Shown one piece after another: positions 1-47,802 of a stretch of 47,802 nucleotides of DNA. The stretch lies in assembly GCA_018607135.1 (NCBI GenBank), contig JABBCA010000029.1, positions 13,426 through 61,227 on the forward strand, given 5' to 3'. The position numbers were made by a program, and so were the translations under genes. Below the pieces are notes generated by a model. It had not been told where the DNA came from. It saw only the letters and a program-made list of their open reading frames with translations, and did not search any database. The stretch is from Opitutales bacterium (GTDB lineage: Bacteria; Verrucomicrobiota; Verrucomicrobiia; Opitutales; Coraliomargaritaceae). Each line of letters starts with the position of its first letter. Position 1 is the stretch's first letter.

Positions 1-28
1 GGCGGGCGCATCAAGTTGCGCCCCTACG
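1..28. repeat. Dispersed repeat family A, single arm at window edge
   Basis: This 28-bp GC-rich stretch differs by one base from 44745-44772, which is one arm of a perfect hairpin there. A related arm in the other orientation lies at 21273-21299. Here it sits just past the stop of the minus-strand glyoxalase gene, so the partner arm may lie outside the window. The core reads GGGCGCATCAAGTTGCGCCC. It probably acts as a stem-loop at gene ends; that role is inferred. Confidence 0.7.
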
Positions 29-30
29 AA

Positions 31-417
31 TCAGTGCTCTAGAATCTCCACTTCGTAGCCATCAGGGTCGGTGATGAAGGCCATCTTCTTGCCGTCGGCA
101 AATTTCTCACGCCACTTGCTAGGCCAAAGGTCAATTTCGAGGTTCAGTCCTTCGAGCATTTCGCAGTATTCGATAATGTCATCGACACGTATACAGGTGT
201 GAACCAGATCTTCAGGCACGTTGACTTCGTAGTCGGCAGAGTGTGTGAGCTCTAGCTTATGATGACTACCAGGTATTTTTAAGTGAGCGAGTTGATTGCC
301 GCTGGGCGATTTATCAGTGCGACGGAGCACTTCGAAGCCACATGTCTGGCAATACCAGTCGATTGACTTTTCAAGGTTGGAGACGCGGATGCGAGTATGA
401 TCGAATACTAATGGCAT
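31..417 (-). CDS. gloA: VOC-family protein, probable lactoylglutathione lyase (glyoxalase I)
   Basis: The 128-aa protein has the length and two-repeat pattern of vicinal-oxygen-chelate enzymes. Candidate metal ligands lie where glyoxalase I has them: His7 (DHTRIRV), Glu56 (HKLELTH), His73 (DLVHTCIRV) and Glu124 in the C-terminal DPDGYEVEI motif. Glyoxalase I isomerises the methylglyoxal-glutathione hemithioacetal to S-lactoylglutathione in the cytosol. All four ligands and the DPDG signature favour this over other VOC members, but the substrate is inferred. The gene stands alone, followed by a family A repeat. The start ATG at 415-417 is the only sensible one. Confidence 0.75.
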   Translation of the reverse strand: MPLVFDHTRIRVSNLEKSIDWYCQTCGFEVLRRTDKSPSGNQLAHLKIPGSHHKLELTHSADYEVNVPEDLVHTCIRVDDIIEYCEMLEGLNLEIDLWPSKWREKFADGKKMAFITDPDGYEVEILEH

Positions 418-428
418 GGTTTGGGAAA

Positions 429-470
429 GTGGATAGTAGTTAGTGCAGAGTGGATAGTAGTTAGTGCAGA
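429..470. repeat. Tandem 21-bp direct repeat, two perfect copies
   Basis: Two identical 21-bp units (429-449 and 450-470) beginning GTGGATAGTAGTTAGTGCAG lie just upstream of the glyoxalase start, followed by the first bases of a third degenerate copy. It may influence promoter spacing or simply be slippage-prone sequence. Confidence 0.85.
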
Positions 471-709
471 GTGTTTAGTAGATATCTATGAGGTGTAGCG
501 AGCTTGCGTGTTTCTTCAACTCACAATGGACTATAATTACAGTTTACAAACACTCTGCGTTTGGGCCACGCCGAGATTTAGTGCTGTATGTTAGACGCTT
601 TTGTCTGACTACTACTCGGAGTAGGAGCTACTCTCAGTGGTGTCAGGCAGAATGCCCGACCTACTTTTGCTAGAGGGCCGCTAAGGGGTGGTTACGTGCG
701 AGCAGCCAC
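471..709. other. Intergenic stretch with a short stem-loop
   Basis: No convincing gene is seen between the glyoxalase and lexA. A small plus-strand reading frame (488-673) lacks recognisable features. An imperfect stem-loop with arms GTCAGGCA and TGCCCGAC lies at 642-660, downstream of lexA, but no T-tract follows it. The adjoining CGACCTACTTTTG recurs in part near 47675. Confidence 0.4.
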
Positions 710-1351
710 CTATAAACTTCGAACAACCGCTTTGGCGACGCCTTGCACGCAGAGTTCGGTGACGGGGTAGAGCTCTGGGTAGAATTTGTTTTCGGCTTTT
801 AGGTAGGGTGGTTCGCCGGGCTTTTGAATATAACGCTTGAGAGTGGTTTCACCATCGATGAGCGCGGCGACGATGTCACCGTCGCGGGCGTCGCGAGGTT
901 CGATCACGACCATGTCACCATCGTAAATTTCTGCGTCGACCATGCTTTCACCGCGCACTTGGAGCGCAAACGTCCGACGGCGGCTGGAAAAACCTGCGCT
1001 TTGAATGTCGACTTGGAGTCGGCCAATTTCGCCAGCTGGTTCGACGCGGTCGGGGTAACCAGCTGCGATGTCGCCCATCACCGGTATGTCAACCACCTCG
1101 GTGGCATCATCGGGCATTACTGGCTCCTCTGGCATATCGGGTCGATTGATGCGAAAGGTGCGAGCCTGACCAGCGATGCGCTCCAATACTTCCTTTTTTT
1201 CGAGTGCACGAAGGTGCCCCATGACCGCATTGGTGCTCTTGAATCCAAACTTCTCTTGAATCTCTCGAATGCTCGGCCAGTAGCCATTACGCCACTCGTG
1301 GTGCTCGATGAAAGTGAGGATTTCTTGTTGGCGTGTAGTCAGATCTTTCAT
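710..1351 (-). CDS. lexA: LexA repressor, SOS regulator (S24 autopeptidase)
   Basis: LexA represses DNA-damage genes and cleaves itself when stimulated by RecA filaments. The 213-aa protein has an N-terminal winged helix (residues 1-65, starting MKDLTTRQQEIL), the Ala97-Gly98 cleavage site in GDIAAGYP, catalytic Ser136 (RGESMVDAEI) and catalytic Lys172 (GETTLKRYI), so it should be a functional autoprotease. A longer frame begins 13 codons upstream, but this start is preferred: it matches the usual LexA N-terminus, and the TTGACA/TATAAA promoter at 1362-1390 would put the transcript start within a few bases of this ATG. Candidate operator sequences lie in that promoter, suggesting autoregulation. 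Confidence 0.95.
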   Translation of the reverse strand: MKDLTTRQQEILTFIEHHEWRNGYWPSIREIQEKFGFKSTNAVMGHLRALEKKEVLERIAGQARTFRINRPDMPEEPVMPDDATEVVDIPVMGDIAAGYPDRVEPAGEIGRLQVDIQSAGFSSRRRTFALQVRGESMVDAEIYDGDMVVIEPRDARDGDIVAALIDGETTLKRYIQKPGEPPYLKAENKFYPELYPVTELCVQGVAKAVVRSL

Positions 1352-1352
1352 A

Positions 1353-1390
1353 GTGAACAAGTTTATAGGTGAACAATTGTCCATTGTCAA
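1353..1390 (-). promoter_or_regulatory. lexA promoter with candidate LexA half-sites
   Basis: On the minus strand a perfect -35 TTGACA (1385-1390) is followed after 17 bp by TATAAA (1362-1367). TTGTTCAC occurs twice with a 16-bp period (1369-1376 and 1353-1360), next to the -10 and over the start site. A near-palindrome TGGACAATTGTTCA (1370-1383) fills the spacer. Its GGAC-N4-GTTC arrangement resembles the GAAC-N4-GTTC box of Gram-positive LexA. Operator function is inferred. Confidence 0.7.
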
Positions 1391-1415
1391 GGGTAGGAGT
1401 GGGTAGTGAGGGTGC

Positions 1416-1630
1416 CTTAATCGTAATCTTACTCTTACTCCTAATCTCTTTTGTTTTGGAATGCAGATCTGTTAATAAGAAAGGCTGCAAGTAGCGACCT
1501 GCGTCCTCTGCGCTATTTTGAGGCCTATTTGTATTCTGCTGATATAACCGATTGTGATTGATGTCGCTGGGGGACTCGCGCCGCTCCCTTTGCAATGAGG
1601 ATTAAGAGTATGATTAAGATTAGGACTGAT
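1416..1630. repeat. Dispersed inverted repeat family C, copy 1
   Basis: Two AT-rich arms (1416-1450 and 1599-1630) are inverted relative to each other; a 25-base core matches at about 22 positions. The motif is built from GATTAAGA/GATTATGA-like units. Related paired arms lie at 25712-25800 and 28876-28975. It fills the lexA-metG gap, which has no gene. Confidence 0.65.
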
Positions 1631-1683
1631 TTGAGCTACGGACTTGCGCCGCTTGGGGAAATTGCCCAACGTCCTCGGTTTTC

Positions 1684-3225
1684 ATGAGCAAGAAATTCTA
1701 TATCACTACCGCAATCGACTACGCTAACGGCTCGCCGCACCTTGGGCATGCCTACGAGAAAGTGCTGACTGACATCATCGCACGCTTCCGTCGCTTGATG
1801 GGAGATGAGGTGCAATTTGTCACTGGCCTAGATGAGCATGGTCAAAAAGTGCAGATGTCTGCAGAGAAAAAAGGTGTGTCACCGATCGAGGTGTGCGACG
1901 CGCTCGCCGAAGAATTTCAAGGCGTGTGCAAGCGTCTGAATGTTTCCAACGACGACTATATTCGCACCACAGAGGCGCGTCACAAGAAAGTGGTGCGTGA
2001 GATCCTGCAAAAGCTCTTTGATAAAGGCGAAATCTACAAGGCAGACTACAATGGCTACTACAGTGTGCGCCAGGAACAGTTCGTGACCGAAAAGGAAAAG
2101 GTCGATGGTAAGTGGCCTGAGATTTACGGCGAAGTGGTCGAAGTCACCGAGAGTAATTATTTCTTCAAGCTCGCGCAGTATCAGGACTGGTTGATCGAGA
2201 CCGTGGAGAGTAATGAAAGCCTGATCTACCCGCGCTTCCGCAGCGCCGATGTGTTGCAGTTCTTGAAGAAAGAGCCACTCAACGATCTTTGTATCTCTCG
2301 TCCGAAGGAGCGTCTCGAGTGGGGCATTGAGCTGCCGTTTGATGACGACTTTGTGACTTACGTGTGGTTCGATGCATTGACCAACTACATCACTGCAGCG
2401 GGTTACGGCACTGACGAATTTGAAAAGCACTGGCCTGCGGATTATCACGTGATCGGTAAAGACATCCTCGTGCCACCGCATGCGATCTATTGGCCGATCA
2501 TGCTCAAGGCACTCGATATCGAATTGCCAAAGAGCTTCCTCGTCCACGGTTGGTGGTTGAGTTCGGGCGCCAAGATGTCGAAGAGCACTGGCGAAGTGGT
2601 CAACCCACTTGATTTGATCGAGCAGTTTGGCACCGATGCATTTCGTTACTTCGTGACTCGTGAGATGAACGTCGGTCAAGACAGTGAGTTTTCCATCGAT
2701 CTCTTCATGAGCCGTTACAACAGCGACCTCGCGAACGATCTGGGTAATTTGGTCAGCCGCTTGCTCAACATGGGCGGTCGCTACGCTGAAGGCAAAGTGC
2801 CTGCGGCCAGCGTCGAAGACGAACCAGAAAAGGCGCTCAAGCAGCTCTGGAGCGAGGTGGGCCCGGAACTGATTCAACTGTTTGAAGGCTTCCAATTCCA
2901 CAAGGCACTCGACCGCATCTTTACCTTTGTTTCAGGTATTAACAAATACGCTGAAACACGCGCGCCATGGAAGCTGGCAAAGTCGGATACACCCGAAGAT
3001 CAAGCAGCGCTGCAAACCTCGCTCGCTTACATGGCCGAGGCGCTACGTCTCGCAGTGGTCATGCTCACGCCAGTGATGCCCGAAATCTCCGATAAGATTC
3101 GCAGCCTTGTCGGTGCGGAAAACTTCGACTCTTTAGACGGTCAACTCCAGTGGGGTAACACCCTCGAAGGTGCGGCGCTCGGCGAGAAGACCATCCTGTT
3201 CCCACGCCCTGAGCGTAAGGCCTAG
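1684..3225 (+). CDS. metG: Methionyl-tRNA synthetase
   Basis: This class I aminoacyl-tRNA synthetase charges initiator and elongator tRNA-Met. The 513-aa protein shows the HIGH-type signature HLGH (residues 19-22), the KMSKS loop at 297-301 (AKMSKSTGE) and the conserved WFDALTNYI segment near 228. The connective-peptide region (about 120-160) has no CxxC knuckles, so this is a zinc-free form. It also ends without the C-terminal tRNA-binding (Trbp111-like) domain of longer MetRS. The start ATG has no Shine-Dalgarno sequence. gltX starts 72 bp downstream, so co-transcription is likely. Confidence 0.96.
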   Translation: MSKKFYITTAIDYANGSPHLGHAYEKVLTDIIARFRRLMGDEVQFVTGLDEHGQKVQMSAEKKGVSPIEVCDALAEEFQGVCKRLNVSNDDYIRTTEARHKKVVREILQKLFDKGEIYKADYNGYYSVRQEQFVTEKEKVDGKWPEIYGEVVEVTESNYFFKLAQYQDWLIETVESNESLIYPRFRSADVLQFLKKEPLNDLCISRPKERLEWGIELPFDDDFVTYVWFDALTNYITAAGYGTDEFEKHWPADYHVIGKDILVPPHAIYWPIMLKALDIELPKSFLVHGWWLSSGAKMSKSTGEVVNPLDLIEQFGTDAFRYFVTREMNVGQDSEFSIDLFMSRYNSDLANDLGNLVSRLLNMGGRYAEGKVPAASVEDEPEKALKQLWSEVGPELIQLFEGFQFHKALDRIFTFVSGINKYAETRAPWKLAKSDTPEDQAALQTSLAYMAEALRLAVVMLTPVMPEISDKIRSLVGAENFDSLDGQLQWGNTLEGAALGEKTILFPRPERKA

Positions 3226-3297
3226 TTGGGTCTATCTCGTTACACTGGATCTATCGCGCGACACAGCGCGCCTTTCATTACATTTCATCATTTTATC

Positions 3298-4662
3298 ATG
3301 TCACAAGTTCGCGTTCGTTTTGCTCCGAGTCCTACCGGTTTCTTTCACATAGGTAGTGCCCGCACCGCTTTATTCAATTGGTTGTATGCCCGTCATACTG
3401 GCGGCACTTTCGTGCTCCGTATCGAAGACACCGACAAAGAGCGCAACACCGACGAAGCGCTCCGCGTGCTGCTCGAAGGCATGCGCTGGCTTGGGCTCGA
3501 TTGGGACGAAGGACCCGAAGTCGGTGGCGACTGTGGACCTTATTTTCAAAGCCAGCGCCAAGACATCTACGATGAGTATTTGCAGAAGCTCGTAGATGCG
3601 GGCCGCACCTATGAAAAAGACGGTGCGATCTGGTTTAAACTCGAAGGCGAGCGATACACTGCCTACGACGACTACCTCAAAGCAGAGATCGAAAAGGTGA
3701 AGACCCAGCCGGTCGTGATCGACGACGCGGTGCGCGGACGCGTCGAGCGTGCTGAGGAAAAAGACTTTGTGCTTGTGCGCAAAGACGGCAGCCCAGTCTT
3801 TCACTTTGTCAACGTCGTCGACGATATCGCAATGGGCATCACCCACGTGATTCGAGGCGAAGACCACTTGTCCAACACCAGCAAACACGTTGAGCTGTTC
3901 AATGCGTTCGGGGTCACTCCACCAGTGTTTGCTCACATCCCACTCATCCTCAAGGAAGAGGGCTCAGGGAAAATGAGTAAGCGCGACAAGGGGGCACTCA
4001 TTGAAGACTACGCAGAGCGCGGCTTTTTGGCTGCCGCGGTGCGCAACTATATTTCCTTGCTCGGTTGGAATCCAAAAGACGAGCGTGAGAAACTAGACAT
4101 TGGCGAAATTATCGAGCTGTTCGACTTCCCAGGTATCAACAAAGGCAACTCGCGCTTCGATGAGAAGAAACTCTCTGCACTCAACGCTGAGTATCTTCGC
4201 GAATTGAATCTCGAAAGCTTTACTTTCCTCGCACGTCCGTTGCTTAACGAAGCCGGCGTGATCGCCGAGGATGAAGACGAAGATTATTTGCAAGCCGTTC
4301 TCGGACTCTGCCAACCCAAAGCACGCTCATTGGATACCATGAGCGAGCTCTGTGGCTACTTCTTCCAAGACGACTATTCGATGGACGAAAAGACTGGCAA
4401 TAAGATCGCTAAGAAAGCCGATCCCAAAGAACTCCTTGCGGAAATTTTGCCGATACTCGAAGGCCTTGAAAACTTCACCGCAGATGCGATCCAAGCGTCG
4501 CTCGAAGCACACGCCGAATCGAAAGATCTAAAGGTCTTCGCCTATTTCCCAGCCCTGCGCTATTCCGTAAGCGGACAAGGGGGTGGCCCCGACTTGCTGC
4601 CGATGCTAGAGGTAATGGGTAAAGTGCGCGTCGTAAGCCGCATTCAGCGATTTATCGGCTGA
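3298..4662 (+). CDS. gltX: Glutamyl-tRNA synthetase
   Basis: This class I synthetase attaches glutamate to tRNA-Glu. The 454-aa protein starts [20 protein letters not shown], with the HIGH signature as HIGS (17-20) and KMSKR at 225-229 ([12 protein letters not shown]). The [10 protein letters not shown] segment near 41-50 is typical of GluRS. The open frame extends 24 codons upstream from a TTG, but the synthetase fold begins at the ATG at 3298. Whether this enzyme also charges tRNA-Gln (the GatCAB route) cannot be told from the window. No clear terminator follows. Confidence 0.95.
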
Positions 4663-4815
4663 GCGCATTCGTGGAGTCAGTCTTTATATTTGGTAGAGTG
4701 CGTAGCCATTTTGTTGCTCACTATTGATTGTTAGGGTGCTTAGTGCATGACGCTGAAATGGCCTGGTGTGGGGAACTCTATCTCAAGTTTTAGTGGCTTA
4801 AGTCTTCGATCGATA

Positions 4816-4998
4816 TCAGTCAGCCGGAGCTCTAGATAGTCGACTAAAGCCCTTCGGAGTCATTCCACTGTTCTCATACGCAGACAGTATCTCGACCCAT
4901 GGTTCCTTGCTTAACCGACGGTGCCTACAGGCATCGTGCTTCTCCAACTCTTCGCAGACTTCAGTTTCTAGTGATCCCATACAAGCACTGTAGGCCAA
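4816..4998 (-). pseudogene. Possible IS66-type TnpA (accessory protein) N-terminal relic
   Basis: The minus-strand frame encodes about 60 residues containing RRLSKEPWVEILSAYENSGM followed by TPKGFSRLS. This resembles the N-terminal helix-turn-helix region of IS66-family TnpA proteins (W-x-E-hh-x-x-h-x-x-SG-h-T-x-x-x-F). The similarity stops abruptly before the frame ends, and no TnpB, TnpC or terminal repeats are seen, so it would be a dead fragment. The surrounding 4663-5200 region holds no other convincing gene. Recognition is by eye and moderate. Confidence 0.45.
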
Positions 4999-5200
4999 TA
5001 TTAAAAATCACGCTACGGGGTCATTGCTCGGACGCTTACCTTAGTGCCTTGGGTGTTATTTTCATCGCTCTGCGCCATTTAGTATATTCACAAATAGCCC
5101 GAATAGCAGTGGAAGTGTATGTTTTGTTATTATTTATCTATCGCCTAAATTTAATAATCTATGTAGCGTTGTTTGCATTACTCATGCTATAAGTTTCACG

Positions 5201-5461
5201 CTAACTTTTGTAGATATCACGGCGGTGTCCGATCTTCACCACATGAATAACTAACTCCTCGTTTAGAATCTGATATAAGATTCGATAGTTCCCCTGGCGA
5301 ATTCTGTATTTCTCTTGGCCTGAGAGTTTCTGACTTCCGGCAGGGTGTGGATCACTGGCAAGGCTTCGGATCTTTTCTACGATTCGGATTCGATCCTTTT
5401 TTTCGATTTTTTCGATTTCCTTCGCAGCAGACTTTTTGATGACGATCCTATAGCTTTCCAT
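5201..5461 (-). CDS. RelE/ParE-superfamily toxin
   Basis: The 86-aa protein has the compact alpha/beta layout of RelE/ParE toxins: MESYRIVIKKSAAKEIEKI, a basic middle helix, the turn DPHPAGSQKLSG, the core strand YRIRQGNYRILYQI, and the C-terminal strand IHVVKIGHRRDIY. RelE-like members cleave ribosome-bound mRNA; ParE-like members poison gyrase. The C-terminal HRRDIY is more like RelE/StbE-type RNases, but the target is inferred. It overlaps the upstream antitoxin gene by 14 bp and is probably translationally coupled to it. Confidence 0.88.
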   Translation of the reverse strand: MESYRIVIKKSAAKEIEKIEKKDRIRIVEKIRSLASDPHPAGSQKLSGQEKYRIRQGNYRILYQILNEELVIHVVKIGHRRDIYKS

Positions 5462-5669
5462 TTTTCTTCAAGGAGGCTACGAACGTTTCAAAATCAAGGA
5501 CAGGTTCATTCTCTCTTTCTTTAAAAGCTTCCAAATCATCTGCATCTTGTAGGAGGGCCGATCGAACGGCATCATTCACCAAGTCTGAAATTGGTGACGA
5601 AATCTCTGCAGATTTCATTTTTAGCGCTTTGTGTAAATCTTCTTCAAAATAGACTGTTGATCTTTTCAT
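5448..5669 (-). CDS. Ribbon-helix-helix antitoxin
   Basis: The 73-aa protein begins MKRSTVYFEEDLHKALKMKS, a ribbon-helix-helix N-terminus like CopG/RelB antitoxins: a short DNA-binding strand followed by two helices to about residue 40. The acidic C-terminal tail (ADDLEAFKERENEP and beyond) is suited to wrapping and neutralising the toxin. It precedes and overlaps the toxin gene, the normal order for type II systems. Its promoter carries a repeated CGTCAA/TTGACG motif that could be the binding site for the antitoxin or the complex. Confidence 0.85.
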   Translation of the reverse strand: MKRSTVYFEEDLHKALKMKSAEISSPISDLVNDAVRSALLQDADDLEAFKERENEPVLDFETFVASLKKNGKL

Positions 5670-5675
5670 AGCGTC

Positions 5676-5704
5676 ATTAAAATGTTAAGACGTCAAAACG
5701 TCAA
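5676..5704 (-). promoter_or_regulatory. Toxin-antitoxin promoter with embedded repeat
   Basis: On the minus strand, TTGACG (5699-5704), a 17-bp spacer and TTTAAT (5676-5681) form a good sigma-70 promoter. The expected start falls at about the A of the antitoxin ATG (5669), so the mRNA may be leaderless. TTGACG is repeated immediately inside the spacer (TTGACGTTTTGACGTC), a plausible autoregulatory operator. Confidence 0.6.
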
Positions 5705-5960
5705 TTATTCTCTGTGAACGTGGAGATCATCGGATGCGAGCCTAAAGGGTCAACCGTGCAAGTGGTCCTCGGATAATCCAGCGACTGAACTCGCATTGAC
5801 TCGCTCGCTTGCTTGGGTCGTCCCATTTGTTGCTCTAGCGTTTTTTTATAATTGTTCGGTCAAATTGTTGGGGTGGGCGTGGTAGCGCTTTGAACCCGGA
5901 TTATGGAATACGATGAGCAAAGTGCTCGGCAACTGACGAAGCTCGGCAGAGCGAAGATGG
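5705..5960. other. Intergenic, no gene seen
   Basis: Upstream of the toxin-antitoxin promoter. Its only notable structure is an 8-bp direct repeat GCTCGGCA near 5935-5948, leading into the hairpin array. Confidence 0.4.
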
Positions 5961-5961
5961 T

Positions 5962-6126
5962 GCACCTCTTGAGGTGTGCCCGAAGGGAAGGCGAAACGGG
6001 TGCCCTTTGGGCGGTTTCAACGAACAAGGCCGATGGAGTCACCGCTCAGCGGGATGACTGCTGGCCTGACAGGCAGCCATGTGCCTTGGTCGCCTAAGGA
6101 ATTTTTGCGCACCCTCTTGGTGCGCA
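5962..6126. other. Array of six short hairpins (candidate structured RNA or repeat element)
   Basis: Six compact palindromes follow one another: GCACCTC/GAGGTGTGC (5962-5979), CCCGAAGGG (5979-5987), GCCCTTTGGGC (6002-6012), CCGCTCAGCGG (6042-6052), GCCTGACAGGC (6064-6074) and an 8-bp stem TGCGCACC/GGTGCGCA (6106-6126). Loops are 2-5 bases. No frame across it looks coding and it matches no RNA family I recognise (not tmRNA, RNase P, SRP or 6S). A structured transcript or mobile-element relic is possible. Confidence 0.5.
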
Positions 6127-6138
6127 CATTTCGAATGC

Positions 6139-6232
6139 GATGTATTAGGAATGTGCCTTATATAGAGAAACTTACAAATTGAATCCTATTGCTCAGGAAG
6201 TCCGTTTGCATCGTTCGGGTTGAACTGAGCAA
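6139..6232 (-). pseudogene. Decayed coding relic, copy 1 (FNPNDA family)
   Basis: On the minus strand one frame reads FNPNDANGLPEQ, a stop, then a divergent stretch ending YIRHIPNTS. The corresponding frame at 17422-17520 reads FNPNDAKATPEQ...SIRHISNA with no stop. The nucleotide blocks ATGTGCCT and TTTGCATCGTT are equally spaced (66 bp) in both. The protein family is not recognised. Confidence 0.5.
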
Positions 6233-6287
6233 AGCCGAGCGGTAGCGGGTCCAAAATCTTACGATTTCGGCTACAGATAGCTCGTGG

Positions 6288-6361
6288 AAGTCTGGACACG
6301 TTAGGGTTGAGGCTGCCTTGGGAACGTCAGACTGGAATGCCTCACCTACGTGTCTGGACTT
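6288..6361. repeat. Imperfect inverted repeat
   Basis: Arms 6288-6313 (AAGTCTGGACACGT...) and 6339-6361 (...ACGTGTCTGGACTT) pair over about 23 bases with a few mismatches around a 25-base loop. It lies 3' of the minus-strand cytochrome gene. A short family B-like stretch (GGACGTTGGACGTTTGA) follows at 6369-6386. Confidence 0.6.
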
Positions 6362-6399
6362 TATGATTGGACGTTGGACGTTTGATAATGAACGAATCC

Positions 6400-7827
6400 C
6401 TAATTCGATTCCTTCCTGCTTTCCGTAGTGGGTGTTTTTAGGAAGTTGGGTGCACGTTCAAGGTTCAGATCGGGGTTGATTTTTGAAATGATTGCATCGG
6501 CTTGTGGGGTGACTGTGGTTTGCCAGAGGTAAAGGGTTTTGAGCTTTGGGAGTGTGGCGATGAACCCGAGGGCGGTGTCTGATATTGCGGGGTTGTTGTA
6601 GAGGTTGAGATACTCTAATTCTTTAAACTGGTAGAGCAATGGGGTGATGGTTTCGTCGATTGAACAACTCGATAGATTGAGGCGTTTGAGTTGGGTGAGC
6701 GCACCTAGGGGCGCGAGTAGTCTCTCGTTGAGTGGGGTGCGACTGAGGTCTAAATCGACTACATGGTCTTTGAGCCGGCCGATTTGTTGGATGTGTGCGG
6801 CGTTGAGTGTCTCACGGGCGAGGCTGACTTCGATACGCACGTCGAGGGTTTCCTTGGAGACTCGCTTGGCGACAAAACCTTCGGCCTCGAGTGCTTGCAG
6901 TGCCTGTGTGAGGGCTGCTTCGGAGAGTAAGTTTTCGTTGGTTGCTGTTTGGACTGTTGTCTCTGTTTGAGGAATAGCTGCTGCGTGTTGGATATTGCCA
7001 TGATAGGCAGAAGCTGGCAGCTCAAAAGAGGCACCGGCTTCGAGCCACCAGCGGATGGCCTCGATCTCGGTCGTGTGGAGGCGTTTTTTACCTTCGGGCG
7101 GCATCACATCGTCGTCGTCTTCGGGGAGTAGAAGTCGTGTGAGTAGTGCGCTGTTGAGTAGGTCGTCGTAGTCTACACCAGGCTCGTATTCGCCGCCTTT
7201 GATTAAGGCCTCTGGGCTGTCGAGTCGTAGTTTGCCTTTAGATTTTTCGGGGCCGTGACAGTTGTAGCAATGAGTTTCTAGAATCGGTTTGATGTGGTGC
7301 TCGAAGGCAGTGCGTTGTGGGACGAGTTTGGTGCTGGAGAGTGGTTGTGAGTGTGCGTCTTTGACCTTGGGGCTTTGTTTTAAATAGTAGGTGAGGTAGC
7401 CTTTGCCATGTGTGAGTGAGCCGCCGTCGTGGCTGGTGAGGATCATGACGACTACGCAGCTGGTGAGTGTGTAGCGGTAGATGCGGGTGATCTTTGGCTT
7501 GGAATCGAAACGTTGCAGGCATTTTTGTATCCAACAAGCGATGGTCAGCAGCGCGAGGAGCACGCCGAGCCATTGATGACGTTGCAAGAGGTCTTCCGAG
7601 TATTCACCACTGGAAGAGAGCAACCAACCGAGGAAGGCGGCGAGTGTGGCGCTGCCGGCGGCGAGTAGCGCGACTAACTGGGTCGCATCGTAAAGTTTCT
7701 GGCCTTTGCGAAAACTGGGGAGTAGCTCCATCAAGGCGAGTAGTAGAATAAACGCGATGGGAAGGTGTAGCGCAACGGTGTGAAAGCGGCCCAAAAAGAG
7801 AACCGTTTGTGTTTCCTCTGTCATCAT
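6400..7827 (-). CDS. Membrane-anchored planctomycete-type cytochrome c protein with leucine-rich repeats
   Basis: The 475-aa protein opens with a DUF2231-like membrane region of four probable helices (about residues 10-38, 45-72, 84-104, 118-132), including the conserved FHTVALHLPIAF. It is followed by a single-haem domain with C187-x-x-C190-H191 (HCYNCHGPEKSKGKLRLDS) and the DDDDVMPPEGK segment typical of planctomycete cytochrome domains. From about 355 to 455 there are leucine-rich repeats (LKRLNLSSCSID, LEYLNLYNNPAIS). The haem and LRR parts should face the periplasm. Function is unknown; electron transfer or surface contact is inferred. It is transcribed divergently from the DUF1549/DUF1553 gene over 136 bp. 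It may start one codon later (ATGATG). Confidence 0.85.
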   Translation of the reverse strand: MMTEETQTVLFLGRFHTVALHLPIAFILLLALMELLPSFRKGQKLYDATQLVALLAAGSATLAAFLGWLLSSSGEYSEDLLQRHQWLGVLLALLTIACWIQKCLQRFDSKPKITRIYRYTLTSCVVVMILTSHDGGSLTHGKGYLTYYLKQSPKVKDAHSQPLSSTKLVPQRTAFEHHIKPILETHCYNCHGPEKSKGKLRLDSPEALIKGGEYEPGVDYDDLLNSALLTRLLLPEDDDDVMPPEGKKRLHTTEIEAIRWWLEAGASFELPASAYHGNIQHAAAIPQTETTVQTATNENLLSEAALTQALQALEAEGFVAKRVSKETLDVRIEVSLARETLNAAHIQQIGRLKDHVVDLDLSRTPLNERLLAPLGALTQLKRLNLSSCSIDETITPLLYQFKELEYLNLYNNPAISDTALGFIATLPKLKTLYLWQTTVTPQADAIISKINPDLNLERAPNFLKTPTTESRKESN

Positions 7828-7963
7828 TTATGAATTGAGCACGGAGCTTATTTTAGGACATAGTGTGAATCGATACTGAAATTGCGTTATCCTATTGGAT
7901 TTTTATGCGTGATTGTAGTTAGCTTACTTACATCCATTAGAACAATCTATTATTGTCACCTTT

Positions 7964-10900
7964 ATGTTTCACTGCGGTCATCAGTTTCGAACTTTCGCGA
8001 GTGCTGCAATGGTGATGCTGACTGCTACTTCCGCTGCATTTTCGGCGGAGGGCTTGAAATTCAATCGCGATGTTTTGCCGATATTGTCGGAGAATTGTTT
8101 CTTTTGTCATGGTCCGGATGCGGGACGTCGTGAGGCGGAGCTGCGGTTGGATGTGCGTGAGGTGGCGGTTCGTAAGAAAGCGATCGTGCCAAATGTTTCG
8201 GAAGCGAGTGAGTTGGTGCAGCGTATCTACAGCACGCAAGTGGATGAGTTGATGCCACCTGCGCAGAGCCATCGATCGTTGACGGAGGCGCAGAAGGGTT
8301 TGTTGGTAGAATGGATCGAGCAAGGGGCTGAGTATGAGCCGCATTGGTCGTTGATTCCGGTTGCGCAAAGTGAAGCGCTGGGGGGTGCGAGCGGCATGGA
8401 GAATCCGATTGATACGGTGGTGTTTCATGAACTGAGTCGTGCAGGCGTTCGGCCTCAAGCGGAGGCCGAACGCACGACACTGCTACGTCGTGTGTATTTT
8501 GATTTGATTGGCCTGCCGCCGACTCCGGAAGCAGTGCAGTCTTTTCTGAAGGATACTTCAGCGGGCGCGTATGAACGGGTCGTCGATGAATTGTTGAGCC
8601 AGTCGGAGTATGGAGAGCGCATGGCGGTGCATTGGCTCGATTTGGCTCGATATGCCGACAGTAATGGTTTTCAGACGGACAAGAATCGTGTGGTTTGGGC
8701 GTGGAAGGAATGGGTGATTGATGCGTTTAATCACAATCTACCCTACGATGATTTTGTCACGTATCAGCTGGCAGGAGACCTCTTACCCGATGCGACTCGC
8801 GAACAGCGTCTTGCGACAGCCTTCAATCGTTTGCACCAATACAAAACCGAGGGTGGGACAGTCTTGGAGGAGTATCGTGTCGAGTCGGTCGCGGACCGTG
8901 TGAATACGTTTGGCACTGCATTTCTGGGGCTGACCTTGGAGTGTGCACGTTGCCATGATCATAAATACGACCCGATCAGTCAGAAGGAATATTTTCAGTT
9001 CTTTGCATTTTTCGATGACATTGATGAGCTAGGTGTGGCGTCTCATTTTGGGACTGCGGTGCCGACGCCTGCCTTGGCTTTACCCTCGCCAGACACGGAG
9101 CAGCAACTATCAGAGTTATCCAGTAAGACCGCGATTCTGTTGCGGACCTTATTGAAAGCAAAGCAAGAGATCGGTGCGGAAACATTGAAGGCTTGGTATC
9201 GCACCACTGAGGAGCCGCATATGGGTTTAGACTCGGCTGTTGCGTTTAACTTACGTGAGGCTGGGTCGAGTGAGGATGGACGAGGCCGATTCTTCGACGG
9301 AGATAGTATTGCCCAAACCGAGTTGGGAGCCGTGACTCGGCATGATCCGTTTTCAATCTCGTTTTGGATGCGAGCAGAGGCTCACAAGGAGCGCGTGATC
9401 CTTTGCCATTTATCGGATCACTGGACCGACGCCGCGAGTCGGGGTTGGGAGTTGGCTGCGCTGGATGGCAAGCTGCGCTTTTCAATGATTCATTTTTGGC
9501 CAGGTAATGCGATGAGTATCGAGACGAATCAAGCGATTGCTGAGCAGGAGTGGACGCATGTAGCGTTGAGCTACGATGGATCGAGTCAAGCGAGTGGCAT
9601 GCGGCTCTATGTGAACGGAGTAGTCTCTGAGACGCGGGTGGTGCGTGATCAATTGACGAAGCAGATTACCTACAAAGATTTTGGGAATGATACCCAGGGG
9701 GTGTCAGGGGTGCGCTGGGGTGGTCGTGCGCGCGACCATGGATTTAAGAACGGGCGTATTGCTGATGCATCTTTCTTTGAGCATGTGCTGCACCCATTCG
9801 AGGTGGCTGCCTTGTTCGACCCGAGTCGACTCGATGGTTTTTCGGGGCGCGCTTTCAATCGTCTATCCAGTGTGGAGCTCAGCTACCTGAAGCATCTGTA
9901 TGCGCTGAAGCAATCGCCTGTGGTTTCGCAGTATGAGATCGCATTGAGGGATGCCCGAGCAGCCTATGGCGATTTACAGGATGACGTGCCAGAAATCTTA
10001 ACCATGCGGGAAACGGATGCCCCTAAGCAAGCGTATCTGCTGGAGCGCGGGTTATATAGCGAGCGAGGCGCAGAGGTGTTTCCCGAGACGCCCGCTTCAT
10101 TGCCGCCAATGAAACCAGACTTGCCGAAAAATCGCCTCGGGCTTGCGCAGTGGCTGTTGGAACCGGAAAACCCACTCTTTGCGAGGGTAGCAGTGAATCG
10201 TTTTTGGGCGCTTTGTTTTGGAAATGGGCTGGTGGAAACTGCGGAAGATTTTGGACTGCAGGGCGATCAGCCGCACTATCCGGACTTGCTGGATCAGTTG
10301 GCACGCGAGTTTAGGAAGAGCGAATGGAATGTGAAGGCCTTGATGCGACAGATTGTGACCTCGAAGACGTATCGCCAGCGAAGTATCGCTGCTCCTGAGC
10401 TCATGCATGATGATCCCGCAAATCGATTGCTGGCGCGCGGCCCGAGCCACCGTCTACCTGGTGAAATGATTCGCGACAGTGCCCTAGCTGCCAGTGGATT
10501 ATTGCTCAAGGCGAGCCATGCAGCACCACGCCGACCCTATGATTTGAGCGAGGCCTTTGTGCCGATGGAGGTGAGCGAGGGAGCGGGCCTATACCATCGT
10601 AGTGTTTATTCGTTGTGGAAGCGGAGTGCGCCTTCGCCCGTAATGATGGCATTTGACGGCGTGAAGCGCGACGTGTGCTCGGCACGGCGCATCACTACCA
10701 ATACACCGCTGCAGTCTTTGGTGCTGTTGAATGGGCCGCAGTTTGTCGAGGCAGCTCGTGTGGCGAGCGAAGTGGTCATGAAAGACGTGCAGGGCGACTC
10801 AATCGATTTGATCCAACAGCTCAGTCTTCGCTTTATCAGCCGTGAGCCACAGGGCGAAGAAATGCGTATTCTTCAGCAACTGTATAGAGAGCAGTTGAGG

Positions 10901-11050
10901 CACTTTAAACAGAACCCTGAGGCTGCAGAGGCCTTGCTTAATGTGGGCAATGCAGCACATACTCAGACCGTGTCACTGGCGCAGCATGCTGCAGCGGTGG
11001 TGCTCGCCCAGACCTTAATGAACTTTGATGAGGCTGTGATGAAACGATAA
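7964..11050 (+). CDS. Exported DUF1549/LamG/DUF1553 cytochrome-domain protein
   Basis: The 1028-aa protein has a signal peptide (cleavage near residue 28, SAAFSA), then a planctomycete cytochrome domain with C45-x-x-C48-H49. A DUF1549 domain (about 150-365) includes GLPPTPEAV, WLDLARYADSNGFQ and a second haem-like motif CARCHDHKYDP. A LamG/concanavalin-like insert (about 425-620, FSISFWMRAE, LYVNGVV) is followed by DUF1553 (about 720-985; RVAVNRFWALCFGNGLV, ARRITTNTPLQSLVLLNGPQF). These proteins are expanded in Planctomycetes and Verrucomicrobia and are usually paired with DUF1501 genes; their biochemistry is unknown, though links to polysaccharide use are often suggested. The LamG insert suggests glycan or protein binding. 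Its stop overlaps the next start by one base (TAATG). Confidence 0.92.
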   Translation: MFHCGHQFRTFASAAMVMLTATSAAFSAEGLKFNRDVLPILSENCFFCHGPDAGRREAELRLDVREVAVRKKAIVPNVSEASELVQRIYSTQVDELMPPAQSHRSLTEAQKGLLVEWIEQGAEYEPHWSLIPVAQSEALGGASGMENPIDTVVFHELSRAGVRPQAEAERTTLLRRVYFDLIGLPPTPEAVQSFLKDTSAGAYERVVDELLSQSEYGERMAVHWLDLARYADSNGFQTDKNRVVWAWKEWVIDAFNHNLPYDDFVTYQLAGDLLPDATREQRLATAFNRLHQYKTEGGTVLEEYRVESVADRVNTFGTAFLGLTLECARCHDHKYDPISQKEYFQFFAFFDDIDELGVASHFGTAVPTPALALPSPDTEQQLSELSSKTAILLRTLLKAKQEIGAETLKAWYRTTEEPHMGLDSAVAFNLREAGSSEDGRGRFFDGDSIAQTELGAVTRHDPFSISFWMRAEAHKERVILCHLSDHWTDAASRGWELAALDGKLRFSMIHFWPGNAMSIETNQAIAEQEWTHVALSYDGSSQASGMRLYVNGVVSETRVVRDQLTKQITYKDFGNDTQGVSGVRWGGRARDHGFKNGRIADASFFEHVLHPFEVAALFDPSRLDGFSGRAFNRLSSVELSYLKHLYALKQSPVVSQYEIALRDARAAYGDLQDDVPEILTMRETDAPKQAYLLERGLYSERGAEVFPETPASLPPMKPDLPKNRLGLAQWLLEPENPLFARVAVNRFWALCFGNGLVETAEDFGLQGDQPHYPDLLDQLAREFRKSEWNVKALMRQIVTSKTYRQRSIAAPELMHDDPANRLLARGPSHRLPGEMIRDSALAASGLLLKASHAAPRRPYDLSEAFVPMEVSEGAGLYHRSVYSLWKRSAPSPVMMAFDGVKRDVCSARRITTNTPLQSLVLLNGPQFVEAARVASEVVMKDVQGDSIDLIQQLSLRFISREPQGEEMRILQQLYREQLRHFKQNPEAAEALLNVGNAAHTQTVSLAQHAAAVVLAQTLMNFDEAVMKR

Positions 11051-12513
11051 TGATGAGTAAGGATTATGAAGACTTATGCACTGGGCATTCCGACGCGTTC
11101 GGAGTGAGCCGGCGTGAATTTCTCAATCGAGTGGGCTTGGGCTTGGGGGGGATTGCGCTCTCGCAGTTGTTGGGCTCCAACTCTTTGCAAGCTTCTAGCG
11201 ACACCCCGTTTTTATCTGCTCCGCATTTTGTGCCTAAGGCCAAACGTGTGATTTTCTTATTTCAATCGGGTGGGCCTTCGCAACTAGACCTGTTTGACTA
11301 TAAGCCGCTGTTGAACGAGCGCCACGGTGAGCAGTTGCCCGAGAGTGTGCGACAGGGGCAGCGCTTGACTGGAATGTCTGGGAACCAATCGTCGATCCCG
11401 TTGGTGGGCTCGCCGTATACATTCAAGCAACACGGTGAATCGGGGCATTGGATGAGTAATTTGATGCCCTATACTGCGCAAATTTCGGATGAGATTTGTA
11501 TGGTGAAATCGTTATATACCGATGCGATCAACCATGGACCTGCCACCGTTTTTATGCAGTCGGGCAGTCAGTTGGACGGCCGCCCCAGTATCGGCTCATG
11601 GGTGGACTACGGACTGGGACGTGACAACGAAAACCTACCTTCCTTTGTGGTGCTCACTACTAAAAACAAGAAAGGACAGCCCCTCAAGACGGGTCTATGG
11701 GGGAGTGGTTTTTTACCGACAAAACACCAAGGCATTCGTTTTCGTGCGAGTGCAGATCCGGTGCTCTATTTAAACAATCCAGCTGGTGTGGATGAGAAGT
11801 CGCGACGTATGATGCTGCACCGTCTGAGGGAGCTCCATGAGCATCAATTTAAAGGCACCCCAGATGAGTCGATCCAAGCGCGGATTAGTCAGTATGAGAT
11901 GGCATTCCGCATGCAGGCATCGGTTCCTGAAGCAACGAATATGAGGGATGAGCCTGATTTTGTTTTTGATGAGTATGGCCCGGATTCACGAGAGCCAGGG
12001 ACGTTTGCTGCGAATTGCATCCAAGCGCGACGACTCGCTGAGCGAGGGGTGAAGTTTATCCAGCTCTACCACAAAGGATGGGATCAGCATAATAACTTAA
12101 TGGAGCGGCTCGAGCAGCAGTGTCTCGAAACCGATCAAGCGTCGGCAGCCCTAGTGAAGGATTTGAAACGCCGAGGCATGTTGGAAGATACCTTGGTGAT
12201 TTGGGGTGGGGAGTTTGGCCGCACGAACTATTCGCAGGGTAAGCTGATCCCAGAGACTTTTGGCCGAGACCATCATCCACGATGCTTTAGTTTCTGGATG
12301 GCTGGTGGTGGCGTGAAGGCGGGCCATACCTATGGCGAGACCTGCCCGTTTGGGTATAACGTGGTGAAAGACCCGATGCATATTCACGACTTTCATGCGA
12401 CACTCTTATATTTGCTCGGAATCGATCACGAGCAACTGACATACAAGTTTCAAGGCCGCCGCTTCCGGCTGACGGATGTGCACGGTCAGGTCGCGAAAGA
12501 TATTCTAGCTTAA
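11050..12513 (+). CDS. DUF1501 protein, Tat-exported, alkaline-phosphatase/sulfatase-like fold
   Basis: The 487-aa protein carries an early twin-arginine signal (VSRREFLNRVGLGLGGIALS, Arg21-Arg22), consistent with export of a folded, cofactor-bearing protein. The DUF1501 core includes RVIFLFQSGGPSQLDLFDYK, MVKSLYTDAINHGPATVFMQ, GRPSIGSWVDYGLG, VIWGGEFGRTNYSQG and GRDHHPRCFSFWMAGGGV. The family is related to alkaline-phosphatase/sulfatase superfamily enzymes, with Asp/His/Thr residues likely to bind metal; no substrate is established. It is translationally coupled to the DUF1553 gene, so the two exported proteins probably act together. ATGATG gives a choice of start one codon apart. Confidence 0.93.
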   Translation: MMSKDYEDLCTGHSDAFGVSRREFLNRVGLGLGGIALSQLLGSNSLQASSDTPFLSAPHFVPKAKRVIFLFQSGGPSQLDLFDYKPLLNERHGEQLPESVRQGQRLTGMSGNQSSIPLVGSPYTFKQHGESGHWMSNLMPYTAQISDEICMVKSLYTDAINHGPATVFMQSGSQLDGRPSIGSWVDYGLGRDNENLPSFVVLTTKNKKGQPLKTGLWGSGFLPTKHQGIRFRASADPVLYLNNPAGVDEKSRRMMLHRLRELHEHQFKGTPDESIQARISQYEMAFRMQASVPEATNMRDEPDFVFDEYGPDSREPGTFAANCIQARRLAERGVKFIQLYHKGWDQHNNLMERLEQQCLETDQASAALVKDLKRRGMLEDTLVIWGGEFGRTNYSQGKLIPETFGRDHHPRCFSFWMAGGGVKAGHTYGETCPFGYNVVKDPMHIHDFHATLLYLLGIDHEQLTYKFQGRRFRLTDVHGQVAKDILA

Positions 12514-12672
12514 CGGCATCTCTCATGCCCCAAATCAACAGAATTATTTCGAGTGAGTGCAGGACTGTAGGAGCGGTTTTGGGGCGTAGAAGCTTACTCA
12601 GCGGCCCTAAAGTGAGTTTTACAATTTTTCACTCGCATCTAGATTAGTGAGTGCTGAGTCTGAAGGGCTATT

Positions 12673-13716
12673 ATGCAATTTAGGAATGTAGCCATTGAAT
12701 CGATCGCTTATGCGCTTCCAGAGGAGATATGGACCTCTGCGGATGTGGAGGCTAAGCTTGCTGGCGTGTATCAACGTCTGCGATTGCCGGAGGGGCGACT
12801 TGAATTAATGACGGGAATTAAAGAACGCCGTTTTTGGCCTGCAGGCACTCCTGCGTCAGTGGCGTCTGCGCAAGCAGGCGAGGCGGTTTTAGCCAAATCT
12901 TCGTTCGGTCGTGAGCAGATGGACTTGTTGGTGCATTCGGCAGTATGCCGAGATCGCCTAGAGCCTGCGACGGCTTCGTATGTGCACGGGCTGCTCGGTC
13001 TGTCGGGTGGCACGCAGATTTTTGATATTTCAAACGCCTGCCTTGGCTTCCTGAACGCGATGGTCGTCGCTGGCAGTATGATTGAGAGCGGTCAAATCGA
13101 GCGCGCATTGATTTGTTCGGGTGAAAATGGCCGTCCCTTGGTTGAGAATACTTTGCAACAGTTGCAAAACCCTGAGCTCACGAGGAAAACCATTAAACCC
13201 TATTTCGCGAATCTCACCATCGGTGCGGGTGCTGTGGCTGCAGTGCTCTGTCGCAAAGATTTAGCGTCTCGATCATGTCCACTCTTGTCGGCTGCGGTCT
13301 GCGAAACCGACACTTCGCACAATGAACTTTGCCAAGGCGACAGCGCAGGCGATGCATTGGAAATGTTGACTGACTCGGAAGAGCTCCTGGTCGCGGGTAT
13401 CGGAGTCGCTACGCGGGCGTGGGCTCGTTTTGTTGAAGCGACTGGGTGGACAGCGGACACACCGGACCGAGTGATCACTCACCAAGTGGGGAAGGCGCAC
13501 ACGCGTGAGTTGTTTGCCGCGCTTGACCTAGATTTGGAAAAAGATTTCGCCACCTTTGAGACTTTGGGCAATGTGGGCTCGGTTTCGTGCCCGATCACTT
13601 TGGCGCGTGCGATTGAGGATGGAGCGTATCGTCCTGGTCAGAAGGCAGCGCTATTGGGTATCGGTAGCGGATTGAGTAGTTTGATGATGGCTTTGGAGTG
13701 GCCGAGTGATGTATAA
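12673..13716 (+). CDS. oleA: OleA-type thiolase, beta-ketoacyl-ACP-synthase-III-like
   Basis: OleA condenses two long-chain acyl-CoAs (non-decarboxylative Claisen reaction) to a beta-keto acid, the first step of long-chain olefin synthesis. The 347-aa protein has the FabH-like fold, with catalytic Cys123 in DISNACLGFLNAM, His270 in VITHQVGKAH and Asn300 in TLGNVGSVSCP. The MTGIKERRFW segment and the adjoining OleB-like gene favour OleA over FabH. It overlaps oleB by 8 bp. A 159-bp upstream gap holds the probable promoter and a weak stem (CACTCGC/GTGAGTG). A FabH paralogue with another substrate is the main alternative. Confidence 0.8.
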   Translation: MQFRNVAIESIAYALPEEIWTSADVEAKLAGVYQRLRLPEGRLELMTGIKERRFWPAGTPASVASAQAGEAVLAKSSFGREQMDLLVHSAVCRDRLEPATASYVHGLLGLSGGTQIFDISNACLGFLNAMVVAGSMIESGQIERALICSGENGRPLVENTLQQLQNPELTRKTIKPYFANLTIGAGAVAAVLCRKDLASRSCPLLSAAVCETDTSHNELCQGDSAGDALEMLTDSEELLVAGIGVATRAWARFVEATGWTADTPDRVITHQVGKAHTRELFAALDLDLEKDFATFETLGNVGSVSCPITLARAIEDGAYRPGQKAALLGIGSGLSSLMMALEWPSDV

Positions 13717-14599
13717 TTCGAGAGCAACTGAACTCCCTACAGATGTGCGGATCGAGTATCCGTTCGCGAGTAATTTACTGGAAGTGCGCGACGGTGTGCA
13801 AATGCACTATCTGGATGAGGGCACTGGGCCTGTGGTGGTCATGCTACACGGAAATCCAACTTGGTCGTTTTATTACCGAAACTTGGTCCATACACTCGTT
13901 GCTAAGGGCTACCGTTGTATCGTGCCTGATCATGTCGGTTGTGGCTTGTCGGATAAGCCAGAAGACTACGATTACACTTTAGACCAGCGTATTCAGGACG
14001 TTGAGTTGTTGGTAGATCGCTTGGGTGTTCAACGCTTCAGTCTGGTAGTGCATGATTGGGGAGGCGCGATTGGTTGCGGTTTGGCGGGCAGGCGCCCAGA
14101 TGCAGTCGAAAAGATCGTGATCTTGAATACCGCGGCTTTTGTGTCGAAGCGTATCCCACTGCGCATTGCCTCCATCAAGATTCCATTCATTGGTGAAGCG
14201 GTGATACGTGGCTTAAATGGTTTTGCCGGGCCTGCGGCAATTATGTCAGTCAAGAGTCCACTTACGGAAACTGTAAAAAGTGGAATGCTATGGCCGTATC
14301 GTAGTTGGGCGGATCGTGTAGCGGTATGGAATTTCGTTAAGGACATACCGCTTCGAAAAGGACATCGTAGCTATGCAACTCTGGTTGAGGTGGAATCGAA
14401 TTTAGCGAAGTTAGCTGATAAACCGATCCAGATTGTCTGGGGCGGCAAAGACTTTTGTTTCAACATGCATTTCTATAAGCGTTGGAGTGAGATCTTTCCT
14501 AAGGCAGAGCAGCAACTCTTTCCGAAACATGGCCATTATATCTTAGAAGACGGTGGAGAGTCGGTGATGACGACTATTGTAGACTTCTTAAGCCGTTAG
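13709..14599 (+). CDS. oleB: OleB-type alpha/beta hydrolase (beta-lactone decarboxylase, haloalkane-dehalogenase-like)
   Basis: OleB removes CO2 from a cis-beta-lactone to give the final alkene. The 296-aa protein has the haloalkane-dehalogenase-like layout: oxyanion/halide-region motif HGNPTWSFYYRN (48-59), nucleophile Asp116 in VVHDWGGAIG, acidic Asp248 in VWGGKDF, and catalytic His near 276 in KHGHYILED. The nucleophile is Asp, as in dehalogenases and OleB, not Ser. Alone it could be called a haloalkane dehalogenase; the overlap with oleA decides the call. A GTG one codon earlier is possible, but the ATG is preferred. OleC and OleD, needed for the intermediate steps, are not in the window. 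Confidence 0.78.
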   Translation: MYNSRATELPTDVRIEYPFASNLLEVRDGVQMHYLDEGTGPVVVMLHGNPTWSFYYRNLVHTLVAKGYRCIVPDHVGCGLSDKPEDYDYTLDQRIQDVELLVDRLGVQRFSLVVHDWGGAIGCGLAGRRPDAVEKIVILNTAAFVSKRIPLRIASIKIPFIGEAVIRGLNGFAGPAAIMSVKSPLTETVKSGMLWPYRSWADRVAVWNFVKDIPLRKGHRSYATLVEVESNLAKLADKPIQIVWGGKDFCFNMHFYKRWSEIFPKAEQQLFPKHGHYILEDGGESVMTTIVDFLSR

Positions 14600-14606
14600 T
14601 GCATAC

Positions 14607-17342
14607 ATGCCTACAAAAGTAAGTGCTATGGCTGATTCTAATTTAGATAAGGAAATTTCTATCCAATTCCCCGACGCGTGTCCATGGGGAATGGCTGTCT
14701 ATTCTGAGTCAGGTGGGAATATGTTGAAGGCCAACCGGCACATGTTGACCTATTATTTCGACTCAAATCTTGATGCGAAGTCCTTAGACGATCAATTTCG
14801 CTGTCGCTCCAAAGGTGGTTGGCCCACGGTGTTTGAACAATTACAAAAAGGCCTTAGCTGGACAGGGCGAGTGGTTCCGTTGGCTAATCAACACGGCATA
14901 TCTTCGGTGGAGGTGATGATTTATGCGGATCGAGAAGTCGACGGGCGACTATGGCTCTACACTTTAGAGCATCCATCGGTGAACGGTGGCCTTAGGTTTA
15001 GTAGTCGAAGTGAGATCAAGCTGTTACAGGCACTGCTCGATAACACTTTGGAGTATGTGTTTTTACGAGATACGGAAGGTCGTTTTATTCTGACGAATCG
15101 AGCTTTTCGTCAAGCGGCATCGATCCCAATCCACACTTCGCCTTCGGGGGAATTACTGTCGGACTATATTTCTGAAGAATGCGCCAAGTGGGTAGACTTA
15201 ATCGATGATTTCGTGATTGGAGAAGGGAAGCCTTCAGTGAACAAAGTCACTCATTTTGCTTTTAAAAATGGAAAAAAGCACTGGCTGCAAATGACAACAG
15301 TCCCGGTTCGTAATAGTGACGGTTTCTTAATTGGTTCGGTGAGTGTCGCGAGTGACATCAGTGAGCTCAAGCGCACGGAGTCGAATCTCCGTTTTGCGAT
15401 TGACGAAGCGAAGGCTGCCAGTCGCGCCAAGGGTGAATTTCTCGCGGCCATGAGTCATGAGATCCGCACTCCTATAAATGGTATTATTGGTGCCACGGAA
15501 CTTTGTTTAGAGACTGGCTTGGATGCGGAGCAACAAGACTATTTGGAGACGGTTGTGCAGTGTAGTGATACACTACTTTGTTTGATCAATGATGTGTTAG
15601 ACTTTTCTAAAATTGAAGCAGGGCAGCTTAGTTTAGAGACATTGAACTTTTGCCCGATCAATTTGATTGAGGACGTGGCTGCTGAGTTTTCGCAACAAGC
15701 ACGCAAAAAGAAGCTCGAACTGATTGTGTCCTACGAAGAGGGGGTGCCCAAATATGTGATGGGGGATCCCACACGAGTGAAGCAAATTTTGTATAACCTA
15801 GTGAGTAATGGTATTAAGTTTACACATAAAGGTGATGTCGTCTTACGAGCTGAGGTCGTTGAACAAAACGAAGTAGAAGTGTGTATTCGTTTTTTAGTTA
15901 CAGATAGCGGGATCGGTATTGATACCTCGTATTACAATTCGATTTTTAATAGTTTTACCCAGGCCGACATGTCAACGACTCGGCAATATGGAGGCACTGG
16001 TCTAGGACTTTCGATTTGTAAAGAGCTCACCGAGTTAATGGGAGGGCAGATCGATGTAAAAAGTGATGTGGGTAAGGGGTCTACTTTCTACGTAGAAATA
16101 CCATTTGAACTCACTCCGAGCCGTGGTGCAGATACGATTCCTTTTAATCCGGAGCTGGCAGGCTTGCGCGTCTTAATCGTGGATGATAATGCAACCAATC
16201 GCGATATCTACGCACAGATGTGTGCGGGCTGGGGCTATCGCAGCGCACTTGCAAGCAACGGGCAGGACGCACTTTCGATGCTCGAGTCGAGTATACGCGA
16301 TCGGGATCTGTATCAACTCATTTTGCTGGACTACCACATGCCCGGCCTGAGCGGCATTGACTTAGCCAGTCTGATTCGGAATCGTTCCGAGCTAGACGAC
16401 TGCCGGATAATACTCCTTTCCTCGGCACTGAATCGCGCTGAAGTCGAGCAAGCGAGTAAGTTCGGTATTTCACGCGCGCTCACCAAGCCTGTGCGTCGTG
16501 CCACATTGTTAGAGGTCATTATGGAAACCTTTGACGTAAAGCACAAGGTGTCAGGCGAAGGAGTCGATGCGCCCCCTGCTTGCGCAGATGTTATGGAAGC
16601 GCGAAGTTTGAACATACTTCTTGCTGAGGACAATGAGGTGAACCAGAAAATTGCGAGCCATCGCTTGAAAAAGATGGGCCATTCAGTGACCGTTGCGTCC
16701 AATGGTGCAGATGTGCTTCGCCTCAATGAGACGCAGACGTTTGATTGTATCTTAATGGACATTCAAATGCCTAACATGGATGGCTATCAAACGACGCGGC
16801 GCATACGATCTAAGGAAAAAGAGTCGGGGCTTCCTGCGATGTATATTATCGCGATGACTGCGAATGTCATGAAGGGTGACCGAGAATGCTGCATCGAATG
16901 CGGGATGGATGACTATATCTCGAAGCCTTTTCGAGCTGAAGATTTACAGGGTGTATTGGCTAAAGTGCGCGTAAGTGTGGAAAATAGAGGGGTTGGTTCG
17001 GAGTCGTTGGAGCGTGTCCCATTTCTAGAGCGGTTGAAGACCTTAGACCCAGAGGACCAAGTGGATGTGCTGGCGGTTGCTGCAATTTTTTCAAGGACAT
17101 TGCCGGATGAACTCAATCGCTTCGAGTTGGCACTCAAGTCGAGAGATTGCCAGCAGGTGCGTTTTGTTGCACATAGCCTTAAGGGGGTGAGTAGTATTTT
17201 CTTGAGTGATCCCTGTGTCGCTGTCGCGCAAAAAATAGAGGATGCATGTTGCCGTAATTCGATCGAGGATGTCGATGCGCACGCTGAGGAGATGATTATT
17301 GAGTTGGGCGTTTTAGCAGAAGAAATTAAAGCTGCTTTGTAG
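14607..17342 (+). CDS. Hybrid sensor histidine kinase (PAS-HisKA-HATPase-REC-REC-Hpt)
   Basis: The 911-aa phosphorelay protein has an N-terminal sensory part, a PAS domain (about 135-255, YVFLRDTEGRFILTNRAF), a phospho-acceptor His284 (FLAAMSHEIRTPINGIIG) and an ATPase domain (about 390-500; DSGIGID, YGGTGLGLSI). These are followed by receiver 1 (Asp575 in LILLDYHMPG, LTKPV), receiver 2 (Asp718 in CILMDIQMPN, ISKPF) and an Hpt domain (His856 in FVAHSLKG). There are no obvious membrane helices, so it is probably cytoplasmic. The BarA-like layout implies output through a separate regulator, and no output domain is fused. It begins 7 bp after oleB and is probably co-transcribed with it. An in-frame ATG at 14628 is an alternative start. 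Confidence 0.92.
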   Translation: MPTKVSAMADSNLDKEISIQFPDACPWGMAVYSESGGNMLKANRHMLTYYFDSNLDAKSLDDQFRCRSKGGWPTVFEQLQKGLSWTGRVVPLANQHGISSVEVMIYADREVDGRLWLYTLEHPSVNGGLRFSSRSEIKLLQALLDNTLEYVFLRDTEGRFILTNRAFRQAASIPIHTSPSGELLSDYISEECAKWVDLIDDFVIGEGKPSVNKVTHFAFKNGKKHWLQMTTVPVRNSDGFLIGSVSVASDISELKRTESNLRFAIDEAKAASRAKGEFLAAMSHEIRTPINGIIGATELCLETGLDAEQQDYLETVVQCSDTLLCLINDVLDFSKIEAGQLSLETLNFCPINLIEDVAAEFSQQARKKKLELIVSYEEGVPKYVMGDPTRVKQILYNLVSNGIKFTHKGDVVLRAEVVEQNEVEVCIRFLVTDSGIGIDTSYYNSIFNSFTQADMSTTRQYGGTGLGLSICKELTELMGGQIDVKSDVGKGSTFYVEIPFELTPSRGADTIPFNPELAGLRVLIVDDNATNRDIYAQMCAGWGYRSALASNGQDALSMLESSIRDRDLYQLILLDYHMPGLSGIDLASLIRNRSELDDCRIILLSSALNRAEVEQASKFGISRALTKPVRRATLLEVIMETFDVKHKVSGEGVDAPPACADVMEARSLNILLAEDNEVNQKIASHRLKKMGHSVTVASNGADVLRLNETQTFDCILMDIQMPNMDGYQTTRRIRSKEKESGLPAMYIIAMTANVMKGDRECCIECGMDDYISKPFRAEDLQGVLAKVRVSVENRGVGSESLERVPFLERLKTLDPEDQVDVLAVAAIFSRTLPDELNRFELALKSRDCQQVRFVAHSLKGVSSIFLSDPCVAVAQKIEDACCRNSIEDVDAHAEEMIIELGVLAEEIKAAL

Positions 17343-17418
17343 TTTAGGCCCTCTTGCTGGAATGTTTTGCCGGAACAGTCGGACAGAAGCGTCTAGCTTA
17401 GTTGTAATTCAACCCAGA

Positions 17419-17631
17419 TTATGCATTAGAAATGTGCCTGATTGACCAGTAATTACGGAAGCCAAAATCTTGTTCGGGGGTCGCCTTTGCATCGTTTGGG
17501 TTAAACGGTGAGTCGCAACCCATTTGGTGGTGCTGTGTCTGCGCGGAGCCCGTTCTTTGCCAATGTCTTATTGATGATGAATGGCTGCTGAATAAAGCAG
17601 TGTGCGCGCTTGCGCGCGCCCCAAAAGACAT
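17419..17631 (-). pseudogene. Decayed coding relic, copy 2 (FNPNDA family), within the gap after the hybrid kinase
   Basis: A 70-codon minus-strand frame ends FNPNDAKATPEQ, then DFGFRNYWSIRHISNA. Its last 33 residues match the interrupted frame at 6139-6232. Upstream residues are low-complexity and no start is convincing. It is probably the end of an old protein or element. The 17343-17822 gap holds nothing else clear except TGACTGTCTCAAAAAT at 17689-17704, like the MITE ends at 28828 and 29046. Confidence 0.4.
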
Positions 17632-17822
17632 GCTGCACGCCCCAGAATTGCATTACAAATACGACGCTTAGGCCCGCGCAAGATGACTGTCTCAAAAATA
17701 GAAAACTACAGTGCATTGATCATTCAAAACTGACCAAAAGCTCACGCTTGTTCCGGTTCGCATTGAGCGTCTAGTCACTCCAAAGGCTCTCGCCTAAATG
17801 ACTGAGCGGTGTGCTTCCATTT

Positions 17823-17882
17823 TTGTGAAGCCCTCTAAAATGACCTATATTGCATAATTGCTTTTTTACCAAATTGCGCATT
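17823..17882 (+). promoter_or_regulatory. Promoter of the Lrp-like regulator gene, with ATTGC repeats
   Basis: TTGTGA (17823-17828), a 17-bp spacer and TATATT (17846-17851) form a reasonable sigma-70 promoter giving a leader of about 38 bases. Three ATTGC motifs fall between the -10 and the start codon (about 17850-17880), a possible autoregulatory site for the Lrp-like protein. Confidence 0.5.
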
Positions 17883-17895
17883 TACTGCCGCGCTT

Positions 17896-18378
17896 ATGAG
17901 TTCCGTTCTGCAACTACTTCTTGATGGTGAGCGCCTCGACACTGCACAAATGGCACAGATTCTGAATCTGTCCGAAGCAGAGGTCGCGGCCGAAATTAAG
18001 CGCCTAGAGACCGAGAATGTCCTTCTTGGTTGGCGCCCTGTGTTCAATCCTGAGCGCGCACTTGAAGATATCGTCCGAGCGGTCATCGAGGTCCGTATCA
18101 GCCCCGAGGGCGATGGCGGCTTTGACCGTCTGGCTACCCGTATCAGCCGCTTCGATTCTGTGGAGTCCTGCTACTTGATGTCAGGCAGCTATGATTTACT
18201 AATTTTCGCGATCGGTAAGGATTTGCGCGAAGTCGCTTCGTTCGTTTCCGAGCGTCTTGCGAGCGTCGATGGAGTCCTCTCGACGGCCACTCACTTTATG
18301 CTGCGTGCTTACAAGGAGCAGGGGCATTTGCTTCTTTCACCTACAGAGAGCGGGGATAAGCCCTCCGTCAGTCCCTAA
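17896..18378 (+). CDS. Lrp/AsnC-family transcriptional regulator
   Basis: The 160-aa protein has an N-terminal helix-turn-helix (about 12-50, DTAQMAQILNLSEAEVAAEI) and a C-terminal RAM/AsnC ligand-binding domain (about 65-145; VRAVIEVRISPEGD, VESCYLMSGSYDLLI, VLSTATHFML). Lrp/AsnC proteins form octamers and sense amino acids. Its stop and the next gene's start overlap (TAATG), so it likely controls and is co-expressed with the aminotransferase, as in the Bacillus AlaR-AlaT pair. The effector is unknown. Confidence 0.88.
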   Translation: MSSVLQLLLDGERLDTAQMAQILNLSEAEVAAEIKRLETENVLLGWRPVFNPERALEDIVRAVIEVRISPEGDGGFDRLATRISRFDSVESCYLMSGSYDLLIFAIGKDLREVASFVSERLASVDGVLSTATHFMLRAYKEQGHLLLSPTESGDKPSVSP

Positions 18379-19559
18379 TGAGTGAATCAAGTCAACGCTT
18401 TGTGGCGGATCACGTAAGTGGCCTGCCTCGTTCGGGTATTCGTGATTTCTTTGCGATTGTGGCTGCCATGCCGCAAGCGATCTCGCTCGGTATCGGTGAA
18501 CCAGACTTCGTTACACCATGGCATATCCGTGAGGCAGCTATGTTGGCCCTTGAAAAGGGTAAGACCAGTTACACTGACAACTTGGGGCTCATTCGTCTGC
18601 GCCAAGAAATCAGCAAATATGTAGAACAGCAGTTCGATATCAGCTATCAGCCTGAGAAAGAAGTGCTCGTGACCGTCGGTGTGTCGGAGGCTTTGGACAT
18701 CGCGCTACGTGCAGTCCTGAACCCTGGCGATAAAGTGCTCTACCATGAGCCTTGTTATGTTTCCTACAGTCCAAGTATCAAGCTCACACATGCAAAGCCG
18801 ATCTGCGTGGCCACGTCGGCGGAAGACAAGTTTGCAATTGATCCAGCCAAAGTTGCTGAAGCTTGGGAGCCCGGTTGTAAGGTGCTCATTCTAAATTTCC
18901 CCACCAATCCAACCGGTGGGGTGACTGACCGAGCGAAGCTCGAGAAGATTGCCAAGTTCGCAGTAGAGAAAGATCTCCTCGTGATCAGTGACGAGATATA
19001 CTCAGAACTCACTTTCGAGGGTGAGCACACCAGTATCGCGTCCCTGCCAGGCATGAAAGACCGCACGATCTTTTTGCACGGGTTCTCAAAGGCATTTGCG
19101 ATGACTGGTTTTCGCATTGGCTATGCCTGTGGCCCTCAGCCACTCATTGAAGCGATGATGAAAATTCACCAATACAGTATGCTGTGTGCGCCGATTCTTT
19201 CACAGGAAGCTGCGATCGAAGCGCTGAAAAATGGAGCTTCTGCAGTCGCTGAAATGAAAGAGGCGTATCACAAACGTCGTGACTTGATTGTGCGCCGATT
19301 TAACGAGATCGGACTCGATTGTCATTTGCCTAAAGGCTCGTTTTATGCGTTTCCGTCCATTCAATCGTCTGGGTTGAACTCGATTGATTTCTGTAAAGGT
19401 CTACTCACGGATCAAGAAGTTGCGATTGTTCCAGGCACCGCATTTGGAGCGAGTGGGGCTGGTTTCGCCCGTGCGAGTTTCTCCACTAGTTACGAACGCA
19501 TCCTCGAAGCCACCAACCGCATTGAGCGGTATGTTGAGAAATTAAGCAAAAACGCTTAA
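18378..19559 (+). CDS. Class I/II PLP aminotransferase (alanine/aspartate/aromatic type)
   Basis: The 393-aa fold-type I aminotransferase has Lys238 in the Schiff-base motif LHGFSKAFAMTGFRIGY, the substrate/PLP motif NFPTNPTGG (173-181), DEIYSEL near 205-211, and C-terminal ARASFSTSY with the carboxylate-binding Arg. This subgroup includes PatA, AlaT and aspartate aminotransferases. Coupling to the Lrp-type regulator suggests amino-acid-responsive transamination, with alanine or aspartate as likely substrates. The exact amino donor cannot be read from sequence. A family B repeat follows directly. Confidence 0.88.
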   Translation: MSESSQRFVADHVSGLPRSGIRDFFAIVAAMPQAISLGIGEPDFVTPWHIREAAMLALEKGKTSYTDNLGLIRLRQEISKYVEQQFDISYQPEKEVLVTVGVSEALDIALRAVLNPGDKVLYHEPCYVSYSPSIKLTHAKPICVATSAEDKFAIDPAKVAEAWEPGCKVLILNFPTNPTGGVTDRAKLEKIAKFAVEKDLLVISDEIYSELTFEGEHTSIASLPGMKDRTIFLHGFSKAFAMTGFRIGYACGPQPLIEAMMKIHQYSMLCAPILSQEAAIEALKNGASAVAEMKEAYHKRRDLIVRRFNEIGLDCHLPKGSFYAFPSIQSSGLNSIDFCKGLLTDQEVAIVPGTAFGASGAGFARASFSTSYERILEATNRIERYVEKLSKNA

Positions 19560-19568
19560 TTTCTCAAC

Positions 19569-19684
19569 GAACGCCGAACATTGAACGTCCAACATCGAAT
19601 GTTGAGTGACGAAATTTCGGCTTATCGCATTAAAGTATAACTATTCAAAGTTCGACCTTGAACGTTCGATGTTCAATGTTCCCA
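19569..19684. repeat. Dispersed inverted repeat family B, copy 1
   Basis: The left arm (about 19569-19606; GAACATTGAACGTCCAACAT) and right arm (about 19645-19684; GAACGTTCGATGTTCAATGT) are built of GAACATTGAACG-like units in opposite orientation. A second copy is at 43262-43365. It occupies the gap upstream of der. Confidence 0.7.
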
Positions 19685-19691
19685 TCCAATC

Positions 19692-21266
<1,575 letters not shown>

Positions 21267-21272
21267 CGATAT

Positions 21273-21299
21273 GTAGGGGCGCAACTTGATGTGCCCGCG
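21273..21299. repeat. Dispersed repeat family A, lone arm
   Basis: This stretch begins GTAGGGGCGCAACTTGATGT and differs slightly from the arm at 44697-44721. It lies between the convergent der and kef genes. A partner arm further on (near 21370) is too decayed to be sure. A role as a gene-end stem-loop is inferred. Confidence 0.6.
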
Positions 21300-21399
21300 A
21301 TCGTTATAGACGGTGCATTACTGAAACGGGCAACCAAATCGTTACCGATAACCTGAGCTGTTGGTTGGTGTTGCGTCCCTGTGCGCTACCCAGAGCGAC

Positions 21400-23013
21400 T
21401 TACGTATCCACAGCTTTCAACTTATTCGTGACATCGGGGCGTTGTTGCATGAAGACGTTGTTCACGTGATCTGCAAAGCCAGCGCCCGCTTCATTGTATA
21501 AGTTGAACGCGGTATCTAAACCGAGGCTGCGAAGTTCTTTCACTTCGTCGTCGAAAAGTCCCGTTGCGGCGACCACCCCGTGGAACTCATGTCGTTTCAA
21601 ACTTTGTGCGGCGTGGACATTCGCGCTGTGTTTGGGCATCGCAAGAATGACCAAGTCGAGGTTGTCGCGCACGCGGACGCGCTCCCAGAAATCGGAGTCG
21701 GTCGCATCCGCCAGCAATACCTTTCGACCTTGTGCAGTGTGTTTTTCAACCGATAGCGGATCGCGGTCGAAGCCGATCACTGCATTGGGGTAGCGGGTGT
21801 TAAGACTCCGATAGGCGGCAAGTCCAACGCGGCCCATCCCAAAAATGCCGATACGTTCGCCTTTCGTATGGATTGGTAAATCGTCGGGGTGTTGACCAGC
21901 GGTTTCAAAACGTTTCAAGCGCTGGCTCATCGGGTCGTAGAGCTGCTCGGCCTTTCGTGAGAGCGGGGCGAGCAACAAAATACTTAAAGAGAGCGCCAGC
22001 GCCATTGCGACTAGCCAGTCGGCAGACATCCAACCTTTGCTCACGGCAAGGGCTAAAACAATGAGTCCAAACTCACTGTAGGTCGAAAGATTGAGTCCTG
22101 CCATGAACGAAGTTCGAGCGCGTAAATGGAAACGAGTCAGAATCAAGAAAAAGGCGAGGCTCTTGAGTGGTAGCACCAGTAGTAAGAGGCAGGCCCAGAG
22201 AATACCTTGGGTGGAAAGCGAGCCTTCGAGCCCGATCTGTAAAAAGAAGCCAACCAGTAGTAGATCAGTGAGACCCATGAGTGATTTGCTCAACTCTTTA
22301 GCTCTTGGATGTGAGCCAACGAGCACGCCCACAAAGAGAGCGCCGAGGTCGGCTTTGAGCCCAACGGATTCAAAGCCTTGCGCTCCGAGCACGAGAGCGA
22401 GAAAGAGTCCGCAAAGGGTGACCATTTCACCGTGTCCCGACCGTCCAATCAGTCCTGCTATTTGTTTACGTCCAACCAGTAGCACCGCGAGTAGGGCAAG
22501 TGCCCAGATCGATGGCACCTTGCCTGTTGAGAACGTGAGGAACAAGACCGCGAGGATGTCTTGCATGATGAGCATCCCGATTGCAATGCGGCCATGCATG
22601 GCACCCATGTCGCCGCTTTCTTCGAGGCTCTTGACTGCAAACACCGTGCTGGAAAAACTCAGCGCAAATCCCAACAGCAATGCTTGCTGTAAGTTCAGAC
22701 CTGCGGCTTGGCCCACTAATGTGGATACCCCTAAGCAAATACCGCCGAGGCAGAGCACCACGAACATCGTATGTAAGGAAGTGCCTGCCCAAATCTCTGG
22801 TCGTGCGAGCGTCCGAATACGTAATTTTACACCGATACTAAACAGCATGAGTGTCACTCCGAGCTCGGCAATGGTCGCAATCGAATCGCCACCTGTTTGC
22901 CCAAAAGCTTGCAGCACAAATCCCGAAACGAGAAAACCAACCAAAGGGGGTAGACGCAGCTGCTGTGCAACCAGTCCAAAAAAGAAAGCAACTCCGAGTA
23001 ATAGGGCATCCAT
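21400..23013 (-). CDS. CPA2-family monovalent cation:proton antiporter with RCK/TrkA-N domain (KefB/YbaL type)
   Basis: The 537-aa protein has 10-12 hydrophobic segments over residues 1-360 (LPPLVGFLVSGFVLQAFG, IAELGVTLMLFSIGVKL, ADLGALFVGVLVGSHP), then a cytoplasmic Rossmann nucleotide-binding domain from about 385 (RIGIFGMGRVGLAAYRSL, VIGFDRDP, VLLADATDS). This is the layout of Kef/YbaL K+ or Na+/H+ antiporters gated by a TrkA-N domain. The ion is not determined. It converges with der, with a family A repeat between them. The ATG at 23013 is followed closely by the first helix. Confidence 0.9.
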   Translation of the reverse strand: MDALLLGVAFFFGLVAQQLRLPPLVGFLVSGFVLQAFGQTGGDSIATIAELGVTLMLFSIGVKLRIRTLARPEIWAGTSLHTMFVVLCLGGICLGVSTLVGQAAGLNLQQALLLGFALSFSSTVFAVKSLEESGDMGAMHGRIAIGMLIMQDILAVLFLTFSTGKVPSIWALALLAVLLVGRKQIAGLIGRSGHGEMVTLCGLFLALVLGAQGFESVGLKADLGALFVGVLVGSHPRAKELSKSLMGLTDLLLVGFFLQIGLEGSLSTQGILWACLLLLVLPLKSLAFFLILTRFHLRARTSFMAGLNLSTYSEFGLIVLALAVSKGWMSADWLVAMALALSLSILLLAPLSRKAEQLYDPMSQRLKRFETAGQHPDDLPIHTKGERIGIFGMGRVGLAAYRSLNTRYPNAVIGFDRDPLSVEKHTAQGRKVLLADATDSDFWERVRVRDNLDLVILAMPKHSANVHAAQSLKRHEFHGVVAATGLFDDEVKELRSLGLDTAFNLYNEAGAGFADHVNNVFMQQRPDVTNKLKAVDT

Positions 23014-23415
23014 GTTGCCGAGTAGTTAAGCTATTTCTGTGCCGTATGTAAGAGCGAAAATGGAATTTTGAAACCGCAGTGGTAGTCGTCGAAGTCTTGA
23101 GTCGGTTGTAAGGATGAGGAGCGCTGCTTAGATATAATTAGCTCTCACAAAGGCGCAAAGGCACAAAGGTTTTTGGGTAGTCACATCGGGTTTGCTTTGC
23201 AACTTTGCGGCTTGAGCGAAGCGGGCGTGATTTTCTTCACTATAGGTGTTCTTGCAGATGCACTGGTGTTAGCGAATGGCTTTTTTTGCATAAGCCTAAA
23301 GGACGGTGCTTCTGCACAGCCGCCGCACAAGAGTTCTCCTAGGTCATACTCATAGTCAACGTGTGAGCAGTCATCATAGAAGTTACAAAGAGAACCTCAG
23401 TCGAAACATCATTCG
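23014..23415. other. Intergenic region with an 8-bp-period repeat
   Basis: No convincing gene is present. At 23148-23171 the motif CAAAGGCG/CAAAGGCA/CAAAGGTT repeats with an 8-bp period, in an element whose purine-rich run resembles low-complexity repeats seen in many bacteria. A weak plus-strand frame (23173-23355) has no recognisable features. Confidence 0.5.
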
Positions 23416-23629
23416 TTAAGTCGGAACTATTCGGATTGTTCGACTGTTTTTTTGTCCTTTACGGTTGTAGATCATTACTGAGATTCCGCCGCATACGATC
23501 GGTGTAATGATGAAGATGCCACTTCCGTAGACTTCGAAAAACTCCGTTGATAGCATAGCCATCACTAGGCCCGATCAGCGCTGTTAAACCAATAGCGAAT
23601 CGGGTGGAGAGAATGGTTTCTGTATTCAT
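23416..23629 (-). pseudogene. Small membrane-protein gene split by a frameshift
   Basis: On the minus strand, MNTETILSTRFAIGLTALIG opens a frame that soon becomes nonsensical. One base later, the next frame continues LVMAMLSTEFFEVYGSGIFI, then ITPIVCGGISVMIYNRKGQKN and a stop at 23416. Joined, they make a protein of about 70 residues with two membrane helices separated by a short loop. The break is at about 23570, in GGGCCTAG, consistent with a one-base insertion. It may be a recent pseudogene or a sequencing error. The family is not recognised. Alternatively an internal ATG could express only the second part. Confidence 0.55.
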
Positions 23630-23771
23630 GAGAATGGCAAAGTGTGCCCATGAACTGCGTGAATTGTCACGTAGCGAATAGTCTTTTGGTGAATCCTCTA
23701 GTGTCGGTGACTTTCGCTAGTGGCTTTTTGTTCGGCGGTTGTCCGGGAGCACAGCCCTTCAGTTTTACACA

Positions 23772-23801
23772 AAAAGCCATTCGGTTTCCCGAATGGCTTT
23801 T
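23772..23801 (-). terminator. Intrinsic terminator downstream of typA
   Basis: A perfect 13-bp stem (AAAAGCCATTCGG/CCGAATGGCTTTT) with a 4-base loop, flanked by A- and T-runs on both sides, lies 25 bp past the typA stop. It could work in both directions. Confidence 0.9.
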
Positions 23802-23826
23802 GTCTAAAGGTGTTGGCGGGTGCCGT

Positions 23827-25662
23827 TTACTTCTTGGCTGCTTTGGCTGCTTTGCGACGTTTGTTTTCGTCGAGCTCGCGTTTGCGCATGCGGAGGAAGT
23901 TAGGTGTGGCTTCGACGAGTTCGTCGGGGGCGATGTATTCGATCGCGCGCTCTAGCGAGAACTTGATTGGCGGAGCGAGCTGGATGCCTTTATCGGAACC
24001 AGATGCACGCATGTTATCGAGTTGTTTCGCCTTGGCTGGATTTACGGGCATGTCCTCAGTGCGAGGATTCTCACCCACGATCATACCTGCGTAAACCTCT
24101 TCACCAGTGCCGACGAAGAGCTTGCCGCGGTTTTGGATCATATCCAACGCATAGGGCATCGTCTTTCCTTGTTCCATGCTGACGAGCGTGCCAGTGAGGC
24201 GAGTGATGATTTCACCACAGTGTGGGCGATACTCAAGGAAGGAGTGGCTCATCACACCGTGACCTGAAGTCATGGTGACGAGGTCACTTTCAAAACCAAT
24301 GAGGCCACGTGTTGGGCATTCGGCTTCGACCGTAACACCTGCATTATGGTGCTCCATGTTGGTGACCTTGCCTTTACGCTTTGCGAGGTTTTCCATGACG
24401 CCGCCGAGTTGATCTTCGGGGACTTCTACCCAGACCTGCTCGAATGGTTCGTGTTGCTTGCCGTCGATTTCTTTGTAAAGCACGGTTGGGCGGGAAACGA
24501 GGAGCTCAAAGCCCTCGCGGCGCATGGTTTCGACGAGAACGGCGATCTGCATCGAGCCACGTGCGTTGACGAGGAAGCGTGTGCCGTCGTCGGTGTCTTC
24601 AATACTGATGGAAATGTTGGACTGTGTTTCGCGAATGAGACGTTCACGGATTTGACGAGAAGTGACCTTCTTGCCATCTTTACCACCCAGCGGGCCATTG
24701 TTCACAGAGAACTCCATCTGGACGGTGGCCGGGTCGATTTGCACGAATGGCATCGGCTCAGCGTCTTGTTGCGCAGCGAGTGTGTCTCCAATGTCGACTT
24801 CGTCGAAACCTGCAAGGCCTACGATATCACCTGCAACCGCGTCCGTCACGTCGTCGGTATCACCCGCACCCGAGAAGCTCTTCATTTTGGTGACTTTCAC
24901 GCGGTCTTTTTTGCCGTCCTTGCGAAGGGCGAAAATAGTTTGTCCCACTTTCACTTCACCAGAAAGCACACGGCCGATCGCCATACGACCAACATAATCA
25001 TCCCAGTCGATGTTGGAAACGAGCATACGGAAGTCGCCTTCTTCGATGACTGGGGGAGGAATGCGCTCAATGACAGTCTCAAAGAGATCCATCATGTTCT
25101 CACGAGGACCATCGACTTCGCGGTCGGCGAAGCCCATTTTTGCAGACGCATATAGGAAAGGTGCGTTGAATTGGTCTTCGTCGGCTTCGAGATCGAGAAA
25201 GAGTTCGAGCACCTTATCGTGCACCCAGTCTGGGCGAGAAGATTCGCGATCCACCTTGTTGATCACACAAATGGTCTTGAGGCCTTGGTCGAGCGCTTTG
25301 CGTAGCACCCAGCGCGTTTGCGCCTGTGGGCCACCGACTGCATCGGTCAGAAGCAGCACGCCGTCGACCATTTTCATGACACGTTCCACTTCAGCACCGA
25401 AGTCGGCGTGGCCAGGCGTATCAACGATGTTGATGGTGTATTCGATACCGTCCTTAGGGTTGGTCCATTTCACCGCCAAGTTCTTGGCTTTAATGGTAAT
25501 GCCTTTTTCGCGTTCCAAGTCCATGGAGTCCATGGCGCGTTCTTGCACCTGCTGATTTTCGCGGTAAGTGCCACTTTGTGCGAGCAGGCAGTCCACTAGA
25601 GTGGTTTTGCCGTGGTCAACGTGTGCGATGATGGCGATGTTGCGGATGTTTTTGGCGTTCAT
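23827..25662 (-). CDS. typA: TypA/BipA translational GTPase
   Basis: TypA is an EF-G-like ribosome-associated GTPase involved in stress responses and 50S biogenesis. The 611-aa protein has the G-domain motifs AHVDHGKTTLVDCLL (near 13-28), the effector region EREKGITIKAKN, DTPGHADFG and NKVD, followed by the beta-barrel, the EF-G-like domains and the TypA-specific C-terminal region (ECPTRGLIGFESDLVTMTSG, GKLFVGTGEEVYAGMIVGEN). Its length matches the family (about 605-615). The C-terminus is Lys/Arg-rich. Monocistronic, with a strong terminator. Confidence 0.97.
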   Translation of the reverse strand: MNAKNIRNIAIIAHVDHGKTTLVDCLLAQSGTYRENQQVQERAMDSMDLEREKGITIKAKNLAVKWTNPKDGIEYTINIVDTPGHADFGAEVERVMKMVDGVLLLTDAVGGPQAQTRWVLRKALDQGLKTICVINKVDRESSRPDWVHDKVLELFLDLEADEDQFNAPFLYASAKMGFADREVDGPRENMMDLFETVIERIPPPVIEEGDFRMLVSNIDWDDYVGRMAIGRVLSGEVKVGQTIFALRKDGKKDRVKVTKMKSFSGAGDTDDVTDAVAGDIVGLAGFDEVDIGDTLAAQQDAEPMPFVQIDPATVQMEFSVNNGPLGGKDGKKVTSRQIRERLIRETQSNISISIEDTDDGTRFLVNARGSMQIAVLVETMRREGFELLVSRPTVLYKEIDGKQHEPFEQVWVEVPEDQLGGVMENLAKRKGKVTNMEHHNAGVTVEAECPTRGLIGFESDLVTMTSGHGVMSHSFLEYRPHCGEIITRLTGTLVSMEQGKTMPYALDMIQNRGKLFVGTGEEVYAGMIVGENPRTEDMPVNPAKAKQLDNMRASGSDKGIQLAPPIKFSLERAIEYIAPDELVEATPNFLRMRKRELDENKRRKAAKAAKK

Positions 25663-25711
25663 GGATTTAAAGAAGGTAGTGGTCAGAAGGTAGTCGTTAG
25701 AATCTGACGGG

Positions 25712-25800
25712 TCTTATTCTTAATCCTACTCTTACTCTTAATCCGTATTCAGCCTGTGGCATCGTGAATTAAAATTATGATTCAGATTATGATTAAGACA
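25712..25800. repeat. Dispersed inverted repeat family C, copy 2
   Basis: Arms at about 25712-25750 (TTCTTAATCCTACTCTTACT...) and 25771-25800 (...ATGATTCAGATTATGATTAA) are inverted, about 20 bp apart. They resemble 1416-1630 and 28876-28975. The 25663-26170 gap between typA and leuC otherwise has no gene; a GAGGA Shine-Dalgarno sequence lies 7 bases before the leuC ATG. Confidence 0.65.
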
Positions 25801-26170
25801 TGATTGATGATGACTTAAAAATGAAAAACCCGCCGACTTGGATCGCGACGGGGGTAAATGAAAGCGCGCATAACGTCCAGACGGGGGCAGGAAGTCAATC
25901 GAAATGATCGTATATAGCACGAGAGCTGGAATTTAGGGGGGTGAACGTGAACCTTCGACTTTGAATCATGAGCTAGTGGGCGATATCTAGGAATTTATCA
26001 TTGGAGATCGGACGATCAGCGCTCCTTATGTAAGGCTGGCGCAGCTGCAATGGCCCGACCGGCGTTTCTGACCTAGGATTTTGCAAAAAATAGATTTGCG
26101 GTTGCCAGACTCGATAAAGCTATCCTTATTGAGACGCTTTTGAGATTAACCCCTCTGTGAGGACACATTT

Positions 26171-27595
26171 ATGAGCAAAAGCTTATTTGAAAAAGTATGG
26201 GATGCGCATGCCGTTCGCCAATTGGCAAACGGGCAGACGCAATTATTGATCGGCACGCACTTGATTCACGAAGTGACCAGCCCGCAGGCCTTTGGTATGC
26301 TTCGCGACCACGGGCTAAAAGTGCAATATCCGCATCGCACCTTCGCGACGGTCGATCACATCGTGCCGACGAATGAGGCCGTCGAGCCCTACAGTGATCC
26401 GCTCGCTCAAGGGATGATTGAAGAACTTCGCAAGAATTGCGCGGAGAACGACGTGACTTTCTTCGACACGAACACTGGTAAACAAGGTGTGGTGCACATC
26501 GTGGGGCCAGAGCAGGGGATCACACAGCCAGGCACCACAATCGCTTGTGGTGACTCACACACAGCGACACACGGTGCTTTCGGCGCGATCGCCTTTGGCA
26601 TCGGCACCAGTCAGGTGCGTGATGTGCTTGCGACGCAAACGATCGCTTTGAACGAATTAAAAGTGCGCCGTATCAATGTGAATGGTGATTTGCTTCCAGG
26701 TGTCTATGCGAAGGATGTGATTTTGCACATCATCCGTCTTCTCGGCACGCAAGGCGGCACCGGCTATGCATACGAATATGCGGGCACGACTTTTGACAAC
26801 TTCACCATGGAAGAGCGTATGACTGTCTGCAATATGTCCATTGAGGGCGGTGCACGTGTCGGTTACGTCAATCCCGACGAAACGACTTTCGACTATTTGA
26901 AGGGGCGTCCCTACTCACCAACTGGTGAAGCGTGGGATGCTGCGGTCGCGGAATGGAAGTCCTTTGCTTCTGATGAAGGCTGTTCTTACGACGACGTAGT
27001 CACTATCGACGCATCTGAAATCCAACCAACTGTCACATGGGGTATCACTCCAGCGCAAGGTGTCGGTATTGAGGAAAACATTCCATCAATCGCTGAGGGT
27101 GCGACGCAATCTGACCGTGACTCGATTGCAGAGGCACTTGAATACATGCAGTTTGAAGGTGGCAGTGCAGTGAAGGGCAAGAAGATCGATGTGGCATTTA
27201 TTGGATCTTGCACGAACGGACGTCTTTCCGATTTTGAAGAAGTCGCCAAGTTTGTTGAAGGCCGCAAAGTGGCTGCAGGCGTGCAAGCGATCATTGTTCC
27301 AGGCTCACAGGTAGTTGCCAAGATCGCTGAAGCTAAGGGGCTGGATAAGATTTTTGTCGAGGCTGGTTTCGAATGGCGCGCCGCAGGTTGCTCGATGTGT
27401 TTGGCGATGAATCCAGACAAGTTGATCGGCGATCAACTTTGCGCAAGTTCCTCAAATCGTAATTTCAAGGGCCGCCAAGGCAGTCCGACAGGACGCACCA
27501 TGCTCATGAGCCCGCTCATGGTCGCAGCGGCAGCAGTGACTGGTGAAGTTTCCGATGCGCGCGAAGTATTCGGTTTCGCTCCAGTTGGCGTGTAA
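26171..27595 (+). CDS. leuC: 3-isopropylmalate dehydratase large subunit
   Basis: LeuC is the [4Fe-4S] subunit that, with LeuD, isomerises 2- to 3-isopropylmalate in leucine synthesis; the same enzyme can convert citramalate in the citramalate route to isoleucine. The 474-aa protein contains the three cluster cysteines, Cys347 ([11 protein letters not shown]), Cys407 and Cys410 ([12 protein letters not shown]), plus [20 protein letters not shown] near 126-145. Length is normal for the bacterial type. A GAGGA Shine-Dalgarno sequence 7 bases upstream supports the start. leuD follows after 46 bp. Confidence 0.97.
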
Positions 27596-27641
27596 GCTGA
27601 AGCTTTTATCTCATAACTTCTAATTTCTAAATTCTTTTATA

Positions 27642-28244
27642 ATGGCATCTACACCTATCAAACAAGTCACAGGTAAGGGCGTTTACGTTCCTGGTGATGA
27701 TATCGATACCGACCGTATCATTCCTGCGCGCTTCATGAAGTGCATTACATTCGACGGTCTCGGCGAATACCTCTTCTATGACGTGCGTAAGACCGAGTCT
27801 GGCGAAGACAAGCAGCACAACCTAAATGATCCACGTTTTGCGGATGCTTCGATTCTAGTCAGTGGTAACAACTTCGGTTGCGGCAGCTCTCGCGAGCACG
27901 CACCGCAATCCATCCTTCGTGCAGGTTACAACGCCGTGATCGCCGGTAGCTTTGCTGAGATCTTCTTCGGCAACTCGACGAATTTAGGTGTGGTCTGTGT
28001 GATTGCGAGTGATGCTGACCGCGCTACCATCGCCGCTGCAATCGAAGCCGACCCTTCGATTGATGTGACTATTGATGTGGAAAATCTTAAGGTGAATTTT
28101 GGTGAGCAGTCTATTTCATGTGAGATCAAACCAGGTGCTCGTGAAAGCTTACTTAGTGGCAATTACGATCCCTTGAGTGAGTTACTCGAAGGCGCTGCGG
28201 ACGTCGCTAAAACAGCAGGTGCGCTGTCCTATATGCAGGCGTGA
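27642..28244 (+). CDS. leuD: 3-isopropylmalate dehydratase small subunit
   Basis: LeuD is the swivelling subunit partner of LeuC. The 200-aa protein shows the conserved GDDIDTDRIIPARFMK near 18-33 and the NFGCGSSREHAPQSI signature near 77-91. It is co-directional with leuC and almost certainly in one transcript. leuA and leuB are not in the window. The 36-kb cimA may use this isomerase. Confidence 0.97.
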   Translation: MASTPIKQVTGKGVYVPGDDIDTDRIIPARFMKCITFDGLGEYLFYDVRKTESGEDKQHNLNDPRFADASILVSGNNFGCGSSREHAPQSILRAGYNAVIAGSFAEIFFGNSTNLGVVCVIASDADRATIAAAIEADPSIDVTIDVENLKVNFGEQSISCEIKPGARESLLSGNYDPLSELLEGAADVAKTAGALSYMQA

Positions 28245-28321
28245 CAATTGTCACATTTCTTGCTACGTTGCTGTCAGCTTAATGAACATTAGGCTCACAC
28301 TAACTAACACATTGATATATC

Positions 28322-28480
28322 ATGAATAAACTCGTTCTAATCATCATCGCAATCCTGCTTCCTCCACTTGCAGTCTTTTTAAAGAATAATAAGGCAGACA
28401 AGACGCTTATTATTAACGTTATCCTGTGGTTGTTGTTTTACATTCCAGGTTTAATTCACGCTTTAATCGTGATTCTCTAA
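28322..28480 (+). CDS. YqaE/Pmp3-family small membrane peptide
   Basis: This 52-aa gene encodes two closely spaced hydrophobic helices: LVLIIIAILLPPLAVFL, a KNNKADKT loop, then the segment containing INVILWLLFYIPGLIHALI. The PPLAVFL and FYIPGLIHA motifs are typical of the YqaE/Pmp3 (UPF0057) family of tiny stress- and membrane-potential-related proteins. The family's bacterial role is poorly known. A strong terminator lies 26 bp after the stop; the upstream gap to leuD is 77 bp. Confidence 0.88.
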   Translation: MNKLVLIIIAILLPPLAVFLKNNKADKTLIINVILWLLFYIPGLIHALIVIL

Positions 28481-28506
28481 GCTAGCTCAATTGGTTTAAT
28501 TTTTAC

Positions 28507-28536
28507 AAAGGCGCAGTTTTTACTGCGCCTTTTTTT
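28507..28536 (+). terminator. Intrinsic terminator after the YqaE-like gene
   Basis: A perfect 11-bp stem AAAGGCGCAGT/ACTGCGCCTTT with a TTTT loop is followed by a T-tract to 28536. Confidence 0.93.
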
Positions 28537-28827
28537 CTGAGCCGCGCCGAGCTGAATGAACTGAAGGCGTATTTAATTGCTGCAGTTGGTTGGCGACGAA
28601 GCGACTCTCACAGAGACGGTTTCAAAACTGTCCAAATCCTAATCGATGAGGCTTGTCGGCGTCGCCTCGCATCGGCTACGCGTCTACGATATGTAGTCGA
28701 TTGGGTAAGCTTTGGGTCAGTATGAATGGTCAATTTACTAGAACTTTCTATTTTGAGATGGTTTTCTTGCGAACTGCCGCAATGTGCGAGTCGTCTCGAA
28801 AGCCAGGCCTAGGAGGCACCGCGCGAG
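28537..28827. other. Intergenic region with MITE-end-like motif
   Basis: No convincing gene. GAGACGGTTTCAAAACTG at about 28611-28628 resembles the end of the element at 28828-28843, suggesting an older related insertion or a relic. Confidence 0.4.
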
Positions 28828-29046
28828 GAGACTGTTTCAAAAATAAAAACACCTCCCGCGATCCTTAGATATTTGTTTCTTAATCTGAATCCCACTCTGA
28901 ATTATCATCTCCTTTATTTTCTATAAGTCCCTATCATCCAACGGATCGATTGAGATTATGATTAAGAGTAGGCTTCAGAACACGACTATCTTAGGTATGA
29001 GAATTCGTCACATTTCAGCAGTATCACATCTTTTTGAGACAGTCTC
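28828..29046. mobile_element. MITE-like element with terminal inverted repeats and target duplication
   Basis: The 219-bp element has ends GAGACTGTTTCAAAAA (28828-28843) and, inverted, TTTTTGAGACAGTCTC (29031-29046), matching at 15 of 16 positions. The flanking tetranucleotide CGAG occurs directly outside both ends (28824-28827 and 29047-29050), as a target-site duplication would. It has no coding capacity. It also carries inverted family C arms (28876-28910 and 28949-28975). Similar end motifs occur near 28611 and 17689. No transposase that could move it is in the window. TIRs of this kind resemble ends of some IS4/IS5-like elements, but the parent is unknown. Confidence 0.7.
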
Positions 29047-29184
29047 CGAGCCTGGACCCTACAAATTTCCTCTGAATCGTTGACATGCGGCATCGGTCCC
29101 ACGCTGAATGGCACTCCCTTTTTCACTCAATTGTTTGAAACTTTACTAGGAACGTGCTGACCTAAGTTTCATCTTCATTCACCT

Positions 29185-29757
29185 ATGGACCTAATCAACA
29201 ACGCCGGTATTTTTATCTATCCGCTCGCAGCGTGTTCTTTCATTGCGGCTTTTATCACCATTGAGCGATTGTTGGCCCTACGTAATTCGAAAGTTATGCC
29301 AAAACCGATGGTGGATGCTTTGGTTACTGGCGACTTGGAAAAGGTGGAGTCCAGCATGTCGTCTGTTAGCGGGCGCATCGTGAGTTTTTATCGGGAACGT
29401 CAACCAGAGCCAGAGGCCTTGAATGCATTTGCTCGTTTGGAAGTCAGCCGGATGGAGCGGGGCATGTTTCTCCTTGAAGTTGTGATCGGCGCAGCACCCT
29501 TGCTTGGTCTATTAGGCACGGTGACCGGTTTGACTCAAGTGTTTGGAGGATTCTCGGTAGATACTGGTTTGCCAGATCCTGCGGCCTTTATTAAGGGGAT
29601 CGCTCTTGCGCTGAATACCACAATTTTAGGCCTGGCGATTGCGATACCTGCGCTCGCGGCTCATGCGTATCTAATGCGCCGTGTGGAATCTTTGGCCGCT
29701 CGCATCAGCGTTGGTGTGGAGTGTTTAACTGAACTTAAGAAGCAGTCGCAGCCATAG
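29185..29757 (+). CDS. ExbB/TolQ/MotA-family proton-channel protein
   Basis: The 190-aa protein has an N-terminal helix (about 9-28, GIFIYPLAACSFIAAFITIE), a cytoplasmic stretch, and two helices near 93-115 and 135-160 with the family motif GAAPLLGLLGTVTGLTQVFG. Such proteins form the proton-conducting partner of ExbD/TolR and power TonB-dependent uptake or envelope work. Residue patterns do not decide ExbB versus TolQ. exbD-like follows after 18 bp. No tonB lies next to it. Confidence 0.85.
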   Translation: MDLINNAGIFIYPLAACSFIAAFITIERLLALRNSKVMPKPMVDALVTGDLEKVESSMSSVSGRIVSFYRERQPEPEALNAFARLEVSRMERGMFLLEVVIGAAPLLGLLGTVTGLTQVFGGFSVDTGLPDPAAFIKGIALALNTTILGLAIAIPALAAHAYLMRRVESLAARISVGVECLTELKKQSQP

Positions 29758-29775
29758 TTCTATCGTATTTTACTT

Positions 29776-30171
29776 ATGTCTCTATTACTTCGCAGGCGTC
29801 GTCAGCCGACCATCAATATCGTGCCATTGGTGGATGTGCTTACGGTGCTGTTGTTTTTCTTTTTGGTGACGATGCAGTTTAAGCAAGTGAGCACTTTAAA
29901 TATCACAGTTCCGAAGATTGAGACTGCTGGTAAAAATGAGATCAATGAGCAGATCGTAGTCGCGCTCAGTCCAGAGGGGCAGGTGTATTTGAATGATCGT
30001 TTATTAGAGATGGAGGCGTTTAAAGCAGCGATCGTTGTCGCCGGTGAATTGACTCCTGAAATGCCCATCTTATTGATCGCTGATGAGGAGGTGCCATTGA
30101 AATATGTCACTGAAGTGATGGATGTCTGCCGAGCGAATCAGTTGAACAAGATACGCCTACAATCACGTTAA
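29776..30171 (+). CDS. ExbD/TolR-family protein
   Basis: The 131-aa protein has a short basic N-terminus, one transmembrane helix (about 13-36) carrying the conserved channel Asp (NIVPLVDVLTVLLFFFL), and a periplasmic domain. It partners the ExbB/TolQ-like protein encoded 18 bp upstream. In the 30172-30356 gap a small hairpin CAGACGAAAGTCTG lies about 30193-30206, without a T-run. Confidence 0.88.
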   Translation: MSLLLRRRRQPTINIVPLVDVLTVLLFFFLVTMQFKQVSTLNITVPKIETAGKNEINEQIVVALSPEGQVYLNDRLLEMEAFKAAIVVAGELTPEMPILLIADEEVPLKYVTEVMDVCRANQLNKIRLQSR

Positions 30172-30356
30172 TTCTTGAAAGAGTCGTTATGAGACAGACG
30201 AAAGTCTGCCGTAGATGGCGAAGCAATTCAGGATCCAGCATTGAATCCAGTCTGCACTAATTCGCCAAATAAGTATGGCTAAACAAGTATCTCCATGACT
30301 ATGCTCGCTTGTAAGCGGTCGTTCAATTGTTTATAAACTTACCAGAGACGTTGATT

Positions 30357-31346
30357 ATGAATCTTCAGACAAATTACCTTGGCTTAACGCTCAAAAATCC
30401 ACTGGTAGCCGGAGCGTCTCCACTTTCTGATGATTTAGATAAGTTGCGCGCCTTGGAGGATGCTGGAATTGCTGGGGTTACCATGTATTCACTGTTTGAG
30501 GAGCAGATAACTCAAAATTTGGTGGGTGCCAGTGACCAGAATGATGGTTATTCTGACTCTTTTGTTCAGGCGGCTTCAACTTTTGCTGGAAGCGGAATTT
30601 TGGATCGTGGAGTGGATTCGTATTTGGAGCAGCTTCAGGCAATCAAGAATACTGTGAGTATTCCTGTCTTTGGGTCGCTAAACGGAACTAGGGATGGTGA
30701 ATGGACACAATATGCCTCGTTAATCGAAAGTGCTGGCGCCGATGCCTTAGAATTGAATTTATACTGTCTCGCTACAAATTTGGATGAAAGCGCTGCGCAG
30801 ATGGAGGAGCGCTATTTAAGAATTATGACTCAGGTGCGTGAGCGTATTTCCATCCCGCTCGTGGTGAAACTCTCGCCTTCGTTTAGCGCATTGCCAAATT
30901 TCGCCAAACGCTTGCATGAGGGCGGTGTCGATGCATTGGTGCTGTTTAATCGCATGTATCAGCCTGATTTTGACATTGAGAAACGGAAGGTGAATGTGAG
31001 CTTGAAACTTTCTTACGCGCAGGAGTTGCGGCTTCGTTTGCGCTGGCTATCGATGTTAAGTGGCCGCATCAATTGTCAATTCGCGGCCTCGGGAGGCGTT
31101 TACAAGGCAGTTGATGTGATCAAGGCGCTCATGGCTGGTGCGGATACCGTCCAACTGGTATCGAGTGTATTGCTTAATGGACCAGAGCGTGTTAGTTCAA
31201 TACTTGAAGAGTTAGAATCTTGGATGTCGAACCATCAACATACTAGCCTAGATGAGATACGTGGTTGCATGAACTATCAAAATTGTGCCGACCCAGAAGC
31301 CTTGGAGCGTGCAAACTATATGAAAATTTTGAAAAGTTGGGGCTAG
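30357..31346 (+). CDS. Dihydroorotate-dehydrogenase-like flavoprotein
   Basis: The 329-aa protein has an FMN-binding TIM-barrel pattern: LTLKNPLVAGASPLSDDLDKL at the start, GALELNLY-like strand (ALELNLYCLATN), PLVVKLSPSF, and the phosphate-binding FAASGGVYKAVDVIKALMAG and GADTVQLVSS. These match the uncharacterised DHOD-like family. The SCPN motif with the catalytic cysteine loop of canonical class 1A enzymes is not evident; LYCLATN is in its place, so orotate activity is doubtful. The C-terminus contains CMNYQNC. An upstream TTG start (30327) is less likely than the ATG. Confidence 0.75.
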   Translation: MNLQTNYLGLTLKNPLVAGASPLSDDLDKLRALEDAGIAGVTMYSLFEEQITQNLVGASDQNDGYSDSFVQAASTFAGSGILDRGVDSYLEQLQAIKNTVSIPVFGSLNGTRDGEWTQYASLIESAGADALELNLYCLATNLDESAAQMEERYLRIMTQVRERISIPLVVKLSPSFSALPNFAKRLHEGGVDALVLFNRMYQPDFDIEKRKVNVSLKLSYAQELRLRLRWLSMLSGRINCQFAASGGVYKAVDVIKALMAGADTVQLVSSVLLNGPERVSSILEELESWMSNHQHTSLDEIRGCMNYQNCADPEALERANYMKILKSWG

Positions 31347-31564
31347 GTATGGGCTGAGAAAGTATTTACGCATCGCATGCGTTACTCTTTATTTTTATCT
31401 GCAAAATGATCTTTTGTTAAGTATCTAGATACGTAGGCAGGCTTGCGATTGGGAGCAATGGGTGTTAATTAATAATGTTTAGCGATTCGCATCTGTGAAT
31501 TCGCTTGAAACTACCGATAAGAAGAGCTTTGTAAAAGGATTCACGCACCTATAGATATTTAATT

Positions 31565-32530
31565 ATGCCTACCAAAAATCTAGAGAAATATTCTGCCGAA
31601 GAGTGGGAGTATATCTGCCGTCGTTTTACGAATTCGATCTTGAATGAAACCGAAATTTCGGTTCTCGGGCAGAATGCGGGTGTCTCATGGCCGTTTAGAG
31701 GAAGTGATGAAACACCTAGCAAATACATCGACTTTACACTTGAAGAATTAGATTCAGTTCCTGGCCTGATTGGCAAAAAGAGCCGCATCAAAAAACTCTT
31801 CGATATTCTCCGTGAAACACTTGCTTTTGATGATCCATTCGGAGATTTGGCTGACAACGTTGAGTTGGAAAGTGAGGATGATTTTACCTTCGATCAAATT
31901 CTGAATCGCATGGGTATCGTCTGTGATTACCCGGCAGGTTTTTGTCATTTCAGCGATGAGACGATTGAATTGCTGGCGTCAGAAAACCCTAAGACTCTAA
32001 TTGATATTGTTCATTTTGGGCAATCTCTCGACCAATCTGCTGTGGTGGGTGCCGACTTGCGTGCATTCATGAACAGCTTGGCTCACAAGGACGAGCGGGG
32101 CGTTCGCAAGCACATTCCGTATCGTCGTGGTGACCAAGGCTTACATTTGGCTGAAGCGATTGGTCTGATTGCCGAGGATTTGGACGAGGCTTTGCAGGCA
32201 GAACTCTTGTATCAATCTGGAGCGGTATTAACCGACGATGAATTGGCTCTACGGGAACAAGTATCGGGCTCAAATTCCGAGTCACAGCTACAAAGTGCCC
32301 TGGGTAAAGTGGACGAAGTTTGTGAATGGTTTGCAGTTGAGTCTGCAGATTTGAAGGAATTGTTTTCCAGTGAAGATCGCCCCGAGCGATTCTTTTTGAT
32401 TAACGATGCGCCACGGACTGAGCGCGTTGCCCTTGCGTTGGCTCGGCTTCATTTCGGCGTTCGCGAAAGCAGCGCCGCAACTACTGGTGGTAGCATTATG
32501 GGTAAGCTATCCAGCTTGTTCGGTCGCTAG
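31565..32530 (+). CDS. Hypothetical soluble protein, 321 aa
   Basis: I do not recognise the family. The protein is acidic, has no signal peptide or membrane helix, and is mainly helical by appearance. Distinct patches are FGQSLDQSAVVGADLRAFMN near 155-175, a central helical region LLYQSGAVLTDDELALREQV, and a Ser/Gly-rich C-terminal end (TTGGSIMGKLSSLFGR). The 218-bp upstream gap (31347-31564) is AT-rich with no other gene. Its stop overlaps the convergent STAS-like gene by 4 bases (CTAG). Confidence 0.7.
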   Translation: MPTKNLEKYSAEEWEYICRRFTNSILNETEISVLGQNAGVSWPFRGSDETPSKYIDFTLEELDSVPGLIGKKSRIKKLFDILRETLAFDDPFGDLADNVELESEDDFTFDQILNRMGIVCDYPAGFCHFSDETIELLASENPKTLIDIVHFGQSLDQSAVVGADLRAFMNSLAHKDERGVRKHIPYRRGDQGLHLAEAIGLIAEDLDEALQAELLYQSGAVLTDDELALREQVSGSNSESQLQSALGKVDEVCEWFAVESADLKELFSSEDRPERFFLINDAPRTERVALALARLHFGVRESSAATTGGSIMGKLSSLFGR

Positions 32531-32931
32531 ATCACCGGGTAATCGTGAACGTAATCGAGTAATACGGGTCTTTCGAGAAAAGCTGCGGCGGCCTCGGTAG
32601 TGCTAAAAACTCCAATTAAATCAGTATCGAGCATTCTTTGCTGAAAGATTTGCGTGAGTGCGACTACCATTGGGTTGTCTGCAATGATCGCCCATTTCGA
32701 CTGTCCGAAAAGGTCGTTCTCATTGAGGAATTTTGCGAATCCATAAAGCTCGGTGCGTGTGATTTGCGGACTGGCATGTCGATAATCGGCGAGCCCAACA
32801 TAGCTGGCGTCGTAGTCAGGGTCTGCGAATAATGCACAGGTTTTGTCAGCCAAGCCTTCGAGCGTAATTTGGCCAGATACCACTTCAATAATGAGTTGGT
32901 GTTCCTTAATTATTTGATACTCAAATTTCAT
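32527..32931 (-). CDS. Small STAS/SpoIIAA-like protein
   Basis: The 134-aa protein alternates strands and helices: MKFEYQIIKEHQLIIEVVSG, then LEGLADKTCALFADPDYDAS, YVGLADYRHASP, a helix with ELYGFAKFLNEND, SKWAIIADNP and IGVFSTTEAAAAFLE. This is like the STAS/SpoIIAA-like fold of regulatory proteins. No clear phosphorylatable Ser or partner kinase is seen, so a regulatory role is only inferred. It converges on the 321-aa unknown gene with a 4-bp overlap of stop codons. Confidence 0.5.
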   Translation of the reverse strand: MKFEYQIIKEHQLIIEVVSGQITLEGLADKTCALFADPDYDASYVGLADYRHASPQITRTELYGFAKFLNENDLFGQSKWAIIADNPMVVALTQIFQQRMLDTDLIGVFSTTEAAAAFLERPVLLDYVHDYPVI

Positions 32932-32973
32932 TCTTTTGCGGACTAACGCTACTTTGGTAAACTAGTGTGTTTT

Positions 32974-34329
32974 TTATAATTTGTAAAGCACTCCAGGGCT
33001 TGGATTCAAAACATTCGTCTTGGGCATACGCTGATTGAGGGTCTGTGCAAACCACTCGCGAGCGTGTGGATCGCCATGGTTGAGGACGACATTTTTTGCA
33101 TTGGAATGCACTGCATAGTCGACGAGCTCGTCTCGGTTGGCATGTCCACTGAGATCAAATTGATCAATCGAGGCGCGCATTGGTGCTGAATAATCGAGTG
33201 CATCGAAGAAAAAACTGCCGCTGTGTTCTTCGAGTAATTGGCCCCCTGGGGTTTCTGGGTCGCAGTAGCCAACAAAGCAAACGCCATTGGGCGCATGCGG
33301 GAGGAGTGATGCGGCGAGTTTATAAGAGGGGGTGTGCTCGACCATCATGCCACTGCTCACAAGGTAAATCCCCTTGCGCGGTAAGTCGCGGCCTGGACGC
33401 ATGTTTAAATCGACTGAGCGCACCTTCATTTTTTCAAGCATGCTGATATCAAAATCAATCAGCTGTGTGCGTTTACGAATTTTCTCGAAGTAGTTGCAGA
33501 TGTCCATACCTAGCCCAGCCGCATAGACGGGGGAGTGGGGCAGGCGACCAAAACTGCGTGCTTCAAAAATGATTTTGAACAGCTCCTGCATACGGCCGAG
33601 CGCAAAGACAGGGATTAGACAGCTGCCACCGCGCTCAAGGATCTCGCCAATCTGTGTGACTAGGCGGTCGACCTCAGACGCACGGGTGATACTGGAATCA
33701 CTTTCTTTGGCACCGCGTGTGGTCTCTAGTATGAGTGTGTCGATGTCTCCTTGTGGTAAATGGGCGCCGGGGAGGGTGCGCTGGGCATCGAAGAGCACGT
33801 CACCTGAAAAGACGATGCGTTTACCGTTGTGGATAAATTCGACGGCTGCAGCTCCAACGACATGTCCCGCTGGGTGGAGGATGACTTCTATCGTTTCTTT
33901 GCCCTTACGGTAGATTTCTCCGTGCTCGAAGCGTTGCACTACGAATTGTTTATTGAGCTCTACGACGTCGCGATGAAGAAACAGAGGGTAGTCGGTAATG
34001 CCTTTTTCCTCGCGCTGACGTTTCATCACATTAATCGAATTTCGTAACATTCGTGGAGCGAGTTCGGCATTTGGCGCAGTCGTAATGACTGGTGTCTCTG
34101 GATTATGTGCTGCGATGATTGGCAAAGAGCCCAAGTGATCCAGGTGGCAGTGCGTGAGCACAATTAAGTCGAGCGTTTCGTGTTCAATAGGCTCGAAGTC
34201 TGGCACGGCATCGTAACCCATCTTTTTGGGGTGTAAGCCAGAATCTACTAAAATTTTGAAGTCACCGATTTCAATATACGTAGAGTTTGAGCCGATGGCA
34301 CCATGGCGATTTAAATCGATCAGCTTCAT
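32974..34329 (-). CDS. Metallo-beta-lactamase/beta-CASP RNA-processing-type nuclease
   Basis: The 451-aa protein has the MBL active-site motif THCHLDHLG (His60, His62, Asp64, His65), a later His/Asp set (IVFSGDVLFDAQRT, LETTRGAK), a beta-CASP insert, and the C-terminal DLSGHANRDELVDYAV with NVVLNHGDPHAREWF. This resembles CPSF73/YSH1-like RNA endonucleases and exonucleases of archaea and bacteria. The substrate is inferred as RNA. Its start overlaps the ApaG-domain gene stop by 4 bases (ATGA), so the two are translationally coupled. Confidence 0.85.
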   Translation of the reverse strand: MKLIDLNRHGAIGSNSTYIEIGDFKILVDSGLHPKKMGYDAVPDFEPIEHETLDLIVLTHCHLDHLGSLPIIAAHNPETPVITTAPNAELAPRMLRNSINVMKRQREEKGITDYPLFLHRDVVELNKQFVVQRFEHGEIYRKGKETIEVILHPAGHVVGAAAVEFIHNGKRIVFSGDVLFDAQRTLPGAHLPQGDIDTLILETTRGAKESDSSITRASEVDRLVTQIGEILERGGSCLIPVFALGRMQELFKIIFEARSFGRLPHSPVYAAGLGMDICNYFEKIRKRTQLIDFDISMLEKMKVRSVDLNMRPGRDLPRKGIYLVSSGMMVEHTPSYKLAASLLPHAPNGVCFVGYCDPETPGGQLLEEHSGSFFFDALDYSAPMRASIDQFDLSGHANRDELVDYAVHSNAKNVVLNHGDPHAREWFAQTLNQRMPKTNVLNPSPGVLYKL

Positions 34330-34790
34330 GGTGTCTCAGGAGTTTCTGGTGTCTGTGGTGGAATCTTCATTTCGATCTCGGGTATGCGGAGATGAATGGG
34401 ATACCCCGAGCTGTCAATGCCATGAAAGGAACCCGTGGCAATACAATCGCAATGCGTCATGTGATAGCTATTGTAGGTAAAGCTTTTGCCTGGCGGGATC
34501 GTAGGTTCTTTACCGACAATGCCTTCGCCTTCGATTACGTGGCTATGCCCATCGACCTCGCGTAGCACCCAACGACGGCCACGCAGTGTGACGGTGCTCG
34601 TGGAGAGATTCGTAATGGTGATGAAGTAGATAAATGCATGCGGTGCGTCGCTTGGCAATTGATCGATGTCGTGAAAATACACGAGTTTGTCGAGTTTGGC
34701 GCGAAGGCCTGGGAGTTCTTTGCTCTCTTCTTGCACGATGGGGTAGGAAAATGGTTCCGTCGTTTCTAGCCAGCTTTTAGTCGAGGACAA
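34326..34790 (-). CDS. apaG: ApaG-domain protein (DUF525)
   Basis: The 154-aa protein contains the ApaG fibronectin-III-like fold: IYFITITNLSTSTVTLRGRR, RWVLREVDGHSHVIEGEGIVGKEP, and IPPGKSFTYNSYHMT, with SFHG later. Compared with ApaG of about 125 aa, an N-terminal extension of about 40 residues and a short repeat-rich tail (PPQTPETPETP) are added. ApaG function is poorly known; its fold is also in protein-binding domains. The first usable start is a TTG at 34788-34790, the frame being closed by a TGA four codons upstream. It is coupled to the downstream beta-CASP gene. Confidence 0.75.
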   Translation of the reverse strand: MSSTKSWLETTEPFSYPIVQEESKELPGLRAKLDKLVYFHDIDQLPSDAPHAFIYFITITNLSTSTVTLRGRRWVLREVDGHSHVIEGEGIVGKEPTIPPGKSFTYNSYHMTHCDCIATGSFHGIDSSGYPIHLRIPEIEMKIPPQTPETPETP

Positions 34791-34858
34791 TGCTATAGTT
34801 CAACTGTCTACTTGTGGTCTGTTGGTGTTCTATGCGTTTCATTCTGATATCTATGTGC

Positions 34859-36223
34859 ATGAAAACGTTTCAAAACTGGCGCACGATGTTTATAGGCGCG
34901 ACTCTTTGCATACTGGCTACGCTGGTCGCTCACAGTAGTCAGGCTCCTTATGGAATGTATCCGGATTGGGCTAAGGATACGAGCATCTACGAGGTGAATG
35001 TTCGTCAGTTTTCAGATGAGGGCACTTTTGATGAAGTGACCGAGTATCTTCCGCGGATCAAGGCAATGGGAATCGACATCGTCTGGGTGATGCCCATACA
35101 CGCGATTGGAGTCGAAAATCGCAAAGGCAGCCTCGGAAGTTACTATTCGATTATCGATTATAAGTCGGTCAATCCTGAATTTGGCACTGAGCAGGATTTT
35201 CAAGAATTTGTTGATCGGGCGCATGAGCTCGGAATGTATGTGATTCTTGATTGGGTCGCGAATCATACCGCATGGGATCACCATTGGACGAAGACGAATC
35301 CCGAGTTTTACGAGAAGAATGAAGCGGGTGAATTTATTCCCCCCGTAGAAGATTGGACAGATGTGATTTCGCTCGATTATACACAGCCAGGCTTACGCGC
35401 AGCGATGATTGACGCCATGGTTTATTGGGTGCAGGAATTTGGCGTCGATGGCTACCGCTGCGATGTCGCGGAAGAGGTGCCGACCGACTTTTGGAATGAG
35501 GCTCGCCGTGCGCTGAATGAAGTCGCCCAAGTGTTCATGCTGGCGGAGGGGCAATTGCCAGAGTTTCATGACGAGGCTTTTGATATGAGCTATGCCTGGC
35601 GTCAGATGGGCGAGATGCGCAAGCTGGTTGCAGGTGAGATTACGGCCAAAGATCTTGCTGACTATGAGGCTTTTGAGCGTAACGAGGAGTATCCCGTCGA
35701 GGCGATCCGCATGAAGTTTTTGAGCAATCACGACGAAAACAGCTGGCATGGAACTGTTGAGGATGACTACGGGCCCGCAGCAGGTGTTTTGCGTGCGTAT
35801 ACGGTCGCTTCACGCGGCATGCCGCTCATTTACAATGGGGAAGAAGCTGGTTTAGACGAAATGCTGCTATTTTTTGAGAAAGACCTCATCGATTGGCGTC
35901 CACACCCCGAGCGTGAGACGATCACGCGCTTATTACAGTGGAAGAAGGGCAATCAGGCGCTGTGGAATGGTGTGTATGGCGGCGACCTCGTTTACTTCGA
36001 GACAGGTGCCGAGGATCAAGTCTGGGCCTTTCATCGCGAGAAAAACGGCGATAAGATCCTCGCGATCCTAAATCTTTCACCCAATGCCGTGACCTTTAGC
36101 ATCAACGATTCAGCACTCGCTGGAAGCTATCGTGATGTGCTCACGGATCAGTTGCATACATTCGACGAATCGGAGCAATTTACTTTAGGGGCATGGGCTT
36201 ATTTGTTGCTCAATGCCGAGTAA
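34859..36223 (+). CDS. GH13 alpha-amylase-family glycosidase, exported
   Basis: The 454-aa protein opens with a signal peptide (MKTFQNWRTMFIGATLCILA, cleavage near 29) and a GH13 catalytic barrel. Conserved positions are Asp202 (nucleophile, DGYRCDVAEE), Glu230 (acid/base, FMLAEGQLPEFHD) and Asp292 (transition-state stabiliser, FLSNHDENSW), with GYRCDVAEEVP and PLIYNGEEAG segments. Substrates of this group include starch and malto-oligosaccharides; the exact one is unknown. The open frame starts at 34814 (GTG), with ATG at 34832 and 34859; the last is chosen as best for the signal peptide. It is divergent from apaG over 68 bp. Confidence 0.88.
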   Translation: MKTFQNWRTMFIGATLCILATLVAHSSQAPYGMYPDWAKDTSIYEVNVRQFSDEGTFDEVTEYLPRIKAMGIDIVWVMPIHAIGVENRKGSLGSYYSIIDYKSVNPEFGTEQDFQEFVDRAHELGMYVILDWVANHTAWDHHWTKTNPEFYEKNEAGEFIPPVEDWTDVISLDYTQPGLRAAMIDAMVYWVQEFGVDGYRCDVAEEVPTDFWNEARRALNEVAQVFMLAEGQLPEFHDEAFDMSYAWRQMGEMRKLVAGEITAKDLADYEAFERNEEYPVEAIRMKFLSNHDENSWHGTVEDDYGPAAGVLRAYTVASRGMPLIYNGEEAGLDEMLLFFEKDLIDWRPHPERETITRLLQWKKGNQALWNGVYGGDLVYFETGAEDQVWAFHREKNGDKILAILNLSPNAVTFSINDSALAGSYRDVLTDQLHTFDESEQFTLGAWAYLLLNAE

Positions 36224-36270
36224 GCGGGTTCCGCAGGTGCGGACAGCCTCCTAGTTGAGCTTACTTTTTT
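36219..36270 (+). terminator. Bipartite stem-loop terminator after the amylase gene
   Basis: An outer stem AGTAAGC (36219-36225)/GCTTACT (36259-36265) encloses an inner hairpin TCCGCA/TGCGGA (36230-36243), followed by TTTTTT to 36270. The outer stem overlaps the amylase stop codon. cimA begins 63 bp later. Confidence 0.5.
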
Positions 36271-36332
36271 GGTTTGCCCCCTTACCTGCAAACCTTTGTC
36301 TTCATCGGTTTTTCCTCAATCAGTTCCGACCG

Positions 36333-37913
36333 ATGCAATCACATATCAAAATCTACGACACCACTCTCCGCGACGGCACGCAGGGCGAGGGTGTCTCATT
36401 CACTGTAGCTGGCAAACTCCGCGTCGCTGAAAAGCTGGACCAGTTTGGTATTGATTACATTGAAGGCGGCTGGCCAGGCTCCAACCCGCGTGACATGGCC
36501 TTTTTCGAAGAGGCGCAGAAGCTAAAGCTTAATCACGCTAAAATCGCAGCTTTTGGCTCCACACGTCGCGCGAGCCTTAAAGCAGAAGAGGATCCACAGC
36601 TACAGTTGCTCCTCGATGCAAACACTCCGGTAGTCACTATTTTTGGCAAGACATGGCTCTTACATGTGACCGAGATCTTGCGCACAACAGCGGAAGAGAA
36701 TCTCAAAATGATCGAAGATTCAGTCCGATTCTTAACCCAGAGTGGGCGCGAAGTGATTTACGATGCGGAGCATTTTTTTGACGGCTATTGCGATAACCCT
36801 GAATATGCATTGCAGACACTCGAAGCAGCAAAGCGCGGCGGGGCGATCAACCTCACACTTTGCGATACCAATGGTGGTAAACTCGTAGGTGAAATGAACG
36901 AGATTGTCTCAAAAGTCGTGGCGCATTTCCCAGACACTCCAATCGGTATGCATTGTCACAACGACTCGGGCCTCGGAGTGGCTGTTTCACTGGCAGGTAT
37001 CGAGTCGGGTGCCGCACTCGTCCAAGGCACGATTAATGGAGTGGGCGAACGTAATGGTAATGCCAACCTCACTACGATCATTCCCAATCTGGTTCTCAAG
37101 ATGGGACGCGATTTAAACTGTGCAGGCAATTTGAAAGAGTTGCGCGACCTGTCTCTGTTTGTGGATGAAATGGCCAATCGCCCCTCCGATAACAATGCGC
37201 CTTTCGTTGGCCCAGCCTCGTTTGCCCACAAGGGAGGAGTGCACGCCGATGCCGCTGCGAAAGTGAAGCACAGTTACGAACACATTGAACCTGAGTTGGT
37301 GGGCAATCGCACACGTGTCTTGGTGTCCGATATGTCGGGTCGTAGCAGTGTGATGATGAAAGCCAAGGAAATTGGCGTCGATCTCGATGCCCGTTCCCCT
37401 GAGTTGAAAGACTTTCTCGCTGAGCTCAAAGAGCTAGAGTTCAAGGGCTACGGCTATGAAGCTGCAGATGCCTCGTTCAAATTGTTGCTCAATCGCTTCC
37501 TCAAGGGGAAGAAGGATGACTTTGAGTTGATCGGCTACCGAGTGATGGTGAGTCACCAGACCGCACACGGTAGCACTGTTTCTGAGGCGACGGTTCAGAT
37601 CAAGATCGGTGATGAGATCCACCACACCGTAGCAGAAGCCAGTGGCCCGGTGGGAGCTTTGGATGATGCCTTGCGTAAGGCGATTGCGCCGGTCTTCCCT
37701 GAAATCATGGAAGTCGAACTGATCGATTTTAAGGTGCGTATTTTAGAGAGCCAGCATGGGGCCGACGCGATTATTCGTGTTCAAATCGAATCCACAGACG
37801 GCAACGAAATTTGGGGCACTGTGGGCGCGAGTGATAATATCATCGAAGCCACATGGGAAGCCCTTGTGGATTCCGTTGAGTATAAGATTCTCCTCGATTC
37901 AGAGAAGGGCTGA
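36333..37913 (+). CDS. cimA: Citramalate synthase
   Basis: CimA condenses pyruvate and acetyl-CoA to (R)-citramalate, the first step of a threonine-independent isoleucine route. The 526-aa protein has the DRE-TIM-barrel signature IYDTTLRDGTQGEGVSFTV (residues 6-24), GMHCHNDSGLGVA with the conserved metal-binding histidines, GTINGVGERNGNANLTTIIP and the C-terminal LeuA-dimer regulatory domain (from about 390). LeuA and CimA share this fold; the DGTQGEG motif favours CimA/LeuA-2 type. The frame also opens at 36255, but the ATG at 36333 fits the family N-terminus. LeuCD elsewhere in the window can process the product. Confidence 0.92.
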   Translation: MQSHIKIYDTTLRDGTQGEGVSFTVAGKLRVAEKLDQFGIDYIEGGWPGSNPRDMAFFEEAQKLKLNHAKIAAFGSTRRASLKAEEDPQLQLLLDANTPVVTIFGKTWLLHVTEILRTTAEENLKMIEDSVRFLTQSGREVIYDAEHFFDGYCDNPEYALQTLEAAKRGGAINLTLCDTNGGKLVGEMNEIVSKVVAHFPDTPIGMHCHNDSGLGVAVSLAGIESGAALVQGTINGVGERNGNANLTTIIPNLVLKMGRDLNCAGNLKELRDLSLFVDEMANRPSDNNAPFVGPASFAHKGGVHADAAAKVKHSYEHIEPELVGNRTRVLVSDMSGRSSVMMKAKEIGVDLDARSPELKDFLAELKELEFKGYGYEAADASFKLLLNRFLKGKKDDFELIGYRVMVSHQTAHGSTVSEATVQIKIGDEIHHTVAEASGPVGALDDALRKAIAPVFPEIMEVELIDFKVRILESQHGADAIIRVQIESTDGNEIWGTVGASDNIIEATWEALVDSVEYKILLDSEKG

Positions 37914-37938
37914 AGAAGGCCGAACGCCCAACCTTGAG

Positions 37939-37974
37939 TTGTTAAAGTAGGGCTCGTTCGTGCCGCTTTAACAA
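37939..37974. other. Stem-loop between convergent cimA and GAF genes
   Basis: A 9-bp stem TTGTTAAAG (37939-37947)/CTTTAACAA (37966-37974) with an inner GGC/GCC pairing lies between convergent genes. No T-run follows, so it may be a bidirectional but weak terminator. Confidence 0.5.
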
Positions 37975-38027
37975 ACTCCAGGCCCACGCTTCGTGTGTTA
38001 AGCGGATGGCCGTTTCGACGATCCTAG

Positions 38028-38531
38028 TTACTTTTTCGTTTTGAAGGGCGCGCGACTGGCAACATGGGTGCGGTGTAAGGCACCTTTGGGTAGTGCATCA
38101 ATTTCGTCTAAGTGTTTACCGATGGCATCTGCATAGCTTTTAACGAGGGTGATTTCACATTCGGAAAAAGGCTCTCTGTGTTCGGGGGAACTGAAGTTGA
38201 CGGTTCCCCAGACGATGCCGTTGTGATGTATAGGTGCACCGATGTATGCTTCAAGTGGCAGGCTCACATAGAGTGGGTGTCGCTGTAAACCAGGCACTCC
38301 ATCGATCTCTGTGATCGCGATAATTTTTTCGCTGGTAAACACATCGCGGCAGTAGGTCTGGCTGAGCGGAAATGTTGCCCCGGTGGTCAAGTCACCTTGT
38401 TGTAAGTTGATAGCCACCACCTTATAGAGATTATTGTAGATGTGGCTTACAATACCAATAGGCAATTTGAGTTTTGCAGAGCCCTCTTTTAGAAAGGCGT
38501 AACATGAATCGCGTAGTTCTTTTTGGAGCAT
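38028..38531 (-). CDS. GAF-domain protein
   Basis: The 167-aa protein contains a GAF sensory domain: VSHIYNNLYKVVAINLQQGD, the central PLSQTYCRDVFTSEKIIAI, AYIGAPIHHNGIVWGTVNFS and a helix ending in the His-rich/basic tail. No enzymatic domain is fused. GAF domains bind small molecules or tetrapyrroles; the ligand is unknown. A TTG start at 38582 adds 17 residues (MIRSLVNLQHYNSERTA); the ATG at 38531 is preferred because of an AAAG-rich stretch before it. It lies 9-60 bp from the small Cys-rich gene, depending on start. Confidence 0.72.
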   Translation of the reverse strand: MLQKELRDSCYAFLKEGSAKLKLPIGIVSHIYNNLYKVVAINLQQGDLTTGATFPLSQTYCRDVFTSEKIIAITEIDGVPGLQRHPLYVSLPLEAYIGAPIHHNGIVWGTVNFSSPEHREPFSECEITLVKSYADAIGKHLDEIDALPKGALHRTHVASRAPFKTKK

Positions 38532-38591
38532 GGCAGTTCTTTCACTATTATAATGCTGCAAATTCACCAGAGAGCGAATCAAAATGCTGCT

Positions 38592-38753
38592 TTAATTGTC
38601 ATTTGAAGCGCGCTCTATGGTTGGCTTAGGCACCTTACAATCGACTGTTCCGCAACCACAACCTGTCTTCTTCTTTGGTTTAAAGGTCTTGTATAGGTAA
38701 AGCACCGCGCCAAGCACGATGAGTGCGACTAGGATGATTTCCACGGTTTTCAT
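38592..38753 (-). CDS. FeoB-associated small Cys-rich membrane protein
   Basis: The 53-aa protein has an N-terminal helix (MKTVEIILVALIVLGAVLYL, then YKTF) and a Cys-rich cytoplasmic tail KKKTGCGCGTVDCKV. This is the usual layout of the FeoB-associated Cys-rich protein. It is 33 bp downstream of feoB, on the same strand. It probably helps assemble or redox-sense the Feo transporter; the mechanism is not known. Confidence 0.88.
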   Translation of the reverse strand: MKTVEIILVALIVLGAVLYLYKTFKPKKKTGCGCGTVDCKVPKPTIERASNDN

Positions 38754-38786
38754 GCGAACTTCTATATTCTAGCTTCTATCGGCTCT

Positions 38787-41000
38787 TTACGCAAACAACA
38801 TACCGATTTGATACACGGCTACAGCAGCGACCCATGCGATCGCGGTGAGGCCGAAAAAACTACCTGTCGCCCACCACCAGTTGAGTTCTTTGGCGATCAC
38901 GGCGACGGTGGCGCCGCATTGCATACACAGGGCAAAGAAGACCATGATCGAAAGCGCCACAGGAATATTGAAAACGGCTTCGCCTTTGCGTGGTCCAGAT
39001 TCCCATTTCGCATTACTTAACGTGGTGCGTAGGTCGTCGGATTCTTCGTCGACCTCTCCGCCGAGCGAGTAGGTGATGCCCAGCGTAGAGATAATGATTT
39101 CACGAGCAGGGAAACTCGCGAGCACGCCGACTGTGATTTTCCAGTCATATCCAGCAGGCGCAAAGACTGGTTGGACAAATTTACCGAACCGCCCCATGTA
39201 GCTCTGCTCTAAGTAGGCAGCATCGATAGCACCTTGCAGGGTCTCGTTTAAACCTGCCTCAACAATTGCTCCGCCAGGCGTTGAAACGAGTTCTGTTTTT
39301 AAATCTTTTGAGATGCCGAGGTCTGCATACACTTGCTCTTCGACCTCTATGGAACGTGGAAAGTAGAGCAGTGCCCAAATCACAATCGTCATTGCAAAAA
39401 TCACGGTGCCTGCACGGAGCACAAATTCTTTACCGCTCTCATACATTCGGTGGCAGGTGAGTTTCACTTGTGGCACGCGGTAGTGCGGGAGCTCCATCAC
39501 AAAAGGCTCGGGTTTGCGGCCTTTATTTACCGTCATATTCAATACCCAAGCAAAGGGTGCCGCGACCAGTGCACCGACAAAGTGCATGGCGAACAAAGTC
39601 GCACCCGCAACTTTCGGCCCGTAGTGCGGTTCGATGAAGGCACCAATCAAAAGTAGATAGACTGGAAGCCGCGCCGAGCAACTCATGAGTGGTGCCACTA
39701 AAATAGTAATCAAGCGCGCCTTGTTGTCGTTGATCGTCCGCGCGCCCATGATGCCAGGGATCGCGCAGGCAAAACTGGTGAGCAGTGGCACAAAGCTTTT
39801 TCCATTGAGCCCACACCATTGAAAGAGTTTATCCATCAAGAAGGCCGCACGTGCCATGTAGCCAGACTCTTCGAGAATCGAAATGAAGAAAAAGAGCACC
39901 AAAATCTGTGGTAGGAATACTAGAAACGCTCCAACACCTCCAATGATTCCATCTGCAATCAAACTTTGTAACATTGGGGTGGATACCAGTGCATCAGCCG
40001 CAATGCCTTGCACCCAACCCACAACGCCTTCGATCAGATCCATCATTGGCCCCGCCCAAGTGTAGACCGACTGGAAGACGACATACATCATGCCAATGAA
40101 GACCACCAAACCCCAAAACTTGTGTAGTAGTAGTTGATCAATACCTTCAGACTTGCTCCGCGTCTTCATCGCCGCTTGTCGCTCCAGCACGTCGTTGAGC
40201 AGTGGGTTTAAAAAACGATAGCGTAGGGTCGATTCGGCAGCATCGGGCTGATAGCCATCTTTATACAGTTGGTCGCGTGTCGCTTTGACGATGGCTTGAT
40301 GCTCGGCCGCTGGAGTTTGTAGGCGCTCACTGACAGCGCTCTTGCGGTCAAAAATAAGACGCTGCAACTCACCTTCGCGCAGCTGTTCGCCACGCTTTGT
40401 GATCAGTTCATCGTGCAGCGTTTTAAGTGCTTTTTGCACTGGCTCTGGCCACTTTGGACGCACCAGCATCGGGCGTGTTTCGATCGCTTTTTCGACTGCT
40501 TTGGCCAACTCTTCAGTGCCGCTTTTACGCTTCGCAACCGTTGGCACGACTGGCACTCCGAGGCGTTGCTCTAGAAGTTTACTATCAATCTGTAGACCTT
40601 TTTTTTCCGCTATATCCCAACAGTTTAGAGCAATCACCATGGGCACCCCGAGCTCTGACGCTTGCGAGGCCAGAAAGAGATTTCGACGCAAATTTTCGAC
40701 ATCGACCACCACGACCACTAGATCGGGTGCTTTTTGTCCGAGCCCGTGCCCTGAAATGACATCCACCGCGACACGCTCATCCAAAGAGGTGGCGCTGAGT
40801 GTGTAGGTGCCGGGTAGATCAATCAATTCGACATCGTTGCCATTTGGAAGCAACCAAGTGCCCGTTTTTTTCTCCACAGTGACGCCTGAGTAATTGCCCA
40901 CTCGCTGACGCATCCCCGTGAGGGTGTTGAAAAGCGAAGTTTTGCCCGTGTTAGGATTTCCAATGAGGGCAATGCGCGTGCTGACCACGGAATCGCTCAT
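38787..41000 (-). CDS. feoB: Ferrous iron transporter FeoB
   Basis: FeoB imports Fe2+ using an N-terminal GTP-dependent switch. The 737-aa protein begins with a G domain (P-loop GNPNTGKTS 14-22, VTVEKKTG switch, DLPGTYTLSA, ALNCWDIAEKKG), a helical insert, and from about 295 a set of membrane helices. The Gate motifs are present: FACAIPGIMGART (first Cys gate) and PLMSCSARLPVYLLLIGAFI. It overlaps feoA by 4 bases (ATGA), so it is translationally coupled to it. The operon is followed by the 53-aa accessory gene. Confidence 0.96.
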   Translation of the reverse strand: MSDSVVSTRIALIGNPNTGKTSLFNTLTGMRQRVGNYSGVTVEKKTGTWLLPNGNDVELIDLPGTYTLSATSLDERVAVDVISGHGLGQKAPDLVVVVVDVENLRRNLFLASQASELGVPMVIALNCWDIAEKKGLQIDSKLLEQRLGVPVVPTVAKRKSGTEELAKAVEKAIETRPMLVRPKWPEPVQKALKTLHDELITKRGEQLREGELQRLIFDRKSAVSERLQTPAAEHQAIVKATRDQLYKDGYQPDAAESTLRYRFLNPLLNDVLERQAAMKTRSKSEGIDQLLLHKFWGLVVFIGMMYVVFQSVYTWAGPMMDLIEGVVGWVQGIAADALVSTPMLQSLIADGIIGGVGAFLVFLPQILVLFFFISILEESGYMARAAFLMDKLFQWCGLNGKSFVPLLTSFACAIPGIMGARTINDNKARLITILVAPLMSCSARLPVYLLLIGAFIEPHYGPKVAGATLFAMHFVGALVAAPFAWVLNMTVNKGRKPEPFVMELPHYRVPQVKLTCHRMYESGKEFVLRAGTVIFAMTIVIWALLYFPRSIEVEEQVYADLGISKDLKTELVSTPGGAIVEAGLNETLQGAIDAAYLEQSYMGRFGKFVQPVFAPAGYDWKITVGVLASFPAREIIISTLGITYSLGGEVDEESDDLRTTLSNAKWESGPRKGEAVFNIPVALSIMVFFALCMQCGATVAVIAKELNWWWATGSFFGLTAIAWVAAVAVYQIGMLFA

Positions 41001-41227
41001 TCTCCGATGGGTTCGACTTCAACATGCCCAGCGTCTTCTAAACGGACACTGATGTGGCAACCATTGAACTCGACAGCTATAGGGTCCCCAAGCGGCGCCT
41101 CGTGCATCAAGCGAATCTCTTGGTCCGGTAGAAGTCCCATAGACATCAAGCGTGAGACGCAATCGTTACAGCAATTGAGGTTTTTTACACGGAAGCGTCC
41201 GCCTTTTTTGATTTCGTTGAGTCGCAT
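40997..41227 (-). CDS. feoA: FeoA, SH3-like ferrous-iron transport protein
   Basis: The 76-aa FeoA has an SH3-like beta-barrel: MRLNEIKKGGRFRVKNLNCC, RLMSMGLLPDQEIRLMHEAP, LGDPIAVEFNGCHISVRLED and ends in EPIGE. The longer open frame begins 56 codons upstream, but this ATG fits the family length and places the palindromic site at 41242-41256 just upstream. CCNDC near residues 19-23 is an unusual Cys cluster for FeoA. It is coupled to feoB. Confidence 0.92.
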   Translation of the reverse strand: MRLNEIKKGGRFRVKNLNCCNDCVSRLMSMGLLPDQEIRLMHEAPLGDPIAVEFNGCHISVRLEDAGHVEVEPIGE

Positions 41228-41241
41228 TGGTAGGATGTAGC

Positions 41242-41256
41242 TGAGATTAAGTCTCA
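41242..41256 (-). promoter_or_regulatory. Palindrome at feoA, candidate metal-regulator operator
   Basis: On the minus strand TGAGACTTAATCTCA (7-1-7 inverted repeat, 6 of 7 positions) lies 15-29 bases upstream of the feoA ATG. The spacing and symmetry resemble the 7-1-7 Fur box (TGATAAT-N-ATTATCA), but with GAG in place of GAT. DtxR- or MntR-type sites are also possible. The family of the regulator cannot be decided here. Confidence 0.45.
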
Positions 41257-41520
41257 ATAACCACGAATACCAGAAATAGAAACCAGCCGCTTTGCAAGCC
41301 CAGAGGTGGGAATTCGCTCGGAATCTAGTTTGTATACTAGGAGTCGCAAAATGGGGACGTGTCCGCCGTAGCTCAAAAAGCGAAGGAGGCACCAATTTTG
41401 GCCAACGTATGCTCCAATCTTACCTGCCTTGCTCAGCAAGTTGCGTCGCAGCTGAGGTGAGTCTCGCTGCTGAGGAGAGGGGCAAGATTTAAGTGGGATT
41501 AGGATTCAGACAGGTCGCTA
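41257..41520. other. Intergenic region upstream of feoA
   Basis: No gene is convincing between feoA and the carbonic-anhydrase-like gene. At 41361-41390 there is an imperfect stem (GTCCGCCGTAGCT...AGCGAAGGAGGC), the kind of short palindrome often dispersed in such genomes. Confidence 0.4.
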
Positions 41521-42057
41521 TTATAGATCCGAGCCAAACCGTGCCTTATGGCCAGCGGAGACTCGCACATATTTCTCAGCTAAATCGCGTCCGGTGCTGC
41601 GCTCCTCTGGAGTGAGTTCGCGCACGACCTTTGCGGGCACGCCAAGCACGAGCGAGCCTTCGGGGACCTTGGTTCCTTTGGTTACGAGCGCTCCAGCGCC
41701 GACAATCGACTCCGCTCCAATCACCGCGCCATCTAGAATCGTCGCTTTCATGCCGATCAGACAGCCGTCACCGATCTCACACGCATGGATCATTGCCGCA
41801 TGTCCGATGGTTACATAATTGCCGACTTTGACTCCATAATCATCCGACAAATGCACCATTGTGCCGTCTTGCACATTCGAGCCTTCGCCAATTTCGATGG
41901 TATGAATATCTCCACGCAGCACTGCTCCATGCCATACGCTTGAGTTTTTGGCTAAGGTGACTGCACCGATGACTATCGCGCCTTTGGCCACATAGCAAGT
42001 GGTGTGTATTGACGGTGATTGATGCAAAAAAGTTTCCAAGCGTTCTTCGAGAGTCAT
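41521..42057 (-). CDS. Gamma-carbonic-anhydrase-like hexapeptide-repeat protein
   Basis: The 178-aa protein forms a left-handed beta-helix from hexapeptide repeats (IVIGAVTLAKNSSVWHGAVL, IGEGSNVQDG, IGDGCLIGMKATILDGAVIG, IVGAGALVTKGTKV), of the YrdA/PaaY/gamma-CA type. Conserved positions include His in TMVHLSDDYG and IGHAAMIHACEIGDG, compatible with three zinc-ligand histidines. Carbonic anhydrase activity is plausible; acyltransferase activity is possible in related proteins. No neighbour decides the function. Confidence 0.82.
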   Translation of the reverse strand: MTLEERLETFLHQSPSIHTTCYVAKGAIVIGAVTLAKNSSVWHGAVLRGDIHTIEIGEGSNVQDGTMVHLSDDYGVKVGNYVTIGHAAMIHACEIGDGCLIGMKATILDGAVIGAESIVGAGALVTKGTKVPEGSLVLGVPAKVVRELTPEERSTGRDLAEKYVRVSAGHKARFGSDL

Positions 42058-42131
42058 GCTTCACCGATAGACATTTTATCCGTCGAACCAAGCCTTATCA
42101 GTGATGTCCTTGATTCTGCAAAGAATGAGTT

Positions 42132-42288
42132 GAACCGTTAATGGACGTAGATGAACGTGAATTTATGATTAGTAAACTACAAGGAGTGGACCAGTCATGC
42201 ACTTTCAAAGTCAGTGTTTTACGTGGCTTTTTCTTCGCCAGTAGCGCGATCCATATGATTAACGTTCATTTACGTCCATTAACGGTTT
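42132..42288. repeat. Dispersed inverted repeat family D
   Basis: Arms 42132-42162 (GAACCGTTAATGGACGTAGA...) and 42258-42288 (ATTAACGTTCATTTACGTCC...) are inverted, about 95 bp apart, with a few mismatches over 30 bases. They lie upstream of tRNA-Leu. Confidence 0.7.
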
Positions 42289-42349
42289 AGATCCATCACT
42301 CCGAAATTGACAGCTCACTTTCTGCTTCGTTGTCTTCACATCGACTTTA

Positions 42350-42432
42350 GCTCAGGTGGTGAAACGGCAGACACGCCACGTTCAGGTCGTGGTGCCCGAA
42401 AGGGCGTGAGGGTTCAAATCCCTCCCTGAGTA
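42350..42432 (+). tRNA. tRNA-Leu(CAG)
   Basis: The 83-nt class II tRNA has acceptor arms GCTCAGG/CCTGAGT (first pair G-U), a D-arm GGTGGTGAAACGGCAGACAC with the Leu-type D-loop, an anticodon stem CCACG/CGTGG with loop TTCAGGT (anticodon CAG), a long variable arm TGCCCGAAAGGGCG and T-arm GAGGGTTCAAATCCCTC, with A73. CCA is not encoded. A TTGACA at 42307-42312 may be its -35, with a poor -10. A terminator follows. Confidence 0.93.
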
Positions 42433-42438
42433 TTTTTT

Positions 42439-42463
42439 AAAGCCCGCAGGTTTTGCGGGCTTT
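42439..42463 (+). terminator. Terminator after tRNA-Leu
   Basis: A 10-bp stem AAAGCCCGCA/TGCGGGCTTT (42439-42448/42454-42463) with a 5-base loop lies 6 bases past the tRNA. It overlaps the start of the longest TauE-like frame, which is one reason for choosing the later TTG start. Confidence 0.8.
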
Positions 42464-42476
42464 GTTGTTTAATATT

Positions 42477-43238
42477 TTGATCTATCTCCTTCCAGTTCTG
42501 TTTGCAGCGGTGGCCTTTCTTTACTCGATGGCTGGGTTTGGGGGTGGGTCGACGTATATTGCTTTGCTGGCGATCAGTGGATTGCCGTTGGCGGCGGTGC
42601 CGATCATTGCCTTGAGCTGTAATTTGGTGGTGACCACTCAAGGGAGCTACCTTCTGATTCGCAAAGGTCACGCGAACTGGAAGCTGTTGCTGCCTTTGCT
42701 CAGTGCTTCGATTCCTTTGGCGTTTGTTGGTGGACTCTGGCGATTGCCAGAAGCGGTGTTTCTCAATGTGCTTGCTGGGGCATTGACAGTCGCGGGTCTT
42801 GTGATGCTGTGGCAAAATCGTATGCCTGTGAGCGGCGAGGAATCCGTTCGAGAGCCTGGTGCTTTGAAGTTATCGCTTGTTGGTGGGGTCTTAGGTTTAC
42901 TTGCAGGCGTCACTGGAATTGGGGGAGGCATTTATTTAGCTCCGGTGATGCATTTGTTTCGTTGGTCGAAGGCGCAAAGTATTGCTGCCTGCACTTCGAT
43001 CTTTATCGCGTTGAATAGTTTGTCTGGGTTGCTTGGGCAGCTGAGTAAGGGCAGCGCAGCCGTCGGAGAGCTTCCGTTTGGGTTGCTGATCGGATGCCCT
43101 GTCATGGTGCTTATTGGCGGACGTTTGGGGAGTTCGCAGTTGAGTGCGCGTTTTACAGGAAAAGGGATTCGGGCCGTCACTGCGGTGGTGATTTTATTGG
43201 TCGCCATGCGACTGTGGTTGAAGGTGTTCGTGGGGTAG
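42477..43238 (+). CDS. TSUP/TauE/SafE-family sulfite/organosulfonate-type permease
   Basis: The 253-aa protein is strongly hydrophobic, with about eight membrane helices and two copies of the TauE-like repeat: SMAGFGGGSTYIALLAISGL near 18-37 and GVTGIGGGIYLAPVMHLFR near 150-168. The family exports or imports sulfite, sulfonates or related anions; the substrate is unknown. The open frame starts earlier (42453), but that codon lies in the tRNA terminator, so the TTG at 42477 is preferred. No regulator is adjacent. A family B repeat follows. Confidence 0.8.
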   Translation: MIYLLPVLFAAVAFLYSMAGFGGGSTYIALLAISGLPLAAVPIIALSCNLVVTTQGSYLLIRKGHANWKLLLPLLSASIPLAFVGGLWRLPEAVFLNVLAGALTVAGLVMLWQNRMPVSGEESVREPGALKLSLVGGVLGLLAGVTGIGGGIYLAPVMHLFRWSKAQSIAACTSIFIALNSLSGLLGQLSKGSAAVGELPFGLLIGCPVMVLIGGRLGSSQLSARFTGKGIRAVTAVVILLVAMRLWLKVFVG

Positions 43239-43261
43239 GGGAGATCGGTGATGAACTTCGA

Positions 43262-43365
43262 ACATTGAACATCGAACGCCCAATGATGAATGAGATAGTT
43301 GAATCGCACCCGCCTCTACTAATTCATTCGATGTTCAATGTTGGACGTTCGCTGTTCGATGTTCA
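43262..43365. repeat. Dispersed inverted repeat family B, copy 2
   Basis: Left arm GAACATTGAACATCGAACGC (from 43260) and right arm ATGTTCAATGTTGGACGTTC (from 43331) have the same unit as 19569-19684 and are inverted. It fills the gap between the permease and the aminotransferase. Confidence 0.7.
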
Positions 43366-43422
43366 AAACACCGAGCATTCCGCCTTGCTAGCTGCGCCTT
43401 GGGGGCAGAGTCTGATTTACAT

Positions 43423-44694
43423 ATGAAGCGATCTGAGTCACATTCATCCATTGCGTTTTCAAAGATCGGTCGCGAGATACAACCGCCTGTGATTGTCGAT
43501 TTGATGGCACGCGCACTGGCGAATCCTGAGTTACTGTCACTTGCGGCGGGTTTTACGGACAATGCGGTTTTGCCGCGTGCATTAGTGGGGCGTTTTGCGA
43601 TGGAATTGACGCAAGAGGGGCAAGCAGAGGAGCCGCTACAATATGGTCAAAATCAAGGACGTCAGAAGCTGCGTGAATTGTCGTGTGATGTGATTGCGAG
43701 TCACCCTGGAGAAGATCGTTCGGCGTATGATCCGGTGAATTTGTTTTTAACGAATGGATCGCAGCAGGCATTGTATTTGGCGGTGCAGGCTTTGTGTGAT
43801 TTCGGCGACATCATTTTGGTCGAGGAGCCGAGCTACTTTGTTTGTTTGGAAATGCTTAAAGGCTTAGGCATACGCGCGATGGGCATCCCCTGTGATGATA
43901 CGGGCGCGGTTCAGCCTGAAGCAATGGCGGCGCTCTTAGAGGATCTGGATGCAAAGGGTGAGCGTGATCGGATAAAAGCAGTTTACTTGGTCAGCTACTT
44001 TTGTAATCCAAGTAGTCGGTCTCTGGAGGCTGATGAGAAACGAGCCATTGCAAACGTGTTACTGGAGGGTGGGTGGCAAGTCCCTATCATCGAGGATGCG
44101 GCTTACCGTGAATTGTTTTTTGAGGAAGCCCATTCGGCTCCGTCGATTATCAGTATGCCTGAGTTTGATGCCTTTCCTAAGCTGTATCTCGGCACGTATA
44201 CCAAGCCGTTTGCGACGGGCCTAAAAGTGGGCTATGGCTATTGCACGCATCCTGAATGGTTACAGAAAATACTTGGAATCAAAGGGCATCAAGACTTCGG
44301 CTCTGCGCATTTCAATCAAGCGATTATCGAGCGTGTTTTAGCTGAAGGTTTGTATGAGCCACACTTGCAAGGCATTCGGAAGCATTATGCGCACAAGGCA
44401 CAGGTCTTAGAATCGGAGTTGATTGATGGTGGCCTACGTGAACTCGGTTGGCATTGGGAAACACCGAAGGGTGGACTCATCATTTGGGCGCGTGCGCCGA
44501 AAGGCACTGACTTGCGGATGGAGAGTGCGTTTTGTCAGCAATGCATTGATCAAGGCGTGTTGTATGTCCCCGGAGATCTATGTTTCTCCTCGGGTGAGCC
44601 GTGGCATTGTGCCCGCTTAGCCTCTGGCGCCTTACCCGAAGATCGATTGCGTGAGGCAGCTAGGCGTTTTGTGGCGGTGGCAAAAGGGGAATGA
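43423..44694 (+). CDS. PLP-dependent aminotransferase (2-aminoadipate/MocR-like fold type I)
   Basis: The 423-aa protein has the PLP-binding pattern LFLTNGSQQALYLAVQALCD, EEPSYF, YLVSYFCNPSSRSL (in place of the NPTG motif), and the Schiff-base Lys in LGTYTKPFATGLKVGYGY. This resembles the multiple-substrate LysN/2-aminoadipate aminotransferase group and the C-terminal domain of MocR regulators; there is no N-terminal DNA-binding domain. The substrate is not known. The open frame has a TTG start at 43399, but the ATG at 43423 (MKRSESHSS) is preferred. It is convergent with rnr, with a family A hairpin between. Confidence 0.8.
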   Translation: MKRSESHSSIAFSKIGREIQPPVIVDLMARALANPELLSLAAGFTDNAVLPRALVGRFAMELTQEGQAEEPLQYGQNQGRQKLRELSCDVIASHPGEDRSAYDPVNLFLTNGSQQALYLAVQALCDFGDIILVEEPSYFVCLEMLKGLGIRAMGIPCDDTGAVQPEAMAALLEDLDAKGERDRIKAVYLVSYFCNPSSRSLEADEKRAIANVLLEGGWQVPIIEDAAYRELFFEEAHSAPSIISMPEFDAFPKLYLGTYTKPFATGLKVGYGYCTHPEWLQKILGIKGHQDFGSAHFNQAIIERVLAEGLYEPHLQGIRKHYAHKAQVLESELIDGGLRELGWHWETPKGGLIIWARAPKGTDLRMESAFCQQCIDQGVLYVPGDLCFSSGEPWHCARLASGALPEDRLREAARRFVAVAKGE

Positions 44695-44696
44695 TT

Positions 44697-44771
44697 GTAG
44701 GGGCGCAACTGGATGCGCCCGTTCAGAACCTTAGCCTTTACTACGGCGGGCGCATCCAGTTGCGCCCCTAC
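44697..44771. repeat. Dispersed repeat family A, perfect hairpin
   Basis: Two 25-bp arms (44697-44721 and 44747-44771) are exactly inverted around a 25-base loop; each arm reads GTAGGGGCGCAACTGGATGC and 5 more bases. It lies between the convergent aminotransferase and rnr genes, where it could act as a bidirectional terminator. Related arms lie at 1-28 and 21273-21299. Confidence 0.85.
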
Positions 44772-44801
44772 GGATTCATAGATCGACGTTCGCAGAGTTC
44801 C

Positions 44802-47297
44802 TTATTTATTCCGCTTTGGTTTGAACGTGCGTGCTCGTTTCTTGGCGGCTTCGTCTCTAGGTTGGGAATTTGATTTAGGCTTGGGCTTGGTGAGTGGCGG
44901 CTTGGTGCGCTTCTTAGCTGCGGGCTTGCCTGATTTTTTCGCGCTGCGTTGCTGGCGGCGTTCTTTGCGTAAGGCGTTGAGGTCTTTAGGGCTACGTCCG
45001 GCGGCGGATTTGTGATCTTCGGCAGCGACGACTCGAAAATCGATTTGGCGCTTAAAGCGATCGACGCGCTCGACTTGGACTTGGATGTATTGGCCGAGTG
45101 CATACACTTGCTTCTTGCGGCGGCCGATGAGTGCGGTGCCATCTTCGTTAGGGTGGTAGAAGTCGTCGTCGAGTGTGGAGATATGCACCATGCCATAAGC
45201 ACTCGAGTCCGTGAGCTCAATCATGAGGCCGTGGTTTTTGACATCAGAGATCACGGCCTTGAAGGCTTGCTTTTCATCTTTTTGTAGTAGGCGTTCGAAG
45301 AACTCTAGTTGTTTGGTTTTTACGGATTCACGCTCGGCATCGACGCTGTTACGCTCGGTGACACAGAGGTGGTCGCCTAAAGACTCGAGTTTGCCTTGGG
45401 TATAGCGAATGTCTGGCTGATTGGGCGCGGAATCGGCACCGATTTTATGCAAATAGCTATCGAGCACACGGTGAACGATTAAGTCGGAATAGCGTCGAAT
45501 AGGAGAGGTGAAATGAGTGTAATCTGGCTTGGCAAGACCGTAGTGGCCGTCGGCACTGGCACGGTATTGCGCCTGTTTGAGACTGCGTAGAACATGCACC
45601 TTGAGTGTGTGGCCTTGTGGGTGATCTTTGAGCTTCTTGAGGAGGCTGGCCATTTCGCGTGGTTTGCTGAGATTACCACAGCGCACCCCGAAGGTAATCA
45701 TCGTTTCACGCAACTCGTTGAGCTTTTCTTCCTCAGGCTCGTCATGCACTCGGTAGATGCACGGGTAGTTGTTTTTCTTCATTACCTTCGCCACCTGTTC
45801 ATTGGCGGAGAGCATGAACTCTTCGATCAGTTGGTGACTCTCGTCGTTAAATTGCTTTTCGATGCGATCTGCGTAGCCGTCCTCGTCGACGTAGATTTTG
45901 ACTTCGGTCATGTCGAGATCGAGTGAACCTTTACGGAAACGACCTTGGCGCAAGACGGATGCGATGTCCCAGAGTTTTCTAATGTGTTCTTTGAGCGTCT
46001 CCATTTCCTGGTCGCTGACTTCGTCAAGTGAGCGACCTGTCGAGCCCGTTTGGTGCTTGGGTGGCAGCGGTGTCTTTCGGACGGTTTCAAGGTCGTCCTC
46101 ATTCATAAACGCGAAGGCCTGCTTGTAGGTCAGGCGCTTGTTACTGCGAATGACTGTATTGGCAAATTCAACGCCTATGACTTCTGCGTTTTGGTTGTAA
46201 GTGATAAAGCAGGTCTTGGTGAGTCGGTCTTGTGCTTCGACCAGGCTACAGAGTCCATTGGAGAGGGCATGCGGTAGCATGGGAATGACTGTGCCCACTA
46301 GGTAAGTGCTGTTACCGCGTTCCTGTGCTTCGACATCGAGCGGGCTGCCTGGCTTGACGTAGGCGCTCACATCAGCGATGTGGACCCCAATTCGTGTTTT
46401 GCCGCCATCAAGTGCTTCAAGAGAGAGGGCATCGTCGAAGTCTTTGGCGTCATCGGGGTCGATGGTGAAGGTGAAGATGTCGCGACAGTCTTTGCGACCG
46501 ACGGTATCTTCTTCGCGCACGTGGTCTGGGACGTCCTTGGTTTGCTCTTCGACTGCAGCTGGAAATTTAGGGTTGAGGTCGTATTTGTAGAGAATCGCTT
46601 TAAACTCGGCGTCTGGTTCGTAGGTGCGACCGAGCACCTCGGTGATTTCACCTTCGGGGTTGAGGTGTCGTTGCCGCCATTCCAGTAATTTGACGACAAC
46701 CTTGTCGCCCTTTTTAGGTATCGGTAAGATACCAGAGTTCTTCGGATCGGGAACCAAGATGTCTTGAATAATCCGAGGGTCATCTGGAATGACGTAGGTC
46801 GCGTGGCGTCCTTGATCAAGTGAGCCCGTAATGATGTCGCGCGCACGCTTGAGGATGCGGATCACGCGCACGTTCTCTTTTTCGTCGGGATCGTATTGCG
46901 GGCGACGGCTACGCCCTTTACCGCGAAAGACGCGCTTACGCTTGTCGTTTTTACGCGCGAGCACTGTGTCGCCGTGCATGGCAACGCCGGTATCTTCGGC
47001 AGAGACTGGGTAGCCGTCGGCGACCGACATCCCAGGCTTGTTGTCGGGTATGAGTGTTGCCGAGCCGCTTTGGCGGAACATGATGCGACCGCTAATGAGG
47101 TCTGCATCCTCAGGGATACACAGTTTGTCTTTCTTTAGGCGTGCGATCTCTCCGCGCTCCAGCATCTGGTCGAGCAGGCTGTGCGTTTTTTTGACTTCGT
47201 CTGGGCCGAGCCTAAGGACGGAGATGATTTCTTCCCGACGGAGCGGGATGTAGTCTTTAGCACTGAACAGGGAGAGTAATTTTTGGCGTAGATCCAT
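44802..47297 (-). CDS. rnr: Ribonuclease R
   Basis: RNase R is a processive 3'-5' exoribonuclease that can degrade structured RNA. The 831-aa protein has an N-terminal winged-helix/cold-shock region (about 1-150), the RNB catalytic domain with metal-binding [15 protein letters not shown] near 290-305, and [14 protein letters not shown] near 610. The C-terminal S1 domain ([14 protein letters not shown]) is followed by a long Lys/Arg-rich tail (from about 770, ending FKPKRNK), typical for RNase R. The ATG at 47297 begins [11 protein letters not shown]. No clear Shine-Dalgarno sequence is visible. Confidence 0.95.
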
Positions 47298-47601
47298 ATT
47301 TTGAAAATGTATACTAGTCCGCTTTGAGTAGAATGCGAGCCACGATCGCTAACAATCCTATGACGTATTAGAAAATAGAGTTTTTCCTCAGGGACGCATT
47401 GTTAAATGATTTTGCTAAAGCGAGTATGAGGAGTCACTCATGCGGGGTTCAACTAGAAGGTTGCCTACAGCATTTGAGAAGAATGATTTGGGAGCGTTGG
47501 TCTGCGTTCCGATATTGATCTAGAGTCAGTCGCATTGCCATTCAGGTGCCCGGACGGAGCCGGACGCTCCAGATTTCCGAGTGAACGATCGATGATGGGG
47601 T
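47298..47601. other. Intergenic region upstream of rnr
   Basis: No convincing gene. A small hairpin GGAGCCGGACGCTCC lies at 47557-47571, and a repeat-like GGCTCCG stretch precedes it. A minus-strand frame over 47465-47668 has no recognisable features and overlaps the direct repeat, so it is not called. Confidence 0.4.
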
Positions 47602-47747
47602 GAATGAAATGGAGCCGAAAATCGGATTTGTTCACGGAGCGCAGCGCAGAGCCACCGTAGGTGACCACCAGAGACCTACTTTTGTAGTTAGCGTCGTGGT
47701 TTGAATCGATGGTGAGAAGAATGAAATGGAGCCGAAAATCGGATTTG
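47602..47747. repeat. 29-bp direct repeat of the tRNA-Thr 3' end (candidate attachment-site scar)
   Basis: Identical 29-bp sequences, GAATGAAATGGAGCCGAAAA plus nine more bases, lie at 47602-47630 and 47719-47747. The second contains the last 21 bases of tRNA-Thr, including the encoded CCA, and 8 bases beyond it. Such duplications arise at tRNA 3' ends used by tyrosine-recombinase integrases. The intervening 88 bp has no gene. The upstream 12-15 bases also partly match (ATCGATG), so the duplication may extend beyond the identical core. Confidence 0.6.
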
Positions 47748-47802
47748 AACCGACGACCTACTCATTACGAATGAGTTGCTCTACCAGCTGAGCTATTTCG
47801 GC
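47727..47802 (-). tRNA. tRNA-Thr(CGT)
   Basis: The minus-strand sequence of 76 nt has acceptor arms GCCGAAA/TTTCGGC, D-arm AGCTCAGCTGGTAGAGC, anticodon loop TTCGTAA (anticodon CGT), T-arm GTCGGTTCAAATCCGAT, discriminator T and encoded CCA. It ends at the window edge exactly at its 5' base. Its 3' 21 bases are duplicated in the 29-bp repeat. Confidence 0.93.

Follow-up and report, generated by a model that had tools for sequence, protein, structure and literature searches.

The tRNA-Thr gene at the end of the analysed DNA (47,802 nt, hereafter the window) is followed by a repeat unit that belongs to a family of tRNA-tail repeats located behind many tRNA genes. The unit carries no open reading frame (ORF) and resembles the rtT repeats of Escherichia coli. 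We consider, with moderate confidence, that this ORF-less rtT-like repeat was probably made by T-loop-directed GIY-YIG homing elements; GIY-YIG genes found in the same place suggest how such tRNA-tail repeats arise.

Anatomy of the repeat behind tRNA-Thr

The initial annotation had reported that the 3′ end of tRNA-Thr is duplicated in a perfect 29-bp repeat, and our comparison confirmed this: the exact direct repeat comprises positions 47602-47630 and 47719-47747. It can be extended to 43 bp at 91% identity (47588-47630 and 47705-47747) with a spacing of 117 bp, and an exact 29-bp repeat would be expected by chance about 1e-12 times in a window of this length. The contig (G000:C93) stops at the 5′ end of the tRNA gene, and a search for a further copy of the repeat found none elsewhere in the own genome. 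The locus is composed as follows:

47727..47802, minus strand: intact tRNA-Thr(CGT) gene (ARAGORN)
47610..47726, minus strand: 117-bp repeat unit, running from just past the tRNA CCA through the tail copy (repeat comparison)
47689..47710, minus strand: antisense copy of the tRNA-Thr T-arm, imperfect in the window (tRNA comparison)
47673..47680, minus strand: 8-nt sense remnant of the tRNA 3′ half, AGTAGGTC (weak taken alone)
47631..47667, minus strand: hairpin core at the would-be T-loop position, TGGTCACCTACGGTGGCTCTGCGCTGCGCTCCGTGAA
47610..47630, minus strand: tRNA tail copy, the final 21 nt from C56 (T-loop) to CCA
47602..47609, minus strand: 8 nt past CCA common to the tRNA and the copy (start of a further unit)
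47475..47486, minus strand: possible remnant of a third unit, a 12-nt match to the unit start, TCATTCTTCTCA (uncertain)
44802-47297, minus strand: putative RNase R gene (rnr), next in the tRNA direction (read from its translation)

The distance from tRNA-Thr to rnr is 429 bp, and 0.7% of shuffles match as well as the putative third-unit remnant. Read in the direction of the tRNA, the antisense T-arm of a unit is followed by a short piece of the tRNA 3′ half in sense orientation, the hairpin core and the tail. The window unit was recognised alongside the units of relatives by our unit model (R1); it has no GIY-YIG gene, which is present in related units. Across 13 units representing seven tRNA types, the own tRNA was the best match for the antisense part in 11 and for the sense part in nine, the margins of the window unit being small (17 versus 16, and 16 versus 15). 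Pairing between the antisense T-arm and the tail copy is likewise clear in relatives and in E. coli and has a small margin in the window unit; the antisense copy in G019, for comparison with the imperfect one in the window, matches at 21 of 22 positions. In seven tRNA types and in E. coli, tail copies of ORF-less units begin 17-21 nt from the 3′ end, within or at the edge of the T-loop.

Units behind tRNA-Thr in relatives

A genome of the same genus (G002) shares the rnr/tRNA-Thr order, but the two genes are 95 bp apart and there is no second tail, i.e., the site is empty; the two G002 contigs meet within tRNA-Thr. Sequence was thus gained or lost at the site, and to that extent the proposal of an integration scar stands, while its integrase-type attachment scar is unsupported. 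In a second genome of the genus (G001), one contig ends and another starts in tandem units at tRNA-Thr. It has two tRNA-Thr(CGT) genes, its contigs break inside the array (C22 end, C13 start, C94 start; loci L035, L037 and L036), and the tRNA-Thr beside rnr is inverted relative to the window. One unit was found in G019 and two in G031, and a unit lacking the final tail is present in G059 and G060.

The units at tRNA-Thr range from 105 to 185 bp, and the core GGTG.TC.CCT.CGG.GGC.CT is common to them despite these length differences. In each genome the tail copy equals the end of that genome's own tRNA, though the ends vary between genomes. The 88-bp interval, previously suggested as a possible leftover of, or entry point to, an element, is rather a conserved repeat unit that occurs behind many tRNAs than the remains of cargo. 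Relatives carry the same kind of unit with no element alongside. No integrase was found on the contig; in the four genomes searched, the only one close to an array was a 69-aa remnant of a tyrosine integrase in G031, some 3 kb from the tRNA-Thr array (locus L033, G031:C89, 2609-2707).

Recurrence at other tRNA genes

In relatives, tRNA-Thr, Asn, Asp, Phe, Met, Pro and Ser are followed by units that each terminate in the tail of the tRNA concerned; as many as five units form an array. The tRNA surroundings of family-f1 genomes, most of which are drafts, were sampled. In the own genome, the tRNAs with an extra tail copy were Asp, Phe, Met and Ala; in relatives they were Asp, Asn, Met and Pro. 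None of 37 tRNAs in two genomes from other families in the order had one. At the tRNA-Ala gene of one locus (L108, G000:C43:72700-74800; tRNA at 457-532), a 19-nt tail copy lies 774 bp downstream, and a toxin-antitoxin-like two-gene module (PF09720, PF05016) is located between the tRNA and this copy.

As a test, a second core type, GGTTYGACGNAGCGNAGCG, was searched in 43 genomes of the family with one mismatch allowed. The pattern gave 38 matches, compared with seven for the reversed pattern. Twenty of the 25 distinct loci sit 36-105 nt behind a tRNA gene on the same strand (Ser, Met or Pro), and 16 of these 20 have tail copies; the arrays comprise up to five units, each about 139 bp long. One second-core locus without an intact tRNA (L283) still has a tRNA tail on both sides. 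Weak matches to the unit model outside the family, obtained in an order-wide search, had no tRNA near any of those examined and were treated as chance.

Resemblance to the E. coli rtT repeat

The 178-bp repeats at the tyrT locus of E. coli terminate with the 3′ end of the tRNA, and to our knowledge there is no explanation for their origin. At the tyrTV locus of E. coli K-12 we found an antisense T-arm (GGGGAAGGATGAGAAGCTTCGA), a hairpin insert and the last 19 nt of tRNA-Tyr. Both E. coli and several of the units described here have GATGAGAA where a plain antisense copy would give GATTCGAA. The E. coli repeat is annotated as a small RNA, RttR. The RtT covariance model (Rfam RF00391) gave no match at its gathering score in the window or in L046, with the K-12 control scoring 133-138 bits; sub-threshold matches were obtained in L270 (E 0.0037) and, in register, in five units of L276 (0.026-0.74). 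The window unit does lie behind a tRNA and terminate in a copied tRNA 3′ end, but it lacks a match to the model, so we call it rtT-like and do not file it as an RtT member.

GIY-YIG genes behind tRNA genes

Behind tRNA-Met in the own genome there is a small GIY-YIG gene (PF01541, 2.2e-12) together with a 34-nt tail copy. We collected 63 distinct GIY-YIG loci (the 30 best and 20 weaker matches of an order-wide search and 13 from named genomes), from hosts that include Verrucomicrobiota, Acidobacteriota, Bacteroidota, Zixibacteria and Elusimicrobia. Directly upstream of the gene, on the same strand, is a tRNA in 33 of the 63 loci and a tmRNA in two (35 in total); no tRNA was seen in the other 28. 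By a rough estimate (about 45 tRNAs in 4 Mb), such adjacency would be expected by chance in well under 1% of cases. Many of the tRNA-adjacent genes are accompanied by a further tail copy, and the proteins encoded in relatives are about 80-90 aa long. On a tree of the GIY-YIG proteins, in which single forks are unsure because of the few columns, the type of the neighbouring tRNA is clustered (22 changes versus 34.1 when shuffled, with none of 200 shuffles as low). One clade within the family has no link to tRNAs. A GIY-YIG gene at tRNA-Thr was not found in any genome examined.

The two tmRNA-linked genes lie directly behind the tmRNA on the same strand in two genera (L249, G000:C36:2500-6000; L253, G019:C17:1-2600), and no tail copy was found at either locus. 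In GIY-YIG units at six loci (L199, L198, L196, L211, L212 and L233) a G+C-rich hairpin (e.g., CCCGAC..GTCGGG) precedes a tail copy of at least 30 nt and replaces the anticodon arm. In a one-contig genome, three tandem GIY-YIG units lie behind tRNA-Arg(CCT) (L228, G167:C1, 1973508-1974369).

In a composite unit of G001, the core of the window unit follows a GIY-YIG gene that has an in-frame stop. The match between the two cores extends over 21 nt, and none of 2000 shuffles and none of 918 real windows was as good. The core link between ORF-less and GIY-YIG units rests mainly on this one composite. The tails of GIY-YIG units are mostly 30-42 nt long, compared with 17-21 nt in ORF-less units, so the two kinds of unit may have arisen by different mechanisms.

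Origin of the repeat

SegB of phage T6, a GIY-YIG nuclease, is reported to cut within tRNA genes with a preference for RAWTSGAAC and to drive the tandem amplification of a tRNA segment (PMC13096335). We read this motif as the reverse complement of a T-loop; on that reading, the junction of the tail copy in the window coincides with a presumed SegB-like cleavage motif in the T-loop. A GIY-YIG nuclease of the SegB kind would cut the tRNA gene at the T-loop, and repair of the break would copy the element into the cut gene. The incoming element would supply its own tail, leaving the tRNA whole, and the old tail would stay downstream. Arrays could grow by repeated insertion or by recombination between units. 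The window unit would be a derivative without an ORF, either inert today or subject to action in trans. The anatomy of the units, their recurrence at many tRNAs, the T-loop breakpoints, the own-tRNA specificity and the co-located GIY-YIG units are observed, and we infer cutting, transfer and the origin of ORF-less units from those with a GIY-YIG gene. Simple homing does not account for the antisense part.

The main rival to the GIY-YIG model is a functional tRNA trailer, i.e., an rtT-like RNA released from the tRNA transcript and selected for a role as RNA, with no mobile element involved and with copies multiplying by unequal recombination between tails. Such recombination would account for the identity of the tails, and the shared plan with E. 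coli rtT, its annotation as RttR and the sub-threshold RtT matches in related units agree with an RNA role. The folding evidence is divided: the core hairpin has 94.4% of its cells paired and one compensatory pair (23 of 500 shuffles were equal), but single-sequence folds of the whole unit are no better than those of shuffles. The cores also vary between tRNAs, the units are patchily present (absent in G002), and the co-located GIY-YIG genes are left unexplained; we regard a trailer RNA as a rather unlikely, if serious, alternative.

If a tyrosine-integrase island had used tRNA-Thr, its attachment-site scar would explain why the 3′ end is duplicated and the tRNA kept whole, and the integrase remnant near the G031 array could be taken in its favour. 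We nevertheless consider such a scar very improbable, given a contig with no integrase, an interval that is a conserved tandem unit with an antisense T-arm, and cargo-free units of the same plan at many tRNAs. An integrase-borne island should not be concluded from a duplicated tRNA 3′ end alone. If the GIY-YIG model is right, the window unit is an insertion product of a different kind from an integrase scar. Chance or an assembly artefact, to which the end of the contig at the tRNA might point, has a negligible probability in view of the chance expectation given above and of units of the same kind in independent assemblies, including G010 and G167 (one or two contigs).

The GIY-YIG model can tentatively be extended further. 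Undescribed minimal GIY-YIG elements of about 0.3-0.4 kb may home into the T-loops of tRNA and tmRNA genes in several phyla, with rtT-type repeats, including those of E. coli tyrT and the window unit, as their ORF-less descendants; we consider this possible rather than probable.

Comparison with known systems

The free-standing GIY-YIG genes of T-even phages, of the SegB type, share with the elements described here a GIY-YIG domain and a location adjacent to tRNAs, as well as a T-loop-like target motif and tandem amplification of a tRNA segment (PMC13096335, PMC2988022). They differ in being phage genes, whereas here proteins of about 80-90 aa occur in relatives and no such protein is encoded by the window unit; the reports on the phage genes are not known to describe duplicated tRNA tails. 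A literature search of partial coverage gave no account of tRNA-tail duplications next to chromosomal GIY-YIG genes. Insertion of tyrosine-integrase elements into tRNA genes also leaves the tRNA intact with its 3′ end repeated downstream. The repeat described here differs in having neither integrase nor cargo and in being a conserved tandem unit that includes an antisense T-arm.

The rtT repeats of E. coli tyrT/tyrV (RttR, RF00391) likewise form tandem units behind a tRNA, with an antisense T-arm, a hairpin insert and a tail that starts from the T-loop. They differ in the tRNA and the phylum, in unit length (117 bp here versus 178 bp) and in the position of the core, which is at GGTT|C here and after GGTTCGA in E. 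coli. The plan of E. coli tyrT is found again at many tRNAs of a different phylum, where the breakpoints lie in the T-loop and a candidate GIY-YIG enzyme is encoded in the same place; together these make the origin of rtT repeats addressable by a cleavage assay.
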